A model generated the notes under the pieces. The model had not been told where the DNA came from, did no database searches, and saw only the letters and a program-made list of their open reading frames with translations. DNA of 64,000 bases from Sulfurimonadaceae bacterium (GTDB lineage: Bacteria > Campylobacterota > Campylobacteria > Campylobacterales > Sulfurimonadaceae): contig JAQUHB010000014.1 in the NCBI GenBank assembly GCA_028683835.1, forward strand, positions 1 through 64,000. The letters run 5' to 3'. A program made the position numbers and the translations under genes. Numbering within the stretch: position 1 is the first letter of the stretch; every line of letters starts with the position of its first letter. Positions 1-64,000 of the stretch are shown in pieces.

Positions 1-69
1 AAAACTCCCTCTAAGCCTAGCTTATAACAACTTTAGTTAAAATTCTTTACTTTTTTATTTGGAGATATT

Positions 70-1452
70 ATGGATAAAATGTGGTCTGGCCGTTTTACTA
101 AAAGCGCATCCTCTTTACTTGACGCTTTCAATGCTTCAATTATGTTTGATAGAAAACTTTACCGTGAAGACATAGAGGGCTCGATTGCTCATGCAACAAT
201 GCTCACAAAGCAAAATATTCTTACCCAAGAGGAGCTTGATTCTATCATCAAAGGTTTAAATCAAGTCAAGGATGAGATCGAATCAGGCGAGTTTGAATGG
301 AAGATCAGCGATGAAGACCTGCATATGGGAATCGAAAAAAGATTAACTGCTCTCATTGGCGATGCTGGCAAAAAACTTCATACTGCGCGTAGCAGAAATG
401 ATCAGGTCGCTGTTGATTTTAGAAGATATGTACTTCGCAAAAACAAAGAACTTGTAGTCGCACTCAAAGCAGTAATGGAAGTTTTAGTACAAACAGCATC
501 AAACCATACAGAGACACTTCTCCCAGGAATGACTCACTTGCAACATGCTCAACCGATTAATTTTGGATTTCATATGCTTGCGTATGTCTCGATGTTTAAG
601 CGCGATATTGAGAGATTTGAAAGCTCATTTCTTCGTAATAATTTTTCTCCTCTTGGATGTGCCGCACTTGCCGGAACACCGCATAAAATTGACAGAGAAT
701 ATACAGCAGAGCTTTTAGGATTTGACTCTGTGAGTGTGAACTGTCTTGATACTGTTAGTGACCGCGATTTTGCCTTAGAGATCTTATTTAATATCTCTAC
801 GATGATGATGCACATTTCACGTCTGAGTGAAGAGCTTGTGATGTGGTCGAGTTATGAGTTTAAATTTATCGAACTCAGCGATGAATACTCAACCGGTTCA
901 TCTATCATGCCTCAGAAAAAAAATCCTGATGTTCCAGAACTTCTTCGCGGAAAAACGGGTCGCGTTTATGGCTCTTTGATGGGACTTTTAACAGTCATGA
1001 AAGGGCTTCCTTTAGCATATAACAAAGATACGCAAGAGGACAAAGAGGGAGTTTTTGATGCTGTTGAAACGGCTGAAATTTCACTGGAAATCTTAAAAGA
1101 AGCACTCAAAACGATGGATATTAAAGTTGAAAATATGCATAGTGCTTGTAAAGTAGGACATTTGAGTGCTACGGATTTAGCTGATTACTTGGTTGAGAAG
1201 TGTGGCATTCCATTTCGTGAAGCACATTTCATTACTGGAAAAGCGGTCGCAAAAAGTGAAGAACTTAAAATTGATTTGAGTGATATCGCTTACGAAGAGC
1301 TACATAAAATCGACAACAGAATTCAAGAAGATGTGATAGAGAAACTCTCTATTAAAAATTCTATGAATGCAAGAACTTCACAAGGGGGAACTTCGACAAA
1401 AGGGACACTTGAACAGCTTGCATATTTTAAAAATTACCTTGGAGAAAAATAA
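70..1452 (+). CDS. argH: Argininosuccinate lyase
   Basis: Splits argininosuccinate into arginine and fumarate, the last step of arginine synthesis, in the cytoplasm. The 460-aa product has the usual family length. It carries the fumarase/aspartase superfamily signature [12 protein letters not shown] near residues 276-287, the substrate-binding stretch [11 protein letters not shown] near residue 107, and [10 protein letters not shown] near residue 153. The ATG has a GGAGAT ribosome binding site five bases upstream (61-66). The next gene starts 2 bp after the stop, so the two are probably co-transcribed. The 69 bases before the gene are AT-rich and show no promoter I would commit to, so the promoter may lie outside the window. 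Confidence 0.97.
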
Positions 1453-1454
1453 GT

Positions 1455-1919
1455 ATGAAGATAGTTGTTTCACATAAAGAAGATATGAAATTTGAAGCTA
1501 AAACTGACAAAAGCAGTTTTATTATCGATTGTCCACAGATCAGTCCGATAGAGTATTTTTTGAGCAGTATCATCGCATGTAGCGCGACAGATATGATTAT
1601 GATTCCTAAAAATCAGGGCAAAACTGTTACAAATTTGAGTGTTGAAGGTGATGCTATAAGAAATGAGGATTTTCCAAAAAAATTCAATACACTGCATCTC
1701 ATTTATAATTTTGACTCTGACGCTGATGATACAATGGCCGCGCGCTTTGTAATGGCATCTTTAGAGACATACTGCTCAACGATAAACACTATTCGAGATA
1801 GTGTCAAAATTAGTTATACGATTATTCATAACGGTAAAACGATTAGAGAGAATGAATCAATGATCTCAGGTAACGGCGTGAAGATAGATATGGGTAAAAT
1901 CGAGAGTTGTCCGCAGTAA
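1455..1919 (+). CDS. OsmC-like protein
   Basis: A 154-aa protein of the OsmC/Ohr-like fold. In this superfamily two cysteines reduce organic hydroperoxides. Both candidates are visible: Cys42 in the helix SSIIACSATDM and Cys107 in LETYCSTINT, at about the expected spacing. The segment SPIEYFLSSI before Cys42 matches the family's conserved N-terminal helix. It starts 2 bp after argH and ends at a perfect palindrome that probably terminates the unit. The substrate cannot be told from sequence. It belongs to the general OsmC/YhfA-like group and not clearly to Ohr. Confidence 0.8.
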   Translation: MKIVVSHKEDMKFEAKTDKSSFIIDCPQISPIEYFLSSIIACSATDMIMIPKNQGKTVTNLSVEGDAIRNEDFPKKFNTLHLIYNFDSDADDTMAARFVMASLETYCSTINTIRDSVKISYTIIHNGKTIRENESMISGNGVKIDMGKIESCPQ

Positions 1920-1924
1920 AAACC

Positions 1925-1950
1925 CTTACATGTAAAGCTTTACATGTAAG
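1925..1950. terminator. Perfect 26-bp palindrome, probable bidirectional terminator
   Basis: Two 13-base arms (1925-1937 and 1938-1950) are exact reverse complements with no spacer. Each arm contains the decamer TTACATGTAA. It lies between the convergent OsmC-like gene and HIT gene, where a hairpin could end transcription from both sides. An AT-rich stretch, but not a strong T-run, follows on the + strand. A protein-binding site is the alternative reading. Confidence 0.6.
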
Positions 1951-1967
1951 AACTTCTAAAATATTTT

Positions 1968-2324
1968 TTAAAAGAAATCTTGAGGATCTGCATCTGCTAA
2001 ATGATCCCATTTGAGTTTTGAACCACCAAGTATATGCCAATGGAGATGTTGTATCTCCTGACCGCCATTTTCTCCAACATTTGTGATCACTCTATATCCA
2101 CTTTTATCAATCCCAAGACGTTTAACCACTTCTTGAATAAATGAAGTTATCCCTTTCATAGTCTCAGGAGAAACTTCATTAAAACTATCTACATGAAGTT
2201 TTGGAATCGCTAAAATATGAACCGGAGCTTTTGGATTGATATCATGAAACGCAATAAAATCATCATTTTCTAGTTCGATATTTGCTGGAATCTCGTTATT
2301 AACAATTTTGCAAAATAAACACAT
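1968..2324 (-). CDS. HIT family (HinT-like) nucleotide hydrolase
   Basis: A 118-aa histidine triad protein. The signature His93-Leu-His95-Trp-His97 sits in QHLHWHILGG near the C-terminus, and the N-terminal MCLFCKI carries the Cys pair common in bacterial HinT proteins. HinT proteins hydrolyse adenosine phosphoramidates and aminoacyl-adenylates. A GAGGT ribosome binding site precedes the ATG. The gene is divergent from pheS, and I recall the same HIT-next-to-pheS arrangement in Campylobacter jejuni (Cj0898 beside Cj0897c), which supports a lineage-conserved neighbourhood. Confidence 0.93.
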   Translation of the reverse strand: MCLFCKIVNNEIPANIELENDDFIAFHDINPKAPVHILAIPKLHVDSFNEVSPETMKGITSFIQEVVKRLGIDKSGYRVITNVGENGGQEIQHLHWHILGGSKLKWDHLADADPQDFF

Positions 2325-2441
2325 CTTAAACCTCTTTTCTATTGTCGTAAATTAGGGATAAATTTTATCATAAATGTTATTTTTTTACTTTAAATATAAG
2401 GCGCAATCAATTCATCAAGCTTTTTGTAATGGAGTTTTTTG

Positions 2442-2447
2442 TACAAT
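2442..2447 (+). promoter_or_regulatory. Predicted -10 box for pheS operon
   Basis: TACAAT lies 30 bases upstream of the pheS start, preceded by a T-rich run, as is common for sigma-70 promoters in Campylobacterota, where -35 boxes are poorly conserved. It predicts a leader of roughly 25 bases that includes the ribosome binding site. Confidence 0.5.
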
Positions 2448-2477
2448 CCAGAAAAATAAACTACTGGAGACTCTATA

Positions 2478-3470
2478 TTGAAAGAGTGGTATGAAAAAAT
2501 CCAAACAGCCATTAGCGTTGAAGATTTAGAAAATATACGCATAGCGATTTTTGGTAAAAAAGGACTCTTGGCAAAACAGTTTGAAGAGATGAAAGCTGTG
2601 CCAAACGAGGAAAAAGCAAATTTTGCAAAAGAGCTCAATACCCACAAAAACGAACTGACTTCACTATTTAATGAACAAAAAACAGTGTTGCAGACAAAAG
2701 AACTTTATGAAGCTATGAAGGCTCAGGCTCTTGATGTTTCGCTTTACTCTACAACATCAAGAAAAGGGGCATTGCACCCAGTGATGGAGACTATGGACAG
2801 GATCGTAGAATACTTTTCATCTATGAGCTTTTCTGTTGAGACGGGACCTATGGTTGAAGATGATTTTCATAACTTTGAAGCCTTAAATCTGCCTAAGTAC
2901 CATCCTGCGCGTGATATGCAAGATACGTTTTATTTTAAAGATGAGATGTTGCTTCGTACACACACTTCTCCGGTTCAAATCCGCACGATGCTTCACACAA
3001 AACCGCCTATTCGTATGATCGCTCCTGGTGCAGTATTTCGTCGTGATTACGACTTGACTCATACACCAATGTTTCATCAGGTAGAAGGTTTGCTTGTAGA
3101 TGAAGAGGGTAAAGTTTCATTTGCAAATCTCAAATATATTTTAGAAGATTTCTTAAAATATATGTTCGGCGATGTCGAAGTGCGTTTTAGACCAAGCTTT
3201 TTTCCTTTCACGGAGCCATCAGCGGAAGTAGATATCTCTTGTATATTCTGTAAGGGTCATGGATGTCGTGTTTGTTCACATACGGGCTGGCTTGAAGTAC
3301 TTGGCTGTGGAATTGTCGATCCGAATGTTTTTAAAGCAGTCGGTTATGAGCATGTAAGCGGATATGCATTTGGGCTTGGCGTTGAGCGCTTTGCGATGCT
3401 TATTCATCATATCGGGGACCTTCGCTCTTTATTTGAAGGAGATGTCAGACTATTGGAGCAGTTTCAATGA
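2478..3470 (+). CDS. pheS: Phenylalanyl-tRNA synthetase alpha subunit
   Basis: The catalytic subunit of the alpha2-beta2 enzyme that charges tRNA-Phe. The 330-aa product has the class II motifs: [10 protein letters not shown], the motif 2 region [34 protein letters not shown] and the motif 3 region [17 protein letters not shown] double CxxC cluster (CIFC...CRVC) precedes GWLEVLGCG; this also occurs in PheS from other bacteria. The start is TTG. A CTGGAGA ribosome binding site (2464-2470) is seven bases upstream, and the nearby ATG at 2491 is out of frame. Its stop overlaps the pheT start (ATGA), indicating translational coupling. Confidence 0.97.
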
Positions 3471-5809
3471 TAATTACAAAAAGTTGGTTAAACGAATTTA
3501 TCAATATCGAAGATAAGTCAGCAGATGAGTTGGCAAAAACACTCAACTCCATTGGTCTTGAAGTGGATAGAGTTGTCCAATACAAGATACCCGCAAAAAT
3601 AGTTTTCGGGTCTGTCTTAGAGTGTGAAAAACATCCAGATGCTGATAAACTTAATATCTGTAAAGTAGATGTTGGAACGGCTGTTTATCAGATTGTTTGT
3701 GGTGCTTCAAATGTGAGAAAAGGTTTACATGTAGCGGTTGCTACTCTTGGTGCAGTGATGCCAAACGGTCTGGAGATCAAACCTGTTCAACTTCGCGGTG
3801 TAGATAGCGAGGGGATGATCTGTTCTGCAAGTGAGCTTGGTCTTGCTGATGCTAGCAGCGGGATTCTGGAGTTTGATAGTTCAATTGGCAAGATTAAACT
3901 CGGTCAAGAGTTATGTGAAAACAGATATCTTCAAGATACACTTATCGAGATAGAACTCACAGCTAACAGAGGCGATTGTTTGAGCATCTATGGAGTGGCA
4001 CGCGATCTTTGTGCTGCGTATAATCGTCCACTTCTTAAAATAGCTGATGGCGAGGATGACGAGAGACGTATGGGGATAGGAAGAATTCTTCAGCTAACTC
4101 ATGCAGATGACTTAGATGTCAATTTAAGATATAAAGCAATCGAAATAAAAGAGTTGAAATTGCCGTTTTTGATCTCGCTTCGTTTATCTCAGATAGAGGA
4201 AAAACAATCATCGGAACTTGATGCATTTTTATTTTATACGACATATACAACAGGTGTAATCCTTAGAGCATACGATTATAATTTTTTTAAAATCAGTGAT
4301 GATGCAGAGAAAAAAGCAAAAATCTCATTATCTCTTGATAATCTTGGATTTGCGACTATTTACGCAAAAGAAAAAGTTGTTTCAATAGTTGGAGTTAATC
4401 AACAAGATTGTTCGAAAATGCCTGAAAATGAGGGTATTGCAATTATTGAAGCGAGTTATATTGCTCCACATATTATCTCTAAGCAGATGGCAGAAAACAA
4501 AATCGAAAGCGGGCCTCTTTTTTATAGAACATCACGGGGTAGTGAACCGACTCTCAACATCGGGCTGAACTATTGTATAGGATTGTTTGATAAAAATTCA
4601 AGCTCTGAAATATATGGTGGCAGTGTAGAGCTTTGTGACGAATATGAATCTGTACTCATAACTATCTCGGTTGATGAAATCAATAGTATTATTGGTGCGA
4701 AGATAGATAAAACAACTATCACAAAAATTCTTCAAAACTTAGGTTTTGATATAAGTAAATCACAAGGGACGAATTTTGTTATTTTAGTTCCAAGATACCG
4801 TCATGATATTGTCAATAAACAAGACATAGTTGAAGAGATAGTGCGTTTAGTTGGAATAGATAATATTCCCTCAAAACCATTTGTACTCAAAGAAAAAAAT
4901 CCTCTCTCAAGTGGATATTTTGAGTTTAAAAAATTAAGAAAATATAGACATAGTGCTGCAAATCAAGGTTTTTTTGAAACAGTACATTTTGTATTTAATG
5001 AAAAAGCAAAACTTCAAGAGTACGGCTTTGCATGTATAGATGAAAGTCTTGAACTTTTAAATCCAATTGTAAACACTTTAGACACAATGCGTCCAACTTT
5101 AATGTTAGGTCTTTTAAATGCAGCAAGCTTAAATGTAAAGTCAGGATACAAAGATGTCAGACTTTTTGAGATAGATTCTGTTTTTTCCTCAGCGCGTCAT
5201 GAGTCGATAAAAATGGCATTTATTTATAGTGGTGATGCATATAAAGATGGCATTTTAAATGGCGGAAGATCAAGTAAAATGGATTTTGGTGCTTTTGTTC
5301 AGTTAGTTTCAAATGTTGTCGGTGACGTTGATTTAGTGGCATATGTGCCTGAACATACACTTGCAAATCCATATCAGTGCGCAAAAATAATGTTAAACAA
5401 TCAAGAGATCGGTGAGTTATTTAAACTTCATCCTATAGTTCAAGATGCAATGGATTTGGATGAAACTTTTATCTGTGAGATCGATTTTAGCAAATTATCA
5501 TTTAATCTTGTCGAGGCAAAAGCATACTCAAAATATCAAGCATCTTTTCGAGATTTAAGTCTTGTTGTACCCAATAATTTGACATACGATGAGATACAAC
5601 GAGTCATTAAAGAGAGTAAATCTGAGCAGATAGTACGTTTTTATCCTGTAGATAAATATATAGATCAAAGTTTAGGTGAAAATTCAAGTTTAACTTTGCG
5701 TTTTGTTTTACAATCTTTAGAAAAAACACTTGAAGAGGATGATATTACTTCAAATATGAATGCTATTTTAACTGCATTAAATGAAAGATTGGGGCTTATT
5801 CTCAGATGA
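3467..5809 (+). CDS. pheT: Phenylalanyl-tRNA synthetase beta subunit
   Basis: The 780-aa beta subunit pairs with PheS. Domains in order: a N-terminal tRNA-binding OB fold (about 40-150, with [15 protein letters not shown] and VCGASNVR), the B3/B4 editing domain (about 200-370), B5 (about 400-470), the catalytic-like core (about 480-680) and a C-terminal ferredoxin-fold anticodon-binding domain (about 690-780, starting near [15 protein letters not shown]). It overlaps pheS by 4 bp and aroA by 4 bp, so the three are one coupled operon. Length is typical. Confidence 0.97.
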
Positions 5810-7086
5810 AAAGTGTCAAAATAGTTTCGGCAAAACCTTTTGATTTTAAGACAGAGAATATCGCTTCGGATAAATCTATCTCACATCGCTCAGTTATGTT
5901 TGCTATGCTTGCAGACGGCGAATCGAAGATCAGAAACTTTTTACGTGCTGAAGATACTTTAAACTCACTAGAGATTGTAAAAAATCTTGGTGCGAATATC
6001 CAAGATGATGGAGAACTCATCACAATTAGTTCATCAGGTATCAAAGAGAGTGAAAAAATCTTAGATTGTGGTAATTCCGGGACTGGAATGCGTTTATTCT
6101 GTGGACTTTTAAGTTCAGCAGAGGGACATTTTATTTTGACTGGCGATGAATATCTTTGCCGTCGTCCTATGAAACGAGTTACTGCTCCGCTTCGCTCAAT
6201 AGGAGCAAAACTTGATGGAAGAAATGATGGAGATTTAGCACCGCTCAGTATTCGAGGCGCTTCTTTAAACGCATTTCATTATGAGAGTAAAATAGCATCT
6301 GCTCAAGTCAAAAGCGCGATGATACTTGCGGCTCTAAGATCGGATGGTATCTGTACTTACACTGAGCCAGAATTGAGTCGTGATCATACGGAGAGAATGT
6401 TAAAGGGGATGGGTGCGGAGATAAAAGTAGATGGATTGACCACTACAATAGCTCCGATGAAAAATCTTTTATCACCTTTAGATATAAGAGTTCCAGCTGA
6501 TCCTTCAAGTGCATTTTTCTTTGCAGTGGCTGCTGCTATCACTCTAAACTCTTGTGTCGTTTTAGAGGGTGTTACTCTTAATAAAACTCGAATCGAAGCC
6601 TTTAAAATACTTGAACGTATGGGCGCTGACATTACCTATAAACTCACTGATGATAAATATGAACCAGTTGGCGATATTACAGTCAAATATGCTCCACTTC
6701 ATGCGATAACAATTGAAGATAATATTTCTTGGCTCATCGATGAGCTTCCCGCTCTTTCCATCGCATTTGCATGTGCAGAAGGTATGAGCGTCGTCAAAAA
6801 TGCAGAAGAACTTCGTGTCAAAGAGAGCGATAGAATCTCTACGGTAGTACGAGGTTTGAGATCTTGCGGCATTGAAGTGGATGAAGCTGAAGATGGATAT
6901 AGTGTCAAAGGTGGAGAACTTCGTAGTGGCGTCATTGACAGCCACGGAGATCATAGAATCGCCATGAGTTTTATCATTGCAGGGCTTAGATGTGGTATGG
7001 AAGTAAAAGATATTGATTGTATTCAAACTTCGTTTCCAAACTTTTTTGAACTTTTACAAAATTTAACAAAAATCGAGTACATGTAA
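5806..7086 (+). CDS. aroA: 5-enolpyruvylshikimate-3-phosphate synthase
   Basis: Joins shikimate-3-phosphate and PEP in the aromatic amino acid pathway. The 426-aa protein shows the family landmarks: DKSISHRSVMFAMLADG at the N-terminus (binding Lys and Ser), LDCGNSGTGMRL near residue 87, SAQVKSAMILAAL near residue 166, and LRVKESDRIS followed by GDHRIAMSF in the C-terminal lobe. It starts inside the pheT stop codon (ATGA). ispH follows after 1 bp. Confidence 0.97.
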   Translation: MKSVKIVSAKPFDFKTENIASDKSISHRSVMFAMLADGESKIRNFLRAEDTLNSLEIVKNLGANIQDDGELITISSSGIKESEKILDCGNSGTGMRLFCGLLSSAEGHFILTGDEYLCRRPMKRVTAPLRSIGAKLDGRNDGDLAPLSIRGASLNAFHYESKIASAQVKSAMILAALRSDGICTYTEPELSRDHTERMLKGMGAEIKVDGLTTTIAPMKNLLSPLDIRVPADPSSAFFFAVAAAITLNSCVVLEGVTLNKTRIEAFKILERMGADITYKLTDDKYEPVGDITVKYAPLHAITIEDNISWLIDELPALSIAFACAEGMSVVKNAEELRVKESDRISTVVRGLRSCGIEVDEAEDGYSVKGGELRSGVIDSHGDHRIAMSFIIAGLRCGMEVKDIDCIQTSFPNFFELLQNLTKIEYM

Positions 7087-7087
7087 G

Positions 7088-7918
7088 ATGAAAATAGAGC
7101 TCGCTGAAAATTATGGCTTTTGTTTTGGTGTTAAACGTGCGATAAAAATCGCAGAAGAAAATAAAAACTCTGTAACTTATGGGCCGTTAATTCATAATGC
7201 AAAAGAGATAGAAAGACTTGATCTTGATTATAAAGTAGGATTGACCGAAGATATTTCTACTTTTAAAACGGGTGATAAAGCTGTTATACGTACTCATGGT
7301 ATTCCAAAAGCTGAACTTAAATTTTTAAAGGAGAAGGGTGTAAATGTTGTGGATGCAACGTGCCCTTATGTGACTAAACCGCAACAAATATGTGAAGAGA
7401 TGAGCGCACTTGGATATGATATCATCATCTTTGGCGATGATGAGCATCCAGAGATTAAGGGTGTGAAAAGTTATGCATCAAGTGGTGCATATGTTGTGAG
7501 TTCAGTAAAAGATTTAGAAGACTTAAAACTCAAAGATCATATTGCGTTAGTGGCACAAACAACAAGAAAAGTGGAAGATTATCTCGAAGTTGCCAATTAC
7601 TTAGTGCCACGTCATAAAGAGGTCCGAGTTTTTAACACTATCTGTAATGCAACATTTGAAAATCAAGATGCTGTTCGAAAACTTGCAAAAAGAGCTGATG
7701 TTATGATTATTATAGGTGGGAAAAACTCATCAAATACAAAACAACTCTTTAGCATAGCAAAAGAGTTTTGCCCCGATAGCTATCATATAGAAGATGAAAA
7801 AGATATTGATTTTTCTTGGTTTTTAGGTAAAGAACTTTGCGGCATCAGCGCTGGAGCTTCTACTCCCGATTGGATCATTCAAAAAGTGGTCGATTCTATA
7901 AGTAACAAAGAACAATGA
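7088..7918 (+). CDS. ispH: 4-hydroxy-3-methylbut-2-enyl diphosphate reductase
   Basis: The last step of the MEP isoprenoid pathway, using a [4Fe-4S] cluster to make IPP and DMAPP. The three cluster cysteines are visible at Cys12 (GFCFGVKRA), Cys92 (DATCPYV) and Cys186 (NTICNAT). The conserved GISAGASTPDWII lies at the C-terminus, and the 276-aa length is normal for the group. It is the last gene of the pheS-pheT-aroA-ispH run. In Campylobacter rpsA would follow; here a 21-kb carbohydrate block comes next. Confidence 0.97.
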   Translation: MKIELAENYGFCFGVKRAIKIAEENKNSVTYGPLIHNAKEIERLDLDYKVGLTEDISTFKTGDKAVIRTHGIPKAELKFLKEKGVNVVDATCPYVTKPQQICEEMSALGYDIIIFGDDEHPEIKGVKSYASSGAYVVSSVKDLEDLKLKDHIALVAQTTRKVEDYLEVANYLVPRHKEVRVFNTICNATFENQDAVRKLAKRADVMIIIGGKNSSNTKQLFSIAKEFCPDSYHIEDEKDIDFSWFLGKELCGISAGASTPDWIIQKVVDSISNKEQ

Positions 7919-7933
7919 TTCAACATTGTTCTT
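7908..7933 (+). terminator. Hairpin over the ispH stop, probable operon end
   Basis: Perfect 10-bp arms AAGAACAATG (7908-7917) and CATTGTTCTT (7924-7933) enclose a 6-base loop and span the ispH stop codon. A T-rich stretch follows about 15 bases later rather than immediately, so it is an imperfect intrinsic terminator. It lies at the boundary of the inserted block. Confidence 0.45.
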
Positions 7934-8049
7934 GCTAAATCCATTCCCTCTTTTTTAATTTTTCTTTTTAAATTACCGAACCTTTTTTAACATATTAGCT
8001 TTAGTCAAAATTTAAGCAATATTGATGCGTAATCGTTATAAACATTGTG

Positions 8050-8055
8050 TATAAT
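8050..8055 (+). promoter_or_regulatory. Predicted -10 box for the glucan/glycolysis operon
   Basis: A perfect TATAAT lies 33 bases before the GT35 gene, inside TTGTGTATAATCA (8045-8057). The same 13-mer occurs upstream of the HDOD gene (39933-39945). It is the only strong promoter I see ahead of the + strand run to glgB. Confidence 0.6.
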
Positions 8056-8087
8056 CACAAGAATAGCTAAAACAAGTAAGGTAATCT

Positions 8088-9737
8088 ATGAAACTTCACT
8101 CTTATGATATAAGTCCAAAATGTACTACAAGCGTTGCTTATTTTTCTATGGAGTTTGCCATCGATCAAGCTTTAAAAATTTATTCTGGCGGACTCGGATT
8201 TTTAGCGGGTTCACATATGCGCAGTGCGTATGATCTTAAGCAAAATGTTGTAGGTATCGGGCTTTTGTGGAGCTTTGGTTACTATGATCAAGAACGAAAT
8301 GAGGATCGTACTTTAAAGCCTCAGTACACTCGTAAATACTATTATTTTCTAGAAGAGCTTAAAGAAAAAATCACAGTTAAAGTCCAGACAAAAGATGTTG
8401 TTGTAAAAGCATTTTTACTCCATTCTGAAGTATTTGGAACAGCCCCGATTATTTTGCTATCAACTGATACGGATGAAAATGATTATCTCTCTCGAACCAT
8501 CACGCATAAACTCTATGAATCAAATGAAAGAACACGTGTGGCTCAAGAGATAGTTCTTGGTATCGGCGGAGTGAAAATTTTAGAGGCACTTGGACGAAAA
8601 ACAGATATCTATCATATGAATGAAGGGCATGCACTTCCACTTGTATATGAGCTCAATAATCATTATCCAAATTTGGAAGAACTAAGAAAACATGTTGCAT
8701 TTACAACACACACTCCTGAAGCTGCGGGAAATGAAACACATAATATTCAGTTTTTACATGAGATGGGTTTTTTTAACGGACTCGATCTAGAGACTGCGCG
8801 TAGTATCAGCGGTTATGAAAATAATGATAATTTTTCTCTTACAGTTGGCGCTTTGCGTGTGAGCAAACGTGCGAATGCTGTTTCAAAGATACATGGAAAA
8901 GTCTCTAATGAGATGTGGTCGTATGTTGAGAACCGATGCGAGATTATCTCAATCACCAATGCACAAAATAAAAAATACTGGACAGATAAAACGCTTATTC
9001 GTGCTCTTGATGAGCATGAAGATTATGAGCTTGTGGCACGAAAAAAACACCTTAAAAAAGTTCTTTTTGATGAAGTGGCAGACCAGACAGGAAAGATGTT
9101 CGATCCAGAAGTCTTTACGATTGTCTGGGCAAGAAGGTTTGCTGAGTATAAGCGTCCGGGATTATTGAAATATGATTTTGAGAGATTTATAAAGCTTATT
9201 GAAAATACGCAAATGCCGGTTCAAATCATCTGGGCTGGCAAACCCTATCCGACAGATCATGGGGCTATTGATATCTTTAACGAACTTATTCATATTAGCC
9301 GTGAGCATAGAAATATTGCAGTCCTTGTCGGTTATGAACTTTCTTTGTCAAAAATGTTAAAACAGGGAAGCGACCTCTGGCTCAATACTCCAAGAATTAC
9401 GCGTGAAGCGAGTGGAACAAGTGGTATGACAGCAAGTATGAACGGTTCAGTACATTTTTCTATTAATGATGGATGGCATCCTGAGTTTGCAAGAGATGGT
9501 AAAAATGCTTTTACAATTCCAGAAGTTGATCATAATTTAAGTATTTTAGAACAAGACAGACTTGACAATAAAAATATGATGGATATTTTAGAAAAAACGA
9601 TTTTACCAATCTACTATACGAATCAGCATAAATGGACTCGGATTATGAAAAATGCGATGACAGAGATAGAGATAGAGTTTGACTCAGGTCGTATGGCAAA
9701 AGAATATTACGAACTTATGTACAACTACAAGGCTTAA
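8088..9737 (+). CDS. Short GT35 alpha-glucan phosphorylase-like protein lacking the PLP lysine
   Basis: A 549-aa GT35-family protein without the DUF3417 N-terminal region of long alpha-glucan phosphorylases. Family landmarks run the full length: AYFSMEFAIDQALKIYSGG at the start, HMNEGHALPLVYEL, FTTHTPEAAGNE, ARRFAEYKR with phosphate-site residues Arg350 and Lys355, and REASGTSGMTASMNG. Phosphorylases bind pyridoxal phosphate on the Lys of EASGT(S/G)(G/N)MK; here that position is Thr448. It therefore either holds the cofactor differently, is not a classical phosphorylase, or belongs to a functionally distinct GT35 subgroup. It is the first gene of the block and ends 1 bp before pgk, so a role in glucan turnover is likely, but the reaction is open. 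Confidence 0.8.
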   Translation: MKLHSYDISPKCTTSVAYFSMEFAIDQALKIYSGGLGFLAGSHMRSAYDLKQNVVGIGLLWSFGYYDQERNEDRTLKPQYTRKYYYFLEELKEKITVKVQTKDVVVKAFLLHSEVFGTAPIILLSTDTDENDYLSRTITHKLYESNERTRVAQEIVLGIGGVKILEALGRKTDIYHMNEGHALPLVYELNNHYPNLEELRKHVAFTTHTPEAAGNETHNIQFLHEMGFFNGLDLETARSISGYENNDNFSLTVGALRVSKRANAVSKIHGKVSNEMWSYVENRCEIISITNAQNKKYWTDKTLIRALDEHEDYELVARKKHLKKVLFDEVADQTGKMFDPEVFTIVWARRFAEYKRPGLLKYDFERFIKLIENTQMPVQIIWAGKPYPTDHGAIDIFNELIHISREHRNIAVLVGYELSLSKMLKQGSDLWLNTPRITREASGTSGMTASMNGSVHFSINDGWHPEFARDGKNAFTIPEVDHNLSILEQDRLDNKNMMDILEKTILPIYYTNQHKWTRIMKNAMTEIEIEFDSGRMAKEYYELMYNYKA

Positions 9738-9738
9738 A

Positions 9739-10959
9739 ATGACTTCCAATATAAAATATATGAGCGGTGTAAAAAGCTTAAAAGATATCGATGTATACGG
9801 TAAAAGAGTCTTGATTCGTGTAGACTTTAATGTTCCTCTTGATTCACATGGCAATATTTCAGATGATCGTCGAATTAAAGCAGCATTGCCTACGATTAAT
9901 TATTGTATTGATCATAACGCCTGTTCCATAACACTTGTAACACATCTTGGACGCCCAAAGGGTGGATATGAAGAAAAATATTCATTAAAACATATTCAAA
10001 AAAGGCTTGAAAGATTACTAGATAAAAGAGTTGAGTTTGTAGATGATTTTGAAAGTTCACAAAATGAGATTGCTACGTGTTCTAGAGAGAGAGTATTTTT
10101 GCTAGAAAATATTCGTTTTCATACACAAGAACAAAAAAATGATAGAGAGTTTTCAAAAAAATTAGCATCAATTTGCGATATCTACGTTAATGATGCTTTT
10201 GGAACAAGTCACAGAGAAGACTCTTCGACCTTTGGAATTACAGAGTTTGTTGATACAAAAATTGCAGGATTTTTGATGATAAAAGAGATAGAGGCATTTT
10301 CAAAAGCACTCGAAGAGCCTGTGCGTCCCATAGCCTTGGTAGTTGGAGGTGCGAAGATTTCTTCAAAGATCACTCTTTTAGAATCTGTGCTACAAAAAGT
10401 AGATAAACTCATGATCGGCGGAGCGATGAGCAATACCTTTTTAAAAGCTTTGGGATATGATATGAAAGACTCTTTATATGAAGAGGATTATGTTGCAACA
10501 GCCTTACAAGTAATGACTCAGGCAAAAGAGAAAGGTGTGAAGATCTACCTTCCTGTTGATCTGGTTGTTGCGGATTCCGTGGAAATACCAGTGGATGTAA
10601 AAGTCGTACCTGCGCAAGATGTGCTTGATGGATTTAAGGCTGTAGATATCGGACCGGCAACTGTAAAACTTTTTAGTGAAGCGGTGGAGATGTCAAATAC
10701 CATTATCTGGAATGGTCCGATGGGAATTTATGAGCAGGATAAGTTTTCAAAAGGGACATTTAAACTAGCAACTGCGATAGCTGATTGTTATGCGTACACA
10801 ATTGTCGGTGGCGGTGATACGGCTGATGCTGTTGAGAGATGTGGTGAGGCGAGTAATTTTAGTTTTATCTCTACGGGTGGCGGAGCGAGTTTAGAACTTT
10901 TAGAGGGCAAGATATTACCCGGATTTAAAAACTTGGATAGAAAAGAGGAGCGTATTTAA
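9739..10959 (+). CDS. pgk: Phosphoglycerate kinase
   Basis: Interconverts 1,3-bisphosphoglycerate and 3-phosphoglycerate with ATP. The 406-aa product has RVDFNVPL near the N-terminus, THLGRPKGG, NIRFH, YVNDAFGTSHR, VGGAKISSK, NGPMGIYE and the C-terminal GGGDTADAVE...STGGGASLE. The frame is open further upstream, but this ATG lies 1 bp after the GT35 stop, has AAGG six bases before it, and gives a normal length. The stop overlaps the pfkA start by 1 bp. Campylobacterota usually carry pgk beside gap and tpiA, so this copy may be a second, pathway-dedicated one; only the rest of the genome can tell. Confidence 0.95.
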   Translation: MTSNIKYMSGVKSLKDIDVYGKRVLIRVDFNVPLDSHGNISDDRRIKAALPTINYCIDHNACSITLVTHLGRPKGGYEEKYSLKHIQKRLERLLDKRVEFVDDFESSQNEIATCSRERVFLLENIRFHTQEQKNDREFSKKLASICDIYVNDAFGTSHREDSSTFGITEFVDTKIAGFLMIKEIEAFSKALEEPVRPIALVVGGAKISSKITLLESVLQKVDKLMIGGAMSNTFLKALGYDMKDSLYEEDYVATALQVMTQAKEKGVKIYLPVDLVVADSVEIPVDVKVVPAQDVLDGFKAVDIGPATVKLFSEAVEMSNTIIWNGPMGIYEQDKFSKGTFKLATAIADCYAYTIVGGGDTADAVERCGEASNFSFISTGGGASLELLEGKILPGFKNLDRKEERI

Positions 10960-11918
10960 TGGCTTTGGCAATCATGTGTTCTGGTGGCGATGCACCTGGG
11001 ATGAATCCTGCAATTAAAAAATTTGTTGATTATGCATTACAAAAAGGTGAAGAAGCATATTTGATTTATGATGGACTTGAAGGTCTTATAGATGGCAAAA
11101 TAAAAAAAGCCACCCATAAAGATGTTGCAGGAATAGTCCATTTTGGCGGGACTATTATCCGTTCTTCACGTTCAAAAAGATTTTTCGAATATGAATATAG
11201 AGAAAAAGCATATAATAATATAAAACAGAGTAGCATTAAAGGTATTATTGTTTTGGGCGGTGATGGTTCCTTTCGGGCGATGCAAAGATTCAGCTCAGAG
11301 TTTGATATTAATTTTGTCGGTATTCCCTCCACTATCGATAATGATATTTATGGCACAGAGTATTGTCTGGGTGTTGATACCTGTTTAAATGTTATCAGAG
11401 ATGCTTTAGATAAGATAAGAGATACCGCATCTTCGTTTAATCGTGCTTTCTTGATTGAGGTGATGGGTAGAGACTGTGGATATCTTGCTGTTGCATCGGC
11501 CATGGTGAGCGGTGCTGAGATCTGTATCATCCCTGAAGTGGAATTTAATAAAGAAAAGATGGAGACTAAGCTTGTACAAGAGATAGCAGAGGGTAGAAAT
11601 TACGCTTTAGCTATTATCTCTGAGGGCGCAAAAAAAACAACTGAAATTCATCAATGGATGGAGGAAAAACTTGGTCTGGAAACTAGAATCAGTATCTTGG
11701 GTCATATTCAAAGGGGTGGTAATCCTACTTATTATGATCGTATGATGGCTTTTGATTTTACGATTGCGGCGGTTGATTATCTTCTGACTCACAATGACTC
11801 GAATAAAGTGGTAGTGTTTAATAAGGGCGAATTTAGTTTTATTGAGATCGATGATGTAGTACAAAACAAATATGCGTTGCCACAGCATTTTTTAAACGCA
11901 GTAAATTATTTAGATTAA
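10959..11918 (+). CDS. pfkA: 6-phosphofructokinase
   Basis: Phosphorylates fructose-6-phosphate, the committing step of glycolysis. The 319-aa product has the group A PFK length and motifs: CSGGDAPGMNPAI (nucleotide site), GGDGS with Gly103 (a glycine here points to ATP; PPi enzymes have Asp), STIDND with catalytic Asp127, EVMGRDCGYLA and LGHIQRGGNPT. The residue before TIDND is Ser124 where E. coli has Gly. The TAATG overlap with pgk implies coupling. Phosphofructokinase is absent from the well-known Campylobacter and Helicobacter, so the gene is notable in this lineage. Confidence 0.93.
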   Translation: MALAIMCSGGDAPGMNPAIKKFVDYALQKGEEAYLIYDGLEGLIDGKIKKATHKDVAGIVHFGGTIIRSSRSKRFFEYEYREKAYNNIKQSSIKGIIVLGGDGSFRAMQRFSSEFDINFVGIPSTIDNDIYGTEYCLGVDTCLNVIRDALDKIRDTASSFNRAFLIEVMGRDCGYLAVASAMVSGAEICIIPEVEFNKEKMETKLVQEIAEGRNYALAIISEGAKKTTEIHQWMEEKLGLETRISILGHIQRGGNPTYYDRMMAFDFTIAAVDYLLTHNDSNKVVVFNKGEFSFIEIDDVVQNKYALPQHFLNAVNYLD

Positions 11919-11928
11919 AAGGAGAAAT

Positions 11929-14433
11929 ATGAAAGCAGTAGTTATGGCAGGCGGATTTGGAACAAGGATCCAGCCTTTGACACATTCACGTCCAAAGCCG
12001 ATGTTGCCAATCATGAATAAGCCGATGATGGAGCACACGATGATGATGCTCAAAGATCTTGGTATTAGCGAGTTTATCGTCCTTTTATATTTTAAACCTG
12101 AAATTATTCAAGATTATTTTAAAGATGGAGCTGATTTTGGTATCAAGATCACTTATGTTATTCCTGATGATGATTATGGAACTGCGGGAGCTGTAAAGCT
12201 TGCAGAGGAGTATATTGGAGATGAAAATTTCATTATTATCAGTGGTGATCTTGTAACTGATTTCGATTTCTCAAAACTATTTGATTTTCATACAAGTAAA
12301 AATGCAAAACTCTCTATCGGTCTGACTTCTGTAGAAAATCCTCTTCAATTTGGAGTTGTGATCGCCAATGAAAACAATGTGATCGAAAAGTTTCTAGAAA
12401 AGCCAAGCTGGGGCGAGGTATTTAGCGATACAATCAATACAGGAATCTACATCATAGAGCCGGAAATACTCAAGTTCATTCCAAAAAACGAAAATTTTGA
12501 TTTTGCAAAAGATCTTTTTCCTTTCCTCATGGGGAAAAATATTCCACTTATGGGATATAGTCTTGGTGGATACTGGCGCGATGTCGGCAATCCTGAGAGT
12601 TACCGCGAAGTGTATGAAGACCTTTTATCGAACAAAGCAAATTTTCAGATCTCTGGGATAAAACAGAACTATCCTGATGGAGTTCTTTATAGCAAAAGTA
12701 CATATAAACTTGATAGCTCTATTGAAATCGTCGGTACCGTTATGCTTGGAGAAAATGTCACAATAGCCAAAGATGTGAAGCTCATCAATGTGGTTATTGG
12801 CGATAATGTCACTATTGCAAGTGGTTCAAAGATAAGAAACAGTGTGTTATGGGATAAAGTCGTAGTAGGTAAAAACGCCAAGCTTGACAACTGCGTGATC
12901 TGTAATGATAATATTATCGGTAAAAATGTCAAAGCGAAAGCTGGAATGATATTGGCAGAAGGATGTGAAATAGGTGAACTCTCAGCGATCGAGCAAGATG
13001 TCATCATCTGGCCAAATAAAAAGATTGAAGCAGCATCGATTATTAGTCATAATCTTGTTCTTGGTACAAAATATAAAAACTCTATTTTTGAAAATGGAAG
13101 TGTTTCGGGTAAAAGTAATATGGAACTTTCATGCGAGATGGCTACAAAACTTGCAGAAGCTTTCGCAGCGCAACTTCCGGTAGGTTCTAAAGTGATTATA
13201 GGGCGCGATGATGATAAAAGCTCGCGTATGCTTAAACGTGCATTTTTAGGTGGAATACTCTCAGCTGGGATAGATGTCTTAGATATTAAAAATGTTCCTT
13301 CATCCGTGCTCCGTTTTGCTTTGGCGCATGATTCAAAACTCGTCGGTGGCGCTCACTTTAAAAGATGTATCGAAGATACGCTAAATTCTGAGATAACACT
13401 TTTTAATGAGGAGGCGATTCGAATCGACTTAAACTCTGCAAAGTCTATAGAAAAATCATTTTTTAGTGAAAAATTTCGCCGTGTTGATTATACACAAATC
13501 GGTACTATCCACGAGACCCTGCATCATGTAGAGTGTGCAAATTATAAACAGACTATGGAAGCCAAGATTAACCATTCTATTATTAAATGTAAAAATTTTA
13601 AAGTTGCTGTGGATTTGATGCATGGAACTACCGCGGAGATTTTTCCTAAACTTTTAAATGATCTTGGGATTGAAAATATAATCCTTAATAGTTATTATGA
13701 TGAGAAAAAACTAGCAAATGTCACAGCTTTAGAGAAAAAATCTTATGCAAATATCTCTTCCATTGTTAAGAGTTTAGATTATGATATGGGTGTGATTATC
13801 TATCCAAATGCACAAAAATTGACTTTGGTAACTCAAGAAGGGGTGATACTCGATAAGGTAAAAATCCTTTACAGTGTTTTAGGTCTTTTAAATATCGATG
13901 CAAAAGAGAGGAAAAAACGGGTCTTTTTACCGACTTGGGCACCTGATATCAAATATTTTGAAAATCTTGAGATTGAACGTGGAAAATATGTGAATCTTAA
14001 AGCTTCTGAGCTTCAAAAATACGATCTGATCGCTACAGTAGATGGTAACTTTGCCTTTACAGAGTTTGGCTATACGCGTGATGCGATGTATGCGAGTTTG
14101 AAAGTTATGCAGCTTTTGAGCTGTCATGATATTCAGTTGTCAGAACTGGCAAAGAGTGTAGATAATTTTTACTATAAATCACTTAAAGTTGATTGTACTC
14201 AGGCGCTCAAGGGCAAAATGATGAGAAAGTTCTTAGAAGATGCCAAGGGTAAAAAATCATCATCTTTGGATGGTGTGAAGATATGGGAAAATGAAACTGA
14301 TTGGATTTTAATGATTCCAGATCAATATTCAGAACATCTCAATATTTATATCCAAGCTATCGATACTGTTTCTGGGGAAACCCTTTATGAGCGTTATATA
14401 CAAAAGATTGCTGCGTGGTCAATAGGAGGTTGA
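11929..14433 (+). CDS. Sugar-1-phosphate nucleotidyltransferase fused to a degenerate phosphomannomutase-like domain
   Basis: An 834-aa three-part protein. Residues 1-235 are a nucleotidyltransferase (AGGFGTRIQPLTHSRPKPML, ISGDLVTDFD, INTGIYI, GYWRDVGNPESY). Residues about 250-375 are left-handed beta-helix hexapeptide repeats. Residues about 385-834 resemble a phosphohexomutase. The mutase part looks inactive: the phosphoserine loop reads GGAHFKRCIEDT (473-484) with no SHNP, and the metal loop reads YPNAQK (625-630) instead of DxDGDR. Similar fusions are annotated as mannose-1-phosphate guanylyltransferase/phosphomannomutase. As no separate glgC is seen, it may supply the sugar nucleotide for the GlgA enzymes. 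The ATG has AGGAGA upstream. Confidence 0.82.
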   Translation: MKAVVMAGGFGTRIQPLTHSRPKPMLPIMNKPMMEHTMMMLKDLGISEFIVLLYFKPEIIQDYFKDGADFGIKITYVIPDDDYGTAGAVKLAEEYIGDENFIIISGDLVTDFDFSKLFDFHTSKNAKLSIGLTSVENPLQFGVVIANENNVIEKFLEKPSWGEVFSDTINTGIYIIEPEILKFIPKNENFDFAKDLFPFLMGKNIPLMGYSLGGYWRDVGNPESYREVYEDLLSNKANFQISGIKQNYPDGVLYSKSTYKLDSSIEIVGTVMLGENVTIAKDVKLINVVIGDNVTIASGSKIRNSVLWDKVVVGKNAKLDNCVICNDNIIGKNVKAKAGMILAEGCEIGELSAIEQDVIIWPNKKIEAASIISHNLVLGTKYKNSIFENGSVSGKSNMELSCEMATKLAEAFAAQLPVGSKVIIGRDDDKSSRMLKRAFLGGILSAGIDVLDIKNVPSSVLRFALAHDSKLVGGAHFKRCIEDTLNSEITLFNEEAIRIDLNSAKSIEKSFFSEKFRRVDYTQIGTIHETLHHVECANYKQTMEAKINHSIIKCKNFKVAVDLMHGTTAEIFPKLLNDLGIENIILNSYYDEKKLANVTALEKKSYANISSIVKSLDYDMGVIIYPNAQKLTLVTQEGVILDKVKILYSVLGLLNIDAKERKKRVFLPTWAPDIKYFENLEIERGKYVNLKASELQKYDLIATVDGNFAFTEFGYTRDAMYASLKVMQLLSCHDIQLSELAKSVDNFYYKSLKVDCTQALKGKMMRKFLEDAKGKKSSSLDGVKIWENETDWILMIPDQYSEHLNIYIQAIDTVSGETLYERYIQKIAAWSIGG

Positions 14434-14434
14434 T

Positions 14435-16456
14435 TTGAAACTGAGCTTTATATGGCATATGCATCAACCGGATTACCGTGATGGAAGTGGTATTATGCAG
14501 ATGCCTTGGGTATTTTTGCATGCCATAAAAGATTATTATGATATGCCATGGATGGTGTCACGTCATAACGGCATCAAAGCTACTTTTAATATTACACCTA
14601 CCTTGATACAGCAGTTAAAACTTTATTATGTTCAGCCTCAAGCAAGCGATCGCTTCTTAGCTTTGTGGTCCGTGCATCCCTCTTCGTTAGCTGAAGAAGA
14701 CAGAAAATGGGTGATTAAGATCTGTAAAAGCGCAACTGCAAAGACGATGCTTGAATCTTCTGCTAGATATAGAGAACATCATAATCAGGAACATTTTAAT
14801 AATAATGAGCTGATTGACTTAGAGATACTTTTTGTACTTTCATGGTGTGGTGCATATGTCAAAGAAAATAATATTATCGTACAGCAACTCATCGCCAAAC
14901 AAAAAGATTATACTAATGATGAAAAACTCACTCTGTTAAACGAGCTCTCCATTTTTATCGCAGGGATATTTGATTATTACCTTAAACTTCATAACGATGG
15001 TCTCATTACACTTTCAACTACGCCATTAACTCATCCGATATTACCGCTTTTAATGGATATGAATAATGCCTTAAGTGCAAATCCAAATACGGATATTCCA
15101 AAAGATTTTATGGATCTCTCAGAGGATGCACGCTTGCATGTAACAAAAGCAAAAGATCTATTTTTTGAGACATTTGGCTTTATGCCAACTGGTTTTTGGC
15201 CTGCTGAGGGAGCAGTAGACACAAAAAGCATTGCGCTTTTAAAAGAGTGTGGTGTTGAGTGGATCGCTACAGATGAAGAGATTTTATTTCGTTCACTTAA
15301 CTCTTCAGTGAGAGAAAATCTTTATACTCCTTACATGTATAAAGGGATGCGTATTGTTTTTCGAAATCATTATCTCAGTGATTTGATAGGTTTTACTTAT
15401 TCCCAAATGGAAACTTCTTTAGCCGTGTCAAATTTTATGCATGAGCTTGAAAAAATAGAACATACAGATGCTGATGCGACTGTCTTTGTTATCTTAGATG
15501 GTGAAAACGCTTGGGAGTTTTTTAGTAATAATGGCTTCGATTTTTTTGATTCTTTATATAAAAATCTTCAAGAATCTTCATGGTGTCAAAGTGTGACAAT
15601 GGCTGAAGTATTGCAATTGCCAGCAAGAGAATTGGCATATTTGGCTGCTGGTAGCTGGATCCATGGAAATTTTAATACTTGGGTTGGACATCGTGAAAAA
15701 ACAAGAGCTTGGGAGTTGATCTATTTGACCAAAAGAGATTATGAACATCATAAAAACTCATTGAGTGAAGAGACCCGAGAAAAGATAACGGAGCACTTTT
15801 TATTAGCTGAATCTTCAGATTGGTTTTGGTGGTATGGAGATGATCACTATAGTGAATTTGGAGCAGAGTTTGATGAGCTTTTTCGCTTCCATCTCATTGA
15901 TATCTATACCCTGATCAACATAGCTCCGCCATCAGATCTTTTTATCCCTATTATTGAACATAAAAGCACACAAAATTTTTGGTTACAGCCCCAATCAGAT
16001 ATCTCTCCAATCATTAATGGTAAACATGATTCCTTCTTTGAGTGGATTGGTTGTGGAATCATTGATGAGAGTAAACTTTTTTCCACTATGGATAAAGAGC
16101 GTGGACCGATAAAGAAAATTTTGTATGGACAAGATGATTTAAAACTCTATTTTGCTTTTGAAGCGAGGATGAGTGAGCTTTGTGGTACTTATACAATGGA
16201 GATTATTTTAGAACCTCTTGGACTAAGAAAAAAAGTAAATTTTGAGATACAAACAAGCTTCATTGGTGAATTAGAACTTTATGTGATGTGCCAAGATCTT
16301 TTAGAAATGAGCATAGACAGAAGTAAAATTACGATCGATGAGATCTCTATAAAGTTTGAGCTTGAAAAAGATGGTCAGATTATTCAGATATTACCAGGAT
16401 TTGGCGAGCTTAAAATCGATCTGAGTAATGATTATAGTAGAAACTGGTTTATATAA
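14435..16456 (+). CDS. GH57 alpha-glucan-active enzyme (first copy)
   Basis: A 673-aa glycoside hydrolase family 57 protein, a family of alpha-amylases, 4-alpha-glucanotransferases and branching enzymes. It has the N-terminal FIWHMHQPDYRD, nucleophile Glu258 in GFWPAEGAVD and a likely acid/base Asp355 in VILDGENAWEFF. About 200 residues past the barrel are not assigned. The start is TTG with a strong AGGAGGT (14424-14430) ahead of it; the gene begins 1 bp after the fusion gene. It has no signal peptide, so it acts in the cytoplasm. Sequence alone does not separate amylase from transferase. It is clearly different from the next GH57 gene. Confidence 0.85.
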   Translation: MKLSFIWHMHQPDYRDGSGIMQMPWVFLHAIKDYYDMPWMVSRHNGIKATFNITPTLIQQLKLYYVQPQASDRFLALWSVHPSSLAEEDRKWVIKICKSATAKTMLESSARYREHHNQEHFNNNELIDLEILFVLSWCGAYVKENNIIVQQLIAKQKDYTNDEKLTLLNELSIFIAGIFDYYLKLHNDGLITLSTTPLTHPILPLLMDMNNALSANPNTDIPKDFMDLSEDARLHVTKAKDLFFETFGFMPTGFWPAEGAVDTKSIALLKECGVEWIATDEEILFRSLNSSVRENLYTPYMYKGMRIVFRNHYLSDLIGFTYSQMETSLAVSNFMHELEKIEHTDADATVFVILDGENAWEFFSNNGFDFFDSLYKNLQESSWCQSVTMAEVLQLPARELAYLAAGSWIHGNFNTWVGHREKTRAWELIYLTKRDYEHHKNSLSEETREKITEHFLLAESSDWFWWYGDDHYSEFGAEFDELFRFHLIDIYTLINIAPPSDLFIPIIEHKSTQNFWLQPQSDISPIINGKHDSFFEWIGCGIIDESKLFSTMDKERGPIKKILYGQDDLKLYFAFEARMSELCGTYTMEIILEPLGLRKKVNFEIQTSFIGELELYVMCQDLLEMSIDRSKITIDEISIKFELEKDGQIIQILPGFGELKIDLSNDYSRNWFI

Positions 16457-16464
16457 GGATGGAC

Positions 16465-18498
16465 ATGAAAAAAGTATCGCTTCTCTTTGGTATCCACATG
16501 CATCAGCCCGTTGACAATTTTGGAGATGCGGTGGAAGAGGCTATAAACCTGTGTTACAAACCTTTCTTTGAAACGATGGTCAGATATCCTGAGTTTAAGT
16601 TTGCAGTGCATTCAAGCGGATGGCTACTTGATCTGATACGTATCAAACATGAGGATATCTTTGAAAATATACAGCTTTTAACAAAACAGGGTTCTATTGA
16701 ATGGATCAGTGCCGGATATTATGAACCGGTGTTAAGTGCTATACCCTCTTGCGATAGAGTCGCTCAAATTGAGATGATGAACAAGTTTATAAAAAAATAT
16801 TTCGGTGTTCAACCAAAAGGGCTCTGGCTGACAGAGCGAGTTTGGGAGAGCGCATTGGTTCCTGATCTCTTTACATGTAAGATCGATTATGTGCTTGTGG
16901 ATGATTACCATTTTTTAAGCAGCGGTTATGATGCTTCCACAATGGATGGATATTATACGACAGAAGAGGGCGCAAAAGAACTCTCTCTTTTTCCAATAGC
17001 AAAATCATTGCGTTACGCTCTCCCGTTTTACAGTGTACAAAGATCCATAGAGACTATTTTGGCATGTTCTAAACGTGAAAATTCTGCGGCTATCATCTTT
17101 GATGATGCTGAGAAATTTGGTCTTTGGCCTAAAACGCATGAATGGGTGTATGAGAAAAAATGGCTTGAGCAATTTGTAGAAGCTGTGTTATCACATAAGC
17201 AGATTATTCCAGAGCATTATAGTCACTATATGAAAAAAAATCGCTCTTTGGGGATTGCATATCTTGGCAATACCTCTTACGTAGAGATGGGTGAATGGAG
17301 TTTACATGCGAAACAAATGCTCTCTCTTGAAAAACTCAAACAGGATGTCGGCGAAGAATACTTTAATGATGTTGGTGTTGCATTTATAAAAGGTGGTATC
17401 TGGAAAAACTTTTTTGTTAAATACCATGAAAGTAACTATCTCCATAAACGTATGCTTTACTTTAGCAAGAATCAAGCAAAACTTTCAAAAACTGCTTTAG
17501 AGTCTTTGTATAAGCTTCAGACAAATGATGTATTTTGGCATGGAGTTTTTGGCGGTTTATATCTTCCGAATCTTCGAGATAATGCGTATAGATATCTTCT
17601 TGAACTTGAAAAATCAAGAGTGAAAAAAGGGATTAGTTTCGAAATACTAGATATTGATATAGATGGCTATGATGAGTTAAAAGTGGTGACACACAATATC
17701 AGTGCTATTTTTTCGAGTAAATTTGGCGGACAGATGGTAGAATTTGGCTCTTTTGACACACTCTTTAACTGGCAAAATACGCTTATGCGACGTTATGAAG
17801 CCTATCATGAAAAGATATTCCAGGCCAAAGATAGAGTGCTTGTTCATGAAGAAAAAAATGATGAGATAGCAACGATTCACCATGATAGCGTCGTACTAGA
17901 TGAGGAGCTTAAAGCGGAACTTATCTATGACTGGCATCCAAAAAACTCTTTTGTCGAACATATTTGTACAGATCCTTTGACATTTGATACTTATAGAAAA
18001 TTAGAATTTAAAGATGTCGCAGATTTTGCAAATCAACCATTTCTTCTTGCAAAACATAAAACCGTTTTTAGTCGTGAGGGCGCTATTTATTTGAATGAAC
18101 CTTACAAAACGATGATGAAAAAAGAGTATGCTTTTGATACAAATTCTATTGTCTTGAAGCTCGATTGTAAAACTTCTTATGAAGGAAGTCTCTATTTTGC
18201 ACAAGAGTTCAATTTTCATTTTGCACATCCTCATAAGGTGACTTTTAATGGTAAGACCATTGAAGAGGGACTTAGTGAGTACGACTGCAAAGAGTTAATT
18301 ATAATAGATGATTTTACAAATAAGATTTTAAAAATCAAGATGAGTCAAGAATGTACGATCATTGGATATATCTTAAACACTGTTTCACAAAGTGAAAGCG
18401 GTTTCAATAAGATGGCGCAGGAGATCTCATTTGTTTTGACCCTGCCGTTTGTCAAAAACCTTACATGGAATGTGGAATTGGAGTTGGAAAATGTCTGA
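16465..18498 (+). CDS. GH57 4-alpha-glucanotransferase/amylase (second copy)
   Basis: A 677-aa GH57 enzyme of the Thermococcus glucanotransferase type. It shows GIHMHQPVDNFGDAV, nucleophile Glu124 in GLWLTERVWE and acid/base Asp214 in FDDAEKFGLWP, nearly the positions known from Thermococcus litoralis (Glu123, Asp214), followed by C-terminal beta-sandwich regions of the DUF1925/DUF1926 kind. An ATG also occurs at 16459, but AAGG (16455-16458) abuts it, whereas it is six bases from the ATG at 16465, which is preferred. Likely role: moving maltodextrin segments during glucan remodelling. The stop overlaps the start of the GalT-family gene. Confidence 0.88.
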   Translation: MKKVSLLFGIHMHQPVDNFGDAVEEAINLCYKPFFETMVRYPEFKFAVHSSGWLLDLIRIKHEDIFENIQLLTKQGSIEWISAGYYEPVLSAIPSCDRVAQIEMMNKFIKKYFGVQPKGLWLTERVWESALVPDLFTCKIDYVLVDDYHFLSSGYDASTMDGYYTTEEGAKELSLFPIAKSLRYALPFYSVQRSIETILACSKRENSAAIIFDDAEKFGLWPKTHEWVYEKKWLEQFVEAVLSHKQIIPEHYSHYMKKNRSLGIAYLGNTSYVEMGEWSLHAKQMLSLEKLKQDVGEEYFNDVGVAFIKGGIWKNFFVKYHESNYLHKRMLYFSKNQAKLSKTALESLYKLQTNDVFWHGVFGGLYLPNLRDNAYRYLLELEKSRVKKGISFEILDIDIDGYDELKVVTHNISAIFSSKFGGQMVEFGSFDTLFNWQNTLMRRYEAYHEKIFQAKDRVLVHEEKNDEIATIHHDSVVLDEELKAELIYDWHPKNSFVEHICTDPLTFDTYRKLEFKDVADFANQPFLLAKHKTVFSREGAIYLNEPYKTMMKKEYAFDTNSIVLKLDCKTSYEGSLYFAQEFNFHFAHPHKVTFNGKTIEEGLSEYDCKELIIIDDFTNKILKIKMSQECTIIGYILNTVSQSESGFNKMAQEISFVLTLPFVKNLTWNVELELENV

Positions 18499-19507
18499 GA
18501 TACGATTGGATAGAATCCACAATAAATATGTTGTAATAGCGCCGGAGAGATTATTTCGGCCAAATCTAGATTGTCGTAATGAGAAAAAAAACAGTGCATC
18601 TATAATCTGCCCTTTTTGTGATGGCAATGAAGACCTTACTCCACATGAAATCTTTGCCATACGTGATAACGGGGAAAACGAACCCTCTTGGAGGACAAGA
18701 GTTGTTCCAAATCTCTACAAAGCGGTACAGATAGAACTCTCCGATATTTCAAAAAGAGATGGAATATTTGAGTCTATTCCCGGAGTCGGCGCACATGAGA
18801 TTCTCATTGATTCTCCTTGTCATGAATGTGATTTTTACCAGCTTGAGGCTTCTGCTATAGAAGATTGGCTTCGAACTATGATTATTCGTATTGAGGATTT
18901 GAAAAATGATACGCGATTGATTTATTTGAGTATCTTTAAAAATGTCGGTATCAACGCAGGTGCGACTCAAGAACATCCTCATACTCAGCTTTTAGCTTTG
19001 CCTATTATGCCAAAAGAGGAGATGGCATTTTTAGAGGAAAATATGCGATATTATCGAAGTCATGGACGAGGCTTGATAGAAGATGTGGTCTGCAATGAGC
19101 TTTCATCTAAAACAAGGATAGTTACACGTCATGGTAATTTTGTCGCATTCTGTCCATACGCTAGTGCTTATCCTTTTGAGGTGATAATAGCACCTCTTAC
19201 AAATATTGCTTCTTTATGTAAATGTGGTAGACAAGATGTATCGGATCTTTCCATTTTGATAAAAAGGGTGTTTGGAAGCCTACATAAGCAGCTTGGGCAT
19301 TTTGCTTATAACCTCTCTTTAAAGATGGCACCGCTCAATACAAATTTTGAAAATGAAGTTTATATGAATCATTTGAATAAAAATTACCGTTTTATTTTAC
19401 GTATCACTCCGCGTATCTATAATCTTGGTGGTTTTGAGATCTCTACAGGTATGGCGATAAACAGTGTCGTACCTGAAGAATCTGCGAAAATGCTCGGTGG
19501 AGAATAA
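18491..19507 (+). CDS. GalT-family nucleotidyl/hexose-1-phosphate transferase
   Basis: A 338-aa protein of the galactose-1-phosphate uridylyltransferase branch of the HIT superfamily. The active-site triad region is His162-Pro-His164-Thr-Gln166; His164 would carry the nucleotidyl intermediate. A zinc pair CPFC is at 40-43 and CHEC lies near residue 113. The ATG at 18491 overlaps the previous stop and gives the natural family N-terminus MSEIRLD. No galK or galE is nearby and the gene lies 3 bp before glgA, so a role with ADP- or UDP-glucose (for example as a nucleotide-sugar phosphorylase) seems more likely than galactose use. This is inference from context. Confidence 0.8.
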   Translation: MSEIRLDRIHNKYVVIAPERLFRPNLDCRNEKKNSASIICPFCDGNEDLTPHEIFAIRDNGENEPSWRTRVVPNLYKAVQIELSDISKRDGIFESIPGVGAHEILIDSPCHECDFYQLEASAIEDWLRTMIIRIEDLKNDTRLIYLSIFKNVGINAGATQEHPHTQLLALPIMPKEEMAFLEENMRYYRSHGRGLIEDVVCNELSSKTRIVTRHGNFVAFCPYASAYPFEVIIAPLTNIASLCKCGRQDVSDLSILIKRVFGSLHKQLGHFAYNLSLKMAPLNTNFENEVYMNHLNKNYRFILRITPRIYNLGGFEISTGMAINSVVPEESAKMLGGE

Positions 19508-19510
19508 AAG

Positions 19511-20896
19511 ATGAAGATTTTGTTTGCTTCAAGTGAGATATTTCCATATGCAAAAAGCGGCGGACTTGCAGATGTGGCGGATGCACTACCTAGAGCATTA
19601 AGTTCTTATACTGAACTTTACAGGGTGATCCCTTTGTATGGTTTTATGAGTAAAAAGGATCTTCAGTTATCTCAGAGTTTTGAAGTGAGTTTAGGAAATA
19701 AAAAATACAAAATCAATCTATATACAAAACTTCAAAATACTCTAAACCTATTTTTTTTAGAAGCACCGCTTTTAAGTGAGACTCAAAATCTTTATTGTGA
19801 CAAAGAGGGTGATTACGTAGATAATGATCTTCGTTTTGCGATCTTTTGTAAAGCAGTCGTTGCTCTTGCCGTGAACTTACATGTAGATATTTTACACCTT
19901 AACGACTGGCACACCTCTTTGTGTGCACTTTTTGCCAAAGAGCAAAAACTAGCTCTCAAAACAGTTTTAACTATTCATAATCTTGCGTATCAAGGAATAT
20001 TTGAGAAAGAGACACTTGCACGGCTTGGTATCAGTGAAAAATATTTTACGATGGACAGCTTGGAGTTTTATGGCAAGGTCAACTTTTTAAAAGCAGGCAT
20101 CGCGTACAGTGACGCAGTTACAACGGTGAGTCCAAGCTATGCAAAAGAGATACTCACATCAGAGTTTGGATGTGGGCTTGAAGGATTCTTGACACATCAC
20201 AAAGCAAAACTCAGCGGTATTTTAAACGGCATCAATGAGGTTGTTTTTGATCCTCGAAGTGATAAAATCATTTATACTTCTTATGAAAATATAGAGGGAA
20301 AATATCAAAACAAAGTCGCCTTGCTAAAAACTTCAAAACTCAAAGATCCAAGGAAACCTTTATTTGTAATGATCACTCGGCTGGTTGAACAAAAAGGGAT
20401 CGATCTTGTACTCGAATCGATGGAAAAATTACTACAAAATAAGCTTAATCTTTTTATTATCGGCGAGGGTGAGGCAAGATTTACAGAGCAGTTGCAAACT
20501 CTTTGCTTAAAACATGAGAATTTTGAGTTTTTTAATGGTTATGATGAGGTATTATCACATCAGCTTTATGCTGCAGCAGATTTTTTGCTGATGCCATCAC
20601 GCTTTGAACCTTGCGGCCTAAACCAAATGATCGCGATGCGTTATGGAACGATTCCCATCGTACATGCAACTGGAGGTTTAAAAGACAGTGTTCATGAAGA
20701 TAGATCTAAATGCGGACAAGGAATACTTTTTAATAAGCAAAGCAAGCAGGCATTTTTACTTGCGCTTAAGAGAGCTTTGATGCTCAAAAAAGAGAGAAAG
20801 CAGTTTGAAGCACTAGTGAGTTTTAATATGCAATGTGATTTCTCATTTGAACAAAGTGCATTGGCATATCTCAAAATCTATGAGAGTTTTGTATGA
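19511..20896 (+). CDS. glgA: Glycogen synthase (GT5), copy 1
   Basis: Transfers glucose from a nucleotide-glucose to the growing alpha-1,4-glucan. The 461-aa GT5 protein begins MKILFASSEIFPYAKSGGLADV with the donor-binding Lys15. It has HLNDWHTSL, LTIHNLAYQG, RLVEQKGIDLV and the C-terminal RFEPCGLNQMIAMRYGTIP with the catalytic Glu. It is about 30 residues shorter than copy 2 and clearly diverged from it. It starts 3 bp after the GalT-family gene, which ends with a GGTGGAG ribosome binding site. Confidence 0.92.
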   Translation: MKILFASSEIFPYAKSGGLADVADALPRALSSYTELYRVIPLYGFMSKKDLQLSQSFEVSLGNKKYKINLYTKLQNTLNLFFLEAPLLSETQNLYCDKEGDYVDNDLRFAIFCKAVVALAVNLHVDILHLNDWHTSLCALFAKEQKLALKTVLTIHNLAYQGIFEKETLARLGISEKYFTMDSLEFYGKVNFLKAGIAYSDAVTTVSPSYAKEILTSEFGCGLEGFLTHHKAKLSGILNGINEVVFDPRSDKIIYTSYENIEGKYQNKVALLKTSKLKDPRKPLFVMITRLVEQKGIDLVLESMEKLLQNKLNLFIIGEGEARFTEQLQTLCLKHENFEFFNGYDEVLSHQLYAAADFLLMPSRFEPCGLNQMIAMRYGTIPIVHATGGLKDSVHEDRSKCGQGILFNKQSKQAFLLALKRALMLKKERKQFEALVSFNMQCDFSFEQSALAYLKIYESFV

Positions 20897-20935
20897 CCTC
20901 AGTCCATGCGACTTTACTTTTATAAAGGATAAAAT

Positions 20936-22414
20936 ATGGAAAAAAGAAAATTAAATATCTTATTTGTAGCTTCAGAAGTTGTACCATTCGCAAAAACAGG
21001 CGGGCTTGCAGACGTGGCTGGAGCACTTCCAAAAGCACTTAAAGCTCTTGGACACAATATCATCGTCGTGATGCCAAGGTATTATAAGATCGATCCATCA
21101 AAACTCACAAAACTTGAGGCTCCCCTAGGTGTGCCGATGGGTGCGATGGGAGAGCTTTGGGCAGGAGTCTATACATCAACTTTGCCGGGAAATGATGTGC
21201 CTATCTATTTTATAGATCATGAGCGTTATTTTGGAAGAGGTGGTTTGTATGAAGATCATGACGGTTCTTATGAAGATAACGGTAACCGTTTTGTCTTCTT
21301 CTCAAAAGCCGCTTTACAGCTGTGTAAGATGCTTTCTTTTACGCCGGATATTATCCATGCAAATGATTGGCATACAGCGGTTATTCCTCTTTTGGCAAAG
21401 ACAAGATTTGTTCATGATTTCGCAAATGCAAAATCTGTTTTAACGATTCATAACTTACAGCACCAAGGACATTTTCATAAAAATTTGATGGATCTCCTCG
21501 AAGTGGGCTGGGAGCATTTTAATGCACGTGAGTTTGAGAGTTTTAATAGTGTAAACCTTTTAAAAGGGGGCATTATGCACGCAGATGCCGTTACGACCGT
21601 CTCGAAAAAATATGCTGATGAGATTCAAACGCGTGAGTTTGGTTTTGGGCTTGAGGGGCATATTCAAGCACATAGTGCAAAGCTTTTTGGGATTTTAAAC
21701 GGTGTGGACTATGATGAGTGGAATCCTTCGGTAGATAATTTGATTGCTGAAAAATTTGATGTGGGTGATATGGGTGGTAAGCTTACATGTAAGCGTGATA
21801 TACAGCGTCATTTCAACCTTGAAGTTCGTGATGATGTGCCGCTTATCGGTTTTGTGGGACGTTTTGCAGAGCAAAAAGGGATAGGTCTTATTGCCGGAAT
21901 TATTCATGGATTACTTGATATGGATCTACAAATTGTGATGCTTGGTACCGGTGAAAAATGGGCTGAGGGATTTTTTAGTGATGTTGCAACGCATCGAAGT
22001 AACTTTGGTTTGCATGTAGGTTATTCTGACGCGCTTGCACATAGCATTGAAGCGGCAAGCGATATGTTTTTGATGCCCTCACTCTTTGAACCTTGCGGGT
22101 TAAATCAAATATACAGTCTGAGATATGGAACTTTACCAATCGTTCGTGCAACAGGCGGACTTGATGACACGATCCAAAATTTTGATGAACACCATGAACA
22201 TGGAAACGGATTTAAGTTTTATGATGCTACGCAAGAGGCTTTGTATTACACCGTTTTATGGGCGGTCAATATCTATAAAAAAGATAAAAAAAGTTTTTTA
22301 GATATGCAAGAGCGTGCGATGCAACAGCATTTTGGTTGGGATGATTCGGCAAAAAGTTATGTGGAGGTATATAACTATATTTTAGGTTTAACAGCCCAAA
22401 AGCCCTCATTATGA
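20936..22414 (+). CDS. glgA: Glycogen synthase (GT5), copy 2
   Basis: The second GT5 synthase, 492 aa, with the more canonical N-terminus FVASEVVPFAKTGGLADV (Lys20), HANDWHTAVIP, TIHNLQHQG, VGRFAEQKGIGLI and LFEPCGLNQIYSLRYGTLP. AAAGGA precedes the ATG in a 39-bp gap after copy 1. The stop overlaps the glgB start (ATGA), so synthase and branching enzyme are translationally coupled. Of the two copies this is the better candidate for the main ADP-glucose-dependent synthase. Confidence 0.95.
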   Translation: MEKRKLNILFVASEVVPFAKTGGLADVAGALPKALKALGHNIIVVMPRYYKIDPSKLTKLEAPLGVPMGAMGELWAGVYTSTLPGNDVPIYFIDHERYFGRGGLYEDHDGSYEDNGNRFVFFSKAALQLCKMLSFTPDIIHANDWHTAVIPLLAKTRFVHDFANAKSVLTIHNLQHQGHFHKNLMDLLEVGWEHFNAREFESFNSVNLLKGGIMHADAVTTVSKKYADEIQTREFGFGLEGHIQAHSAKLFGILNGVDYDEWNPSVDNLIAEKFDVGDMGGKLTCKRDIQRHFNLEVRDDVPLIGFVGRFAEQKGIGLIAGIIHGLLDMDLQIVMLGTGEKWAEGFFSDVATHRSNFGLHVGYSDALAHSIEAASDMFLMPSLFEPCGLNQIYSLRYGTLPIVRATGGLDDTIQNFDEHHEHGNGFKFYDATQEALYYTVLWAVNIYKKDKKSFLDMQERAMQQHFGWDDSAKSYVEVYNYILGLTAQKPSL

Positions 22415-24330
22415 AAAACCGAATCTTTTATGATGTGACGCTTTTTAGCGAGTTTGACATCTACCTTTTCAAAGAGGGAACACACGTAAAACTTTACAAT
22501 CATCTTGGTTCACATCGTATACAAAGAGAAGGGGTGGCTGGAGTTTATTTTGCACTCTGGGCTCCAAATGCGAATTGCGTACATGTAAGAGGTGATTTTA
22601 ATGACTACAGTACGACTTCCCATCCATTAAAAAACCGTGATGATGGTTCTGGAATTTGGGAAGGTTTTATTGAGGGTGTAGAAGAGGAGATGACCTATAA
22701 GTATCATATAGATTCAAATGCCTCACACGGTAGCTCCGACAAGGCTGATCCCTACGCTTTTTATGCGGAAGTCGCACCTAGTTCAGCTTCAAAAATCTGT
22801 AATCTTGACGGCTACGTTTGGGGCGATCATGAGTGGATGAAAACACGCTATAAAAACAATTCTCATAAAGCTCCAGTTTCGGTCTATGAGCTTCATCTTG
22901 GCTCATGGAGAAGAAAAGTCGAAGAGGATAACCGCTTTTTGACCTACTTAGAACTTGCAGATGAATTAGCCGAATACATTAAAGAGATGGGTTTTACCCA
23001 CGTGGAGATCATGCCGATCACCGAGTATCCGTTTGAGGGTTCTTGGGGTTATCAAACAACGGGATATTTTGCTCCGACATCACGTTATGGAACTCCGAGT
23101 GAGTTTATGAGTTTTGTGGATATTTTGCACAACAACGGCATCGGCGTAATACTTGATTGGGTGCCTTCGCACTTTGTGACAGACGGGCATGGACTTTCAA
23201 ATTTTGACGGCACATGTCTGTATGAACATGAAGACCCGCGAAAAGGGTTTCATCCAGAATGGGGCAGTGCGATTTTTAATTATGATAGAAACGAAGTACG
23301 CGCATTTTTGGTGAGTTCGGCACTTTTTTGGTTGGAAAAATATCATTTAGACGGTATCCGTGTAGATGCAGTGGCTTCGATGCTCTATCTTGATTATGCC
23401 CGAAAAGAGGGCGAATGGGTGCCAAACGAGGATGGCAGCAACGTCAACCGCGGTGCTGTACAGTTTTTAAAACAGCTCAATTCTACCGTTTATGAGGCAT
23501 ACAGTGACATCATGATGTTTGCAGAAGAATCCACAAACTACTCAAAGGTCAGCCGTCCTGTAAGCCAAGGCGGGCTTGGTTTTGGCTACAAATGGAATAT
23601 GGGCTGGATGCATGACATCTTAAAATATATGAAGTTTGATCCCTTGTTTCGCCAGCACCATCATCAAAATCTGACATTTAGTTTTGTTTATATGTACAAT
23701 GAAAACTATATCTTGCCACTGAGTCATGATGAAGTTGTTCATATGAAGGGTTCTCTTATTAATAAAATGCCAGGAGATAATGAGAAAAAATTTGCAAATC
23801 TTCGAGCGCTTTTTTCTTTGATGTACGCACATCCAGGAAAAAAACTACTTTTTATGGGTGGAGAGTTCGCACAGTTTGCCGAGTGGAATTTTGAGCAAAG
23901 TTTAGACTGGCATTTACTTGCGTATGATGGACATAAGGGTGTACAAAACCTTATAAAAGAGCTCAATTACTTATATAAAACAGAACCTTCGCTGCACAGA
24001 AATGATGTGGAAAAAGAGGGCTTTTCTTGGATAGATGAAAATGATTACAGCGCAAATGTGATCTCTTTTATAAGAAAGGGCGCAAGAAATGAAAAGCCTC
24101 TCATGATCATCTGTAATTTTTCAGACAAAGAGCATATAGGCTATCCAATAGGAGTTCCAACACGCGGTGAGTATGTGGAGATTTTTAACTCTAATGACTC
24201 TTTATATGGCGGGTATGGCCAGACAAATGCGACACCGAACAAGACACAAGCTAAAGAGTGTCACGGAAGAAAAAACAGTTTACATATAACGCTTGCACCA
24301 CTAAGTGTGATCTATCTTAAAAGGGTGTAA
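22411..24330 (+). CDS. glgB: 1,4-alpha-glucan branching enzyme (GH13)
   Basis: Introduces alpha-1,6 branches in glycogen. The 639-aa protein has a CBM48-like N-terminal module (about 30-125, GVYFALWAPNANCVHVRGDF), a GH13 barrel with nucleophile Asp319 (DGIRVDAVASMLY), acid/base Glu372 (MFAEEST) and transition-state Asp440 (LSHDEVVH), and a C-terminal all-beta domain. VYELHLGSWRR and GVILDWVPSHF are typical of GlgB. The length fits the form lacking the extra N1 domain. It is the last + strand gene of the block and converges on the SGNH/MBOAT pair. Confidence 0.97.
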   Translation: MKNRIFYDVTLFSEFDIYLFKEGTHVKLYNHLGSHRIQREGVAGVYFALWAPNANCVHVRGDFNDYSTTSHPLKNRDDGSGIWEGFIEGVEEEMTYKYHIDSNASHGSSDKADPYAFYAEVAPSSASKICNLDGYVWGDHEWMKTRYKNNSHKAPVSVYELHLGSWRRKVEEDNRFLTYLELADELAEYIKEMGFTHVEIMPITEYPFEGSWGYQTTGYFAPTSRYGTPSEFMSFVDILHNNGIGVILDWVPSHFVTDGHGLSNFDGTCLYEHEDPRKGFHPEWGSAIFNYDRNEVRAFLVSSALFWLEKYHLDGIRVDAVASMLYLDYARKEGEWVPNEDGSNVNRGAVQFLKQLNSTVYEAYSDIMMFAEESTNYSKVSRPVSQGGLGFGYKWNMGWMHDILKYMKFDPLFRQHHHQNLTFSFVYMYNENYILPLSHDEVVHMKGSLINKMPGDNEKKFANLRALFSLMYAHPGKKLLFMGGEFAQFAEWNFEQSLDWHLLAYDGHKGVQNLIKELNYLYKTEPSLHRNDVEKEGFSWIDENDYSANVISFIRKGARNEKPLMIICNFSDKEHIGYPIGVPTRGEYVEIFNSNDSLYGGYGQTNATPNKTQAKECHGRKNSLHITLAPLSVIYLKRV

Positions 24331-24347
24331 GAGGGTTTAATCCTCTT
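24329..24347. terminator. Small hairpin between convergent glgB and SGNH gene
   Basis: Six-bp arms AAGAGG (24329-24334) and CCTCTT (24342-24347) with a 7-base loop overlap the stop codons of both convergent genes. The stem is short and the following T-run is poor, so it is a weak bidirectional terminator at best. Confidence 0.3.
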
Positions 24348-25437
24348 CATCATCTTCTTCTATCACATCAAACTCTTTTGGTACTTGAATGGTTTTCCAT
24401 TTGAGTCCCTCTTTATGGAGACGTTTTAAATGTTTATCTATGTTTTGGCTGGTAACTAGATTTTTGTTGGCTTGAATTCTCTCTAAGATAAGATGATTGA
24501 TCTTTTCTGAATAATGATAAAGATCTTTATAATTTGTAAAATCATAGATAAACGGCTCTTGCTGAAAATCGTAAACTCTGACATTTTTACATTGTACTAA
24601 TGTTTTGAGCACATATTCTTGAAATTTGATGATATTGTCTAAAGAGCCTGTTTCATCTGCATGTTTCCAACTGAGATAAGAGTATGGCGGAAGAAAAATA
24701 ATAAATCGAATATCTTGATTTGCATTGATAATTGAGAGAAACTCTTTATCAAAATTCTTTTTTAAAGCAACAAAGTTAAAATCTTTTTTATTGTATTTAT
24801 TTTTTCTATCCGTTTCATTTCTGTCTCTCCAAAAATTTTGGACAGCCTCAGCATTAAATTTACACTCTTGATACCAGCAAAAAGCGTTTTCGTATGCCTT
24901 TGAAACTCTTTTGTAATAGGTGTTTTGCAAAACAAAATAGCTTTGTTGCAAAGTTTTGTATGATATGAGGTATTTTAGATTTGAGAGCAGATCATTATGA
25001 TACATCTCTGTTGGAAAAGGGGGTTCACTCATTTTAAAGCCATCATCGCGTAACTGATTTTTATAAGAAAAATAATCCAGACCGTAAATGATAGTATTGG
25101 CTTTTTTTAGAGAAAGCAGGTGATTTAACAAAATAGAAAACTCATGACCGCTACCGCCTGAGAATGGAAGTTTGACGGATTTGACATTCATCACTTCATC
25201 AACATCATGAATATTGAAATTTTCTATCATAGATGTTCCGACAACTGCCGTATCATAATACATATGTTGGGCTATTCCTGAATCTATATATCTTTCATCG
25301 GCATACGTATAAAAATATTTGAGATCAGGATTTACTCTAAATTTCATAAAGGGGTCTACAAACCAATTGGCACTCATGAGTATAATCTCGACAATGAATA
25401 CAATGGCTAAAATTTTAAAACTACTTTTTTTCCACAT
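24337..25437 (-). CDS. SGNH-like partner protein of an MBOAT acyltransferase
   Basis: A 366-aa protein with one N-terminal membrane segment (about 7-25) and an otherwise extracytoplasmic body. A possible SGNH/DltD-AlgJ-like catalytic set is visible: Ser69 in VVGTSMIENF and an Asp305-xx-His308 pair in DLYHYS. The C-terminus is an acidic tail. It starts 9 bp after the MBOAT gene, the classic pairing (DltB/DltD, AlgI/AlgJ) in which the MBOAT protein exports an acyl group and the SGNH protein passes it to a surface polymer. The polymer is unknown. Family assignment rests on these motifs and the pairing. Confidence 0.65.
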   Translation of the reverse strand: MWKKSSFKILAIVFIVEIILMSANWFVDPFMKFRVNPDLKYFYTYADERYIDSGIAQHMYYDTAVVGTSMIENFNIHDVDEVMNVKSVKLPFSGGSGHEFSILLNHLLSLKKANTIIYGLDYFSYKNQLRDDGFKMSEPPFPTEMYHNDLLSNLKYLISYKTLQQSYFVLQNTYYKRVSKAYENAFCWYQECKFNAEAVQNFWRDRNETDRKNKYNKKDFNFVALKKNFDKEFLSIINANQDIRFIIFLPPYSYLSWKHADETGSLDNIIKFQEYVLKTLVQCKNVRVYDFQQEPFIYDFTNYKDLYHYSEKINHLILERIQANKNLVTSQNIDKHLKRLHKEGLKWKTIQVPKEFDVIEEDDEED

Positions 25438-25446
25438 GCCAAAAAC

Positions 25447-26859
25447 CTAAAATTGAAAATATATAAATTCACTTACCTTTGAAAGGTAGAGAATGCCAAT
25501 TATTAAGAGCGAGGCAGTGAAAAGTTGATACTTTAATGTTGCTTTTTGCATCTTCATCCATTCATTAGAGTTCTTAAACACAAGTGTCATAAGTATCCCG
25601 AGCATGACCTGCCAATAAACACTGCTGTCGTAAATATTGTCTAAATTAAACTCTGAAAGATCAAACATAACCGTTACAACATTTGTAGCATCTTCCCAAG
25701 TCGGTGCTCTGAAAAATACCCAGGCAAGGTTAACGAAGTTAAAGGTGATAAACCAAGCGACAATAGTTGGAAGTTTAAAGCCAAATGATTTCCATGCGTG
25801 GTTGATAACTAATGCTAGGCCATGTAAAAATCCCCAAAAGACATAAGTCCAACCGGCTCCATGCCAAATACCTCCGATGACAAAAGTAGCCATGAGATTG
25901 ACGTAGGTTCTGAAACTTCCCCTTCTACTACCGCCGAGAGGAATGTAGATATAGTCACGTAAGAAACGTGAGAGCGTCATATGCCATCTTCTCCAAAAAT
26001 CTTGAATGCTTGTGGCTTTATATGGAGAGTTGAAGTTGATAGGGAGTTTGATATTGAAAAGTAAACTCACACCTATTGCCATATCTGTATAACCGCTGAA
26101 ATCAAAATAGAGTTGAAGCGTATATGTGAGTGATGCGGCCCAAGCTTGGAGCATATCTAAATTTATTGTATCGGCATAAAAATAGTTTGCATAGTCGGCA
26201 AAAAAATCAGCGATAATCACTTTTTTAAATAAACCGATTGAAAATAAAAAGAGTCCGGCTCCGATATTACGCCATCTCAGAGCAAAGTTCCAGCGAGAAG
26301 CGAACTGAGGCATCATCTCTTTGTGATGCAAAATAGGACCTGCAAGTAGATGCGGAAAGTAAGTCACAAAAAGCATATAGTGTAAAAAATCATATTCTTT
26401 AACCTCTTGTTTGTAAGCATCTACTAAAAAGGCTATCTGGGTAAAGGTAAAAAAGCTGATTCCAAGAGGCAAGATGATATGAGGTAAAGGAATATTACTT
26501 CCAAAAACACCATTAAAATTAGTAAGAAAAAAGTCTGTGTATTTAAAATATGCCAAAAGAGCAATGTTAAAAAAGATACCAAAAAGAAGAAGCTGTTTGG
26601 AAGAGAAAGTTTTTAAAAGTTTTGCTTTCTTTTGTTCTTGCGGTGCATCTGCCATGGCAGAACCTATAGAAAAATTTATAAATATACTTCCAAGTAAGAG
26701 TGGAATATAGACAATATTCCAGTATCCGTAAAACAGGAGGCTACCACCAACAAGCCAAACTTTTGAGCCTAATACTAGTCTCTTATGCAAAAGCCAAAAG
26801 TAGCCCGTAATCATAACAGGCAGGAACAGAAAAATAAAAGCATAAGAATTAAATAACAA
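25447..26859 (-). CDS. MBOAT family O-acyltransferase (AlgI-like)
   Basis: A 470-aa polytopic inner-membrane protein of the AlgI/PatA/DltB family, which moves acyl groups across the membrane for O-acylation of exported polysaccharide or peptidoglycan. It starts MLFNSYAFIFLFLPVMI, matching the AlgI N-terminus. It has QLYFDFSGYTDMAIG, DFWRRWHMTLSRFLRDYIY and GGIWHGAGW with the catalytic His333. The start codon is TTG; the match to the family N-terminus supports it despite a weak ribosome binding site. It is transcribed with the SGNH partner and both lie inside the glucan block on the opposite strand. Confidence 0.88.
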   Translation of the reverse strand: MLFNSYAFIFLFLPVMITGYFWLLHKRLVLGSKVWLVGGSLLFYGYWNIVYIPLLLGSIFINFSIGSAMADAPQEQKKAKLLKTFSSKQLLLFGIFFNIALLAYFKYTDFFLTNFNGVFGSNIPLPHIILPLGISFFTFTQIAFLVDAYKQEVKEYDFLHYMLFVTYFPHLLAGPILHHKEMMPQFASRWNFALRWRNIGAGLFLFSIGLFKKVIIADFFADYANYFYADTINLDMLQAWAASLTYTLQLYFDFSGYTDMAIGVSLLFNIKLPINFNSPYKATSIQDFWRRWHMTLSRFLRDYIYIPLGGSRRGSFRTYVNLMATFVIGGIWHGAGWTYVFWGFLHGLALVINHAWKSFGFKLPTIVAWFITFNFVNLAWVFFRAPTWEDATNVVTVMFDLSEFNLDNIYDSSVYWQVMLGILMTLVFKNSNEWMKMQKATLKYQLFTASLLIIGILYLSKVSEFIYFQF

Positions 26860-26886
26860 TTTTACCGTCCACGAATCAAGTATGGA

Positions 26887-26892
26887 ATTATA
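26887..26892 (-). promoter_or_regulatory. Predicted -10 box for the MBOAT/SGNH pair
   Basis: TATAAT on the - strand (ATTATA on +), 27 bases before the TTG start, in the context CGATATAATTCC. The -10 box of pgm is also TATAAT on the same strand. Confidence 0.5.
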
Positions 26893-26986
26893 TCGTTTTC
26901 GGCTTGAGATGTTTGTATAAAATTATGCGAAGAGGAGTTAATAACTTAGCTTTATCTGGCGACACTATGGGTGAGGATAAAATCAG

Positions 26987-27251
26987 ATGAGAAATACTCA
27001 ATATACAAGAGAGTTTAGAGATTCAACAGTTCAGTCATGAACAGTGGTCAATCAGTTTTGCAGATAGCAAGAGACTTGAATGTAAATTCAAAAACAATTT
27101 ACAATCGGATTTGAGAGTACAAAAAAGCCCGTAATCTTCCAACAGTATCTATAACAGATCATTCATGCAACATTCAAAAGCAATGCCAAAGAGAGTGCTG
27201 GAAGAAGAGAACAGAAGGCTACGAGCAGAAAACAAGTATGAAAAGAGATAA
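26987..27251 (+). pseudogene. Decayed IS3-family transposase orfA
   Basis: Three frames are needed to read it. Frame one from ATG 26987 gives RNTQYTREFRDSTVQS then TGA (27038-27040). A second frame from 27043 gives SGQSVLQIARDLNVNSKTIY, the typical IS3/IS911 OrfA helix-turn-helix, then TGA at 27112 where a Trp codon is expected, then EYKKARNLPTV. A third frame from 27195 gives the coiled-coil end VLEEENRRLRAENKYEKR. So at least two frameshifts and two stops have broken it. No orfB or terminal inverted repeats were found; the region runs straight into the 3' end of pgm. It fills most of the 413-bp gap between pgm and the MBOAT gene. Confidence 0.75.
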
Positions 27252-27272
27252 TCATAAAACTTTTTTGTCACA

Positions 27273-28871
27273 TCAAAAGAGTGAGTTTACGATTTCCTGT
27301 GCTTCTGTTTGTATCATTTTTAAATGTGCTTCATCAATAAAACTCTCTGCATAAATCTTATAAACATCTTCTGTACCTGAAGGACGAAGGGCAAACCAGC
27401 CATTTTTTGTTACCACTTTAAGTCCGCCTATCTTTGCTCCATTATCTGCTGATGTTAGAATTTTTTCTATCTTTTCTCCTGCTAGCATCGTTGTTTTTAT
27501 AGCTTCTGGAGAGAGGTTTTTCAGGATGTTTTTCTGCTCAAAATTTGCGGGAGCATCGATTCTTGCATAGATAGGCGATCCATGTTTTTTGGTAAGGTTT
27601 TCATAATATGTTCCTGGATCAATTCCCGTAATAGCGAGTATCTCAGCACTTAAAAGTGTCATGATAATACCATCTTTATCCGTACTCCAGATTGTTTTGT
27701 CTTTTCTTAAAAAGCTCGCACCCGCACTCTCTTCGCCTCCAAAAAATATCTCGCCATCACTAAGTGGATCAACAAACCATTTAAATCCAACGGGTGTTTC
27801 ATACACTTTAATGCTGTTGTCTTCACAAATTCGGTCGATCATAGAACTGCTTACAAGCGTTTTTCCCACACCAAGGCCAGAGAAATCTCTATTTTTTGCC
27901 AAGTAGTCGATAGCTACGCAGAGATAATGGTTTGGATTTAAAAGTCCCTTGCTTTTTGTGACGATGCCGTGTCTGTCAAAATCGGTATCATTTCCAAATG
28001 TAATATCAAAATCATCTTTCATCGCGATAAGCCCAGCCATAGCGTAGGGACTTGAACAATCCATGCGGATTTTCTCATCTTTGTCACAGTGCATAAATGA
28101 AAATGTAAAATCTGGTGTATCATGAAAGATGGTCATATTAAGGTTATACTGTTTTTGAATTGCGTGATAATATTCCATTCCTGCACCGCCAAGCGCATCA
28201 GCACCGATGGAGATGTTGGCATCTTTGATCGCTTGCATATCAAGTACATCTTGTAAGCCTTTCACATAAGGGGTAACAAAATCATATTCAATGAGATACT
28301 GAGATTTGAGTGCGTCTTCAAGCTGCATACGTTGTACATCTTTTAGTCCATTTTCTAAAATCTCATTGGCTCTGTTTTCGATCCACATTGTTATATCTTC
28401 ATTTGCAGGTCCGCCGTTGGTGGCATTATATTTAAAACCTCCATCTTCTGGAGGATTGTGCGAAGGAGTTACGACGATGCCGTCTGTATCTTTGTGTGTG
28501 AGAATAGCATTTGAAATGACAGGCGTAGGCGTGTACTTGAATGTATAATATGTTGTTACTTCATTTGCTGCAAGCACTTCGAGCGCAGTTTTGTGAGCAG
28601 AAGTTGAAAGAGCATGCGTATCCATACCTATGAAAAGCTGATTGTTTACTTTGCCTTTTCTGTATTCACATACAGCCTGTGTGATAGCTAAAATGTGATC
28701 TTCATTAAAACTTCCACTAAATGCACTCCCACGGTGACCGGATGTACCAAAGGCAACTCTGTTTGCTTGATTGTTTAAATCTGGTTTTATAGTGTAGTAA
28801 CTGCTGATAAGATCCGCAACATTAACCAATATCTCTTTTGGTGCTTTTTTTCCTGCTAGATTTGATGCCAT
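27273..28871 (-). CDS. pgm: Phosphoglucomutase (alpha-D-glucose-specific)
   Basis: Interconverts glucose-1-phosphate and glucose-6-phosphate, linking glucan metabolism to glycolysis. The 532-aa protein is of the E. coli Pgm type: FGTSGHRGSAFSGSFNEDH, phosphoserine Ser137 in VVTPSHNPPEDGGFKYN, the metal loop GNDTDFDRHG, GGEESAGASFLR and RPSGTEDVYKIYAE. An ATG also occurs at 28877, but the AAGGA element is only 1 bp from it and 7 bp from the ATG at 28871. The stop lies right beside a decayed IS3 orfA, which may have altered the last few residues. It is divergent from rpsA. Confidence 0.95.
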   Translation of the reverse strand: MASNLAGKKAPKEILVNVADLISSYYTIKPDLNNQANRVAFGTSGHRGSAFSGSFNEDHILAITQAVCEYRKGKVNNQLFIGMDTHALSTSAHKTALEVLAANEVTTYYTFKYTPTPVISNAILTHKDTDGIVVTPSHNPPEDGGFKYNATNGGPANEDITMWIENRANEILENGLKDVQRMQLEDALKSQYLIEYDFVTPYVKGLQDVLDMQAIKDANISIGADALGGAGMEYYHAIQKQYNLNMTIFHDTPDFTFSFMHCDKDEKIRMDCSSPYAMAGLIAMKDDFDITFGNDTDFDRHGIVTKSKGLLNPNHYLCVAIDYLAKNRDFSGLGVGKTLVSSSMIDRICEDNSIKVYETPVGFKWFVDPLSDGEIFFGGEESAGASFLRKDKTIWSTDKDGIIMTLLSAEILAITGIDPGTYYENLTKKHGSPIYARIDAPANFEQKNILKNLSPEAIKTTMLAGEKIEKILTSADNGAKIGGLKVVTKNGWFALRPSGTEDVYKIYAESFIDEAHLKMIQTEAQEIVNSLF

Positions 28872-28902
28872 TATCATTCCTTGATCAACTTTCTATACCT
28901 CG

Positions 28903-28908
28903 ATTATA
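28903..28908 (-). promoter_or_regulatory. Predicted -10 box for pgm
   Basis: TATAAT on the - strand (ATTATA on +) 32 bases upstream of the preferred pgm start, in the divergent region shared with rpsA. Confidence 0.5.
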
Positions 28909-28962
28909 TCTTTTTTTATTGGCAAAATTGAAAAATTAATATATCTGTAACTCTTTTTTAGG

Positions 28963-28968
28963 TACACT
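28963..28968 (+). promoter_or_regulatory. Possible -10 box for rpsA
   Basis: TACACT preceded by a run of six T, about 34 bases before the likely rpsA start. It is a weaker match than the others. A promoter is needed here because ispH, the usual upstream gene of rpsA, lies 21 kb away. Confidence 0.35.
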
Positions 28969-29001
28969 TACGGAATTTTATATGTAACAAGGGAAATGAG
29001 T

Positions 29002-30657
29002 ATGGCAATCGATAACGAACCATTTGAAGAAGAAAATTTTGCTGAAATGTTTGAAGCGTCTCTTAAAGAGCAGGAATCAAACCGTATAACAGAAGGCGAA
29101 ATCGTAGAGATACAAGCAGATGAAAACAGAGCTTTAGTAGGCGTAGGCGATAAATTAGAAGGTATTCTTAGTTTAGATGAATTACGTGATGAAAACGGAG
29201 AATTGACATTCGCTGTGGGTGACAAAATTACCGTTATGGTAACAGGTCATTACAATGAACGTCCGAAAATATCTTATAAAAAGGTATTGGAGCAAAAGAA
29301 AACTCTTGATTTTATTGAAGCTCACAAAGAGGATTTCGAAGAACTTATCATCGAAGGTACTATCACTAAGAAAAATCGTGGTGGTTATGTTGTAGAAGCG
29401 GATGATGTATCATTCTTTATGCCTCGTTCATTGGCAGCTTTTAAAGACAATGAAGAGGTAGTGGGACGTAAAATCAAAGCTCAAGTAGTTAAGATTGATG
29501 ATGCCGAAAATTCTATCGTTGTTTCACGTCGTAAACTGTTCAATGAAGAGCGTAAGCGTAAAAAAGAGATCATCGATGCATTGATGGCAGAAGATGTAAT
29601 CGTTGAAGGTACAATCAAAAAAATCACTAGCTACGGAATGTTCGTAGATGTTGGTGGTGTTGATGGTTTAGTACACTACAATGAGATCTCGTATAAAGGT
29701 CCTGTAAATCCTTCAAAACTCTATAAAGAGGGTGATGTCGTAACTGTTAAAGCTATCTCTTATGATAAAGATAAGCGTCATCTTTCACTCTCTATTAAAG
29801 CTGTTCAACCAGATCCTTGGGCAGAAGTTGAAGATGAATTGGATGAGGGAGATACAATTACGGTAACTGTGAGCAATGTAGAAGCTTATGGTGTATTTGT
29901 TGATCTTGGAAATGATATTGAAGGTTTCTTACATATCTCTGAAATCACTTGGGACAAAAACGTTAAAAATCCTGCAGATTATTTAACAGTTGGTCAAGAG
30001 ATAGATGTTGAAGTTATAGAGATCAATCCTAAGACTCATAAACTTCGTGTTTCACTCAAGCGTCTTTTACCAAAACCTTTTGATGAATTTACAAAAACCT
30101 TTCACGAAGGTGACGTAGTTGATGGAGTTGTTACATCATTAACTGATTTTGGTGCGTTTGTTCGTATTGGAACTGTTGAAGGTCTATTACACAATCAAGA
30201 TGCTAGCTGGGAGAAAAACTTTAAATGTAAAGAGATGCTCAAAGTTGGTGATGAAGTAAAAGTAAAAATTGCAAAAATCAATAAAGAGGATCAAAAAATC
30301 TCTTTAAACTCAAAAGCTTTACAAGAAAGCCCAATTGATAAATTTGCAACAACACATAAAGTAAATCAATTGGTTCATGGAAAAATCCGTGATATCAAAG
30401 ATTTTGGTATCTTCGTTCAACTTGATGATGGTATTGATGCACTTATCCGTGATGAAGATTTAGCTCCACTTGTAAAAGAAGAGTTAACTGTAGGTTCAGC
30501 TATTGAAGCTGCGATTGCGTCTATCGACACTCGTCGTGATCGTATTCGTTTGTCAATCAAAAAACTTGATTATATAAAAAATCAAGAGTTGATGAATGAA
30601 ATCAACGACAATGAATCACACTCATTGGGTGATTTGATAAAAGACCAACTACAATAA
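29002..30657 (+). CDS. rpsA: 30S ribosomal protein S1
   Basis: Binds mRNA and helps load it on the 30S subunit. The 551-aa protein has six S1 OB-fold repeats at roughly 28-95, 112-178, 199-265, 285-352, 370-437 and 455-522; the last four carry patterns such as SYGMFVDVGG, AYGVFVDLG, DFGAFVRIG and DFGIFVQLDD. An ATG at 28996 is also in frame, but AAGGG (28989-28993) is only 2 bp from it and 8 bp from this one. The next gene follows after 1 bp. Confidence 0.96.
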   Translation: MAIDNEPFEEENFAEMFEASLKEQESNRITEGEIVEIQADENRALVGVGDKLEGILSLDELRDENGELTFAVGDKITVMVTGHYNERPKISYKKVLEQKKTLDFIEAHKEDFEELIIEGTITKKNRGGYVVEADDVSFFMPRSLAAFKDNEEVVGRKIKAQVVKIDDAENSIVVSRRKLFNEERKRKKEIIDALMAEDVIVEGTIKKITSYGMFVDVGGVDGLVHYNEISYKGPVNPSKLYKEGDVVTVKAISYDKDKRHLSLSIKAVQPDPWAEVEDELDEGDTITVTVSNVEAYGVFVDLGNDIEGFLHISEITWDKNVKNPADYLTVGQEIDVEVIEINPKTHKLRVSLKRLLPKPFDEFTKTFHEGDVVDGVVTSLTDFGAFVRIGTVEGLLHNQDASWEKNFKCKEMLKVGDEVKVKIAKINKEDQKISLNSKALQESPIDKFATTHKVNQLVHGKIRDIKDFGIFVQLDDGIDALIRDEDLAPLVKEELTVGSAIEAAIASIDTRRDRIRLSIKKLDYIKNQELMNEINDNESHSLGDLIKDQLQ

Positions 30658-30658
30658 A

Positions 30659-31156
30659 ATGCATAAAGCATTTAAATGGCTTACTCCGATTATAACAGTT
30701 GGGGTGGCTATTTTTATTGTAGTTTTTTTAATTAAAATTAACCCATCGGAAAATACTCAAGTAGACAAACTTCAAACAACAAATATAAAAACACAAGATG
30801 ATGAGCCCCAGAGTAAGTGGTTAAGTCATTTCTCCAAAAGTGAACAGAGTGGATATTATTATCCTGTAAATGAGATTTATATTAATTTGGATCTTAATGA
30901 ACAAAATACTACGACCAAGACTTATCAGTTAGATGCACCTGTTTCTGATGCTTATAAATTATTTTGTTTACAAGAAGTATTAAAACAGTATAATGTGCGT
31001 TATTTTTTAAATAAAAATCAGGGAGATACCAAGTTACTTATCTATTTAGATGATAAAAGTAGATTGGATCTTTTAGAAAAAGCTTTAAATACTTATGAGA
31101 TAAGTGCAAAAATTTTGCCTTATAAAGAGGAGAAACAATGGAAAAAAGTACAGTAA
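30659..31156 (+). CDS. Conserved single-pass membrane protein between rpsA and serA
   Basis: A 165-aa protein I do not recognise. It has one N-terminal membrane segment (about 8-26) and a basic start, then a polar, Gln/Lys/Asp-rich linker and a probable periplasmic domain of about 100 residues. It sits 1 bp after rpsA and overlaps serA by 19 bp. Campylobacter jejuni also has a small putative periplasmic protein between rpsA and serA (Cj0892c, as I remember it), so it is probably a conserved member of this operon. No function is proposed. Confidence 0.75.
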   Translation: MHKAFKWLTPIITVGVAIFIVVFLIKINPSENTQVDKLQTTNIKTQDDEPQSKWLSHFSKSEQSGYYYPVNEIYINLDLNEQNTTTKTYQLDAPVSDAYKLFCLQEVLKQYNVRYFLNKNQGDTKLLIYLDDKSRLDLLEKALNTYEISAKILPYKEEKQWKKVQ

Positions 31157-32724
31157 TCGTTTGTGACCATATTCATGAAGCTGGGCTTGCAATGCTTCAA
31201 AATGATCCGAGTATCAATTATGTTTTTGCGGCAGACGTAGATAAAACAGAACTTTTAGGAATGCTTGAAAATGCTGATATAGCAATTACTCGCAGTTCAA
31301 CTGATGTAGATGATAAATTTATAGCGGCAGCTAAAAATATGAAAGCAATTGTACGCGCTGGTGTCGGTGTTGATAATGTTGACATAGAGGGTTGTTCAAA
31401 AGAGGGTATCATCGTTATGAATGTACCTACTGCAAATACTATTGCAGCGGTTGAACTTACTATGGCACACATGCTTTCATGCATGAGAATGTTTCCATAT
31501 TCACATGATCACTTAAAAAATCAACGTATTTGGAAACGTGAAAAATGGTATGGTTATGAGCTTAAAGGGAAAAAACTAGGTGTTATCGGTTTTGGTAATA
31601 TCGGTTCACGCGTTGCAAAACGTGCGAAAGCTTTTGAAATGGATATTGTTGCATATGATCCATATATTCATCCATCTAAAGTAACTGATCTTGACATGGT
31701 TCATACTGATAATTTTGAAGATATTTTAGCTTGTGATATTATCACCATTCATACTCCAAAAAACAGTGAAACTGTTAATATTATCGATGAAGCAGAGATT
31801 GCAAAGATGAAAGATGGTGTAGTTTTAGTAAACTGTGCTCGTGGCGGTCTTTATAATGAAGAAGCTCTTTTTAACGGTTTGACATCTGGTAAAATTCGTT
31901 TTGCAGGTATCGACGTATTTGTAAAAGAACCAGCTACTAGTAATCCTTTGCTTGATCTTGATAACATCATCGTTTCTCCACATTTAGGTGCAAATACGTA
32001 TGAATCTCAATACAACATCGGAACTGAGGCAGCTGAGCAGGCTATTCAAGCGGCAAAAGGGATATCTTATCCAAATGCTCTTAATCTTCCGATTGATGAA
32101 ACAAAGATTCCTGCATTTGTAAAACCGTATTTGGAAATGGGACAAAAACTTGGCTTCTTAGCTTCTCAGAAAAATCGTGCTCCGATTGTTTCTATTAAAG
32201 TAAGCGGACAGGGTCCGATCGCTGAGTTTGTTGATTCTCTTTCAACATTTGTGACGGTTGGCGCTTTAGCTGAAAACAGTGGAGATTCTATTAACTATGT
32301 CAATGCTGATTTTATTGCAAGTGAAAAAGGGATTAAAGTAGAAACAGAGGCTTTAGCTGATTCATCTGTATATAAAAACCTTATCACTGTAAAACTTACA
32401 ACTGATAAAACTGTCACGACTATCAGAGCTACAATATTTGATGATAATATTCAACGTATCGTAGAAATTGACGGATTTAGTGTTGATGTAGCACTAAAAG
32501 GCAATATGATTTTCTTTAAAAATACTGATGTTCCGGGAGTTATTGGAAGCGTCGGTACGATTTTAGCCGGACATGATGTTAATATCTCAGACTTCCGTCT
32601 TGGAAGAAATTCTAAGTCTGAAGCACTTGCAGTGATCATCGTAGATAGCGCAGTAAGTGAAAATGTACTCAAAGAATTAAGTGATCTTGATGCTTGTATA
32701 GGCGTGAGTTACGCAAAAATCTAA
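31138..32724 (+). CDS. serA: D-3-phosphoglycerate dehydrogenase
   Basis: The first step of serine synthesis, oxidising 3-phosphoglycerate with NAD. The 528-aa long form contains the N-terminal substrate/NAD domain (VIGFGNIGSRVAKRAKAF near residues 144-161, VNCARGGLYNEEAL, and the catalytic His in VSPHLGANTYESQ), an ASB domain and a C-terminal ACT domain (from about 455, NVGT-type GVIGSVGTILAGHDVNISDF) that usually gives serine feedback. GAGGAGAAACA precedes the ATG inside the upstream gene. A strong terminator follows. Confidence 0.97.
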   Translation: MEKSTVIVCDHIHEAGLAMLQNDPSINYVFAADVDKTELLGMLENADIAITRSSTDVDDKFIAAAKNMKAIVRAGVGVDNVDIEGCSKEGIIVMNVPTANTIAAVELTMAHMLSCMRMFPYSHDHLKNQRIWKREKWYGYELKGKKLGVIGFGNIGSRVAKRAKAFEMDIVAYDPYIHPSKVTDLDMVHTDNFEDILACDIITIHTPKNSETVNIIDEAEIAKMKDGVVLVNCARGGLYNEEALFNGLTSGKIRFAGIDVFVKEPATSNPLLDLDNIIVSPHLGANTYESQYNIGTEAAEQAIQAAKGISYPNALNLPIDETKIPAFVKPYLEMGQKLGFLASQKNRAPIVSIKVSGQGPIAEFVDSLSTFVTVGALAENSGDSINYVNADFIASEKGIKVETEALADSSVYKNLITVKLTTDKTVTTIRATIFDDNIQRIVEIDGFSVDVALKGNMIFFKNTDVPGVIGSVGTILAGHDVNISDFRLGRNSKSEALAVIIVDSAVSENVLKELSDLDACIGVSYAKI

Positions 32725-32726
32725 AA

Positions 32727-32755
32727 AAACGAGAAGAATTATTTTCTTCTCGTTT
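32727..32755 (+). terminator. Intrinsic terminator after serA
   Basis: Perfect 12-bp arms (32727-32738 and 32744-32755) with a 5-base loop begin 2 bp after the serA stop. The left arm is preceded by further A residues and the right arm ends in TTT, so the hairpin resembles a bidirectional A-stem-T terminator. It is the clearest terminator in the window. Confidence 0.85.
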
Positions 32756-33136
32756 ACCTCTTCTATACTTTAAACTCCTTAACTTTTTAACTCAATGAAA
32801 TTGCTTTACTTATTAGACTTTGCAAGATGAAAATAGAATCAGCATCCTACTATTTTTCAGCAGAATATTTGAGAACGCTTTTGTAGTTCGTTTAACATTT
32901 ATAATCTCTATGGAGTTTTTTGTTATAAACTTGTAACTATAAAGTCGATCTACCAAGAGTGAAGAGTAACATGAAAAAGATAGAAATTTGAAGTTTTGTT
33001 GTGATCTTGAACGCAACTGAGTATTTAAATTGCTTCATGATAAGAATATGAATGATTGGGTTATTGTAACATTTTTTAGAAAAATAACAGGAAAGTACAT
33101 GTAAGCTAAAAAAGGCTTACATGCTAAGTGAAAAAG
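32756..33136. other. Gene-free gap between serA and the RND operon
   Basis: The 381 bases hold no convincing coding region: the open frames are short and lack ribosome binding sites or recognisable protein features. The only structure I can support is the hairpin at 33098-33123 at the right end. It may contain the remains of a lost gene, but nothing in it can be identified. Confidence 0.5.
33098..33123 (-). terminator. Hairpin at the end of the RND operon
   Basis: Nine-bp arms CATGTAAGC (33098-33106) and GCTTACATG (33115-33123) enclose an 8-base loop that contains a run of six A on the + strand. It lies 14 bp past the stop of the last - strand efflux gene and uses the same ACATGTAA element as the palindrome at 1925-1950. 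T-rich sequence follows on the - strand. Confidence 0.5.
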
Positions 33137-34849
33137 TTAAAGAGGATCTGTTATTGAAACAGCTTTCTTCTCGTGAAATTGGAAGTGTCTTTCTAAGTCT
33201 GCATTGTACAGAAGAATAGGGACCACCATTAAAGAAGCAATGACAGCTGCAATCGTTCCAAATATAAGTGAAACGCCAAGACCTCCAAATACAGCATCTC
33301 CAGCAAGCAGAGTTGAAGCTAGGATAATAGCCACGGCCGTTAAGAAAATAGGTTTTGCACGTGTTGCAGTTGCATAAGCGATAGCTTCGGCTTTTGGCAT
33401 AGCTTTGTCATACATTAATGATTTTGTAAAATCAATTAGTAGAAGCGAGTTGCGTGAACTTATTCCGATAAGTGCAATAAAGCCAATGAGTGATGTCGCA
33501 GTTAAAAAGAAAGTATCTGCAGTGAAAAGATTCATAATCCAGTGTCCTACAATGACTCCGATGATAGAAAGAAAACTTCCTGCGAGGATAATACCACTGA
33601 GTGTATAACTTTTATAGTAGATGACCATAAGTAAGAAAATAAGGATAAGCGCTGCGATAAATGCACCGCCAAGATCTCTAAAAGTATCAAGCGTTACTTT
33701 CATCTCTCCATCCCATTTGAGCTGATAAATCTCACTATCTTTTTTATTTTTGAGTTCAAGATCAAAGAGTCCTGTTTTGGTGATCTCATAATCATTTGCA
33801 AGTTCTTTCAAAATAGTTGCTCTTGCATCAATGAGTGGATAAACTTGTGAAACCATATCTGTTTCAGCCATAACATTCGTCATTTGATGCAAGTCTTTGC
33901 TCATGATAGCGGGATGTGACTGAGTAGGAATAACTGATATAAGTTCTGTTATAGGAACCATCATCCCATATTTATTCATAAGTTTAAGACTTGAAAGTTT
34001 TGATTGGATGGCGTCAAGATCTTTTTTTGTAAATTTTTTTGTATCATTACTGAGTGATAAAAAAATTGGGATTTGGTCATTATATTTAGCAGAGTTTTTA
34101 ACTGCAATGTCCATTCCTTCGAAGGCTAGATACATAATGTCGTTTATCTGTTTTATCGCGATGCCTGAACGTGCGGCTTTTTCTGCATCTACTTTAATAT
34201 CAAATGTACTGTATATAGTATCTTCCATCGTATCAACATCAACTAAGCCTTGAGTCTTTTTGAAAATGTTTTCAATTTTAGTTGATAAAACTCTAATACC
34301 ATCGGGATTATCTCCATAAATCTCTGCAACAATTGCAGCAAGAGTCGGCGGTCCAGCCGGAGGTTCAACAAATGAGATATCACTTTGTGGCACTATCGGC
34401 TGACAAGCTTTTAAAACAACAGGACGAAGACGTTGTACCATCATATATGATGGCTCTTTTCTTTCATCTTTTTTTGTAAGATTGACGACAAGTTCAGCAA
34501 CATTCTCAGAGTTTTTAAAGTGGGAACCTTTGATAAGACCTGCAAAGTCAAGAGGTGACCCCATGCCTAAAAAGACTTCTAAATTTTTTACATCTTTCTC
34601 TTTTTGCATAACAGATGCTACACAGTTTGAGACACTTGTAGTTTGCTCAATTGAACTGCCATCAGGTAGTTTGATATAAATATTATAAGTGTCATTATTT
34701 TTTCCCGGAAGCATCTTTGCTAAAACTAGTTCAGTTGGAATCATCATAACAGAAAGTATGAGAGCGACAACTGTTCCTATAAGAATAAATTTTCTTTGAC
34801 TTTTGCTTTGCACTCCGTTTAAAACGGCTTTTTCAAATTTTTTAAACAT
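33137..34849 (-). CDS. RND efflux permease, C-terminal half
   Basis: A 570-aa protein corresponding to the second half of an RND transporter. It has one membrane helix near the N-terminus (about 23-42, the TM7 equivalent), a large periplasmic porter/docking region (about 45-390) and a helix bundle at about 395-555 with GFIALIGISSRNSLLLIDF and the TM10 relay lysine in DFTKSLM. RND permeases normally have both halves in one chain of 1000-1100 residues. Here its ATG shares one base with the stop of the N-terminal half (TAATG), so the two are translationally coupled. Both halves look intact, so a functional two-chain permease is more likely than a recent break. Confidence 0.85.
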   Translation of the reverse strand: MFKKFEKAVLNGVQSKSQRKFILIGTVVALILSVMMIPTELVLAKMLPGKNNDTYNIYIKLPDGSSIEQTTSVSNCVASVMQKEKDVKNLEVFLGMGSPLDFAGLIKGSHFKNSENVAELVVNLTKKDERKEPSYMMVQRLRPVVLKACQPIVPQSDISFVEPPAGPPTLAAIVAEIYGDNPDGIRVLSTKIENIFKKTQGLVDVDTMEDTIYSTFDIKVDAEKAARSGIAIKQINDIMYLAFEGMDIAVKNSAKYNDQIPIFLSLSNDTKKFTKKDLDAIQSKLSSLKLMNKYGMMVPITELISVIPTQSHPAIMSKDLHQMTNVMAETDMVSQVYPLIDARATILKELANDYEITKTGLFDLELKNKKDSEIYQLKWDGEMKVTLDTFRDLGGAFIAALILIFLLMVIYYKSYTLSGIILAGSFLSIIGVIVGHWIMNLFTADTFFLTATSLIGFIALIGISSRNSLLLIDFTKSLMYDKAMPKAEAIAYATATRAKPIFLTAVAIILASTLLAGDAVFGGLGVSLIFGTIAAVIASLMVVPILLYNADLERHFQFHEKKAVSITDPL

Positions 34850-36435
34850 TATTTGTGCTCCTCGTCATGCTTAGGTCTTTTTAGTATTCTTACAGCGAGG
34901 TAAGGGGTGAAAATATAAGCTACAAAAAGTGAAGCAATTAGTGCAACAGGAACATTTGCAGGGATCGGTTTCATAAACTGACCCATCATCTGACCGACAA
35001 AGGCCATAGGAACCATGGTCATGATGATTGCCAAAGTGGCAATATTTGTTGGTGCACCGATCTCATCAGTCGCTTCTATCATCAACTCATCTTTATCTTT
35101 GTGTGCCGAATCGACAGAGTGGTAATGACGGTGAATATTTTCAATAACAATAATAGCCGCATCGACTAAAAGTCCAAGGCTCAGTAAGAAGGCAAAGAGC
35201 GTAATCCTATTTATCGTTTGACCTGTGATATATGCTACAAAGAGCGTAATGGCAAGAATCGCCGGAACTGTAAAAGTTACGATGAGAGATTCTCTCCATC
35301 CAAGTACAAATATCAAAAGAACAGCAATGATAATGATAGATATCACCAAGTGCATAACAAGTTCATTGACGGCATCATTTGCGCGTTCTCCATCATTTCT
35401 CGTGATGACGTAGTTAATACCGCTTTTAGAAAGCATGTCTTTGTATTTACTGAGTTCTTCTTTCACAGAATCAGAGATGACAACAGCATTTGTACCTTGA
35501 AGTTTTGATACAGTCAGGGTTACTTGATTTTGCATAGGTGTAAAAGAGTGCTCTTGTGTTTCAATGCTTATTTGTGCTGATTGAAAATTTTGATAGTTAT
35601 ATCCGTCTGTGACTGTTGCAACCTGTTTGAGATAGATTGGAGAACCCATATATTCGGCAATCATGATATTTCCCACATCATCTATTGTTTGAACAGCATT
35701 TTTTACGCCTAAAATAACGATCTTATTATCCTGCGTTCTATTTTTGATATTTGGAACATTGTAAGCAAGCGATTGTACGGCTTGTGAAATTTGACCTAGA
35801 GAAAGGTTATATCCAGAGAGTTTATTAATATCGACTTCAATATTAAACTGATGTTTATGTCCACCTTTTAAGTCTGTAACAGCAACGTTTGGTAAACCAT
35901 TGATATAGTGTTGCATCGTTTTGACATGATCATAGAGATCTGTTTCAGACATATTTTTGTCATTGCTGTAAAAAGCTACTGAAACAATAGGAATATCGAC
36001 GTCAATATCCAAAGGTTTGATAACAGGATTCATCGCACCTTTTGGAAACATATTGGAATTTTGCATAATCTTGTCGTAGATTTTGAGATTTGAATCCTCT
36101 TTGTTTTGACCTATGAAAAATGCCGCATTCACGATACCGACGTTATCCATAGCTCTGCCGTAGATATGTTCGACACCTTTGACCTCTTTGAGTTTTCGTT
36201 CTAGAGGCTTTACGATAATACGTTCAACTTCCTCGGCTGTAGCTCCAGGAAGGGCCACGATAACAGTTGAACCGCTGACAACCATCTGAGGATTTTCTTC
36301 GCGAGGCATAACTTCAAGCGAAAGATATCCAAGTGCGAAGAGGAAGACTCCCAGTACCAGAGTTAGAGGATTACGAATAAATGCCTTAGCCAATTTTCCA
36401 GCTATATCTTTTGGCACATAGGGTTGTTGTTTCAT
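34849..36435 (-). CDS. RND efflux permease, N-terminal half
   Basis: A 528-aa protein matching the first half of an RND permease. A TM1 helix (about 22-40) leads into the periplasmic region (LPGATAEEVERIIVKPLE; VEHIYGRAM) and then TM2-TM6 from about residue 355. The TM4 relay motif reads GLLVDAAIIVIENI, with one aspartate followed by Ala; the Asp-Ala form is seen in the heavy-metal (CusA/CzcA) group, while AcrB has Asp-Asp. It ends with a charged tail soon after TM6, exactly where the halves of a full permease are joined by a cytoplasmic linker. The substrate is not predictable. It is 12 bp downstream of the adaptor gene. Confidence 0.87.
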   Translation of the reverse strand: MKQQPYVPKDIAGKLAKAFIRNPLTLVLGVFLFALGYLSLEVMPREENPQMVVSGSTVIVALPGATAEEVERIIVKPLERKLKEVKGVEHIYGRAMDNVGIVNAAFFIGQNKEDSNLKIYDKIMQNSNMFPKGAMNPVIKPLDIDVDIPIVSVAFYSNDKNMSETDLYDHVKTMQHYINGLPNVAVTDLKGGHKHQFNIEVDINKLSGYNLSLGQISQAVQSLAYNVPNIKNRTQDNKIVILGVKNAVQTIDDVGNIMIAEYMGSPIYLKQVATVTDGYNYQNFQSAQISIETQEHSFTPMQNQVTLTVSKLQGTNAVVISDSVKEELSKYKDMLSKSGINYVITRNDGERANDAVNELVMHLVISIIIIAVLLIFVLGWRESLIVTFTVPAILAITLFVAYITGQTINRITLFAFLLSLGLLVDAAIIVIENIHRHYHSVDSAHKDKDELMIEATDEIGAPTNIATLAIIMTMVPMAFVGQMMGQFMKPIPANVPVALIASLFVAYIFTPYLAVRILKRPKHDEEHK

Positions 36436-36447
36436 AACAATTCCGCC

Positions 36448-37236
36448 TTACTCAGCAGTAACTGTAGCATACATACCTGGATATACTACTTGATGGTTAG
36501 GGCTAAAAGAGATCTTCACTCTAAATGAGTGGGTCATCGGATTTGAATTTGGTATGATCGCTGTTACTTTGCCAATAGCAGTAATATTTGCAGATGGGAT
36601 TTCTATTTTTACTTTTTTCCCATACGCAAATTTTTGAAGATCATTTTCTGCCACATCTACAGAGATTTTTAAATCTACTAAATCAGAAAGTACGATTGCA
36701 GGCATCCCTGGCATCGCCATCTCTCCAACTTTGATGTTTTTAGAGATAACAACACCACTATTTGGAGCTTTGATATTAAGGTAGTTATACTGATTTTTCA
36801 CTTCACTAAGACGCGACTCGGCTTGATTTACCTGTTGTTTTGCTATTGAGATCATATCTTCAAGATTTTTTGCCGCAAGCTGAAGATTTTCCACGTCATA
36901 TTTTGAGACCATATCTTTAGCTAAAAGACGTTTATTACGCTCAAGGTTGAGTTTGACATTTGAGTATTGGTTTTGATACATTTGAAGTGAAAGTTGTGCT
37001 TGTGAGATTCCAAGCTGTACTTGACTCATAGAAGAATCAACCTCTTTTGAATCGATACTGTAAAGCAGTTGCCCCTTTTTTACTCTATCACCTTCTGATA
37101 CATTAACCTGCGTTACAAAGCCCATAAAACGACTTGTAATCATCTTTTGGTTGTCTGAAATAACGCTTCCAGAAACAGTTACAGCTCCAGCAAAAAGTGC
37201 TGAACTGCATAATAAAATTCCTAGTATTTTTTTCAT
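36448..37236 (-). CDS. Periplasmic adaptor (membrane fusion) protein of RND pump
   Basis: A 262-aa HlyD/AcrA-family protein with a signal peptide (about 1-17, MKKILGILLCSSALFAGA). A lipoyl half-motif (VSEGDRVKKGQLLYSID) comes first, then an alpha-hairpin coiled coil (about 70-145, rich in Gln, Leu, Asn), the second lipoyl half (IKAPNSGVVISKNIKVGE) and a beta-barrel. It is shorter than AcrA (about 380 aa) and lacks most of the membrane-proximal domain. The 4-bp overlap with the outer-membrane factor gene indicates coupled translation. Confidence 0.9.
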   Translation of the reverse strand: MKKILGILLCSSALFAGAVTVSGSVISDNQKMITSRFMGFVTQVNVSEGDRVKKGQLLYSIDSKEVDSSMSQVQLGISQAQLSLQMYQNQYSNVKLNLERNKRLLAKDMVSKYDVENLQLAAKNLEDMISIAKQQVNQAESRLSEVKNQYNYLNIKAPNSGVVISKNIKVGEMAMPGMPAIVLSDLVDLKISVDVAENDLQKFAYGKKVKIEIPSANITAIGKVTAIIPNSNPMTHSFRVKISFSPNHQVVYPGMYATVTAE

Positions 37237-38612
37237 TCTTTATCTCCATTTGATAGTTTTTCTAAAGCGAAAATACGCTCATTTCTTTTGTTTCTTACCT
37301 CTTCAAGTTTTACGATCTTCTCGATCTGCTCAGATTGTTTGATGATAACCGTACTCATAGAAGCAAGTTGTTCTTTGTATCTTCCTTCGTAGTTTTTATA
37401 GATTTCGTCTGCAAGTGCTAACTCTTTTTTTAATGAAACAATATCATCATCATAAGAGGAGATCTCTGTTTTAATTTTATCTGCTTGAAGGATGATCCCT
37501 TTTTTCGCGATTTCAACTTGAGTTTTTGTTTTCATCTGCTCAATTTTGGCTTTTTGAATTGATGAAGCATCGATGCCACCGTTAAAAAGATTCCATGTAA
37601 GCCTTGCTCCAACTGTATAAGCTTTATGATCATCAGCACTGCCTAAAAAATTACTGGTATCTGCAGTTGAAATTTCACCAAAAGCACCGACCGTCGGATA
37701 GTAAGCTGCATTTTGAGCACGAACCATATTGTCTCTTACTTCAAGACCGGTAGATGCTTTTTTGATATCTATGTTATTTGCTAAAATAGTCTCATCGCTG
37801 AGCTGTGGCATGGTTGCATCTTCATTCGGTGTCTGGATTGCTGTGACATTTTGATTGAGTAAAAAGCTGAGATATTGGTATAAAAGTTTTTCGTTTGATC
37901 TCATTTGGTTTAAGAGACGTTCAACATTGCCTTTTTTTGCCTGTACTTCCAGAAGATCGACATTTTTTGCGTATCCCTCTTCAATCATGCTTTGTGTTGT
38001 ATTTTCTAAAATATTGATGTTCTTTTCAATGACACTAAGATTTTTGATTGCATCTTCAAGTAAAGCCATATCGTAGTAGCTTTTTTTTACCTCATAGACT
38101 TTTTCATGAATAAGTGCGTCTTTATCAAGTGTTTTCATCTTTTTCATAGCTTTTGCCATGTTTTCATAACTTGAGATTTTAAAGCCTGTAAAAAGTGCTA
38201 ATTCATATTTGAGTTTTGTTTGGAAGAAGTTTGTATCTGCCGGATAGTTTAAGTTTTTTGATGGGGTTGTATATGCAGTCTCTGGATGGCTTCCATTAAT
38301 AGCTGTCATAAATTCTTGAGCACCAAAATCTCCAAAAGTAGCTTCACGAGACGAGAGTTTAAATCCAAACACATTTCCCGCATCATTACTTCTTGCAATA
38401 TCTTGTGTGAGAGTCAGGCTTCCAAAGTTAGATCCTTTTGCCATATCTATATCTTCGCTCGCTATTTGCTCATCGAATTTAGCCGTTTTTAGTTCCAAGT
38501 TATCTGATTTTACTATTTCTATTGCTTGTTGCATTGATAGGGAACCTGAAGTGTTGATATCATTTGCATAGAGCGCGATTGAGACACATATAAAGCCTAC
38601 AATTTTGTTCAT
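37233..38612 (-). CDS. TolC-family outer membrane efflux protein
   Basis: A 459-aa outer-membrane factor with a signal peptide ending near residue 17 (ALYA). Two OEP repeats with long coiled-coil helices follow (about 25-230 and 240-450; for example MSMQQAIEIVKSDNLEL at the start and an Arg/Glu/Leu-rich C-terminal helix). It forms the exit duct of the tripartite pump. A TTG lies one codon upstream, but the ATG at 38612 is well spaced from the AAAGGAG element and is preferred. It is the first gene of the operon. Confidence 0.92.
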   Translation of the reverse strand: MNKIVGFICVSIALYANDINTSGSLSMQQAIEIVKSDNLELKTAKFDEQIASEDIDMAKGSNFGSLTLTQDIARSNDAGNVFGFKLSSREATFGDFGAQEFMTAINGSHPETAYTTPSKNLNYPADTNFFQTKLKYELALFTGFKISSYENMAKAMKKMKTLDKDALIHEKVYEVKKSYYDMALLEDAIKNLSVIEKNINILENTTQSMIEEGYAKNVDLLEVQAKKGNVERLLNQMRSNEKLLYQYLSFLLNQNVTAIQTPNEDATMPQLSDETILANNIDIKKASTGLEVRDNMVRAQNAAYYPTVGAFGEISTADTSNFLGSADDHKAYTVGARLTWNLFNGGIDASSIQKAKIEQMKTKTQVEIAKKGIILQADKIKTEISSYDDDIVSLKKELALADEIYKNYEGRYKEQLASMSTVIIKQSEQIEKIVKLEEVRNKRNERIFALEKLSNGDKE

Positions 38613-39062
38613 CAAATCTCCTTTTGAAAAATAGTTATAATTTTAACATATAATACTTATAATGGGATAAGATAATAATCTTAGTCAGGTTATAAAAAAT
38701 ATGTATAGTGCCCTCTATAGTAAAGATTAGAATGCAAAGCATTATATTATTATTTTTAATCATTTCATCGCTTTTAGCAAAGCAATATATAAATGAACTG
38801 ATTTGTGAGCATTCTGCATACTTATTGCGATAGTTCAAAAAAATAGAGGTGGTTTAAGTTTTAGAAGGTAACTTTTTGATATTTAACTTTAAATGATACT
38901 GTTTTGTTTACACGTAAGCCAAAAAAGTATATAACTATTATTTTAAAATCAGTTAAAAAGATGTAGAAAAATATTTTAATCCTTATTAAAACAGTCTGGA
39001 TACTTGCAATTAAAATAAAATAAGACTACTATTGCAACAGAAAATTACTAAAAGGATTTACA
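38613..39062. other. Intergenic region upstream of RND operon and DUF4395 gene
   Basis: About 450 AT-rich bases between divergent units. Next to the pump gene are several overlapping AT-rich repeats (for example AAGATAATAATCTT at 38669-38682) that could hold its promoter or an operator. A 33-codon frame at 38732-38833 (+) starts MQSIILLFLIISSLLAKQYI, like a signal peptide, but has no ribosome binding site and stops early; it may be the stub of a lost exported protein. A possible -10 TACTAT (39027-39032) and an AAAGGA ribosome binding site serve the DUF4395 gene. Confidence 0.4.
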
Positions 39063-39506
39063 ATGTCTCAAAGCTGTCCTCTAGCATTTAGACTTATCGA
39101 TGGTACCATAGCAAGAATAAGTGCCGTGTTTGTCTCTTTGTTTGTCATTTCGTTTTTATTCACAGCTCAAAAGTTGTTTTTATTTTTCATCTTGATTGAT
39201 TTTTTGATGCGTTTGTATGGACTCAAAAAATACAGCATTGTTTATAATCTTGCACTTATCATAAAAAAGATTTTTTCGTTTAAAACCGAGATGACCGATG
39301 CAGGGGCAAAAAGACTTGCGGCACATTTTGGAGTTGTTTTTGTCTTTTTATTGTTAAGTGAAAGCTTTTTAAACTTACAAGTAGCGTTATATGTGACTGC
39401 AGGTATTTTCTTGCTTTGTACTGGCTTAGAGATAGTTTTTTCATATTGTGTCGGTTGTAAAATCTATTTTATTATCAAAAAAATCTATCCAAGTTTTATG
39501 GAGTAA
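39063..39506 (+). CDS. DUF4395 family membrane protein
   Basis: A 147-aa protein with about four hydrophobic segments (near 18-34, 37-52, 85-103 and 105-124). It has the DUF4395 hallmarks: an early CPLAFRLIDGTIARI with a cysteine, and a late CVGCKIY. The family is uncharacterised. AAAGGA lies ahead of the ATG. An Rrf2 regulator gene starts 3 bp after the stop, so the two are co-transcribed, and the regulator may control this gene. Confidence 0.85.
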   Translation: MSQSCPLAFRLIDGTIARISAVFVSLFVISFLFTAQKLFLFFILIDFLMRLYGLKKYSIVYNLALIIKKIFSFKTEMTDAGAKRLAAHFGVVFVFLLLSESFLNLQVALYVTAGIFLLCTGLEIVFSYCVGCKIYFIIKKIYPSFME

Positions 39507-39509
39507 CTC

Positions 39510-39914
39510 ATGGTTGGTGTCAGTTCAAAAGGGATATATGGCTTAGCTGCTATGCATGTGCTTTCTCATGCACCAAACGGCAGAACGATGCAGGTAAAAG
39601 AGATTGCCGCGATGACATCCCTTTCTCACAGTTATTTAGAGCAACTTCTTTCGCAGCTTAGGAAAGCAGGACTGATTGGCAGTGTTAGAGGTGCTAGCGG
39701 CGGTTATAAACTCTCCCGTCTGTCGCATGAAATAACAGTTTTAGAGATTATAGAATCGCTTGAGGGTACGCTCTTTGAAGTGGATGGAAATGTAGGATCA
39801 AGTATAATACTAGAATCTTTTTGGTTAGATATGCAAAAAAAAGTTCAAGAACTTTTTTCACTCAAACTCTCGGAAATAGATCAGTCATATCAGCCATTTT
39901 CCTACTCTATTTAG
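39510..39914 (+). CDS. Rrf2 family transcriptional regulator
   Basis: A 134-aa winged-helix regulator. The N-terminal part VSSKGIYGLAAMHVLS, SHSYLEQLLSQLRKAGL and VRGASGGYKLSR are the family's recognition helix and wing. It contains no cysteine, so it cannot bind an Fe-S cluster like IscR or NsrR; it looks closer to the CymR type, which works through protein partners. It is coupled to the DUF4395 gene (3 bp). Its target is unknown. Confidence 0.9.
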   Translation: MVGVSSKGIYGLAAMHVLSHAPNGRTMQVKEIAAMTSLSHSYLEQLLSQLRKAGLIGSVRGASGGYKLSRLSHEITVLEIIESLEGTLFEVDGNVGSSIILESFWLDMQKKVQELFSLKLSEIDQSYQPFSYSI

Positions 39915-39937
39915 AGGTTGTATTAAACAATTTTGTG

Positions 39938-39943
39938 TATAAT
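39938..39943 (+). promoter_or_regulatory. Predicted -10 box for the HDOD gene
   Basis: TATAAT inside TTGTGTATAATCA (39933-39945), 35 bases before the HDOD ATG. The 13-mer is identical to the one ahead of the GT35 gene (8045-8057). Confidence 0.6.
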
Positions 39944-39977
39944 CATTCAAAAACTTAAGTCTATGTAAGGCAATTTT

Positions 39978-40787
39978 ATGAATCATGCAATATTAGAGAG
40001 TATAAAGTCACTTCCACCTTTGTCAAAAACTATTACAGAGACTCAGAAGATTTATGCAAATCCTGAGAGTTCCATAGCGGACTTGGTAAAAGTTATAGAA
40101 GAAGATCCGATGATCATCGCCAATCTTTTAAAAGCCGCAAACTCTCCTTTGTACAGTTTTCAAGCAGAAATAAATAACGTTGCTCAGGCTGTTACACTTT
40201 TTGGTATGAGTATGACCCGCTCTATCGTTCTTGGTAATTCTGTGAGAAAACTTTTAAATGTTGATATGGAGCCTTATGCTACTTCATCTGAAAAATTTGC
40301 AGAGATAGCATCAAAACAGGCGACATTGATTCATAGTTGGTACAAAAAGATAGACAAACAAAAAGCCGATAAACTCTTTTTGGCGGCATTACTTCAAGAA
40401 ACTGGAAAGATTTTGATTGCGAGTCATATTATTCAAAAAGATGAGATGATAACTTTTTGCTCTGAGATAGAGATGACTCATAACATTCCAATGGTTGAAA
40501 AAAGTTACGTTGGTGAGACAACAGCAGCTGTAACAGCAGCTATTTTTGAACATTGGGGATTTGATGAAGATTTTGTCGATATGATCCGTTATTCGGATGA
40601 TCCTTTGAATGCACCTGATGATATTAAAGAATATGCTATGGCATTACACATTGTAAAAACAATTATTCCAATCAATGATCCTTTAGGTGATATCGCTATC
40701 AATATAGGACTTAAAACTGCAAGCGATGCAGGATACAATCATGAGATACTCGAAGATTGTATTGATGATATGCTCGATAATCTTTAG
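39978..40787 (+). CDS. HDOD domain protein
   Basis: A 269-aa protein consisting almost wholly of an HDOD domain (about 10-205): SLPPLSKTITETQKIYANPE, IVEDDP-like VIEEDPMIIANLLKAANSPLYSF, and QAVTLFGMSMTRSIV. HDOD domains resemble HD phosphohydrolases without the metal ligands and occur in signalling proteins of chemotaxis and second-messenger pathways. No output domain is attached. It has its own promoter and terminator, so it is monocistronic. Confidence 0.88.
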   Translation: MNHAILESIKSLPPLSKTITETQKIYANPESSIADLVKVIEEDPMIIANLLKAANSPLYSFQAEINNVAQAVTLFGMSMTRSIVLGNSVRKLLNVDMEPYATSSEKFAEIASKQATLIHSWYKKIDKQKADKLFLAALLQETGKILIASHIIQKDEMITFCSEIEMTHNIPMVEKSYVGETTAAVTAAIFEHWGFDEDFVDMIRYSDDPLNAPDDIKEYAMALHIVKTIIPINDPLGDIAINIGLKTASDAGYNHEILEDCIDDMLDNL

Positions 40788-40796
40788 TATTTTTGC

Positions 40797-40830
40797 AAAA
40801 GATGGAACTAGAACTGTAGTTCCATCTTTT
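40797..40830 (+). terminator. Intrinsic terminator after the HDOD gene
   Basis: Perfect 14-bp arms (40797-40810 and 40817-40830) with a 6-base loop. The right arm ends in TTTT and a run of seven T follows at about 40838. It is 9 bp after the HDOD stop. The left arm begins with AAAA, so it could act on both strands. Confidence 0.85.
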
Positions 40831-41003
40831 CTAGCTCTTTTTTTCAAATAAAATCCCTTTCTTTTTAATTCTCATAACAGATTTTCTACAAAAAAACTTA
40901 TCGATTTTACTTCTTTATTATGTACATACTCGAGAGATCTTTAAGAGGAATACCCTGTAGACGTTGTTGTTACATTGTTAAATATAGATAAACCTTCATT
41001 GGA

Positions 41004-41009
41004 TATACT
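41004..41009 (+). promoter_or_regulatory. Possible -10 box for polA
   Basis: TATACT 28 bases before the preferred polA ATG. It supports the start at 41038 over the longer open frame that begins at 40975. Confidence 0.4.
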
Positions 41010-41037
41010 TACACAAAAACTATATAAAGAGATTTTA

Positions 41038-43755
41038 ATGGCAAAAACTGTAACAATTATTGATACTTTCGGATTCTTTTTTAGGAGTTTTTACGCGCTT
41101 CCACAGCATCTGAGCAACAAAGATGGTTTTCCCACAGGACTTTTAACAGGTTTTACAAATTTTATCTCTTCGCTTCAAAAAGAGCATAGTTGTGATTATC
41201 TTGTTTTTGCCATAGATTCTAAAGGCAATACTTTTCGTAATGAGATAGATCCAAATTACAAAGCAAACCGAAGTGCGCCTCCTCATGAGCTCACTCTCCA
41301 ACTTCCAATCGCTATAGAATGGATAGAGAAGATGGGATTTAAAACTCTTGGAATGGTAGGTTACGAAGCTGATGATATGATAGCAACGGTTACAAAACTC
41401 TCGTTAGAGAAGGGATATAACGTCAGAATAGTTTCTCACGATAAAGATCTTTATCAGCTTATAGATGATGATAGAGTTGTGCTAGTTGACGCCATTAAAA
41501 GAAAAACGATCAACGAAGATGAGTGTATGTTAAAGTATGGCGTCACACCTAAAGAGTTTATAGATTTTCAGTCTCTTTTAGGTGACAGCGCCGACAATGT
41601 TCCCGGAGTAAGAGGGATAGGAAAAGTCACAGCGCAAAAGCTCATTGAGTCTTACGGAAGTCTGGATGGAATCTATGAGAATATAGAGAGTGTGACACCT
41701 ACTGGAGTACAGAAAAAGCTAGTAGAAAACAAGGCAAATGCTTTTATGTCCAAAGAGTTGGTTACACTCAAAAATGATGTATTTGACGATTTGAATTTCC
41801 AAGAGTATGTGATGCATTTTGAGAACCCTTTTGTATTGATCTATGATGAACTTGTACACTATGAGATGAATGCTATCCTTCGAACACTGCACGCAAAAGG
41901 GATAGTCCAAGAAAACAAAACTCCATTGCAAGGTGTTGAAGTGGTTTTTGAAACTCTCAAAGAGCCAAAACTTGAAGATTTTAAAACAACGCTTTTGACA
42001 GATAAAAATAAACTAGAAAAGGTTTTATCGAGTCTTACATGTGAGGATATAATAGCCTTTGATACAGAGACTACCGGACTTGATTATTATAATGACACGC
42101 TTGTTGGCTTTAGTTTTTGTGTCAATGAAAATGAAGCTTATTATGTGCCCTTGGCACATAACTATCTTGGTGTACCTGAGCAAATAGATCAGATGAGCGC
42201 CAAAGTTGCGATGAAAAAAATCTTTTCATGTAGGGTTGTCGGGCACAATTTAAAGTTTGATCTTCATTTTGTAACGAAGTTTTTAGATCAAGATTTAGAA
42301 ATTTTTGCAGATTCGATGATCCTCGTTTGGCTTTTAAATCCTGAAGGCAAACTCTCTCTTGACTATCTCGCTTCAAATATGTTAAACCACACGATGATAT
42401 CTTTCAAAGATACTGTCAAAAAGGGCGAAACTTTCGCCTCAGTTGAGATAGAAGATGCGTGTAAATATGCTGCTGAAGATGCACTTATAACGCTGAGACT
42501 TTATAATCTTTTAGTTCAAAAATTTGAGCTCAATTCTACACAATATCTTTTAGAAGAAGCCTTACAAGTAGAATTTCCTTTTGTCACAACACTGCTTAGA
42601 ATGGAGCAAAAAGGGATAAAAGTGGAGGGCGCGTTTTTAGAAACGTTTTTAGATGAGGTGAAAATACGACTCGCTGAACTCACACATGAAGTCTATACGC
42701 TCAGTGGATGCGAGTTTAATCTCAACTCTCCCGCACAGCTTGGAACTGTTTTGTTTGAGACGCTTGGATTGCCCGCAGGTAAAAAGACAAAAACGGGTTA
42801 TTCAACGGATGAGAATGTACTTAGTTCACTTATTGATGAGCATGCAGTGATCAAATATATCTTAGAATACCGCGAAGTGCATAAGCTCTATTCAACCTAT
42901 ATAGAACCACTTTTAAAACTTTCACGAGAGAGTGAAGACAGTCGTATTCATACCTCTTTTATCCATACTGGAACGGCAACTGGGCGCTTAAGTTCAAAAA
43001 ATCCAAACTTGCAAAATATACCTGCAAGAAGCGATCTTGGTGTCAAAATTCGTCGGGCTTTTGTCGCACCAAAGGGAAAAAAACTTATCGGTATCGATTA
43101 CTCACAAATAGAGCTTCGACTTCTTGCACACTTTAGCGAAGATCCAGTTTTAGTAAAAGCATTTGCTGAGGATCAAGATATCCACCTTGCTACGGCAAAA
43201 GTGCTTTTTGGCGAGGAAGCTGCGGCAAAAAGAAATATTGCAAAAACTGTTAACTTCGGACTTTTATATGGAATGGGACAGAAAAAACTCTCTGATACTC
43301 TTAATATTAGTGGTAAAGAAGCAAAAGAGATCATTACGACTTATTTTGATAACTTCTCGAGTGTCAGAAACTATTTTTCTAGCATTGTTGAAGACTCAAA
43401 GGAGAAGGGATATGTAGAAACTTTGCTTCGTAGAAGACGCTATTTTGACTACGTAAAAGCGACACCGATGCTAAAAGCGGCATATGAGAGAGAAAGTGTC
43501 AATACGAAATTTCAAGGAAGTGCGGCGGATCTCATCAAACTCTCTATGAATAAGATAGATAAGATCATAAGAGAGGAAAATTTAAGAGCAAAAATGCTAC
43601 TTCAGATTCATGATGAATTGATTTTTGAAGTAGATGAAGAGGTAGCAGAAGCACTTGGTAAGAGATTTCAAGAGATTATGGAAACTATCTATGAACTGAA
43701 AGTTCCTCTACGTGCATCTCTAAATATTGGAGATAACTGGGGTGAGCTTAAGTAA
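41038..43755 (+). CDS. polA: DNA polymerase I
   Basis: Fills gaps and removes RNA primers. The 905-aa product has all three domains. The 5' nuclease (1-290) shows YKANRSAPP, GYEADDMIATV and GDSADNVPGVRGIG. The 3'-5' exonuclease (about 320-500) has intact metal ligands in FDTETTGLDYY, HNLKFDLHF and YAAEDALITL, so proofreading is expected. The polymerase (about 510-905) has IGIDYSQIELRLLAHF, RNIAKTVNFGLLYGMG and QIHDELIFEV. The frame stays open upstream to 40975, but the family N-terminus MAKTVTIIDTFGFFFR begins here with AAAGAGA before it. Confidence 0.96.
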   Translation: MAKTVTIIDTFGFFFRSFYALPQHLSNKDGFPTGLLTGFTNFISSLQKEHSCDYLVFAIDSKGNTFRNEIDPNYKANRSAPPHELTLQLPIAIEWIEKMGFKTLGMVGYEADDMIATVTKLSLEKGYNVRIVSHDKDLYQLIDDDRVVLVDAIKRKTINEDECMLKYGVTPKEFIDFQSLLGDSADNVPGVRGIGKVTAQKLIESYGSLDGIYENIESVTPTGVQKKLVENKANAFMSKELVTLKNDVFDDLNFQEYVMHFENPFVLIYDELVHYEMNAILRTLHAKGIVQENKTPLQGVEVVFETLKEPKLEDFKTTLLTDKNKLEKVLSSLTCEDIIAFDTETTGLDYYNDTLVGFSFCVNENEAYYVPLAHNYLGVPEQIDQMSAKVAMKKIFSCRVVGHNLKFDLHFVTKFLDQDLEIFADSMILVWLLNPEGKLSLDYLASNMLNHTMISFKDTVKKGETFASVEIEDACKYAAEDALITLRLYNLLVQKFELNSTQYLLEEALQVEFPFVTTLLRMEQKGIKVEGAFLETFLDEVKIRLAELTHEVYTLSGCEFNLNSPAQLGTVLFETLGLPAGKKTKTGYSTDENVLSSLIDEHAVIKYILEYREVHKLYSTYIEPLLKLSRESEDSRIHTSFIHTGTATGRLSSKNPNLQNIPARSDLGVKIRRAFVAPKGKKLIGIDYSQIELRLLAHFSEDPVLVKAFAEDQDIHLATAKVLFGEEAAAKRNIAKTVNFGLLYGMGQKKLSDTLNISGKEAKEIITTYFDNFSSVRNYFSSIVEDSKEKGYVETLLRRRRYFDYVKATPMLKAAYERESVNTKFQGSAADLIKLSMNKIDKIIREENLRAKMLLQIHDELIFEVDEEVAEALGKRFQEIMETIYELKVPLRASLNIGDNWGELK

Positions 43756-43843
43756 CTTTTTTTATGTAAGATTTTTAAATTTAGTGAAGCTTAATAAAAT
43801 CAAGGCTCATTCTCTTTTATATCTATATTTACCATAGTTTCAT

Positions 43844-43849
43844 TACAAT
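43844..43849 (+). promoter_or_regulatory. Possible -10 box for ccsBA
   Basis: TACAAT 28 bases before the ccsBA start, preceded by T-rich sequence. A purine-rich AAGAAAGG ribosome binding site follows. The gap after polA shows no clear terminator. Confidence 0.4.
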
Positions 43850-43876
43850 GCGAGGCTAAATAAGAAAGGTGTCATA

Positions 43877-46800
43877 ATGAAAAAAATATTATCATTTATG
43901 AGTTCTATGAAAACGATGGCCGTTTTAATGCTCATTTTTGCGTTTTCTATAGGGTATGCAACTATTATAGAAAATGATTTCGGTACGATGACGGCAAAAG
44001 CCGATATCTATAACACTCGATGGTTTGAAGTGCTTTTAGGACTTTTGGCTATTAATCTTTTCTTAAACATCATCAATTTTAAGATGTATAGAAAAGAGAA
44101 AGCACTTGTGCTTACATTTCATATCTCATTTTTTGTAATTTTAATCGGTGCGGCTATAACACGTTACAGCGGATTTGAAGGTATGATGCATATTCGTGAA
44201 GGTCAAACATCTTCTATGATGCAAAGTGCCGAGCCTTATGTCAACATAAAAGCAGGAAATGAAGAAGATTCTACGATGCTGTATCTTTCGAAAAGAACAC
44301 ACAATACTTTTGACAAAGAGATCAAAGTTGATGGAAAAACCTTACACATAAAGCTTGTCGAGTATATTCCTGATGCAGTAATTAAACTTGTTGAAGATAA
44401 AAATGGTACGCCAATAGCAAATATGATGGTGACATTAGATGGTCAAGGTCAAAGTGTTCAATTATCAAAAGGTGATTCCTTTGAAGCCGGTGATCTTGTA
44501 CTTGATTTTGGTTCAGGTAAGAAGTTTGACAAACCGGTCGTTGAGCTTTTTGTAGAAAATGGCAAGTTGATGATAAGTCATCCTATGGATTTAAAATACT
44601 TGAAGATGGATGACAAAAGCAGCGGGGTTTCACAAGCGAGTACAAAAGAAGAGTTTGCAATACGCACTCTCAATACATACAATGCAACAAATTTCGTTTT
44701 ACGCGAGTTTTATCCATTGGCAACTAAAGAGGTTGTGAGTGATCCAAATGTAAAAGGTAAAAAGAATGCCGGTAGAGATGCGCTTCGCTTTGAGATCAGT
44801 GATGCTAAAGAATCTAAAACAGTGCTTGTTTATGGTAAAAAGAATGAGTTTGGCGATGATGTAACTGCAATGGTTGATGGTGTGAACGTTTCTGTAAATT
44901 ATGGTCCAAAGATTCTTACGCTTCCTTTTGCTCTGAAATTAAATCATTTTGAACTTTCACGTTATCCAGGTTCTATGTCACCTTCTTCTTATGCGAGTGA
45001 GGTTACTTTGATAGATAAGGAACAAAATATAAATGAACCTTTCAAAATCTATATGAATCATATTTTAGATCATAGAGGATACAGATTTTTTCAATCTTCT
45101 TATGACCAAGATGAAAAGGGAACTGTGCTATCTGTTAACAATGATCCAGGAACAACAGTAACGTACATAGGTTATTTAATGCTTGCTATTGGACTTTTTG
45201 GCTCACTCTTGATGCCAAATGGTAGATTTGCAAAGCTCTCTAACAAAGCAAAAAAACTTGCATCAAGTAGAGCAGTTGCGGCATTGTTAGCGCTTGCTTT
45301 TGCATTTTCATATACTTCCTCTTATGCAGATGAAGTCAATCCTTTGATCAAAACTGTAAAATCTTTTGATAAAGCACATGCAGCTCTTTTTGGCGAACTT
45401 GTCGTTCAAGACAGTGATGGAAGGATGAAACCTCTCGACACACTTTCAACTGAAATTGTCAATAAAATCAGTAGAAGTAATTCGATTTTAGGTCTTGATG
45501 CAAACCAAATTGTTCTTGGGATGATGATACGCCCTGATGCATGGCGCGAGATCAAAATGATCCGTACTTCAAATAAAGAGATCAATAAGTTTATTGGTAT
45601 TGGTGAGAATGAAAAATATGCATCATTTTCAGAGTTTTTCCAGTCTCCGGCGAATATGCAAGGTTATAAATTAGCACAGTATGCAGAAGAGGCATCACGT
45701 AAAGCACCAAAAGACAGGAATCAGTTTGATAAAACAGTTTTGTCTGTAGATGAGCGTGTCAATGTTGCTTTCATGGTTTATACTGGCTCGATTATTAAAA
45801 TCTGGCCAAAACCAAATGATGTCAACCAAAAATGGGTGGATACGATAGAAGCGCTTCAAACTTTTGATCAAGAGTCTGCAGGCAAAGTAAAAGACGCTGC
45901 AGTTATCTACTTTTCAAGTATTGATGATGCTATAAAAACTGGAAACTGGGCAAAAGCGAATGCAGCACTTGATGGAGTTAAAAGCTTTCAAAAATTTTAT
46001 GGTGCGGCTGTCTATCCAGATAAAAATAAAATCCGTTTAGAAATCCTTTATAATCATTCAAATATTTTTGAGCTGTTGTGGCCACTTTATTTCTTGATTG
46101 GTTTTGTACTTTTGAGTTTTTCTTTTGTAAAAATACTCAAACCATCATTTAACCTTAAGATCCTGAGTAAATCAGCGATGTCTTTATTGATAGTATTTTT
46201 CATCGCGCACACTTTAGGTCTTGCAGTAAGATGGTATATCTCAGGACACGCACCATGGTCAAATGGTTTTGAATCTATGGTTTATATCGCTTGGGCGACG
46301 GTTTTAGCAGGCTTTATCTTTTCAAGACATTCACCAATCACTTTGGCTTCGACATCTATCTTGGCTGGCTTGATCCTTTTTGTCGCGCATTTGAGCTGGA
46401 TGGATCCTAAAGTCACAAATCTCGTGCCTGTTTTACAGTCATACTGGCTTGATATCCACGTTTCAATGATTACGGCGAGCTATGGTTTCCTTGGTCTTGG
46501 TGCCTTGCTTGGATTTATCACTGTGCTTCTTTTTGCGCTTAGAAACTCTAAAAATGAAGAGCGTATCAACAGCTCAATTTTAGAACTCAATGCTATCAAT
46601 GAGATGAGTTTACTTATCGGTCTTGCTATGCTTACTGTCGGAAACTTCCTTGGCGGTGTCTGGGCAAATGAGAGTTGGGGACGTTACTGGGGTTGGGATC
46701 CAAAAGAGACTTGGGCACTTGTGACGATTTTAGTCTATGCGGTTGTTGTGCACATTAGATTTATTAAAGCGTTATATACACCATTTAGTTATAGTGTTAT

Positions 46801-46984
46801 CTCATTGCTCGCATTTACTTCGGTTTTAATGACCTATTTCGGAGTAAATTACTATCTTGCAGGTATGCACTCATATGCAAAAGGTGATCCGGTGCCAATC
46901 CCTGATTTTGTACCTATTTCATACTTTATAGTATTTGCACTAATAGCCGTTGCTTTTAGAAATAGAAAGATTACAGAAAAGTAG
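43877..46984 (+). CDS. ccsBA: Fused cytochrome c biogenesis protein CcsBA (ResB-CcsA)
   Basis: Exports haem and attaches it to apocytochrome c (system II). The 1035-aa fusion is the form typical of Campylobacterota and Helicobacter. The ResB/CcsB half has N-terminal helices (about 12-30, 48-65, 73-92), a large periplasmic domain, and a membrane helix near residues 425-445. The CcsA half (about 720-1035) has many helices and the tryptophan-rich haem-handling motif WANESWGRYWGWDPKETWA near residue 935. The middle (about 485-720) is a periplasmic segment. It implies extensive use of c-type cytochromes. A DUF2461 gene starts 6 bp after it. Confidence 0.95.
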   Translation: MKKILSFMSSMKTMAVLMLIFAFSIGYATIIENDFGTMTAKADIYNTRWFEVLLGLLAINLFLNIINFKMYRKEKALVLTFHISFFVILIGAAITRYSGFEGMMHIREGQTSSMMQSAEPYVNIKAGNEEDSTMLYLSKRTHNTFDKEIKVDGKTLHIKLVEYIPDAVIKLVEDKNGTPIANMMVTLDGQGQSVQLSKGDSFEAGDLVLDFGSGKKFDKPVVELFVENGKLMISHPMDLKYLKMDDKSSGVSQASTKEEFAIRTLNTYNATNFVLREFYPLATKEVVSDPNVKGKKNAGRDALRFEISDAKESKTVLVYGKKNEFGDDVTAMVDGVNVSVNYGPKILTLPFALKLNHFELSRYPGSMSPSSYASEVTLIDKEQNINEPFKIYMNHILDHRGYRFFQSSYDQDEKGTVLSVNNDPGTTVTYIGYLMLAIGLFGSLLMPNGRFAKLSNKAKKLASSRAVAALLALAFAFSYTSSYADEVNPLIKTVKSFDKAHAALFGELVVQDSDGRMKPLDTLSTEIVNKISRSNSILGLDANQIVLGMMIRPDAWREIKMIRTSNKEINKFIGIGENEKYASFSEFFQSPANMQGYKLAQYAEEASRKAPKDRNQFDKTVLSVDERVNVAFMVYTGSIIKIWPKPNDVNQKWVDTIEALQTFDQESAGKVKDAAVIYFSSIDDAIKTGNWAKANAALDGVKSFQKFYGAAVYPDKNKIRLEILYNHSNIFELLWPLYFLIGFVLLSFSFVKILKPSFNLKILSKSAMSLLIVFFIAHTLGLAVRWYISGHAPWSNGFESMVYIAWATVLAGFIFSRHSPITLASTSILAGLILFVAHLSWMDPKVTNLVPVLQSYWLDIHVSMITASYGFLGLGALLGFITVLLFALRNSKNEERINSSILELNAINEMSLLIGLAMLTVGNFLGGVWANESWGRYWGWDPKETWALVTILVYAVVVHIRFIKALYTPFSYSVISLLAFTSVLMTYFGVNYYLAGMHSYAKGDPVPIPDFVPISYFIVFALIAVAFRNRKITEK

Positions 46985-46990
46985 TCTAAA

Positions 46991-47701
46991 ATGGAATTTA
47001 ACGGATTTTCAAAAGAGGTGATCCCTTTTTTAAAAGAGATCCGTGACAATAATAACAAAGAGTGGTTTTTAACTCAAAAATCACGTTACGAAAAACTTAT
47101 TTTGAACCCCTCTCGCGACTTTGTCGAAGAGATGGGTGAACACCTCATGGCCATTGAACCCTCCATCAACGCAATTCCTAAAATCAACGCTTCACTCTTT
47201 CGTATCTATAAAGATATACGAAGAAATAAAACTGCTCTGAGTGATCCCATTAAAACACGTGTCGGTTATATTTTTTGGCAAGGCAGGGGCAAACGTCTTC
47301 AAAGTAGCAGTTTCTATCTGCATTATGGCATTGATGAACTTTTTGTATCAGTGGGGATAAGATGGTTTGAAAAAGAGATGCTTGATACTTATCGTGCATA
47401 TATAAAAGATGAGACGAAGAGAGAAGCATTAGTCTCAATCTTAAAAGAGTTAGAGTATAAAGGTTATAAAACCTTAGAGCCTTCGATGAAAAGATATCCC
47501 AAAGGGTTTACAAAAGAGATGTCCCATGCAGAGCTTTCTCTCTATAAGGAGATGGCTGCTTATAAAAAATATGATTCTCACTTGATAGAAGAGGGAGAGA
47601 AGTTGATAGAGACGTTATATAAAGACTATGAGGTGATGGCAGAGTTACAAAAATGGATATATGAGATGAGTATATCGGGTAAAAAAATAGGATCAAAGTG
47701 A
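46991..47701 (+). CDS. DUF2461 family protein
   Basis: A 236-aa cytoplasmic protein of the DUF2461 (TIGR02453) family, recognised by FLKEIRDNNNKEWFLTQKSR near the N-terminus, FRIYKDIRRNKTALSDPIKT, and KRYPKGF near residue 176. No function is established for the family. It probably shares the ccsBA transcript, though nothing else links the two. Its end overlaps the convergent small membrane protein gene by 9 bp. Confidence 0.88.
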   Translation: MEFNGFSKEVIPFLKEIRDNNNKEWFLTQKSRYEKLILNPSRDFVEEMGEHLMAIEPSINAIPKINASLFRIYKDIRRNKTALSDPIKTRVGYIFWQGRGKRLQSSSFYLHYGIDELFVSVGIRWFEKEMLDTYRAYIKDETKREALVSILKELEYKGYKTLEPSMKRYPKGFTKEMSHAELSLYKEMAAYKKYDSHLIEEGEKLIETLYKDYEVMAELQKWIYEMSISGKKIGSK

Positions 47702-48058
47702 TTCTGTTTTACTCTTTTGTACCACTTTCGTATGGATCTCTTCTATGGAGCTTAGTTTGTGAATAATGTAATATTTTTGTAAGAGTTGATAGAGTTTATT
47801 TTCATTAAATCTCCAAAAATGTTTTTCATCAAAATCACGGTGTGATCTCATCAAGATAAAGAGCTCTTTATGCGTTGGTGGAGTAGAACTTGTTTGGATA
47901 ATATCAATCATGATAAATGTCAGTTGATCTACAGCTTCTTGAGTGTTATCATCATCTTCGAGTTGTTTATTTGGCATAAACTTATACAGTTTCCAAGTGC
48001 TAAAAATCAAAGCGAGAGCAAAAGCTCCCATCATGATTGATGGGAGGTGTTCTTTCAT
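47693..48058 (-). CDS. Small membrane protein downstream of dnaJ
   Basis: A 121-aa protein I cannot name. It has one N-terminal membrane helix (about 7-25) and a soluble part rich in Gln, Lys, His and aromatic residues that is predicted largely helical. The N-terminus is short, so the orientation is uncertain. Its ATG overlaps the dnaJ stop (4 bp), so it is translated with dnaJ. It may be a small partner conserved in relatives; a database search would settle that. Confidence 0.65.
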   Translation of the reverse strand: MKEHLPSIMMGAFALALIFSTWKLYKFMPNKQLEDDDNTQEAVDQLTFIMIDIIQTSSTPPTHKELFILMRSHRDFDEKHFWRFNENKLYQLLQKYYIIHKLSSIEEIHTKVVQKSKTESL

Positions 48059-49179
48059 TTAAACCACTTTTTCATTTTTTCAATTGCAGAATCTAAAACA
48101 CCTTCATGCGGTTTTGACTCAATACCAAAAGATTCTTGAAGTTTTAAGAGAAGTTCTTTTTGGTTTTCGTTTAGCTTTTTAGGATAAGTGATGTTGACTT
48201 GAGCGATAAGATCACCTTTACCATGCCCGTGGACATCTTCGATACCTTCATTTCTGAATTTAAAGTGCTGTTTATCGCGAGTTCCCACATCAAGTTGAAG
48301 TTTCAACTCACCTGTTAAAGATGGAATAGTAATCTCATCTCCAGTGATTGCCTGAGTAAAGAATACAGGGATCTCGATATAAACATCATTTTCACTTCTT
48401 ACAAAATGTTTATCTGCTTTAACACTAAATGTTACATATAAGTCCCCACGACGACCGTTTTTACCAATATTTCCACGTCCGCCTACTCTTAAGCGATTAC
48501 CGTTGTCTATCCCCTTTGGAACATTGATCTTGACGCTGTCTTTGACTTCTGTATATCCATGACCAGAACAATCACTACATTTTTCAGATGGTTTACTTCC
48601 TTCACCTTGACATGCAGGGCAGGTCTGAGAAAAAGTCATAAAGCCTTGGCGTACATACACTTGACCTTTGCCTTGACATTGGTTACATGTAGAGAGCTTT
48701 CCATCTTTTGCGCCCGTACCTTTACAGCTTGAACAGGATGATTTATATTTGTAATTAATCTCTTTTTCACAGCCAAAGACTGCTTCGTTGAAGCTGATAC
48801 TCATATCAACGTTCATATCAAGAGGGTATTTGTCCATATCTGAGCGTGAACGTCTTTGTCCGCCGCTGCCAAAACCACCGTTAAACATCTCTTCAAAGAT
48901 ACTTCCAAGATCTTCAAAACCGCCCATGCCTGAACTGCGTCTGCCGCCACCGCCTTGGAGTCCCTCTTTACCGTATCTGTCATAGACTGCTCTTTGTTGT
49001 TCGTCGCTGAGTGTTTGGTAGGCTTCATTGATATATTTAAATTTTGTCTCAGCTTCAGTATCACCCTGATTTTTATCAGGATGGTACTCTTTGGCAAGTC
49101 TTCTGTAAGCTTTTTTAATGATCGTCTGATCCGCATTTTTGTCGATCTGTAATATTTCGTAGTAACTTAGATTTTCCAA
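48055..49179 (-). CDS. dnaJ: Chaperone DnaJ
   Basis: Hsp40 co-chaperone that stimulates DnaK. The 374-aa product has a J domain (3-70, with HPD in AKEYHPDKNQGD), a Gly/Phe/Arg-rich linker (about 75-125), four CxxCxGxG zinc repeats (CSSCKGTG, CNQCQGKG, CPACQGEG, CSDCSGHG) and the C-terminal substrate domains. The frame is open for another 41 codons upstream, but the family N-terminus ENLSYYEILQIDKNAD follows a TTG here, with GGAG about seven bases before it, and this gives normal DnaJ length. Confidence 0.95.
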   Translation of the reverse strand: MENLSYYEILQIDKNADQTIIKKAYRRLAKEYHPDKNQGDTEAETKFKYINEAYQTLSDEQQRAVYDRYGKEGLQGGGGRRSSGMGGFEDLGSIFEEMFNGGFGSGGQRRSRSDMDKYPLDMNVDMSISFNEAVFGCEKEINYKYKSSCSSCKGTGAKDGKLSTCNQCQGKGQVYVRQGFMTFSQTCPACQGEGSKPSEKCSDCSGHGYTEVKDSVKINVPKGIDNGNRLRVGGRGNIGKNGRRGDLYVTFSVKADKHFVRSENDVYIEIPVFFTQAITGDEITIPSLTGELKLQLDVGTRDKQHFKFRNEGIEDVHGHGKGDLIAQVNITYPKKLNENQKELLLKLQESFGIESKPHEGVLDSAIEKMKKWFK

Positions 49180-49204
49180 AAATAGTCTCCATAATTTTTT
49201 TAAA

Positions 49205-49210
49205 ATTATA
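49205..49210 (-). promoter_or_regulatory. Predicted -10 box for dnaJ
   Basis: TATAAT on the - strand (ATTATA on +), 26 bases before the TTG start. It also argues for the shorter dnaJ start, since the longer open frame would begin upstream of this promoter. Confidence 0.5.
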
Positions 49211-49254
49211 ACGAAAATAGTTGATACCTTACTTATAGGTTTACGATAAAGGGC

Positions 49255-49260
49255 TATAAT
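49255..49260 (+). promoter_or_regulatory. Predicted -10 box for the sulfatase-like membrane protein gene
   Basis: TATAAT 27 bases before the GTG start at 49287, in the divergent region shared with dnaJ. Confidence 0.5.
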
Positions 49261-49286
49261 AAGCAAAATTATCACAAGGTATTTGA

Positions 49287-51290
49287 GTGCTAAAAATTCC
49301 ACGTTTACTTCGTTTTCTAACTGTTTTCATTATTTGTATGACTTTGCTTTTGACTCTTTTTAGAGTTTCATTCTATTTCTATTTTGTTGATCCTCTTTCG
49401 CATTTAAGTAATTATGACTTTTGGATGGCTTTATGGCTGGGAAGTCGGTTTGATCTTCGTATGATCGTCATTATGGTTGCACCTCTCTTTTTTCTTGGTT
49501 GGGTCCCTTTTCTTTCACCGTTTAAAGGAAAAATGGTAAAAACTTTTTGGCTTGCTTATTTAGGCCTCATGTTTGCTACTTTTATGCTTTTTTATGCAGT
49601 TGATGTAGGATATTATGCTTATTTAGGTACTAGACTTGATTTTACTTCAACAAGACTTTTAGTTGATTTTACAACATCGATGGAGATGGTTTGGGAAAGT
49701 TATCCAGTTGTGTGGATCGTTGTCGCCTATCTTTCTATCACCGCTTTTTTTCTTTTTTTAGTAAATGGATATATTTCAAAACTTCAAAAAACTCGAGTAC
49801 AAGAATATACTTGGAAATTTAAAATTATTATCGGTTTTGTAAGCTTTTTTATTATGTTTGCTCTTGGTTGGGGAAAACTTGAACAGTATCCTTTACGTTG
49901 GTCGGATGCTTCTTTTTCAAAACATCCTTTTGCTTCTCAATTGACTTATAATCCTATCCATTATTTTTTCGATACTTGGAAAAACGGGCGTGCTTCTTAT
50001 GATATTAAAAAGGTCAAGGCACATTATGATGTGATGGCAGATTATCTTGGAGTTGTGCATAAAGATAAAGCAAACCTCAATTTTAAACGCGAAGCTAAAC
50101 CGACTTTGACTGTAGGTACGAAGCCAAATATCGTTATCGTCATCATGGAATCTTTTGCTTCATATAAATCAAGTGTATCGGGAAATCCTATCGATCCTTC
50201 ACCATATCTCAAAGAGTATGCAGACAAAGGATGGTATTTTAAAAACTTTTATACTCCGACTGTAGGAACAGCTAGAAGTATCTATGCAACACTCACATCT
50301 TTGCCAGATGTCGAGCTTCACGGAACGTCAAGTCGTAATCCGCTAATCGTGAATCAACATTCAATTTTTGAAGATTTTAAAGGATATAAAAAACTTTATT
50401 TTATTGGTGGTTCAGCATCTTGGGGTAATATCCGAGGAATGCTCAATGAGTCTATGGATAATCTTGATTTGTATGAAGAGGAAAGATATAGCGCACCTAG
50501 AACAGATGTCTGGGGAATCTCTGATGCTGATTTGGCACTAGAATCGAGTAAAGTTTTAGCGCAAGAGAAAGAGCCTTTTGTAGCTATTATTCAGACTTCA
50601 GGAAATCATAGACCATACACGATCCCTGCAAATGACCATGGATTTAAGATCCGCACAGATGTGAGTTTGGCAGAAGTGAAAAAATATGGATTTGCTTCAC
50701 TTGAAGAATATAACTCATTTAGATTTTTGGATTATTCTGTCGGACTGTTCATGAGTGAAGCTAAAAAAAGCGCTTACTATAAAAACACAATTTTTGTATT
50801 TTGGGGAGATCATGGGATAGATGGCTACTCACAGCATGTACCGCCAGCTGAGAGTAGTTCAAACCTTGCTCTTGGTTCTTACCGCGTCCCGTTTGTGATC
50901 TATTCTCCGATGATCAAAGATCCTAAAGTGGTAGATACGGTGATGTCAGAGCTTGACGCAGTTCCTTCTGTGGCTTCGCTTGCAGGCATCGATTATACGG
51001 CGACAACTTTGGGGCGTAATGTATTCGATCCGAAGTTTAAAGATAGTCATTATGCATATATTATGTTAAACAGAGCAGATCCAAGATTTGGGGTCATAGG
51101 AGATAAATATTGTTATAAGACAGATGGCAAGTTTGAAGGATTATATGATATCCACAGTAAAGAGCCGATGGTAGATCACAGAAGTGAGCATCCAGAACTC
51201 TTCGCAAAGATGAAAGAGTTAACACAATCGATCTATGAAACAGCCAAATATATTCCTTATTTTAACAAACGTAAAGACGCTCACGAATAA
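49287..51290 (+). CDS. LtaS/MdoB-like membrane sulfatase-fold protein
   Basis: A 667-aa inner-membrane protein with about five N-terminal helices (to about residue 200) and a large periplasmic alkaline phosphatase/sulfatase-fold domain (about 275-610). Visible landmarks are PNIVIVIMESFASY, the likely nucleophile Thr in TPTVGTARSIYATLTSLP, IIQTSGNHRPY and FVFWGDHGI. Such proteins transfer phosphoglycerol or phosphoethanolamine to envelope glycans or lipids (LtaS, MdoB/OpgB). The acceptor is unknown here. The start is GTG, six bases after AAGGT. The 3' end overlaps truA by 10 bp, convergently. Confidence 0.87.
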   Translation: MLKIPRLLRFLTVFIICMTLLLTLFRVSFYFYFVDPLSHLSNYDFWMALWLGSRFDLRMIVIMVAPLFFLGWVPFLSPFKGKMVKTFWLAYLGLMFATFMLFYAVDVGYYAYLGTRLDFTSTRLLVDFTTSMEMVWESYPVVWIVVAYLSITAFFLFLVNGYISKLQKTRVQEYTWKFKIIIGFVSFFIMFALGWGKLEQYPLRWSDASFSKHPFASQLTYNPIHYFFDTWKNGRASYDIKKVKAHYDVMADYLGVVHKDKANLNFKREAKPTLTVGTKPNIVIVIMESFASYKSSVSGNPIDPSPYLKEYADKGWYFKNFYTPTVGTARSIYATLTSLPDVELHGTSSRNPLIVNQHSIFEDFKGYKKLYFIGGSASWGNIRGMLNESMDNLDLYEEERYSAPRTDVWGISDADLALESSKVLAQEKEPFVAIIQTSGNHRPYTIPANDHGFKIRTDVSLAEVKKYGFASLEEYNSFRFLDYSVGLFMSEAKKSAYYKNTIFVFWGDHGIDGYSQHVPPAESSSNLALGSYRVPFVIYSPMIKDPKVVDTVMSELDAVPSVASLAGIDYTATTLGRNVFDPKFKDSHYAYIMLNRADPRFGVIGDKYCYKTDGKFEGLYDIHSKEPMVDHRSEHPELFAKMKELTQSIYETAKYIPYFNKRKDAHE

Positions 51291-52006
51291 AAAATTTTAG
51301 CCAGATACAGCCCATTTGACGGGGCTGGTTTGAAGGAGATTTTTTGCTTACACAAGAGTTGATTTTCTAAATCTTCGATTTTATATTTTTCGCTGTTTAA
51401 CCCAAGTAGCATTCCCACCATTAAACGTATCTGCGAGCGGAGAAATCCGTTTGCTTCAAAATAGAGAACTATAAACCCTTTATGCTCATATACATAGGCT
51501 TTATAGATAGTGCGGATAGTTGTTTTATTATCACTGCCTTTTTTGTAAAAGCCCTCAAAATTGTGTGTTCCTTCGAAATTCTTTATCGCGCTTTGAAGCA
51601 GTTTGATATCAATTTTTTCTACAAACGTGATGAACTCGTCATAAAAAGGGTTGCTTTTTCCTTCTTTCAAGATATATCGATACACTCTTCGCTTAGCACT
51701 GTATCTTGCGTGAAAATCATCTCCTACACTTTCAATCTTTCTTACATGTAAAGAGTTTGGAAGTTTTAGATTCATCACATCTTGGAGTTTATTTGTGTCA
51801 GTCCAAAAAGGGGGAAGATCAAAGTGGATCACTTGTCCAGTAGCGTGAACACCTCTGTCTGTACGCCCTGAGGCTTCTATTTTTGTTTCTATGCCGAGTG
51901 AGGAGAGTACATCTTGGAGAGTTCCATTTACAGTAGTTTCTCGCTCTTGAATCTGTGAGCCATAAAACTTTGTTCCGTTGTAGGCGATGGTAGCTTTGAC
52001 TCTCAA
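51281..52006 (-). CDS. truA: tRNA pseudouridine(38-40) synthase
   Basis: Makes pseudouridine in the anticodon arm of tRNAs. The 241-aa protein has IAYNGTKFYGSQ near the N-terminus, catalytic Asp50 in ASGRTDRGVHATGQ, and FLRSQIRLMVGMLLG near the C-terminus. It is the last gene of a reverse run whose neighbours all overlap, and it overlaps lptF by 4 bp. The uppS-pilD-lptF-truA order is shared with Campylobacter as I remember it. Confidence 0.96.
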   Translation of the reverse strand: MRVKATIAYNGTKFYGSQIQERETTVNGTLQDVLSSLGIETKIEASGRTDRGVHATGQVIHFDLPPFWTDTNKLQDVMNLKLPNSLHVRKIESVGDDFHARYSAKRRVYRYILKEGKSNPFYDEFITFVEKIDIKLLQSAIKNFEGTHNFEGFYKKGSDNKTTIRTIYKAYVYEHKGFIVLYFEANGFLRSQIRLMVGMLLGLNSEKYKIEDLENQLLCKQKISFKPAPSNGLYLAKIFYS

Positions 52007-53022
52007 AAGCGCTCTAGTATTTTTCTTTTATAAATAGTATAAGTTACGATCAACCAAGTCAAAGAAACAACAGGCATAGTGTAGAAACTTATAATATCAA
52101 TCAATCCTATCGTTGCTCCGTAATAAATGACGATAGCAAGGAATAACGCAAGATAGACATAACTTTTTTGGTGTCTTGCATGCACGATCCCCATAGCCGC
52201 TACGAAAAAGAGTGAAATAATAGGAAAAATACTCAGGAGTACATCGGTGATAAACATATGACGCTTGCTATCAGCTCTGTCGCTGCTGAGCCAGTATTCA
52301 ATCGGCTTTCTGTAAGTACTCAGATCTGTTTTCATCATATCATTGATGATGATGGTCTGATAGTCAATTTGTGAAAGAGTATCTTGCGTATAACTGTATC
52401 CATTGCCTGTGCTCAGTTTGAGTTTTAAAACTCCATTTTGATTTATTACTTCAGCTTTTGAAGCATTGAGTAAAATCTCATTTTGCTTTTCTTTGTTAAA
52501 TAAAAAGACATCGCCAAAAGTTCCATCAGGATTATTATGTCCTACATATAAAAGCCAGTTGCCAAAGTTATTTCCAAATTCGGAAGCTTTGATATTGAAT
52601 TTTGCTTCACTTTTTTTGTATGAAACAAAATTACTTGAAAGTACCGTTGCATGAGGAAATAGAACGAAAAAATCAAAACTTAGTAGAATACACAAAAGTA
52701 TTGCAGGTTTAAGAAGTGTTTTGATAATAAAATCGGGTTCTATACCAAGTGCGAAAATCACGATCATTTCGTTATCGTTTGAAAGACGAAATAGTGTGAG
52801 AGTTGCAGAGATAAAAAATGTGATGGGAAGTGTATAAAAAAGAATTTCAGGTAATACGAAAAGATAAAGTTTCACCATTTCACCAAAAGTGAGTTGGATA
52901 ATAGCCGTATAAGTTGCTAGTTTTATCATGAAGATCACAGAAGCGATGGCAAAAAGCGGCAAAAAAATCGATAAAAAGAGAATCGAAAAGTTTTTAATGA
53001 TATATCTCTTTAGTTTATGCAT
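52003..53022 (-). CDS. lptF: LptF/LptG family permease
   Basis: A 339-aa YjgP/YjgQ-family inner-membrane protein of the lipopolysaccharide export machine (LptBFGC). It has three N-terminal helices (about 14-36, 46-75, 98-118), a periplasmic beta-jellyroll (about 125-255) and three C-terminal helices (from about 265). It overlaps both neighbours (4 and 8 bp). LptF and LptG are hard to tell apart by eye; I chose lptF because that is the usual call in this gene order. Confidence 0.85.
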   Translation of the reverse strand: MHKLKRYIIKNFSILFLSIFLPLFAIASVIFMIKLATYTAIIQLTFGEMVKLYLFVLPEILFYTLPITFFISATLTLFRLSNDNEMIVIFALGIEPDFIIKTLLKPAILLCILLSFDFFVLFPHATVLSSNFVSYKKSEAKFNIKASEFGNNFGNWLLYVGHNNPDGTFGDVFLFNKEKQNEILLNASKAEVINQNGVLKLKLSTGNGYSYTQDTLSQIDYQTIIINDMMKTDLSTYRKPIEYWLSSDRADSKRHMFITDVLLSIFPIISLFFVAAMGIVHARHQKSYVYLALFLAIVIYYGATIGLIDIISFYTMPVVSLTWLIVTYTIYKRKILERF

Positions 53023-53833
53023 ACAGTGTTTCCAAATAGGCGTAGATTTGTGTATCTAAAAGATAAGTTATAAAAGTTCCCATGGCCAAAAATGGGATAA
53101 ATGGAACTCTTTGCTCTTCAAGACTTCTACCTTGAACATAGAGCATAACAGGCAAAGCTAAAACAGCTGCGACAAAGATAGATACAAGAGCGAGTTTGAT
53201 ACCCAAAAGTGCTCCCATCGTTGCGGCCACCATAATATCAGCTTCTCCCATCGCTTCGATAAATGGATAAGTTTGATAGTTTTTTGTCCATGAAGTCTGC
53301 GTTCTCTTCGCTTTTGAATGAGCAATTGAGGTCAAAATATATGAAAGTGAAAACCTCAGTAGTGTAAAACCTCCTGCAAAGAGCAGGGCATTTTCTAAAT
53401 TGAGTACAAACATACTAAAACTATATGCACTTAAAATCGCAAATAAAATGGCCAAAAGATTAAGGCTATCGGGTGCCATTTTATACTTAAAGTCTATCAT
53501 AGAAAGAGCAAGCAACATTAAAAATGTGAGTGCCACAAAAGCAGAAGAGAGAGTAATTCCTATTTTATAGGCGATAGTAAAAAAGAGAACTCCACTTAAA
53601 AGCTCGATGATCGGATACTGTGAAGAGATCGGAGATTTACAAAACGCACATTTTCCGCCTAAAAAGAGCCATGAAAAAAGTGGAATATTGTGCCAAGGCT
53701 TCAGTGGTGTGCTACATGTAAAACAATGTGAGGCTGGAAATGCAATATTTTCATCACGGGGAATACGTAAAATAACGACATTCAAAAAAGAGCCGATAAG
53801 CGTGCCAAAAAGAAATACAATAAAAAGTTCCAT
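53015..53833 (-). CDS. pilD: Prepilin peptidase (A24 family)
   Basis: Cleaves and methylates type IV pilin-like precursors. The 272-aa polytopic protein has the N-terminal GTLIGSFLNVVILRIP and two CxxC pairs (CFTC and CAFC) of the methyltransferase zinc site. Catalytic aspartates lie in SMIDFKYKMAPD and in AMGEADIMVAATMG; the second motif is GEAD where textbook enzymes have GxGD. About seven helices follow. Its presence implies type IV pili, a type II system or DNA-uptake pili elsewhere. It overlaps lptF by 8 bp. Confidence 0.93.
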   Translation of the reverse strand: MELFIVFLFGTLIGSFLNVVILRIPRDENIAFPASHCFTCSTPLKPWHNIPLFSWLFLGGKCAFCKSPISSQYPIIELLSGVLFFTIAYKIGITLSSAFVALTFLMLLALSMIDFKYKMAPDSLNLLAILFAILSAYSFSMFVLNLENALLFAGGFTLLRFSLSYILTSIAHSKAKRTQTSWTKNYQTYPFIEAMGEADIMVAATMGALLGIKLALVSIFVAAVLALPVMLYVQGRSLEEQRVPFIPFLAMGTFITYLLDTQIYAYLETLYA

Positions 53834-54510
53834 TAGTTGAGTCCTCCAAATCTACGTTCTCTTGCACTAAACTGATCTATAATCTTACTGAGCTCTTTGG
53901 CAGTAAAGTCTGGCCAGAGTGTATCAACGAAAAAGAGTTCCGCGTAAGAGAGCTGCCAAAGTAAAAAGTTGGAGATTCTATGATCTCCACCGGTTCGAAT
54001 CATGATGTCTACTTCATCTTTGCAGTCAAGAGCGTTAGAAAACATCTCTTCAGTGATATCTTTTTTTTCATTTTTGAGTTGATTGACTGCTCGGAGTATT
54101 TCATCGTGAGCACCATAATTGAGAGCTAAACTTTGTACAAGACCATCACAATCTGCAGTTTTTTCTTCTACTTTTTTTATTAACTTTTGCAGTGATTTTG
54201 AAAAGGCGCGAGTATCGCCGATGGCTTCGAACTTTACATTGTTTTTTATATACTCTTCGAGCTCATTTTTAAGATAATGTTCAAGAAGTTTCATTAAAAA
54301 TTCAACTTCAAGGCGAGGACGTTTCCAGTTTTCCGTAGAAAAAGCGTACAAGGTGAGGCGTTCTATATCTTTGTGTTTAGAGCAAAATTTCGTGATCTCC
54401 CGAACTGTTTTTGCTCCCTCTTCATGTCCTTTGACTCTTTTTTCGCCTCGTGTTTCAGCCCAACGACCATTTCCATCCATAATGATGGCTACATGTAAGG
54501 CTTGTTTCAT
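53833..54510 (-). CDS. uppS: Isoprenyl transferase (undecaprenyl diphosphate synthase)
   Basis: A cis-prenyltransferase that makes the lipid carrier for peptidoglycan and LPS. The 225-aa protein has the signature HVAIIMDGNGRWAE with catalytic Asp12, LYAFSTENWKRP, SLALNYGAHDEI and IRTGGDHRISNFLLWQLSYAE. It shares one base with the pilD start and overlaps the upstream hypothetical by 4 bp. Confidence 0.96.
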   Translation of the reverse strand: MKQALHVAIIMDGNGRWAETRGEKRVKGHEEGAKTVREITKFCSKHKDIERLTLYAFSTENWKRPRLEVEFLMKLLEHYLKNELEEYIKNNVKFEAIGDTRAFSKSLQKLIKKVEEKTADCDGLVQSLALNYGAHDEILRAVNQLKNEKKDITEEMFSNALDCKDEVDIMIRTGGDHRISNFLLWQLSYAELFFVDTLWPDFTAKELSKIIDQFSARERRFGGLN

Positions 54511-55259
54511 GCGTTGATATCCAAGAGAGAGTTTGTTTGAAACTGATAAAGAGCGTCTATATTTTCTCTTACATGCAAGGTGATTTTATATCTGATATCT
54601 TTCAAATTTGCTTCCAAAAAAAGTTTAGTTGTTATAAATGCTACGTCTAAATCTATGAAAATTTCATCCTCTATAAACATAATAGTTCCCGATATCGGAC
54701 CGAGTTTAAGAAGAGCTGCATAAAAATCCAGCTGGGATTTTTTTGTGGTTTTATTGTAGCGTTTTTTCATTTGAAAAACCCCAAAAGAGTGCCCAAATAA
54801 GAGAGGAATTGTAATCGTATTTTGCATAAGCGATAAAAGAAGATTTGAAACTTGAGTGAAATCATCTTTTGACACGGCAGTTGAGAGATGATCCAAAAGC
54901 GTAGTTTTAAAACTTTCTATCGTTTTGTTTCCGCTTAGGAGTTCATGTAACTCTTTAGTATCAAATTTTAAAGAGAGATTTTGAAGTTCTTGGAGTATCT
55001 TCGGCTGTTGTAAAAATTTTGAGATGATAAGTGTCTCATGTGGTTTAGTGCTTAGCTCGACCCAATATTTTGAGCCATTTTGAAGTGGTTTTTCTGAGAA
55101 AGCAGTTAGGTTTTTTGTTGGAGTTTCTAAGAGATATTTTCCATCACCCAATAATTTTGAGACATCAACAGCCAATAGTTTTATGAGTGCTTTTGCCTCC
55201 GTAGGAGAAGCAGAAGCGAGTTTGAGTATATTTGAGAGTTCAGTAACTGAAAAACTCAT
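54507..55259 (-). CDS. Uncharacterised protein between coaBC and uppS
   Basis: A 250-aa soluble protein I cannot assign. The N-terminal half is helical and rich in Leu, Ser and Lys (SPTEAKALIKLLAVD). The C-terminal half (about 150-250) is beta-rich, with GPISGTIMFIEDEIFIDLDVAF. No signal peptide, membrane helix or metal motif is seen. A domain that ends in paired beta strands recalls the C-terminal domain of flagellar hook-length control proteins, but this is only an impression. It overlaps coaBC and uppS by 4 bp each, so it is firmly part of this operon. Confidence 0.7.
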   Translation of the reverse strand: MSFSVTELSNILKLASASPTEAKALIKLLAVDVSKLLGDGKYLLETPTKNLTAFSEKPLQNGSKYWVELSTKPHETLIISKFLQQPKILQELQNLSLKFDTKELHELLSGNKTIESFKTTLLDHLSTAVSKDDFTQVSNLLLSLMQNTITIPLLFGHSFGVFQMKKRYNKTTKKSQLDFYAALLKLGPISGTIMFIEDEIFIDLDVAFITTKLFLEANLKDIRYKITLHVRENIDALYQFQTNSLLDINA

Positions 55260-56524
55260 AGCTCTTTTGCGTTTTTAAGAATCTCAAACGAGAGGGAAAG
55301 TTTATCTGCTCTAGGAATGAGAGATGAGCCATTTGGAGTGATAAACTCCACTTCATTATCATCAGTTCCAAAGCTTTTATCATCTGTCAAAATATTGAGA
55401 CAAACTGCGTCAATACCTTTACTTGTCAGCATTAAAGTCGCATTTTCTTTTGCGTTATGAATGTCCATCTCTGCTTTAAATCCGATAACTTTGATCCCAT
55501 CTTTATTGATAGTTTTTAGTATATCGATATTTTGTTTCATCTCTACATTCCAAGATTCGCCAAGCATCTCTTTTTTTAGTTTGCCATCCTGAGCAAATGC
55601 GGGAACATAGTCACTCACAGCCGCCGCCATAAAAAGATAAGGTTCTTTTTGGATCAGTTCAATTGGTTTATCCAACATAAGTGAAGGCTTTGAAAGTTTC
55701 CCTTTTTTTGCAATACGCACAGAATCGACGACAAACTCAAACATCTCTTCTGTTGAATCGACATCGATCTTATGCATGGCAAGGGGGAGATCTGTATCAA
55801 ACTTTGTAGATATAAGGTTCACATCTGCACCTTTGCAAAAAAGTACCGTTGCAAGAGCTGAAGCCATCTTTCCGCTAGAAAAGTTTGAGATATAGCGCAC
55901 ATCATCTATCTTTTCAGTTGTTCCGCCACCCGTAACGATAACGCGTCTATCTTCCCAAAAATCCTCTTTTAAAAGCTCTTTTGCGATATGCCAAAAAACT
56001 TCGAGTGGTTCAGCCATCGCTCCATCACCCACAGTTTTACATGCAAGCTCTTTTGTTTGAGTTTTTATGATCTCATAGTGTGCGATACCAAGCATTTTGA
56101 GGTTTGCTTGAGTGATTGGATGGTTGAGCATATTTGTGTTTGCCGAGGGTGCGATGATCTTTTTGTTTGGATAGGCAAGGGCGCATTGAAGGAGCATATT
56201 ATCAGCGATGGCGTTTGCAAGTTTGGCGATGGTGTTTGCGCTTGCTGGAGCAATGACGTAAAGGTCTGCCCACTCAGTTGTTTTGATATGGTTATGATCG
56301 TCCGCCCAAGATTCACTCTTTTCATCAAGCACTTTATTTCCCGAGAGTGTCTCAAATGTAAGAGGAGTGACAAATTTTTTTGCCGCTTCAGTCATGACAA
56401 CTTTGACATTCGCACCTGCTTTTGTAAGCAAGCGTACAAGTTCAAGAGATTTATAAATAGCGATAGAGCCGGTGACGCCTAAAAGAATTTTTTTATCTTG
56501 CAATAGATTTGACGGTATGAGCAT
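55256..56524 (-). CDS. coaBC: Bifunctional phosphopantothenoylcysteine decarboxylase/synthase
   Basis: Two steps of coenzyme A synthesis. The 422-aa protein has the flavin-dependent CoaC half (1-180: LLGVTGSIAIYKSLELVRLL, catalytic His79 in HNHIKTTEWADLYVIAPAS, SANTNML) and the CTP-dependent CoaB half (about 190-422: VTGGGTTEKIDDVRYISNFSSG, and DAVCLNILTD). It is the first gene of the reverse operon that runs to truA. The gap upstream to the amidase gene (about 160 bp) presumably holds its promoter. Confidence 0.96.
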   Translation of the reverse strand: MLIPSNLLQDKKILLGVTGSIAIYKSLELVRLLTKAGANVKVVMTEAAKKFVTPLTFETLSGNKVLDEKSESWADDHNHIKTTEWADLYVIAPASANTIAKLANAIADNMLLQCALAYPNKKIIAPSANTNMLNHPITQANLKMLGIAHYEIIKTQTKELACKTVGDGAMAEPLEVFWHIAKELLKEDFWEDRRVIVTGGGTTEKIDDVRYISNFSSGKMASALATVLFCKGADVNLISTKFDTDLPLAMHKIDVDSTEEMFEFVVDSVRIAKKGKLSKPSLMLDKPIELIQKEPYLFMAAAVSDYVPAFAQDGKLKKEMLGESWNVEMKQNIDILKTINKDGIKVIGFKAEMDIHNAKENATLMLTSKGIDAVCLNILTDDKSFGTDDNEVEFITPNGSSLIPRADKLSLSFEILKNAKEL

Positions 56525-56702
56525 TTTTTGCCTTATTTTGTAATAGTTCGTTGGTTTATAGTGTAATTTTTCTTAGAAAATAATATGGGTTTTATTTTAT
56601 CACGAAGAGGCTTTGAATTGCTTGGTTTTTGAGATCAATGTCCAAATTTCTATCACACACCAATTTATGACTAAAACTTTCTAATATATGCTACAATTTT
56701 TC

Positions 56703-57353
56703 ATGAAAAAATTCTTCTTTATACTCTTGATGACACCCTTTACTCTCTTTGCTTATGAGATCATACAAACTCCAATCTCTTTTGACGCCCAGCGGGTAGC
56801 TCTCACAAAAAAGTATATAAAAGTACACTACAACTTAGATGTGTCAGATATCAAAATCGTGCCTAAAATCATTTTCATTCACTACACAGCACTAAATAGT
56901 TATGAAAAAACTTTAAAGCGTTTTATGTCTAGCAAACTTCCCTCAGATAGACCTCTTATAAAGAAAGGTGGGATTTTAAATGTCTCTACTCACTTTCTCA
57001 TAGAGCAAAATGGAACCATTCATCAGTTGATGCCACTTGATTTTATGGCACGGCATGTGATTGGGCTCAACTACAACTCTATTGGCATAGAGAATGTGGG
57101 TGGAGAAAACAGACAAAACAATTTGACTCCCGAACAGTTAAAAGCAAATATTTTTTTGGTTAATTACCTGAAAAAGAAATTTAATACTATTGAATATGTT
57201 GCAGGACATTATGAGTATGAATGTTTCGATAAAACCAATTTATGGCTTGAAGTAGATAAAACATATAGAACTGAGAAGAGTGATCCAGGCGTCCGTTTTA
57301 TGAAAGAATTGAGAGCAAATATTAAAGGTTTTAAAGAAGCTCCTTGTGATTAG
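56703..57353 (+). CDS. N-acetylmuramoyl-L-alanine amidase (Amidase_2/AmpD-like), exported
   Basis: Cleaves the bond between muramic acid and the stem peptide. The 216-aa protein has a signal peptide (MKKFFFILLMTPFTLFA) and an Amidase_2 domain with likely zinc ligands in IFIHYTALNS, VAGHYEYE and SDPG, and SIGIENVG in the core. The loop between the last two ligands is longer than in AmpD. The frame also opens at ATG 56688, but this ATG gives the clean signal peptide. No ribosome binding site precedes either, and a TACAAT (56692-56697) ends five bases before this ATG, so the message may be leaderless. It overlaps the next gene by 8 bp. Confidence 0.88.
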   Translation: MKKFFFILLMTPFTLFAYEIIQTPISFDAQRVALTKKYIKVHYNLDVSDIKIVPKIIFIHYTALNSYEKTLKRFMSSKLPSDRPLIKKGGILNVSTHFLIEQNGTIHQLMPLDFMARHVIGLNYNSIGIENVGGENRQNNLTPEQLKANIFLVNYLKKKFNTIEYVAGHYEYECFDKTNLWLEVDKTYRTEKSDPGVRFMKELRANIKGFKEAPCD

Positions 57354-58476
57354 TTCGCCTCTGCTTTATATTGTAAGTTTGGTTTTTATTGCTGCATTTT
57401 TTACTTTGTTAGAAAAAAAAACGAAGCTGAAGTTTTTTGAGTACCTTCCACCTGTTGTACTGATTTATGCCCTGAGTATGCTTCTGGCTGGATACGGAGT
57501 TTTTGAGGCGAATGAATCTATAAATAAGGCTTACACTCTGGCAAAAACAAATTTGCTTCCTGCCATGCTCTTTTTGATGCTTCTTAAAATTGATTTTTCA
57601 CACTTTCTTAAACTTGGAAAAAAACTGCTTTTGGCGTATGCCTTGACTGTACTAAGTCTGGCAGTTGGATTTATTTCGGTTTCTATACTGTTTCATTTTA
57701 ACCATACAATGGCGGTGGCTTTTGGTGCATTGGTTGGGAGCTGGTTTGGTGGCACTGCCAATATGATTGCCGTGGGCTCTGCTCTTGGAGTCACGCAAGA
57801 GTCATATGGATTTGTGTTGATTGTCGATAGCGTGAATTATACTTTTTGGGTCATGTTGTTACTCTTTTTAGTGCCATTTGCTCCAATATTTGATAAGTTT
57901 GTGGGGGCAACAAAGAGAGAGATAAACAGTTTAAATACGGAATATACGTCAAATAAAGGAGCAAAAAAATACCTCCTCTTAACTCTTATTGCCATAGTAG
58001 CTTCACTTTTAACTCAAGAGATAGCTTTACATGTAGAGTTTATAAATGCTACCACTTTAAGTGTTGTTCTTGCCACATCCTTGGGTGTTTTGGGCTCATT
58101 TACAAAGCTCAGATCTCTAAACGGTTCGAGTGAAGTTGCAAGTTTTATGCTCTACGTTCTCATCGCACTTATCGGTTCTAAAGCGGTCTTTGAGAGTTTT
58201 AGCGCGGTGGGTATTTACGTATTTGCCGGTTTTATGATTTTGGTTATTCATGCCATTTTCATGGTTGTGAGTGCAAAAATATTTAAACTCGATCTCTTCT
58301 CCATCACAGTTGCCTCTTTAGCAAATATTGGCGGAGTAGCTTCTGCGCCAATTCTTGCGGCTGCATATAACAAATCTCTTGTAAGTGTCGGTGTTTTGAT
58401 GGCTGTTATGGGTTATTTGATAGGTACTTTTGGCGGTATTTTTATCGGACACATTATGATAGGTTTGGCACAATGA
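57346..58476 (+). CDS. DUF819 family membrane protein, candidate carrier
   Basis: A 376-aa polytopic protein with about ten hydrophobic helices. DUF819 (YjcL-like) features include LLPAMLFLMLLKIDF, SWFGGTANMIAVGSALG and ANIGGVASAPILAAAYNK, two related half-motifs suggesting an internal repeat like that of sodium-coupled carriers. The start is GTG inside the end of the amidase gene, and the stop overlaps the epimerase start (ATGA). Its place between a murein amidase and an L-Ala-D/L-Glu epimerase suggests it imports murein peptides, which is inference. Confidence 0.85.
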   Translation: MISSPLLYIVSLVFIAAFFTLLEKKTKLKFFEYLPPVVLIYALSMLLAGYGVFEANESINKAYTLAKTNLLPAMLFLMLLKIDFSHFLKLGKKLLLAYALTVLSLAVGFISVSILFHFNHTMAVAFGALVGSWFGGTANMIAVGSALGVTQESYGFVLIVDSVNYTFWVMLLLFLVPFAPIFDKFVGATKREINSLNTEYTSNKGAKKYLLLTLIAIVASLLTQEIALHVEFINATTLSVVLATSLGVLGSFTKLRSLNGSSEVASFMLYVLIALIGSKAVFESFSAVGIYVFAGFMILVIHAIFMVVSAKIFKLDLFSITVASLANIGGVASAPILAAAYNKSLVSVGVLMAVMGYLIGTFGGIFIGHIMIGLAQ

Positions 58477-59522
58477 AAATAGTAAACATACAAACAGAGA
58501 TAAAACAAATTCCTCTCAAAACTCCTTTCATCACAGCTTTGCGAAGAGTGGAAAACGTAGAGTTTGTACGAGTGACACTCACATGCGACAATGGAGACAA
58601 AGGAATTGGCGAAGCACCGGCTACGAAGGCGATAACAGGAGAGGGAATCGAGGAGATATTAGACTCCATTGAGAGTGTAAAATCTGTTTTAAATTTTCTT
58701 TCACCATCTTCTAGTTTAGAAATTTTGCATGACAAAGATACAAAACACTCTGCCATACAAAAGATAGGAAGTTCTGCAAAAGCCGCTTTAGATATGGCCC
58801 TTCATATGCTCATCGCACACTCTCAAAATCTTTTAATGCTTGAGTACTTGGGAGCAAATGAACCCCTAACCCTACAAACCGATATAACTATTAGTCTCAA
58901 TGATGCTTCATCGATGCTAGAAGATGCAAAAAAAGCGGTAGAAAGTGGTATGAACATCCTAAAAATCAAGCTAGGTTCAGACATCGCACACGCTATAGAA
59001 GTGACTCAAACTATCGCAGAAACATTTCCACATGCTAAACTCATCATCGATGCCAATCAAGCGTGGCAAGTAGAAGATGCTTTTCGTTACATTGATGCTT
59101 TGCGTGGGGTAAAAATAGAGCTGATCGAACAACCTGTAATTGCAAAAGATGTACAAGGTCTTAAATGTATTACAGAGTATTGTGACATTCCTATTCTTGC
59201 AGATGAGGCAGTTTTTAGTCTTGATGATGCAAAGAAAGTGATCCAGAGCAAGAGTGCCGATATGATAAATATCAAACTTATGAAATGTGGCGGTGTGACA
59301 AAAGCGATAGAGATTTTAGAGTATTGCAGAGCCAATCATGTCAAGTGTATGCTAGGCTCTATGCTCGAGGGTCCTTACTCGATCAACATCGCTTTGCACC
59401 TTGCGATGGCCTACAGCGATGTGATAAAGTATATAGATTTAGATAGTCCGCTTCTCTACAAAGAACCCTCTGATGAGTTGGAATTTACGTTTGATGGGTG
59501 TGAAATTAGCTTAAAAGCTTAA
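58473..59522 (+). CDS. L-Ala-D/L-Glu (dipeptide) epimerase
   Basis: A 349-aa enolase-superfamily enzyme of the muconate-lactonizing subgroup. The catalytic set is visible: the KxK motif in NILKIKLGSD, metal ligands in LIIDANQAW, IELIEQPV and ILADEAVFS, and the second lysine in INIKLMKCGG. It matches the dipeptide epimerases (YcjG/YkfB) that convert L-Ala-D-Glu from murein to L-Ala-L-Glu for degradation. It is coupled to the DUF819 gene, and the amidase lies one gene upstream. Confidence 0.9.
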   Translation: MKIVNIQTEIKQIPLKTPFITALRRVENVEFVRVTLTCDNGDKGIGEAPATKAITGEGIEEILDSIESVKSVLNFLSPSSSLEILHDKDTKHSAIQKIGSSAKAALDMALHMLIAHSQNLLMLEYLGANEPLTLQTDITISLNDASSMLEDAKKAVESGMNILKIKLGSDIAHAIEVTQTIAETFPHAKLIIDANQAWQVEDAFRYIDALRGVKIELIEQPVIAKDVQGLKCITEYCDIPILADEAVFSLDDAKKVIQSKSADMINIKLMKCGGVTKAIEILEYCRANHVKCMLGSMLEGPYSINIALHLAMAYSDVIKYIDLDSPLLYKEPSDELEFTFDGCEISLKA

Positions 59523-59568
59523 TGAAAATTCAGAAGTCTAAATAATCATTTAATTGTTGAGGTTTGAT

Positions 59569-60807
59569 CTATTTTGTTTCTTGAGCCGCTTTTTCTCGTA
59601 ACTTGTCTTTTTTACTTTTGCCTTTTCCTTTTACCGGAGCGGGGCCTTTCTCTTTTTTTACCACTTCGCCAACAAGTTTAAATCCCTCTATCCGCTCTCT
59701 TTGAAGTTTAATGTTTGAGCGTTTTTCTATTAAGTTAAAGTGCTCAGCATCTTCAAGCCCGATAAATGAGATAGCTGTTCCGCTTTTTCCTGCTCTTGCA
59801 GTCCTTCCTATGCGATGGATATAGTCAGAGGGAGAGCGAGGCAGATCAAAGTTGATAACACAATCGATATCATCTATATGAAGTCCACGGGCTACGAGAT
59901 CTGTGGCAAAAAGGATGTTGAGTTTTTTTGCTTTAAAAGCGTCAATAGTGTAGTTTCTGTCTTCTTGATGCAAATCACCGTGAAAAGATTCCGCCTTAAA
60001 TCCGTGCTTTTTAAACTTTTGAGCGATGTTTTCTGCGGCTCTTTTACTGGACATAAAAACAAGGACAAGTTCCCATTTATTGGTGTTTAGAAGATGGCGT
60101 AGCAGAGGGCCTCGATTTTCATGATTGACTTCTATGGCGCGCTGAGTGATATTTTGTACTGTTGGCTCTTCATCTTCTATGCTTATTTCGATAGGATTTT
60201 GTGTGATCCTTGAAGCGATGGATAGCATCTTTTGCGGGTAGGTCGCAGAAAAAAGAAGATTTTGGCGTTTTTGCGGGATTGCTTCTAGTATGAGTTCAAG
60301 CTCTTCGGCAAATCCAAAATCAAGCATCTTGTCTGCTTCATCAAGGATAAAGAACTCAATATGAGAGAGATTCATTTGCTTTTTAGAGAGAATATCAAGA
60401 AATCTTCCGGAGGTCGCGACTAAAATATCACACCCTTTTTGTATCTCAAAAAGCTGATCACCAATCCCCTCTCCGCCGATAACACCGACGACTTTTGGTT
60501 TTTTGTCTAAAAAAGCTCCAAAGGTATTAAACGCCTCGGCAATCTGTAAAGTCAGTTCCCGTGTGGGAGTGAGGACAAGCACTTTGATCTTCGCTTTTCC
60601 CTCATAAGGTTTGCGGGAGAGAAACTCCAAGATAGGAAGGACAAAACTGGCACTCTTACCGCTTCCTGTCTGCGCCCTTGCCATAATATCTCGACCATCA
60701 AGCACAAGAGGAATCACTTTTTCTTGAATAGGTGTCGGAGTGTGAAAACCGCTTTTAGCAACTGCTAGTTCAATTTTTTGCGAAAGTCCCAGTTTACAAA
60801 ACGGCAT
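59569..60807 (-). CDS. rhlE: DEAD-box RNA helicase (RhlE-like)
   Basis: A 412-aa ATP-dependent RNA helicase, probably for ribosome assembly or mRNA turnover. Motifs in order: the Q motif GFHTPTPIQ, Walker A AQTGSGKS, PTRELTLQI, GG, TSGRFLD, DEAD in FILDEADKMLDFGF, SAT, ATDLVARGLHIDDI and HRIGRTARAG, then a Lys-rich tail (KGKGKSKKDKLREK). The RhlE name rests on overall layout. A separate gene at 62070-62693 resembles its C-terminal domain only. Confidence 0.94.
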   Translation of the reverse strand: MPFCKLGLSQKIELAVAKSGFHTPTPIQEKVIPLVLDGRDIMARAQTGSGKSASFVLPILEFLSRKPYEGKAKIKVLVLTPTRELTLQIAEAFNTFGAFLDKKPKVVGVIGGEGIGDQLFEIQKGCDILVATSGRFLDILSKKQMNLSHIEFFILDEADKMLDFGFAEELELILEAIPQKRQNLLFSATYPQKMLSIASRITQNPIEISIEDEEPTVQNITQRAIEVNHENRGPLLRHLLNTNKWELVLVFMSSKRAAENIAQKFKKHGFKAESFHGDLHQEDRNYTIDAFKAKKLNILFATDLVARGLHIDDIDCVINFDLPRSPSDYIHRIGRTARAGKSGTAISFIGLEDAEHFNLIEKRSNIKLQRERIEGFKLVGEVVKKEKGPAPVKGKGKSKKDKLREKAAQETK

Positions 60808-60964
60808 TTTAGTTCCTTGAATTAATTATGCATATTCTATATTGTTTTGGCTTTAGGCGAGGTTTGTACATCTTTCCATGTAAGAGTTTTTTCACTCTGC
60901 TTAAATTTTTCTAAGACAAATGGAAGCTCTTGTATTTATCTCTCAGAATAAATACTTACAGAGT

Positions 60965-60970
60965 TACAAT
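60965..60970 (+). promoter_or_regulatory. Predicted -10 box for the ADP-ribosylglycohydrolase-like gene
   Basis: TACAAT 25 bases before the preferred start at 60996. It falls inside the longer open frame beginning at 60930, which argues against that longer start. Confidence 0.45.
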
Positions 60971-60995
60971 GCAAAAAAATATAGAGGTAAAAATT

Positions 60996-62063
60996 ATGAA
61001 TAATATTTCAAAAGAAGAGAGAATCAAAGGTGCATTTTTTGGTGCGATCGTCGGAGATGCGCTTTGTTTGGGAAGCCATTATGAGTATGATGCACAAAAG
61101 ATCTTTAGGGCGTACGGAGATAAATCCATAGAGAAGTTTATGTCACCCGGTGAGATGATGGGCGGACAAACACATGGTATTGGCTGGGGTGAGAGAAACT
61201 ATCATCCGGGAAAAAAAGCGGGAGGCACTACCGACTATGGAGATTATAATATTTTAGTGTTAGAACATTTGGCTTCAATTTCTGAGCCAAAAAGAGCTTT
61301 TGAAGTATCTGCCATGTTGCCTCACTGGATGAATCGTCTTGAAAATGGTTGGGGATCTTGGATATGTACGATGACAAAAGAGACTTACGCTCAAGTTAAA
61401 GATGGTATTCCTGTGAAATATCTTGGGGGTATCTCAAACGCCATGGCAATTCGACATGTGAGTGCGCATGGCTATTATGATACAGAAGATGAGCTTGTAG
61501 ATGTCGCAAGAAAGACGATGTTTACACATACAAATACGCATGCGCTTGGTGGCGGTGAGTTTTTTGCACGTGTGACTCATCGTATCATCAATGGAGCAAC
61601 TCCATCGGATGCCATCGAAAATGTAGCTATTCTTATGGGTGGATTTTATGAAGAAAAAGTTGCACAAGCGACTGCGAAATTTAAAGAAGCGACTGATGAA
61701 AACTCACTACTCTCTCATGAACAGTTTGCGGATGATCTTGCACTCACAAGTATGGCAAGACTATGGGATGTCGGACGTTCTGAACCTATCAAAGTGGGAA
61801 AAGCGAGTCCTACTGAGGGAACGCTTCCTGGCGCTGTGTATTTTATACTCAAATATGCAAAAGATGAGGATGGCTTAAAAAAAGCACTTCAAGCCAATGC
61901 AATGGTCGGCGGTGATAATGCTTCTCGCAGTATTGCTATCGGAATGGTATTAGGAGCATATAAAGGGGTACAAGCTATCCCACAAGAGTGGAAAGAGAGC
62001 TTGGATCAGTGGGAATATTGTGAAAATCTACTTAATAAATTACCACTTTTAAAAGTTAGTTAA
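60996..62063 (+). CDS. ADP-ribosylglycohydrolase family protein (J1-crystallin-like)
   Basis: A 355-aa all-helical protein of the ADP-ribosylglycohydrolase (ARH) superfamily: ERIKGAFFGAIVGDALCLG at the N-terminus, TDYGDYNILVLEHLA, NTHALGGGEFFARV, and AMVGGDNASRSIAIGMVLGA near the C-terminus. Classical ARH enzymes bind two Mg ions through paired aspartates (TDD and GGDTD); here the motifs are TDYGD and GGDNAS, so part of the metal site differs, as in the J1-crystallin-like branch. Whether it removes ADP-ribose is unknown. The start is chosen from AGAGGT (60983-60988) and the upstream -10 box. Confidence 0.82.
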   Translation: MNNISKEERIKGAFFGAIVGDALCLGSHYEYDAQKIFRAYGDKSIEKFMSPGEMMGGQTHGIGWGERNYHPGKKAGGTTDYGDYNILVLEHLASISEPKRAFEVSAMLPHWMNRLENGWGSWICTMTKETYAQVKDGIPVKYLGGISNAMAIRHVSAHGYYDTEDELVDVARKTMFTHTNTHALGGGEFFARVTHRIINGATPSDAIENVAILMGGFYEEKVAQATAKFKEATDENSLLSHEQFADDLALTSMARLWDVGRSEPIKVGKASPTEGTLPGAVYFILKYAKDEDGLKKALQANAMVGGDNASRSIAIGMVLGAYKGVQAIPQEWKESLDQWEYCENLLNKLPLLKVS

Positions 62064-62069
62064 ATCTGA

Positions 62070-62693
62070 TTATTTAGTCTCTTTTTTTGCTTTCATCTTT
62101 CGGTGGCGAGGTTTTGTTCTTTTCTCTTTTTGTTTGTTCTCTTTAAGACTAAGAGGTGAGGGTGTAAAATCTTTCACTTCTTCTTGCGGGATCTCTTGCT
62201 TTAGAACAAATTCTATGGCATCGAAATAGTTTTGCTCATCAGAACTCACAAACAAATAAGATGTTCCTACCTCTTTAAGAAGAATAACACGACTGAAATA
62301 CTGCTTTTGCTCGCTTGGAAGGTTATAGTTTATAAGCTGTTGTATATTGGTGAGATTAAGAGTTTGCAAGATCATATCTGTTGTGATAAGCGTATTTAAT
62401 TTCCCCTCATTAAAGGCTTTGGCTGCTGTTTCGAGTTGGTCGGCTCTATGGTTGCCATGTACCGCAGTTGAATTGATATTTTGAGTTTTTAGGTATACAT
62501 TTATCTCATCTGCTTTGCGTTTGCTTTTTGTAATGATAACTGTTTGTTTGTCAGAATTATTGTTCAAAATTTGAGTAAGCATAGCAGTTTTGTCATGTTG
62601 TTCAACTTCATAAGCTATTTGTTTTGTGCGTCTTGCAACGCTATGCGGATCGTAATATATTTTTGTAGGTATTTTTTCAGTTTCTTTTGGCAT
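62070..62693 (-). CDS. Stand-alone degenerate helicase C-terminal domain protein
   Basis: A 207-aa protein resembling only the second RecA-like domain of a DEAD-box helicase. QIAYEVEQHDKTAMLTQILN matches the domain's entry, STAVHGNHRADQLETAAKAF the motif IV/QxxR region, and LITTDMILQTLNLTNIQQLI the motif V region. Motif VI (HRxGRxxR) is replaced by YFSRVILLKEVG, so the arginine finger is gone. The C-terminus is a basic tail (KRTKPRHRKMKAKKETK). It has its own ATG and an AAGGA site, so it looks like a maintained gene, perhaps an RNA-binding accessory. It converges on the ARH-like gene, 6 bp apart. Confidence 0.75.
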   Translation of the reverse strand: MPKETEKIPTKIYYDPHSVARRTKQIAYEVEQHDKTAMLTQILNNNSDKQTVIITKSKRKADEINVYLKTQNINSTAVHGNHRADQLETAAKAFNEGKLNTLITTDMILQTLNLTNIQQLINYNLPSEQKQYFSRVILLKEVGTSYLFVSSDEQNYFDAIEFVLKQEIPQEEVKDFTPSPLSLKENKQKEKRTKPRHRKMKAKKETK

Positions 62694-62807
62694 CTGTTTT
62701 TATTCCTTATCTTGAAGAGAATTATAGCTGAGGTCATATAAAAAGATGATTGACGTCCAAAAGGAAAAAAAACAGTGATATCAAAGATGAAAGCACACCA
62801 AAGATGA

Positions 62808-62813
62808 TATAAT
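62808..62813 (+). promoter_or_regulatory. Predicted extended -10 promoter for cls
   Basis: TGATATAAT (62805-62813) is an extended -10 element of the TG-N-TATAAT type, 19 bases before the cls start. The leader is short and contains AAGGG. Confidence 0.5.
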
Positions 62814-62832
62814 TATTTTACAAGGGTCAATG

Positions 62833-64000
62833 ATGAGCATGGATTTTGCAAATATAGTTTTATATAATGGTTTAGTCATCATGAGTGGCACTTTTATTAT
62901 TTTGGTCTTTATGCACATGATCTATAAAAAGCGAACGCCGACCGGTATTATCGCATGGCTGTTATTTATGATATTAGTACCTTATGTTGCCGTATTTTTC
63001 TACCTTATTTTTGGTCTGAGAAAACGTGAAAACAGATATAAAAAAAATCCCATAACGCTTCAAAAACGCACTCAAAGTTTTCATAAACAAAATCCTATCC
63101 ATGATATTTTAAAAAGCTATGGTATTGCAGATGCAACGGGAAATGAGTATTTTGAACTTTTTATAGACTCGGTTGGAGCTTATGAAAAGCTTATAAATTG
63201 TATCAAAGATGCTAAAACATCGATCTATATAGGTACATATATTTTTGAGTACGATGAGGTAACCAAAGAGATTATAAATGTGCTTATCCAAAAAGCTAAA
63301 GAGGGTTTAGAGATCAAGATACTTATGGATTCTCTTGGTTCTATACGTCTGTATTTTTTTCAAAAAAAGTTAAAAATTTTGAGAGAAGCAGGTGTCAAAG
63401 TCGAGTTTTTTATGCCAGTTTTTAAGATGCCGTTTAGAAACTATATTAATCTTCGAAATCATAGAAAGATCTATATCTTTGACAATAAAAAAGTCTTGAG
63501 CGGAGGTATGAATATTTCAAAAGAGTATTTTGGACCAAATGTGGATAAAGCAAGATGGAAAGATATATTTTTTTTAAGCGAGGGAAATTCTGCAGAACTG
63601 TTTTTTGAGATATTTGCCTCTGACTGGTTTTATGCTTCTGGAGAGAAGATAGATTTTGTAAAAAATGATAGTATCAATATCGGAGATACTTTTTTACAGG
63701 TCGTACCATCAGGGCCGGATATGAGTAAAGATGTTCTTTATGAAGCGCTTCTTTGCGCTATTTACAGTGCAAAAAAGCGTATTTGGATCGTTACTCCTTA
63801 CTTTATACCAAATGATTCTATCGTTGAAGCACTTGTTATAGCCAAGCATAAGGGAGTAGATGTAAAGCTCATCACGCCAAAAGACTCAAATCATCTTTTG
63901 GTCAATCTAACAAGAAGTTCTTACATGAGAGAGCTTGAAGAGGTAGGCATCGAAGTCGCACTCTACAATGGAGCGATGCTTCATGCCAAAGCGATCCTTT
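62833..64000 (+). CDS. cls: Cardiolipin synthase (phospholipase D family), 3' end cut by window
   Basis: Condenses phosphatidylglycerol to cardiolipin at the inner membrane. The 389 visible residues have two N-terminal helices (about 8-30 and 38-60, PLDc_N type, with TGIIAWLLFMILVPYVAVFF), the first HKD motif (His210, Lys212, Asp217 in NHRKIYIFDNKKVLSGGMN) and the start of the second (His384-Ala-Lys386 in LHAKAIL) at the very end of the window. ATGs at 62830 and 62839 are also in frame; this one sits seven bases from AAGGG (62822-62825). Confidence 0.93.
   Translation, partial: MSMDFANIVLYNGLVIMSGTFIILVFMHMIYKKRTPTGIIAWLLFMILVPYVAVFFYLIFGLRKRENRYKKNPITLQKRTQSFHKQNPIHDILKSYGIADATGNEYFELFIDSVGAYEKLINCIKDAKTSIYIGTYIFEYDEVTKEIINVLIQKAKEGLEIKILMDSLGSIRLYFFQKKLKILREAGVKVEFFMPVFKMPFRNYINLRNHRKIYIFDNKKVLSGGMNISKEYFGPNVDKARWKDIFFLSEGNSAELFFEIFASDWFYASGEKIDFVKNDSINIGDTFLQVVPSGPDMSKDVLYEALLCAIYSAKKRIWIVTPYFIPNDSIVEALVIAKHKGVDVKLITPKDSNHLLVNLTRSSYMRELEEVGIEVALYNGAMLHAKAIL

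Follow-up and report, generated by a model that had tools for sequence, protein, structure and literature searches.

The locus and its GT35 protein

The window (the whole 64,000-nt stretch of Sulfurimonadaceae DNA that was analyzed) carries a cluster of glycolysis and glycogen genes at 8088-24330. GT35 proteins that lack the pyridoxal-phosphate (PLP) lysine are called T-type here, and those that have it are called K-type. The features of the cluster are as follows, all on the forward strand.

8088..9737 (+), T-type GT35 protein of 549 aa that belongs to TIGR02094 (444 bits vs. cut-off 191.7) but lacks the PLP lysine
9132..9155 (+), RRFAEYKR (residues 349-356); phosphate-site residues R349, R350, Y354, and K355 kept, from the alignment
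9405..9428 (+), EASGTSGM (E440-M447), sugar/phosphate-binding turn kept; E440, A441, G443, T444, S445, and G446 invariant in the alignment
9429..9431 (+), ACA codon, Thr448 at the PLP-lysine position (MalP K646), from the reading frame and the alignment
9739..10959 (+), phosphoglycerate kinase (pgk), next gene of the cluster
10959..11918 (+), 6-phosphofructokinase (pfk)
11929..14433 (+), sugar-1-phosphate nucleotidylyltransferase/phosphohexomutase fusion, likely NDP-glucose supplier
14435..16456 (+), GH57 protein
16459..18498 (+), GH57 protein, alpha-amylase/4-alpha-glucanotransferase type
18488..19507 (+), GalT-like nucleotidylyltransferase; start uncertain (TTG at 18449 or 18488)
19511..20896 (+), GlgA glycogen synthase 1 (GT5)
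20936..22414 (+), GlgA glycogen synthase 2 (GT5); motifs KTGGLADV and EPCGL align with GlgA; also present in relatives
22411..24330 (+), GlgB branching enzyme, the sole GH13 protein found in the window genome

The GT35 reading frame was uninterrupted and gave 549 residues on translation. A gap of 169 nt separated it from ispH, and pgk started 1 nt after its end. This spacing makes it plausible that the gene heads the cluster, as a preliminary description of this DNA had stated, but the 169-nt gap yielded no promoter-like match.

The window protein scored 444.1 bits against the NCBIfam model TIGR02094 ("alpha-glucan family phosphorylase"), above the curated cut-off of 191.7 bits. Its scores were 51 bits against TIGR02093 and 38.2 bits against TIGR02095 (GlgA), the latter below the cut-off of 328.45 bits. 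The AlphaFold (AF2) model was a confident GT-B fold (mean pLDDT 88.5, pTM 0.89) with a low-scoring glycine loop (27-36). The top Foldseek matches listed were all GT35 phosphorylases, the best being that of Segatella copri (TM 0.90). This glycogen phosphorylase, the closest solved relative, has Lys in the Thr448 column (EASGTSGEKAEMNG).

In an alignment that included MalP and GlgP of Escherichia coli MG1655, the motif E440-A-S-G-T-S-G-M447-T448-A placed Thr448 in the column of MalP residue 646. MalP K646 is the lysine that carries PLP (PMC11046441). At site 448 the Schiff-base lysine is gone. The protein thus lacks the Lys of EASGT(S/G)(G/N)xK by which a PLP-dependent alpha-glucan phosphorylase (EC 2.4.1.1) is recognized, and it has the phosphate-site Arg/Lys and the active-site His, Asn, and Glu expected of the same enzyme (R350, K355, H208, N291, and E440). 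Both the Thr in place of the lysine and the retention of Arg350 and Lys355 had been reported in the preliminary description, and the alignment confirmed them at the positions given there.

A lysine-less clade in two phyla

Homologs were taken from GTDB contigs, relatives of the window genome, the phylum, plasmids, and Bacteroidota. The GTDB relatives were the best 80 of 400 matches, and phyla beyond Campylobacterota and Bacteroidota were sampled through plasmid records only. Among 132 distinct homologs with a readable motif, all from Campylobacterota and Bacteroidota and 50-93% identical to the window protein, site 448 was Thr in 85, Ser in 45, Ala in 2, and Lys in none. Lys occupied the aligned site in 33/33 more distant K-type TIGR02094 proteins (35% identity or less). 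The split by identity was therefore clean, all readable homologs with at least 50% identity being without the lysine and all those with 35% or less having it. A search of viral contigs for T-type relatives gave no match. Eleven codons were in use at site 448 (all four Thr, both AGY Ser, three TCN, and two GCN codons), which indicates that the DNA changes while the residue stays small and mostly hydroxyl-bearing. With 132/132 homologs without Lys and these eleven codons, a sequencing error is ruled out for practical purposes, including the AAA-to-ACA base-call error at 9429-9431 that had been named as a possible source of the Thr. The GT35 subgroup suspected from the single sequence is real, and it is wider than could be known from the window, since it spans two phyla.

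The dN/dS values of two T-type pairs were 0.055 and 0.066, and T-type proteins are under strong purifying selection. At a dN/dS of about 0.06 and with invariant catalytic residues, the rest of the protein is intact, as had been supposed, and the chance that the window copy is a decaying pseudogene is negligible. One Campylobacterota genome carried a T-type copy broken by stops and frameshifts (G100:C1:456702-458231).

In a maximum-likelihood tree (69 rows, outgroup E. coli MalP/GlgP), all lysine-less proteins formed a single clade, with an SH-aLRT support of 100, whose stem was 1.94 changes per column long and joined the tree at the base of TIGR02094. The clade consisted of a Campylobacterota and a Bacteroidota sub-clade, and one change of state suffices. 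Lys is present in the outgroup and in every other TIGR02094 line, so that the simplest reading of the sequences is a loss of Lys on the T-type stem, in a part of the tree where the branching order is unsettled and long branches call for caution.

Eight residues were 100% conserved in the 132 T-type proteins (H208, N291, R350, Y354, K355, E440, G443, and T444), which we take to be H377, N484, R569, Y573, K574, E672, G675, and T676 in rabbit numbering. Phosphate-pocket residues kept in the T-type were R349, R350, K355, K385, G34-G35, and T444. Thirty-six positions were at least 97% conserved in the T-type but rare in K-types. Fourteen of these lay in active-site loops (107/549 positions; Fisher test, P = 0.004), which we defined from the alignment, so that the enrichment is indicative only; they included E417, S421, Q293, V346-W347, W382, P386, and K425. 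S421 was fixed in the T-type, and Ala was found there in 30/33 K-types. E417, which is likewise changed and fixed, and S421 adjoin the invariant Y416 in the C-domain loop, which in phosphorylases lies beside the PLP ring.

The T-type shared with TIGR02094 phosphorylases (CAZy GT35; e.g., S. copri 9l6i) the GT-B fold (TM 0.90), a family HMM score over the cut-off, the EASGTSG and RR..YKR motifs, and the sugar-site His, Asn, and Glu. It differed from them by Thr/Ser in place of Lys, by an identity of about 29-35%, and by its own long-stemmed clade; compared with longer TIGR02094 members, the window protein lacked an N-terminal region of approximately 95 residues. Fold and catalytic layout were also those of the TIGR02093 glycogen and maltodextrin phosphorylases (GlgP/MalP), save for the PLP lysine, and T-type proteins scored 41-54 bits against the TIGR02093 model vs. 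65-108 bits for K-type TIGR02094 proteins. Judged by sequence, the T-type is thus GT35 by homology and not a PLP phosphorylase by the defining cofactor residue.

GT5 GlgA and GT3 synthases are also retaining GT-B enzymes, and they work without PLP; for the T-type, NDP-sugar use is a hypothesis. In profile alignment, H208, R350, K355, and E440 matched the catalytic His, Arg, Lys, and Glu of E. coli GlgA, residues that are also common to GT35. The T-type was not nearer to GlgA than PLP-type GT35 is (hhalign, 48.5 vs. 88.7 and 66.6). The family-model scores of some members hinted at convergence on GlgA (up to 50 bits against TIGR02095 vs. 48 bits against TIGR02093), but this was rejected because other members had no TIGR02095 match and hhalign gave no support.

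Gene neighborhoods in Campylobacterota and Bacteroidota

Most Campylobacterota T-type genes lay inside or beside a glycolysis-glycogen gene cluster. Much of the window gene set recurred at the other Campylobacterota loci, where it was frequently preceded by GAPDH and phosphoglucose isomerase; phosphoglucose isomerase adjoined the T-type gene in 37/79 loci. ROK glucokinase-like genes were directly upstream of the T-type gene at two loci (L040 and L051), and at a third (L162, G057 contig C58) a ROK-family glucokinase-like domain was fused in frame upstream of the T-type GT35. A free-standing protein of approximately 91 residues that resembles the AMPK glycogen-binding domain (AMPK1_CBM, below the Pfam cut-off) was encoded in the cluster at L004 (6364-6639) and at 15 other Campylobacterota loci. 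The GalT-like protein of the window operon (18449-19507) may act as an NDP-glucose phosphorylase and not in galactose metabolism.

GlgC scored over its cut-off in 0/41 genomes, the window genome included, and the 11929-14433 fusion seems to be its stand-in in Campylobacterota glycogen clusters. The T-type gene and the fusion occurred together in 19 of these genomes, the T-type gene alone in 1, the fusion alone in 3, and neither in 18. The window genome had no second GT35, no GlgX, and no GH13 amylase. Approximately 10/44 TIGR02094-bearing Campylobacterota genomes had the T-type together with a separate Lys-bearing TIGR02094 phosphorylase. Because both are kept side by side there, the two enzymes are not interchangeable in these genomes.

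In Bacteroidota, the T-type was found in 24/198 sampled genomes and was the only GT35 protein in all 24. Strict replacement of the Lys enzyme by the T-type thus holds in these 24 genomes but fails in Campylobacterota. GT5 GlgA was present in 13 of the 24, a GT3 synthase in 7 others, and GlgB in 18; of the 11 genomes without full GT5 GlgA, 7 had GT3, which left 4/24 without either. Because 20/24 have a GT5 or GT3 synthase, the T-type was rejected as the sole glucan synthase. No conserved neighbors of the T-type gene, glycogen genes included, were found at the Bacteroidota loci. On a Runella rosea plasmid (L142), a small gene of the pyridoxamine-phosphate-oxidase family (10627-11067) followed the T-type gene, and it was not conserved at other Bacteroidota loci. 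T-type Bacteroidota genomes also carried an N-terminal GT5 half-GlgA of approximately 270 residues (e.g., G389:C11:642180-642839), including where a full synthase was present; a GT5 fragment in Bacteroidetes has been mentioned (PMC11046441).

Candidate functions of the T-type enzyme

Glycogen phosphorylase is a textbook PLP enzyme, and it has long been asked why a family of GT-B glucosyltransferases came to use PLP. The two nucleotide-sugar phosphates of other GT-B enzymes have positional counterparts in the substrate phosphate and the PLP phosphate of phosphorylases. Given this equivalence, a lysine-less GT35 that keeps Arg, Lys, Glu, and His is what one would expect an NDP-sugar user to look like. 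A review has proposed that an NDP-sugar-dependent proto-GT35 once held a nucleoside monophosphate where PLP now sits (PMC11046441).

The preliminary description had put forward a PLP-independent subgroup. The subgroup stands, and covalent PLP is impossible at residue 448; that PLP was lost altogether is what we infer, and we consider the T-type to be probably PLP-independent. From its conserved residues, we infer an active retaining GT-B alpha-1,4-glucan glucosyltransferase without covalent PLP. The reading that we favor, tentatively, is that the empty cofactor site of this PLP-independent alpha-glucan glucosyltransferase is most likely occupied by a nucleotide sugar or, in reverse, by NDP. 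A glucosyltransferase had also been suggested in the preliminary description. The PLP lysine gave way to a small, mostly hydroxyl-bearing residue, and part of the nucleotide sugar would have taken over the vacated site. The glucose-proximal phosphate of the NDP would then stand in for the substrate phosphate, with the second one standing in for that of PLP. In the reverse direction, glucan and NDP might yield NDP-glucose, from which the GalT-like partner in Campylobacterota could make glucose-1-phosphate.

Two observations count against NDP-sugar use: the profile comparison showed no shift to GlgA, and another synthase looks redundant, because the window operon has two GlgA and 20/24 T-type Bacteroidota have GT5 or GT3. 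Since most of these genomes already encode a dedicated synthase, we give the reverse reaction, or a special acceptor (a primer or a short maltodextrin), the same plausibility as bulk synthesis. The co-occurrence of the T-type gene with the NDP-sugar pyrophosphorylase fusion counts for NDP-sugar use, but this link may simply mirror the GlgA genes. The Bacteroidota pattern, in which the T-type is the only GT35, suggests a breakdown role at least as much as synthesis, by an anion- or loose-PLP-dependent phosphorylase or by a glucan:NDP glucosyltransferase. That a GT35 lineage abandoned PLP and now works with nucleotide sugars, or with NDP as the glucosyl acceptor in making NDP-glucose from glycogen (the GalT-like protein then possibly yielding glucose-1-phosphate), is a proposal that we hold with less confidence than the general reading above.

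It is unlikely, in our estimate, that the T-type is still a phosphate-dependent glucan phosphorylase in which non-covalent PLP, free phosphate, or another anion in the phosphate pocket does the acid/base work. Catalysis in phosphorylases depends on the phosphate of the cofactor and not on the Schiff base, and a phosphorylase with a reduced PLP linkage stays active, which counts for this possibility, as do the retained pocket residues. In addition, neither the window genome nor any of the 24 T-type Bacteroidota, most of them with glycogen synthesis genes, encodes another GT35, and the window genome is without GlgX or GH13 amylase. However, not one of 132 sequences has reverted to Lys, although AAA/AAG is one base from ACA/ACG, and the residues of the ring-side loop have changed as well.

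Loss of the key cofactor residue would also suit a subunit without catalytic activity that binds glucan and has a structural or regulatory part in a glycogen-enzyme assembly, a role with which the in-frame ROK fusion in one genome and the small AMPK1_CBM-like neighbor (below the Pfam cut-off) are consistent. We regard such a subunit as improbable, because both phyla retain E440, R350, K355, H208, and the rest of the catalytic set without variation, which a pure binder does not need, and Bacteroidota members have no conserved glycogen neighbors. The invariance of all GT-B catalytic residues likewise makes the purely acceptor-binding role offered in the preliminary description less likely. A glucanotransferase, a hydrolase, or another donor/acceptor pair (e.g., glucose-1-phosphate as the acceptor, or free glucose passed to the neighboring glucokinase) is also improbable: the adjoining (L040 and L051) or fused (G057) ROK glucokinase and the frequent phosphoglucose isomerase equally suit the pathway as a whole, and the retained phosphate-binding Arg/Lys pair is needless for such reactions.

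A natural, conserved lysine-less clade with an otherwise intact site offers a direct test of how GT35 acquired PLP. If the nucleotide-dependent reading is true, then the T-type would be a case, in the opposite direction, of the PLP/nucleotide exchange that has been put forward for GT35 evolution, and it would be, to our knowledge, the first enzyme of the glycogen phosphorylase family shown to work without PLP. We know of no earlier account of the T-type clade, and no description of a lysine-less GT35 clade was found in the collection of open-access papers that was searched, which has few subscription papers and no bioRxiv preprints. T-type members are named glgP at NCBI, and the phosphorylase name is probably wrong. 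Automatic glgP names in Campylobacterota and Bacteroidota (e.g., WP_114070759.1 and WP_025603925.1) should not imply PLP phosphorylases, and the glycogen breakdown predicted for these bacteria changes accordingly.
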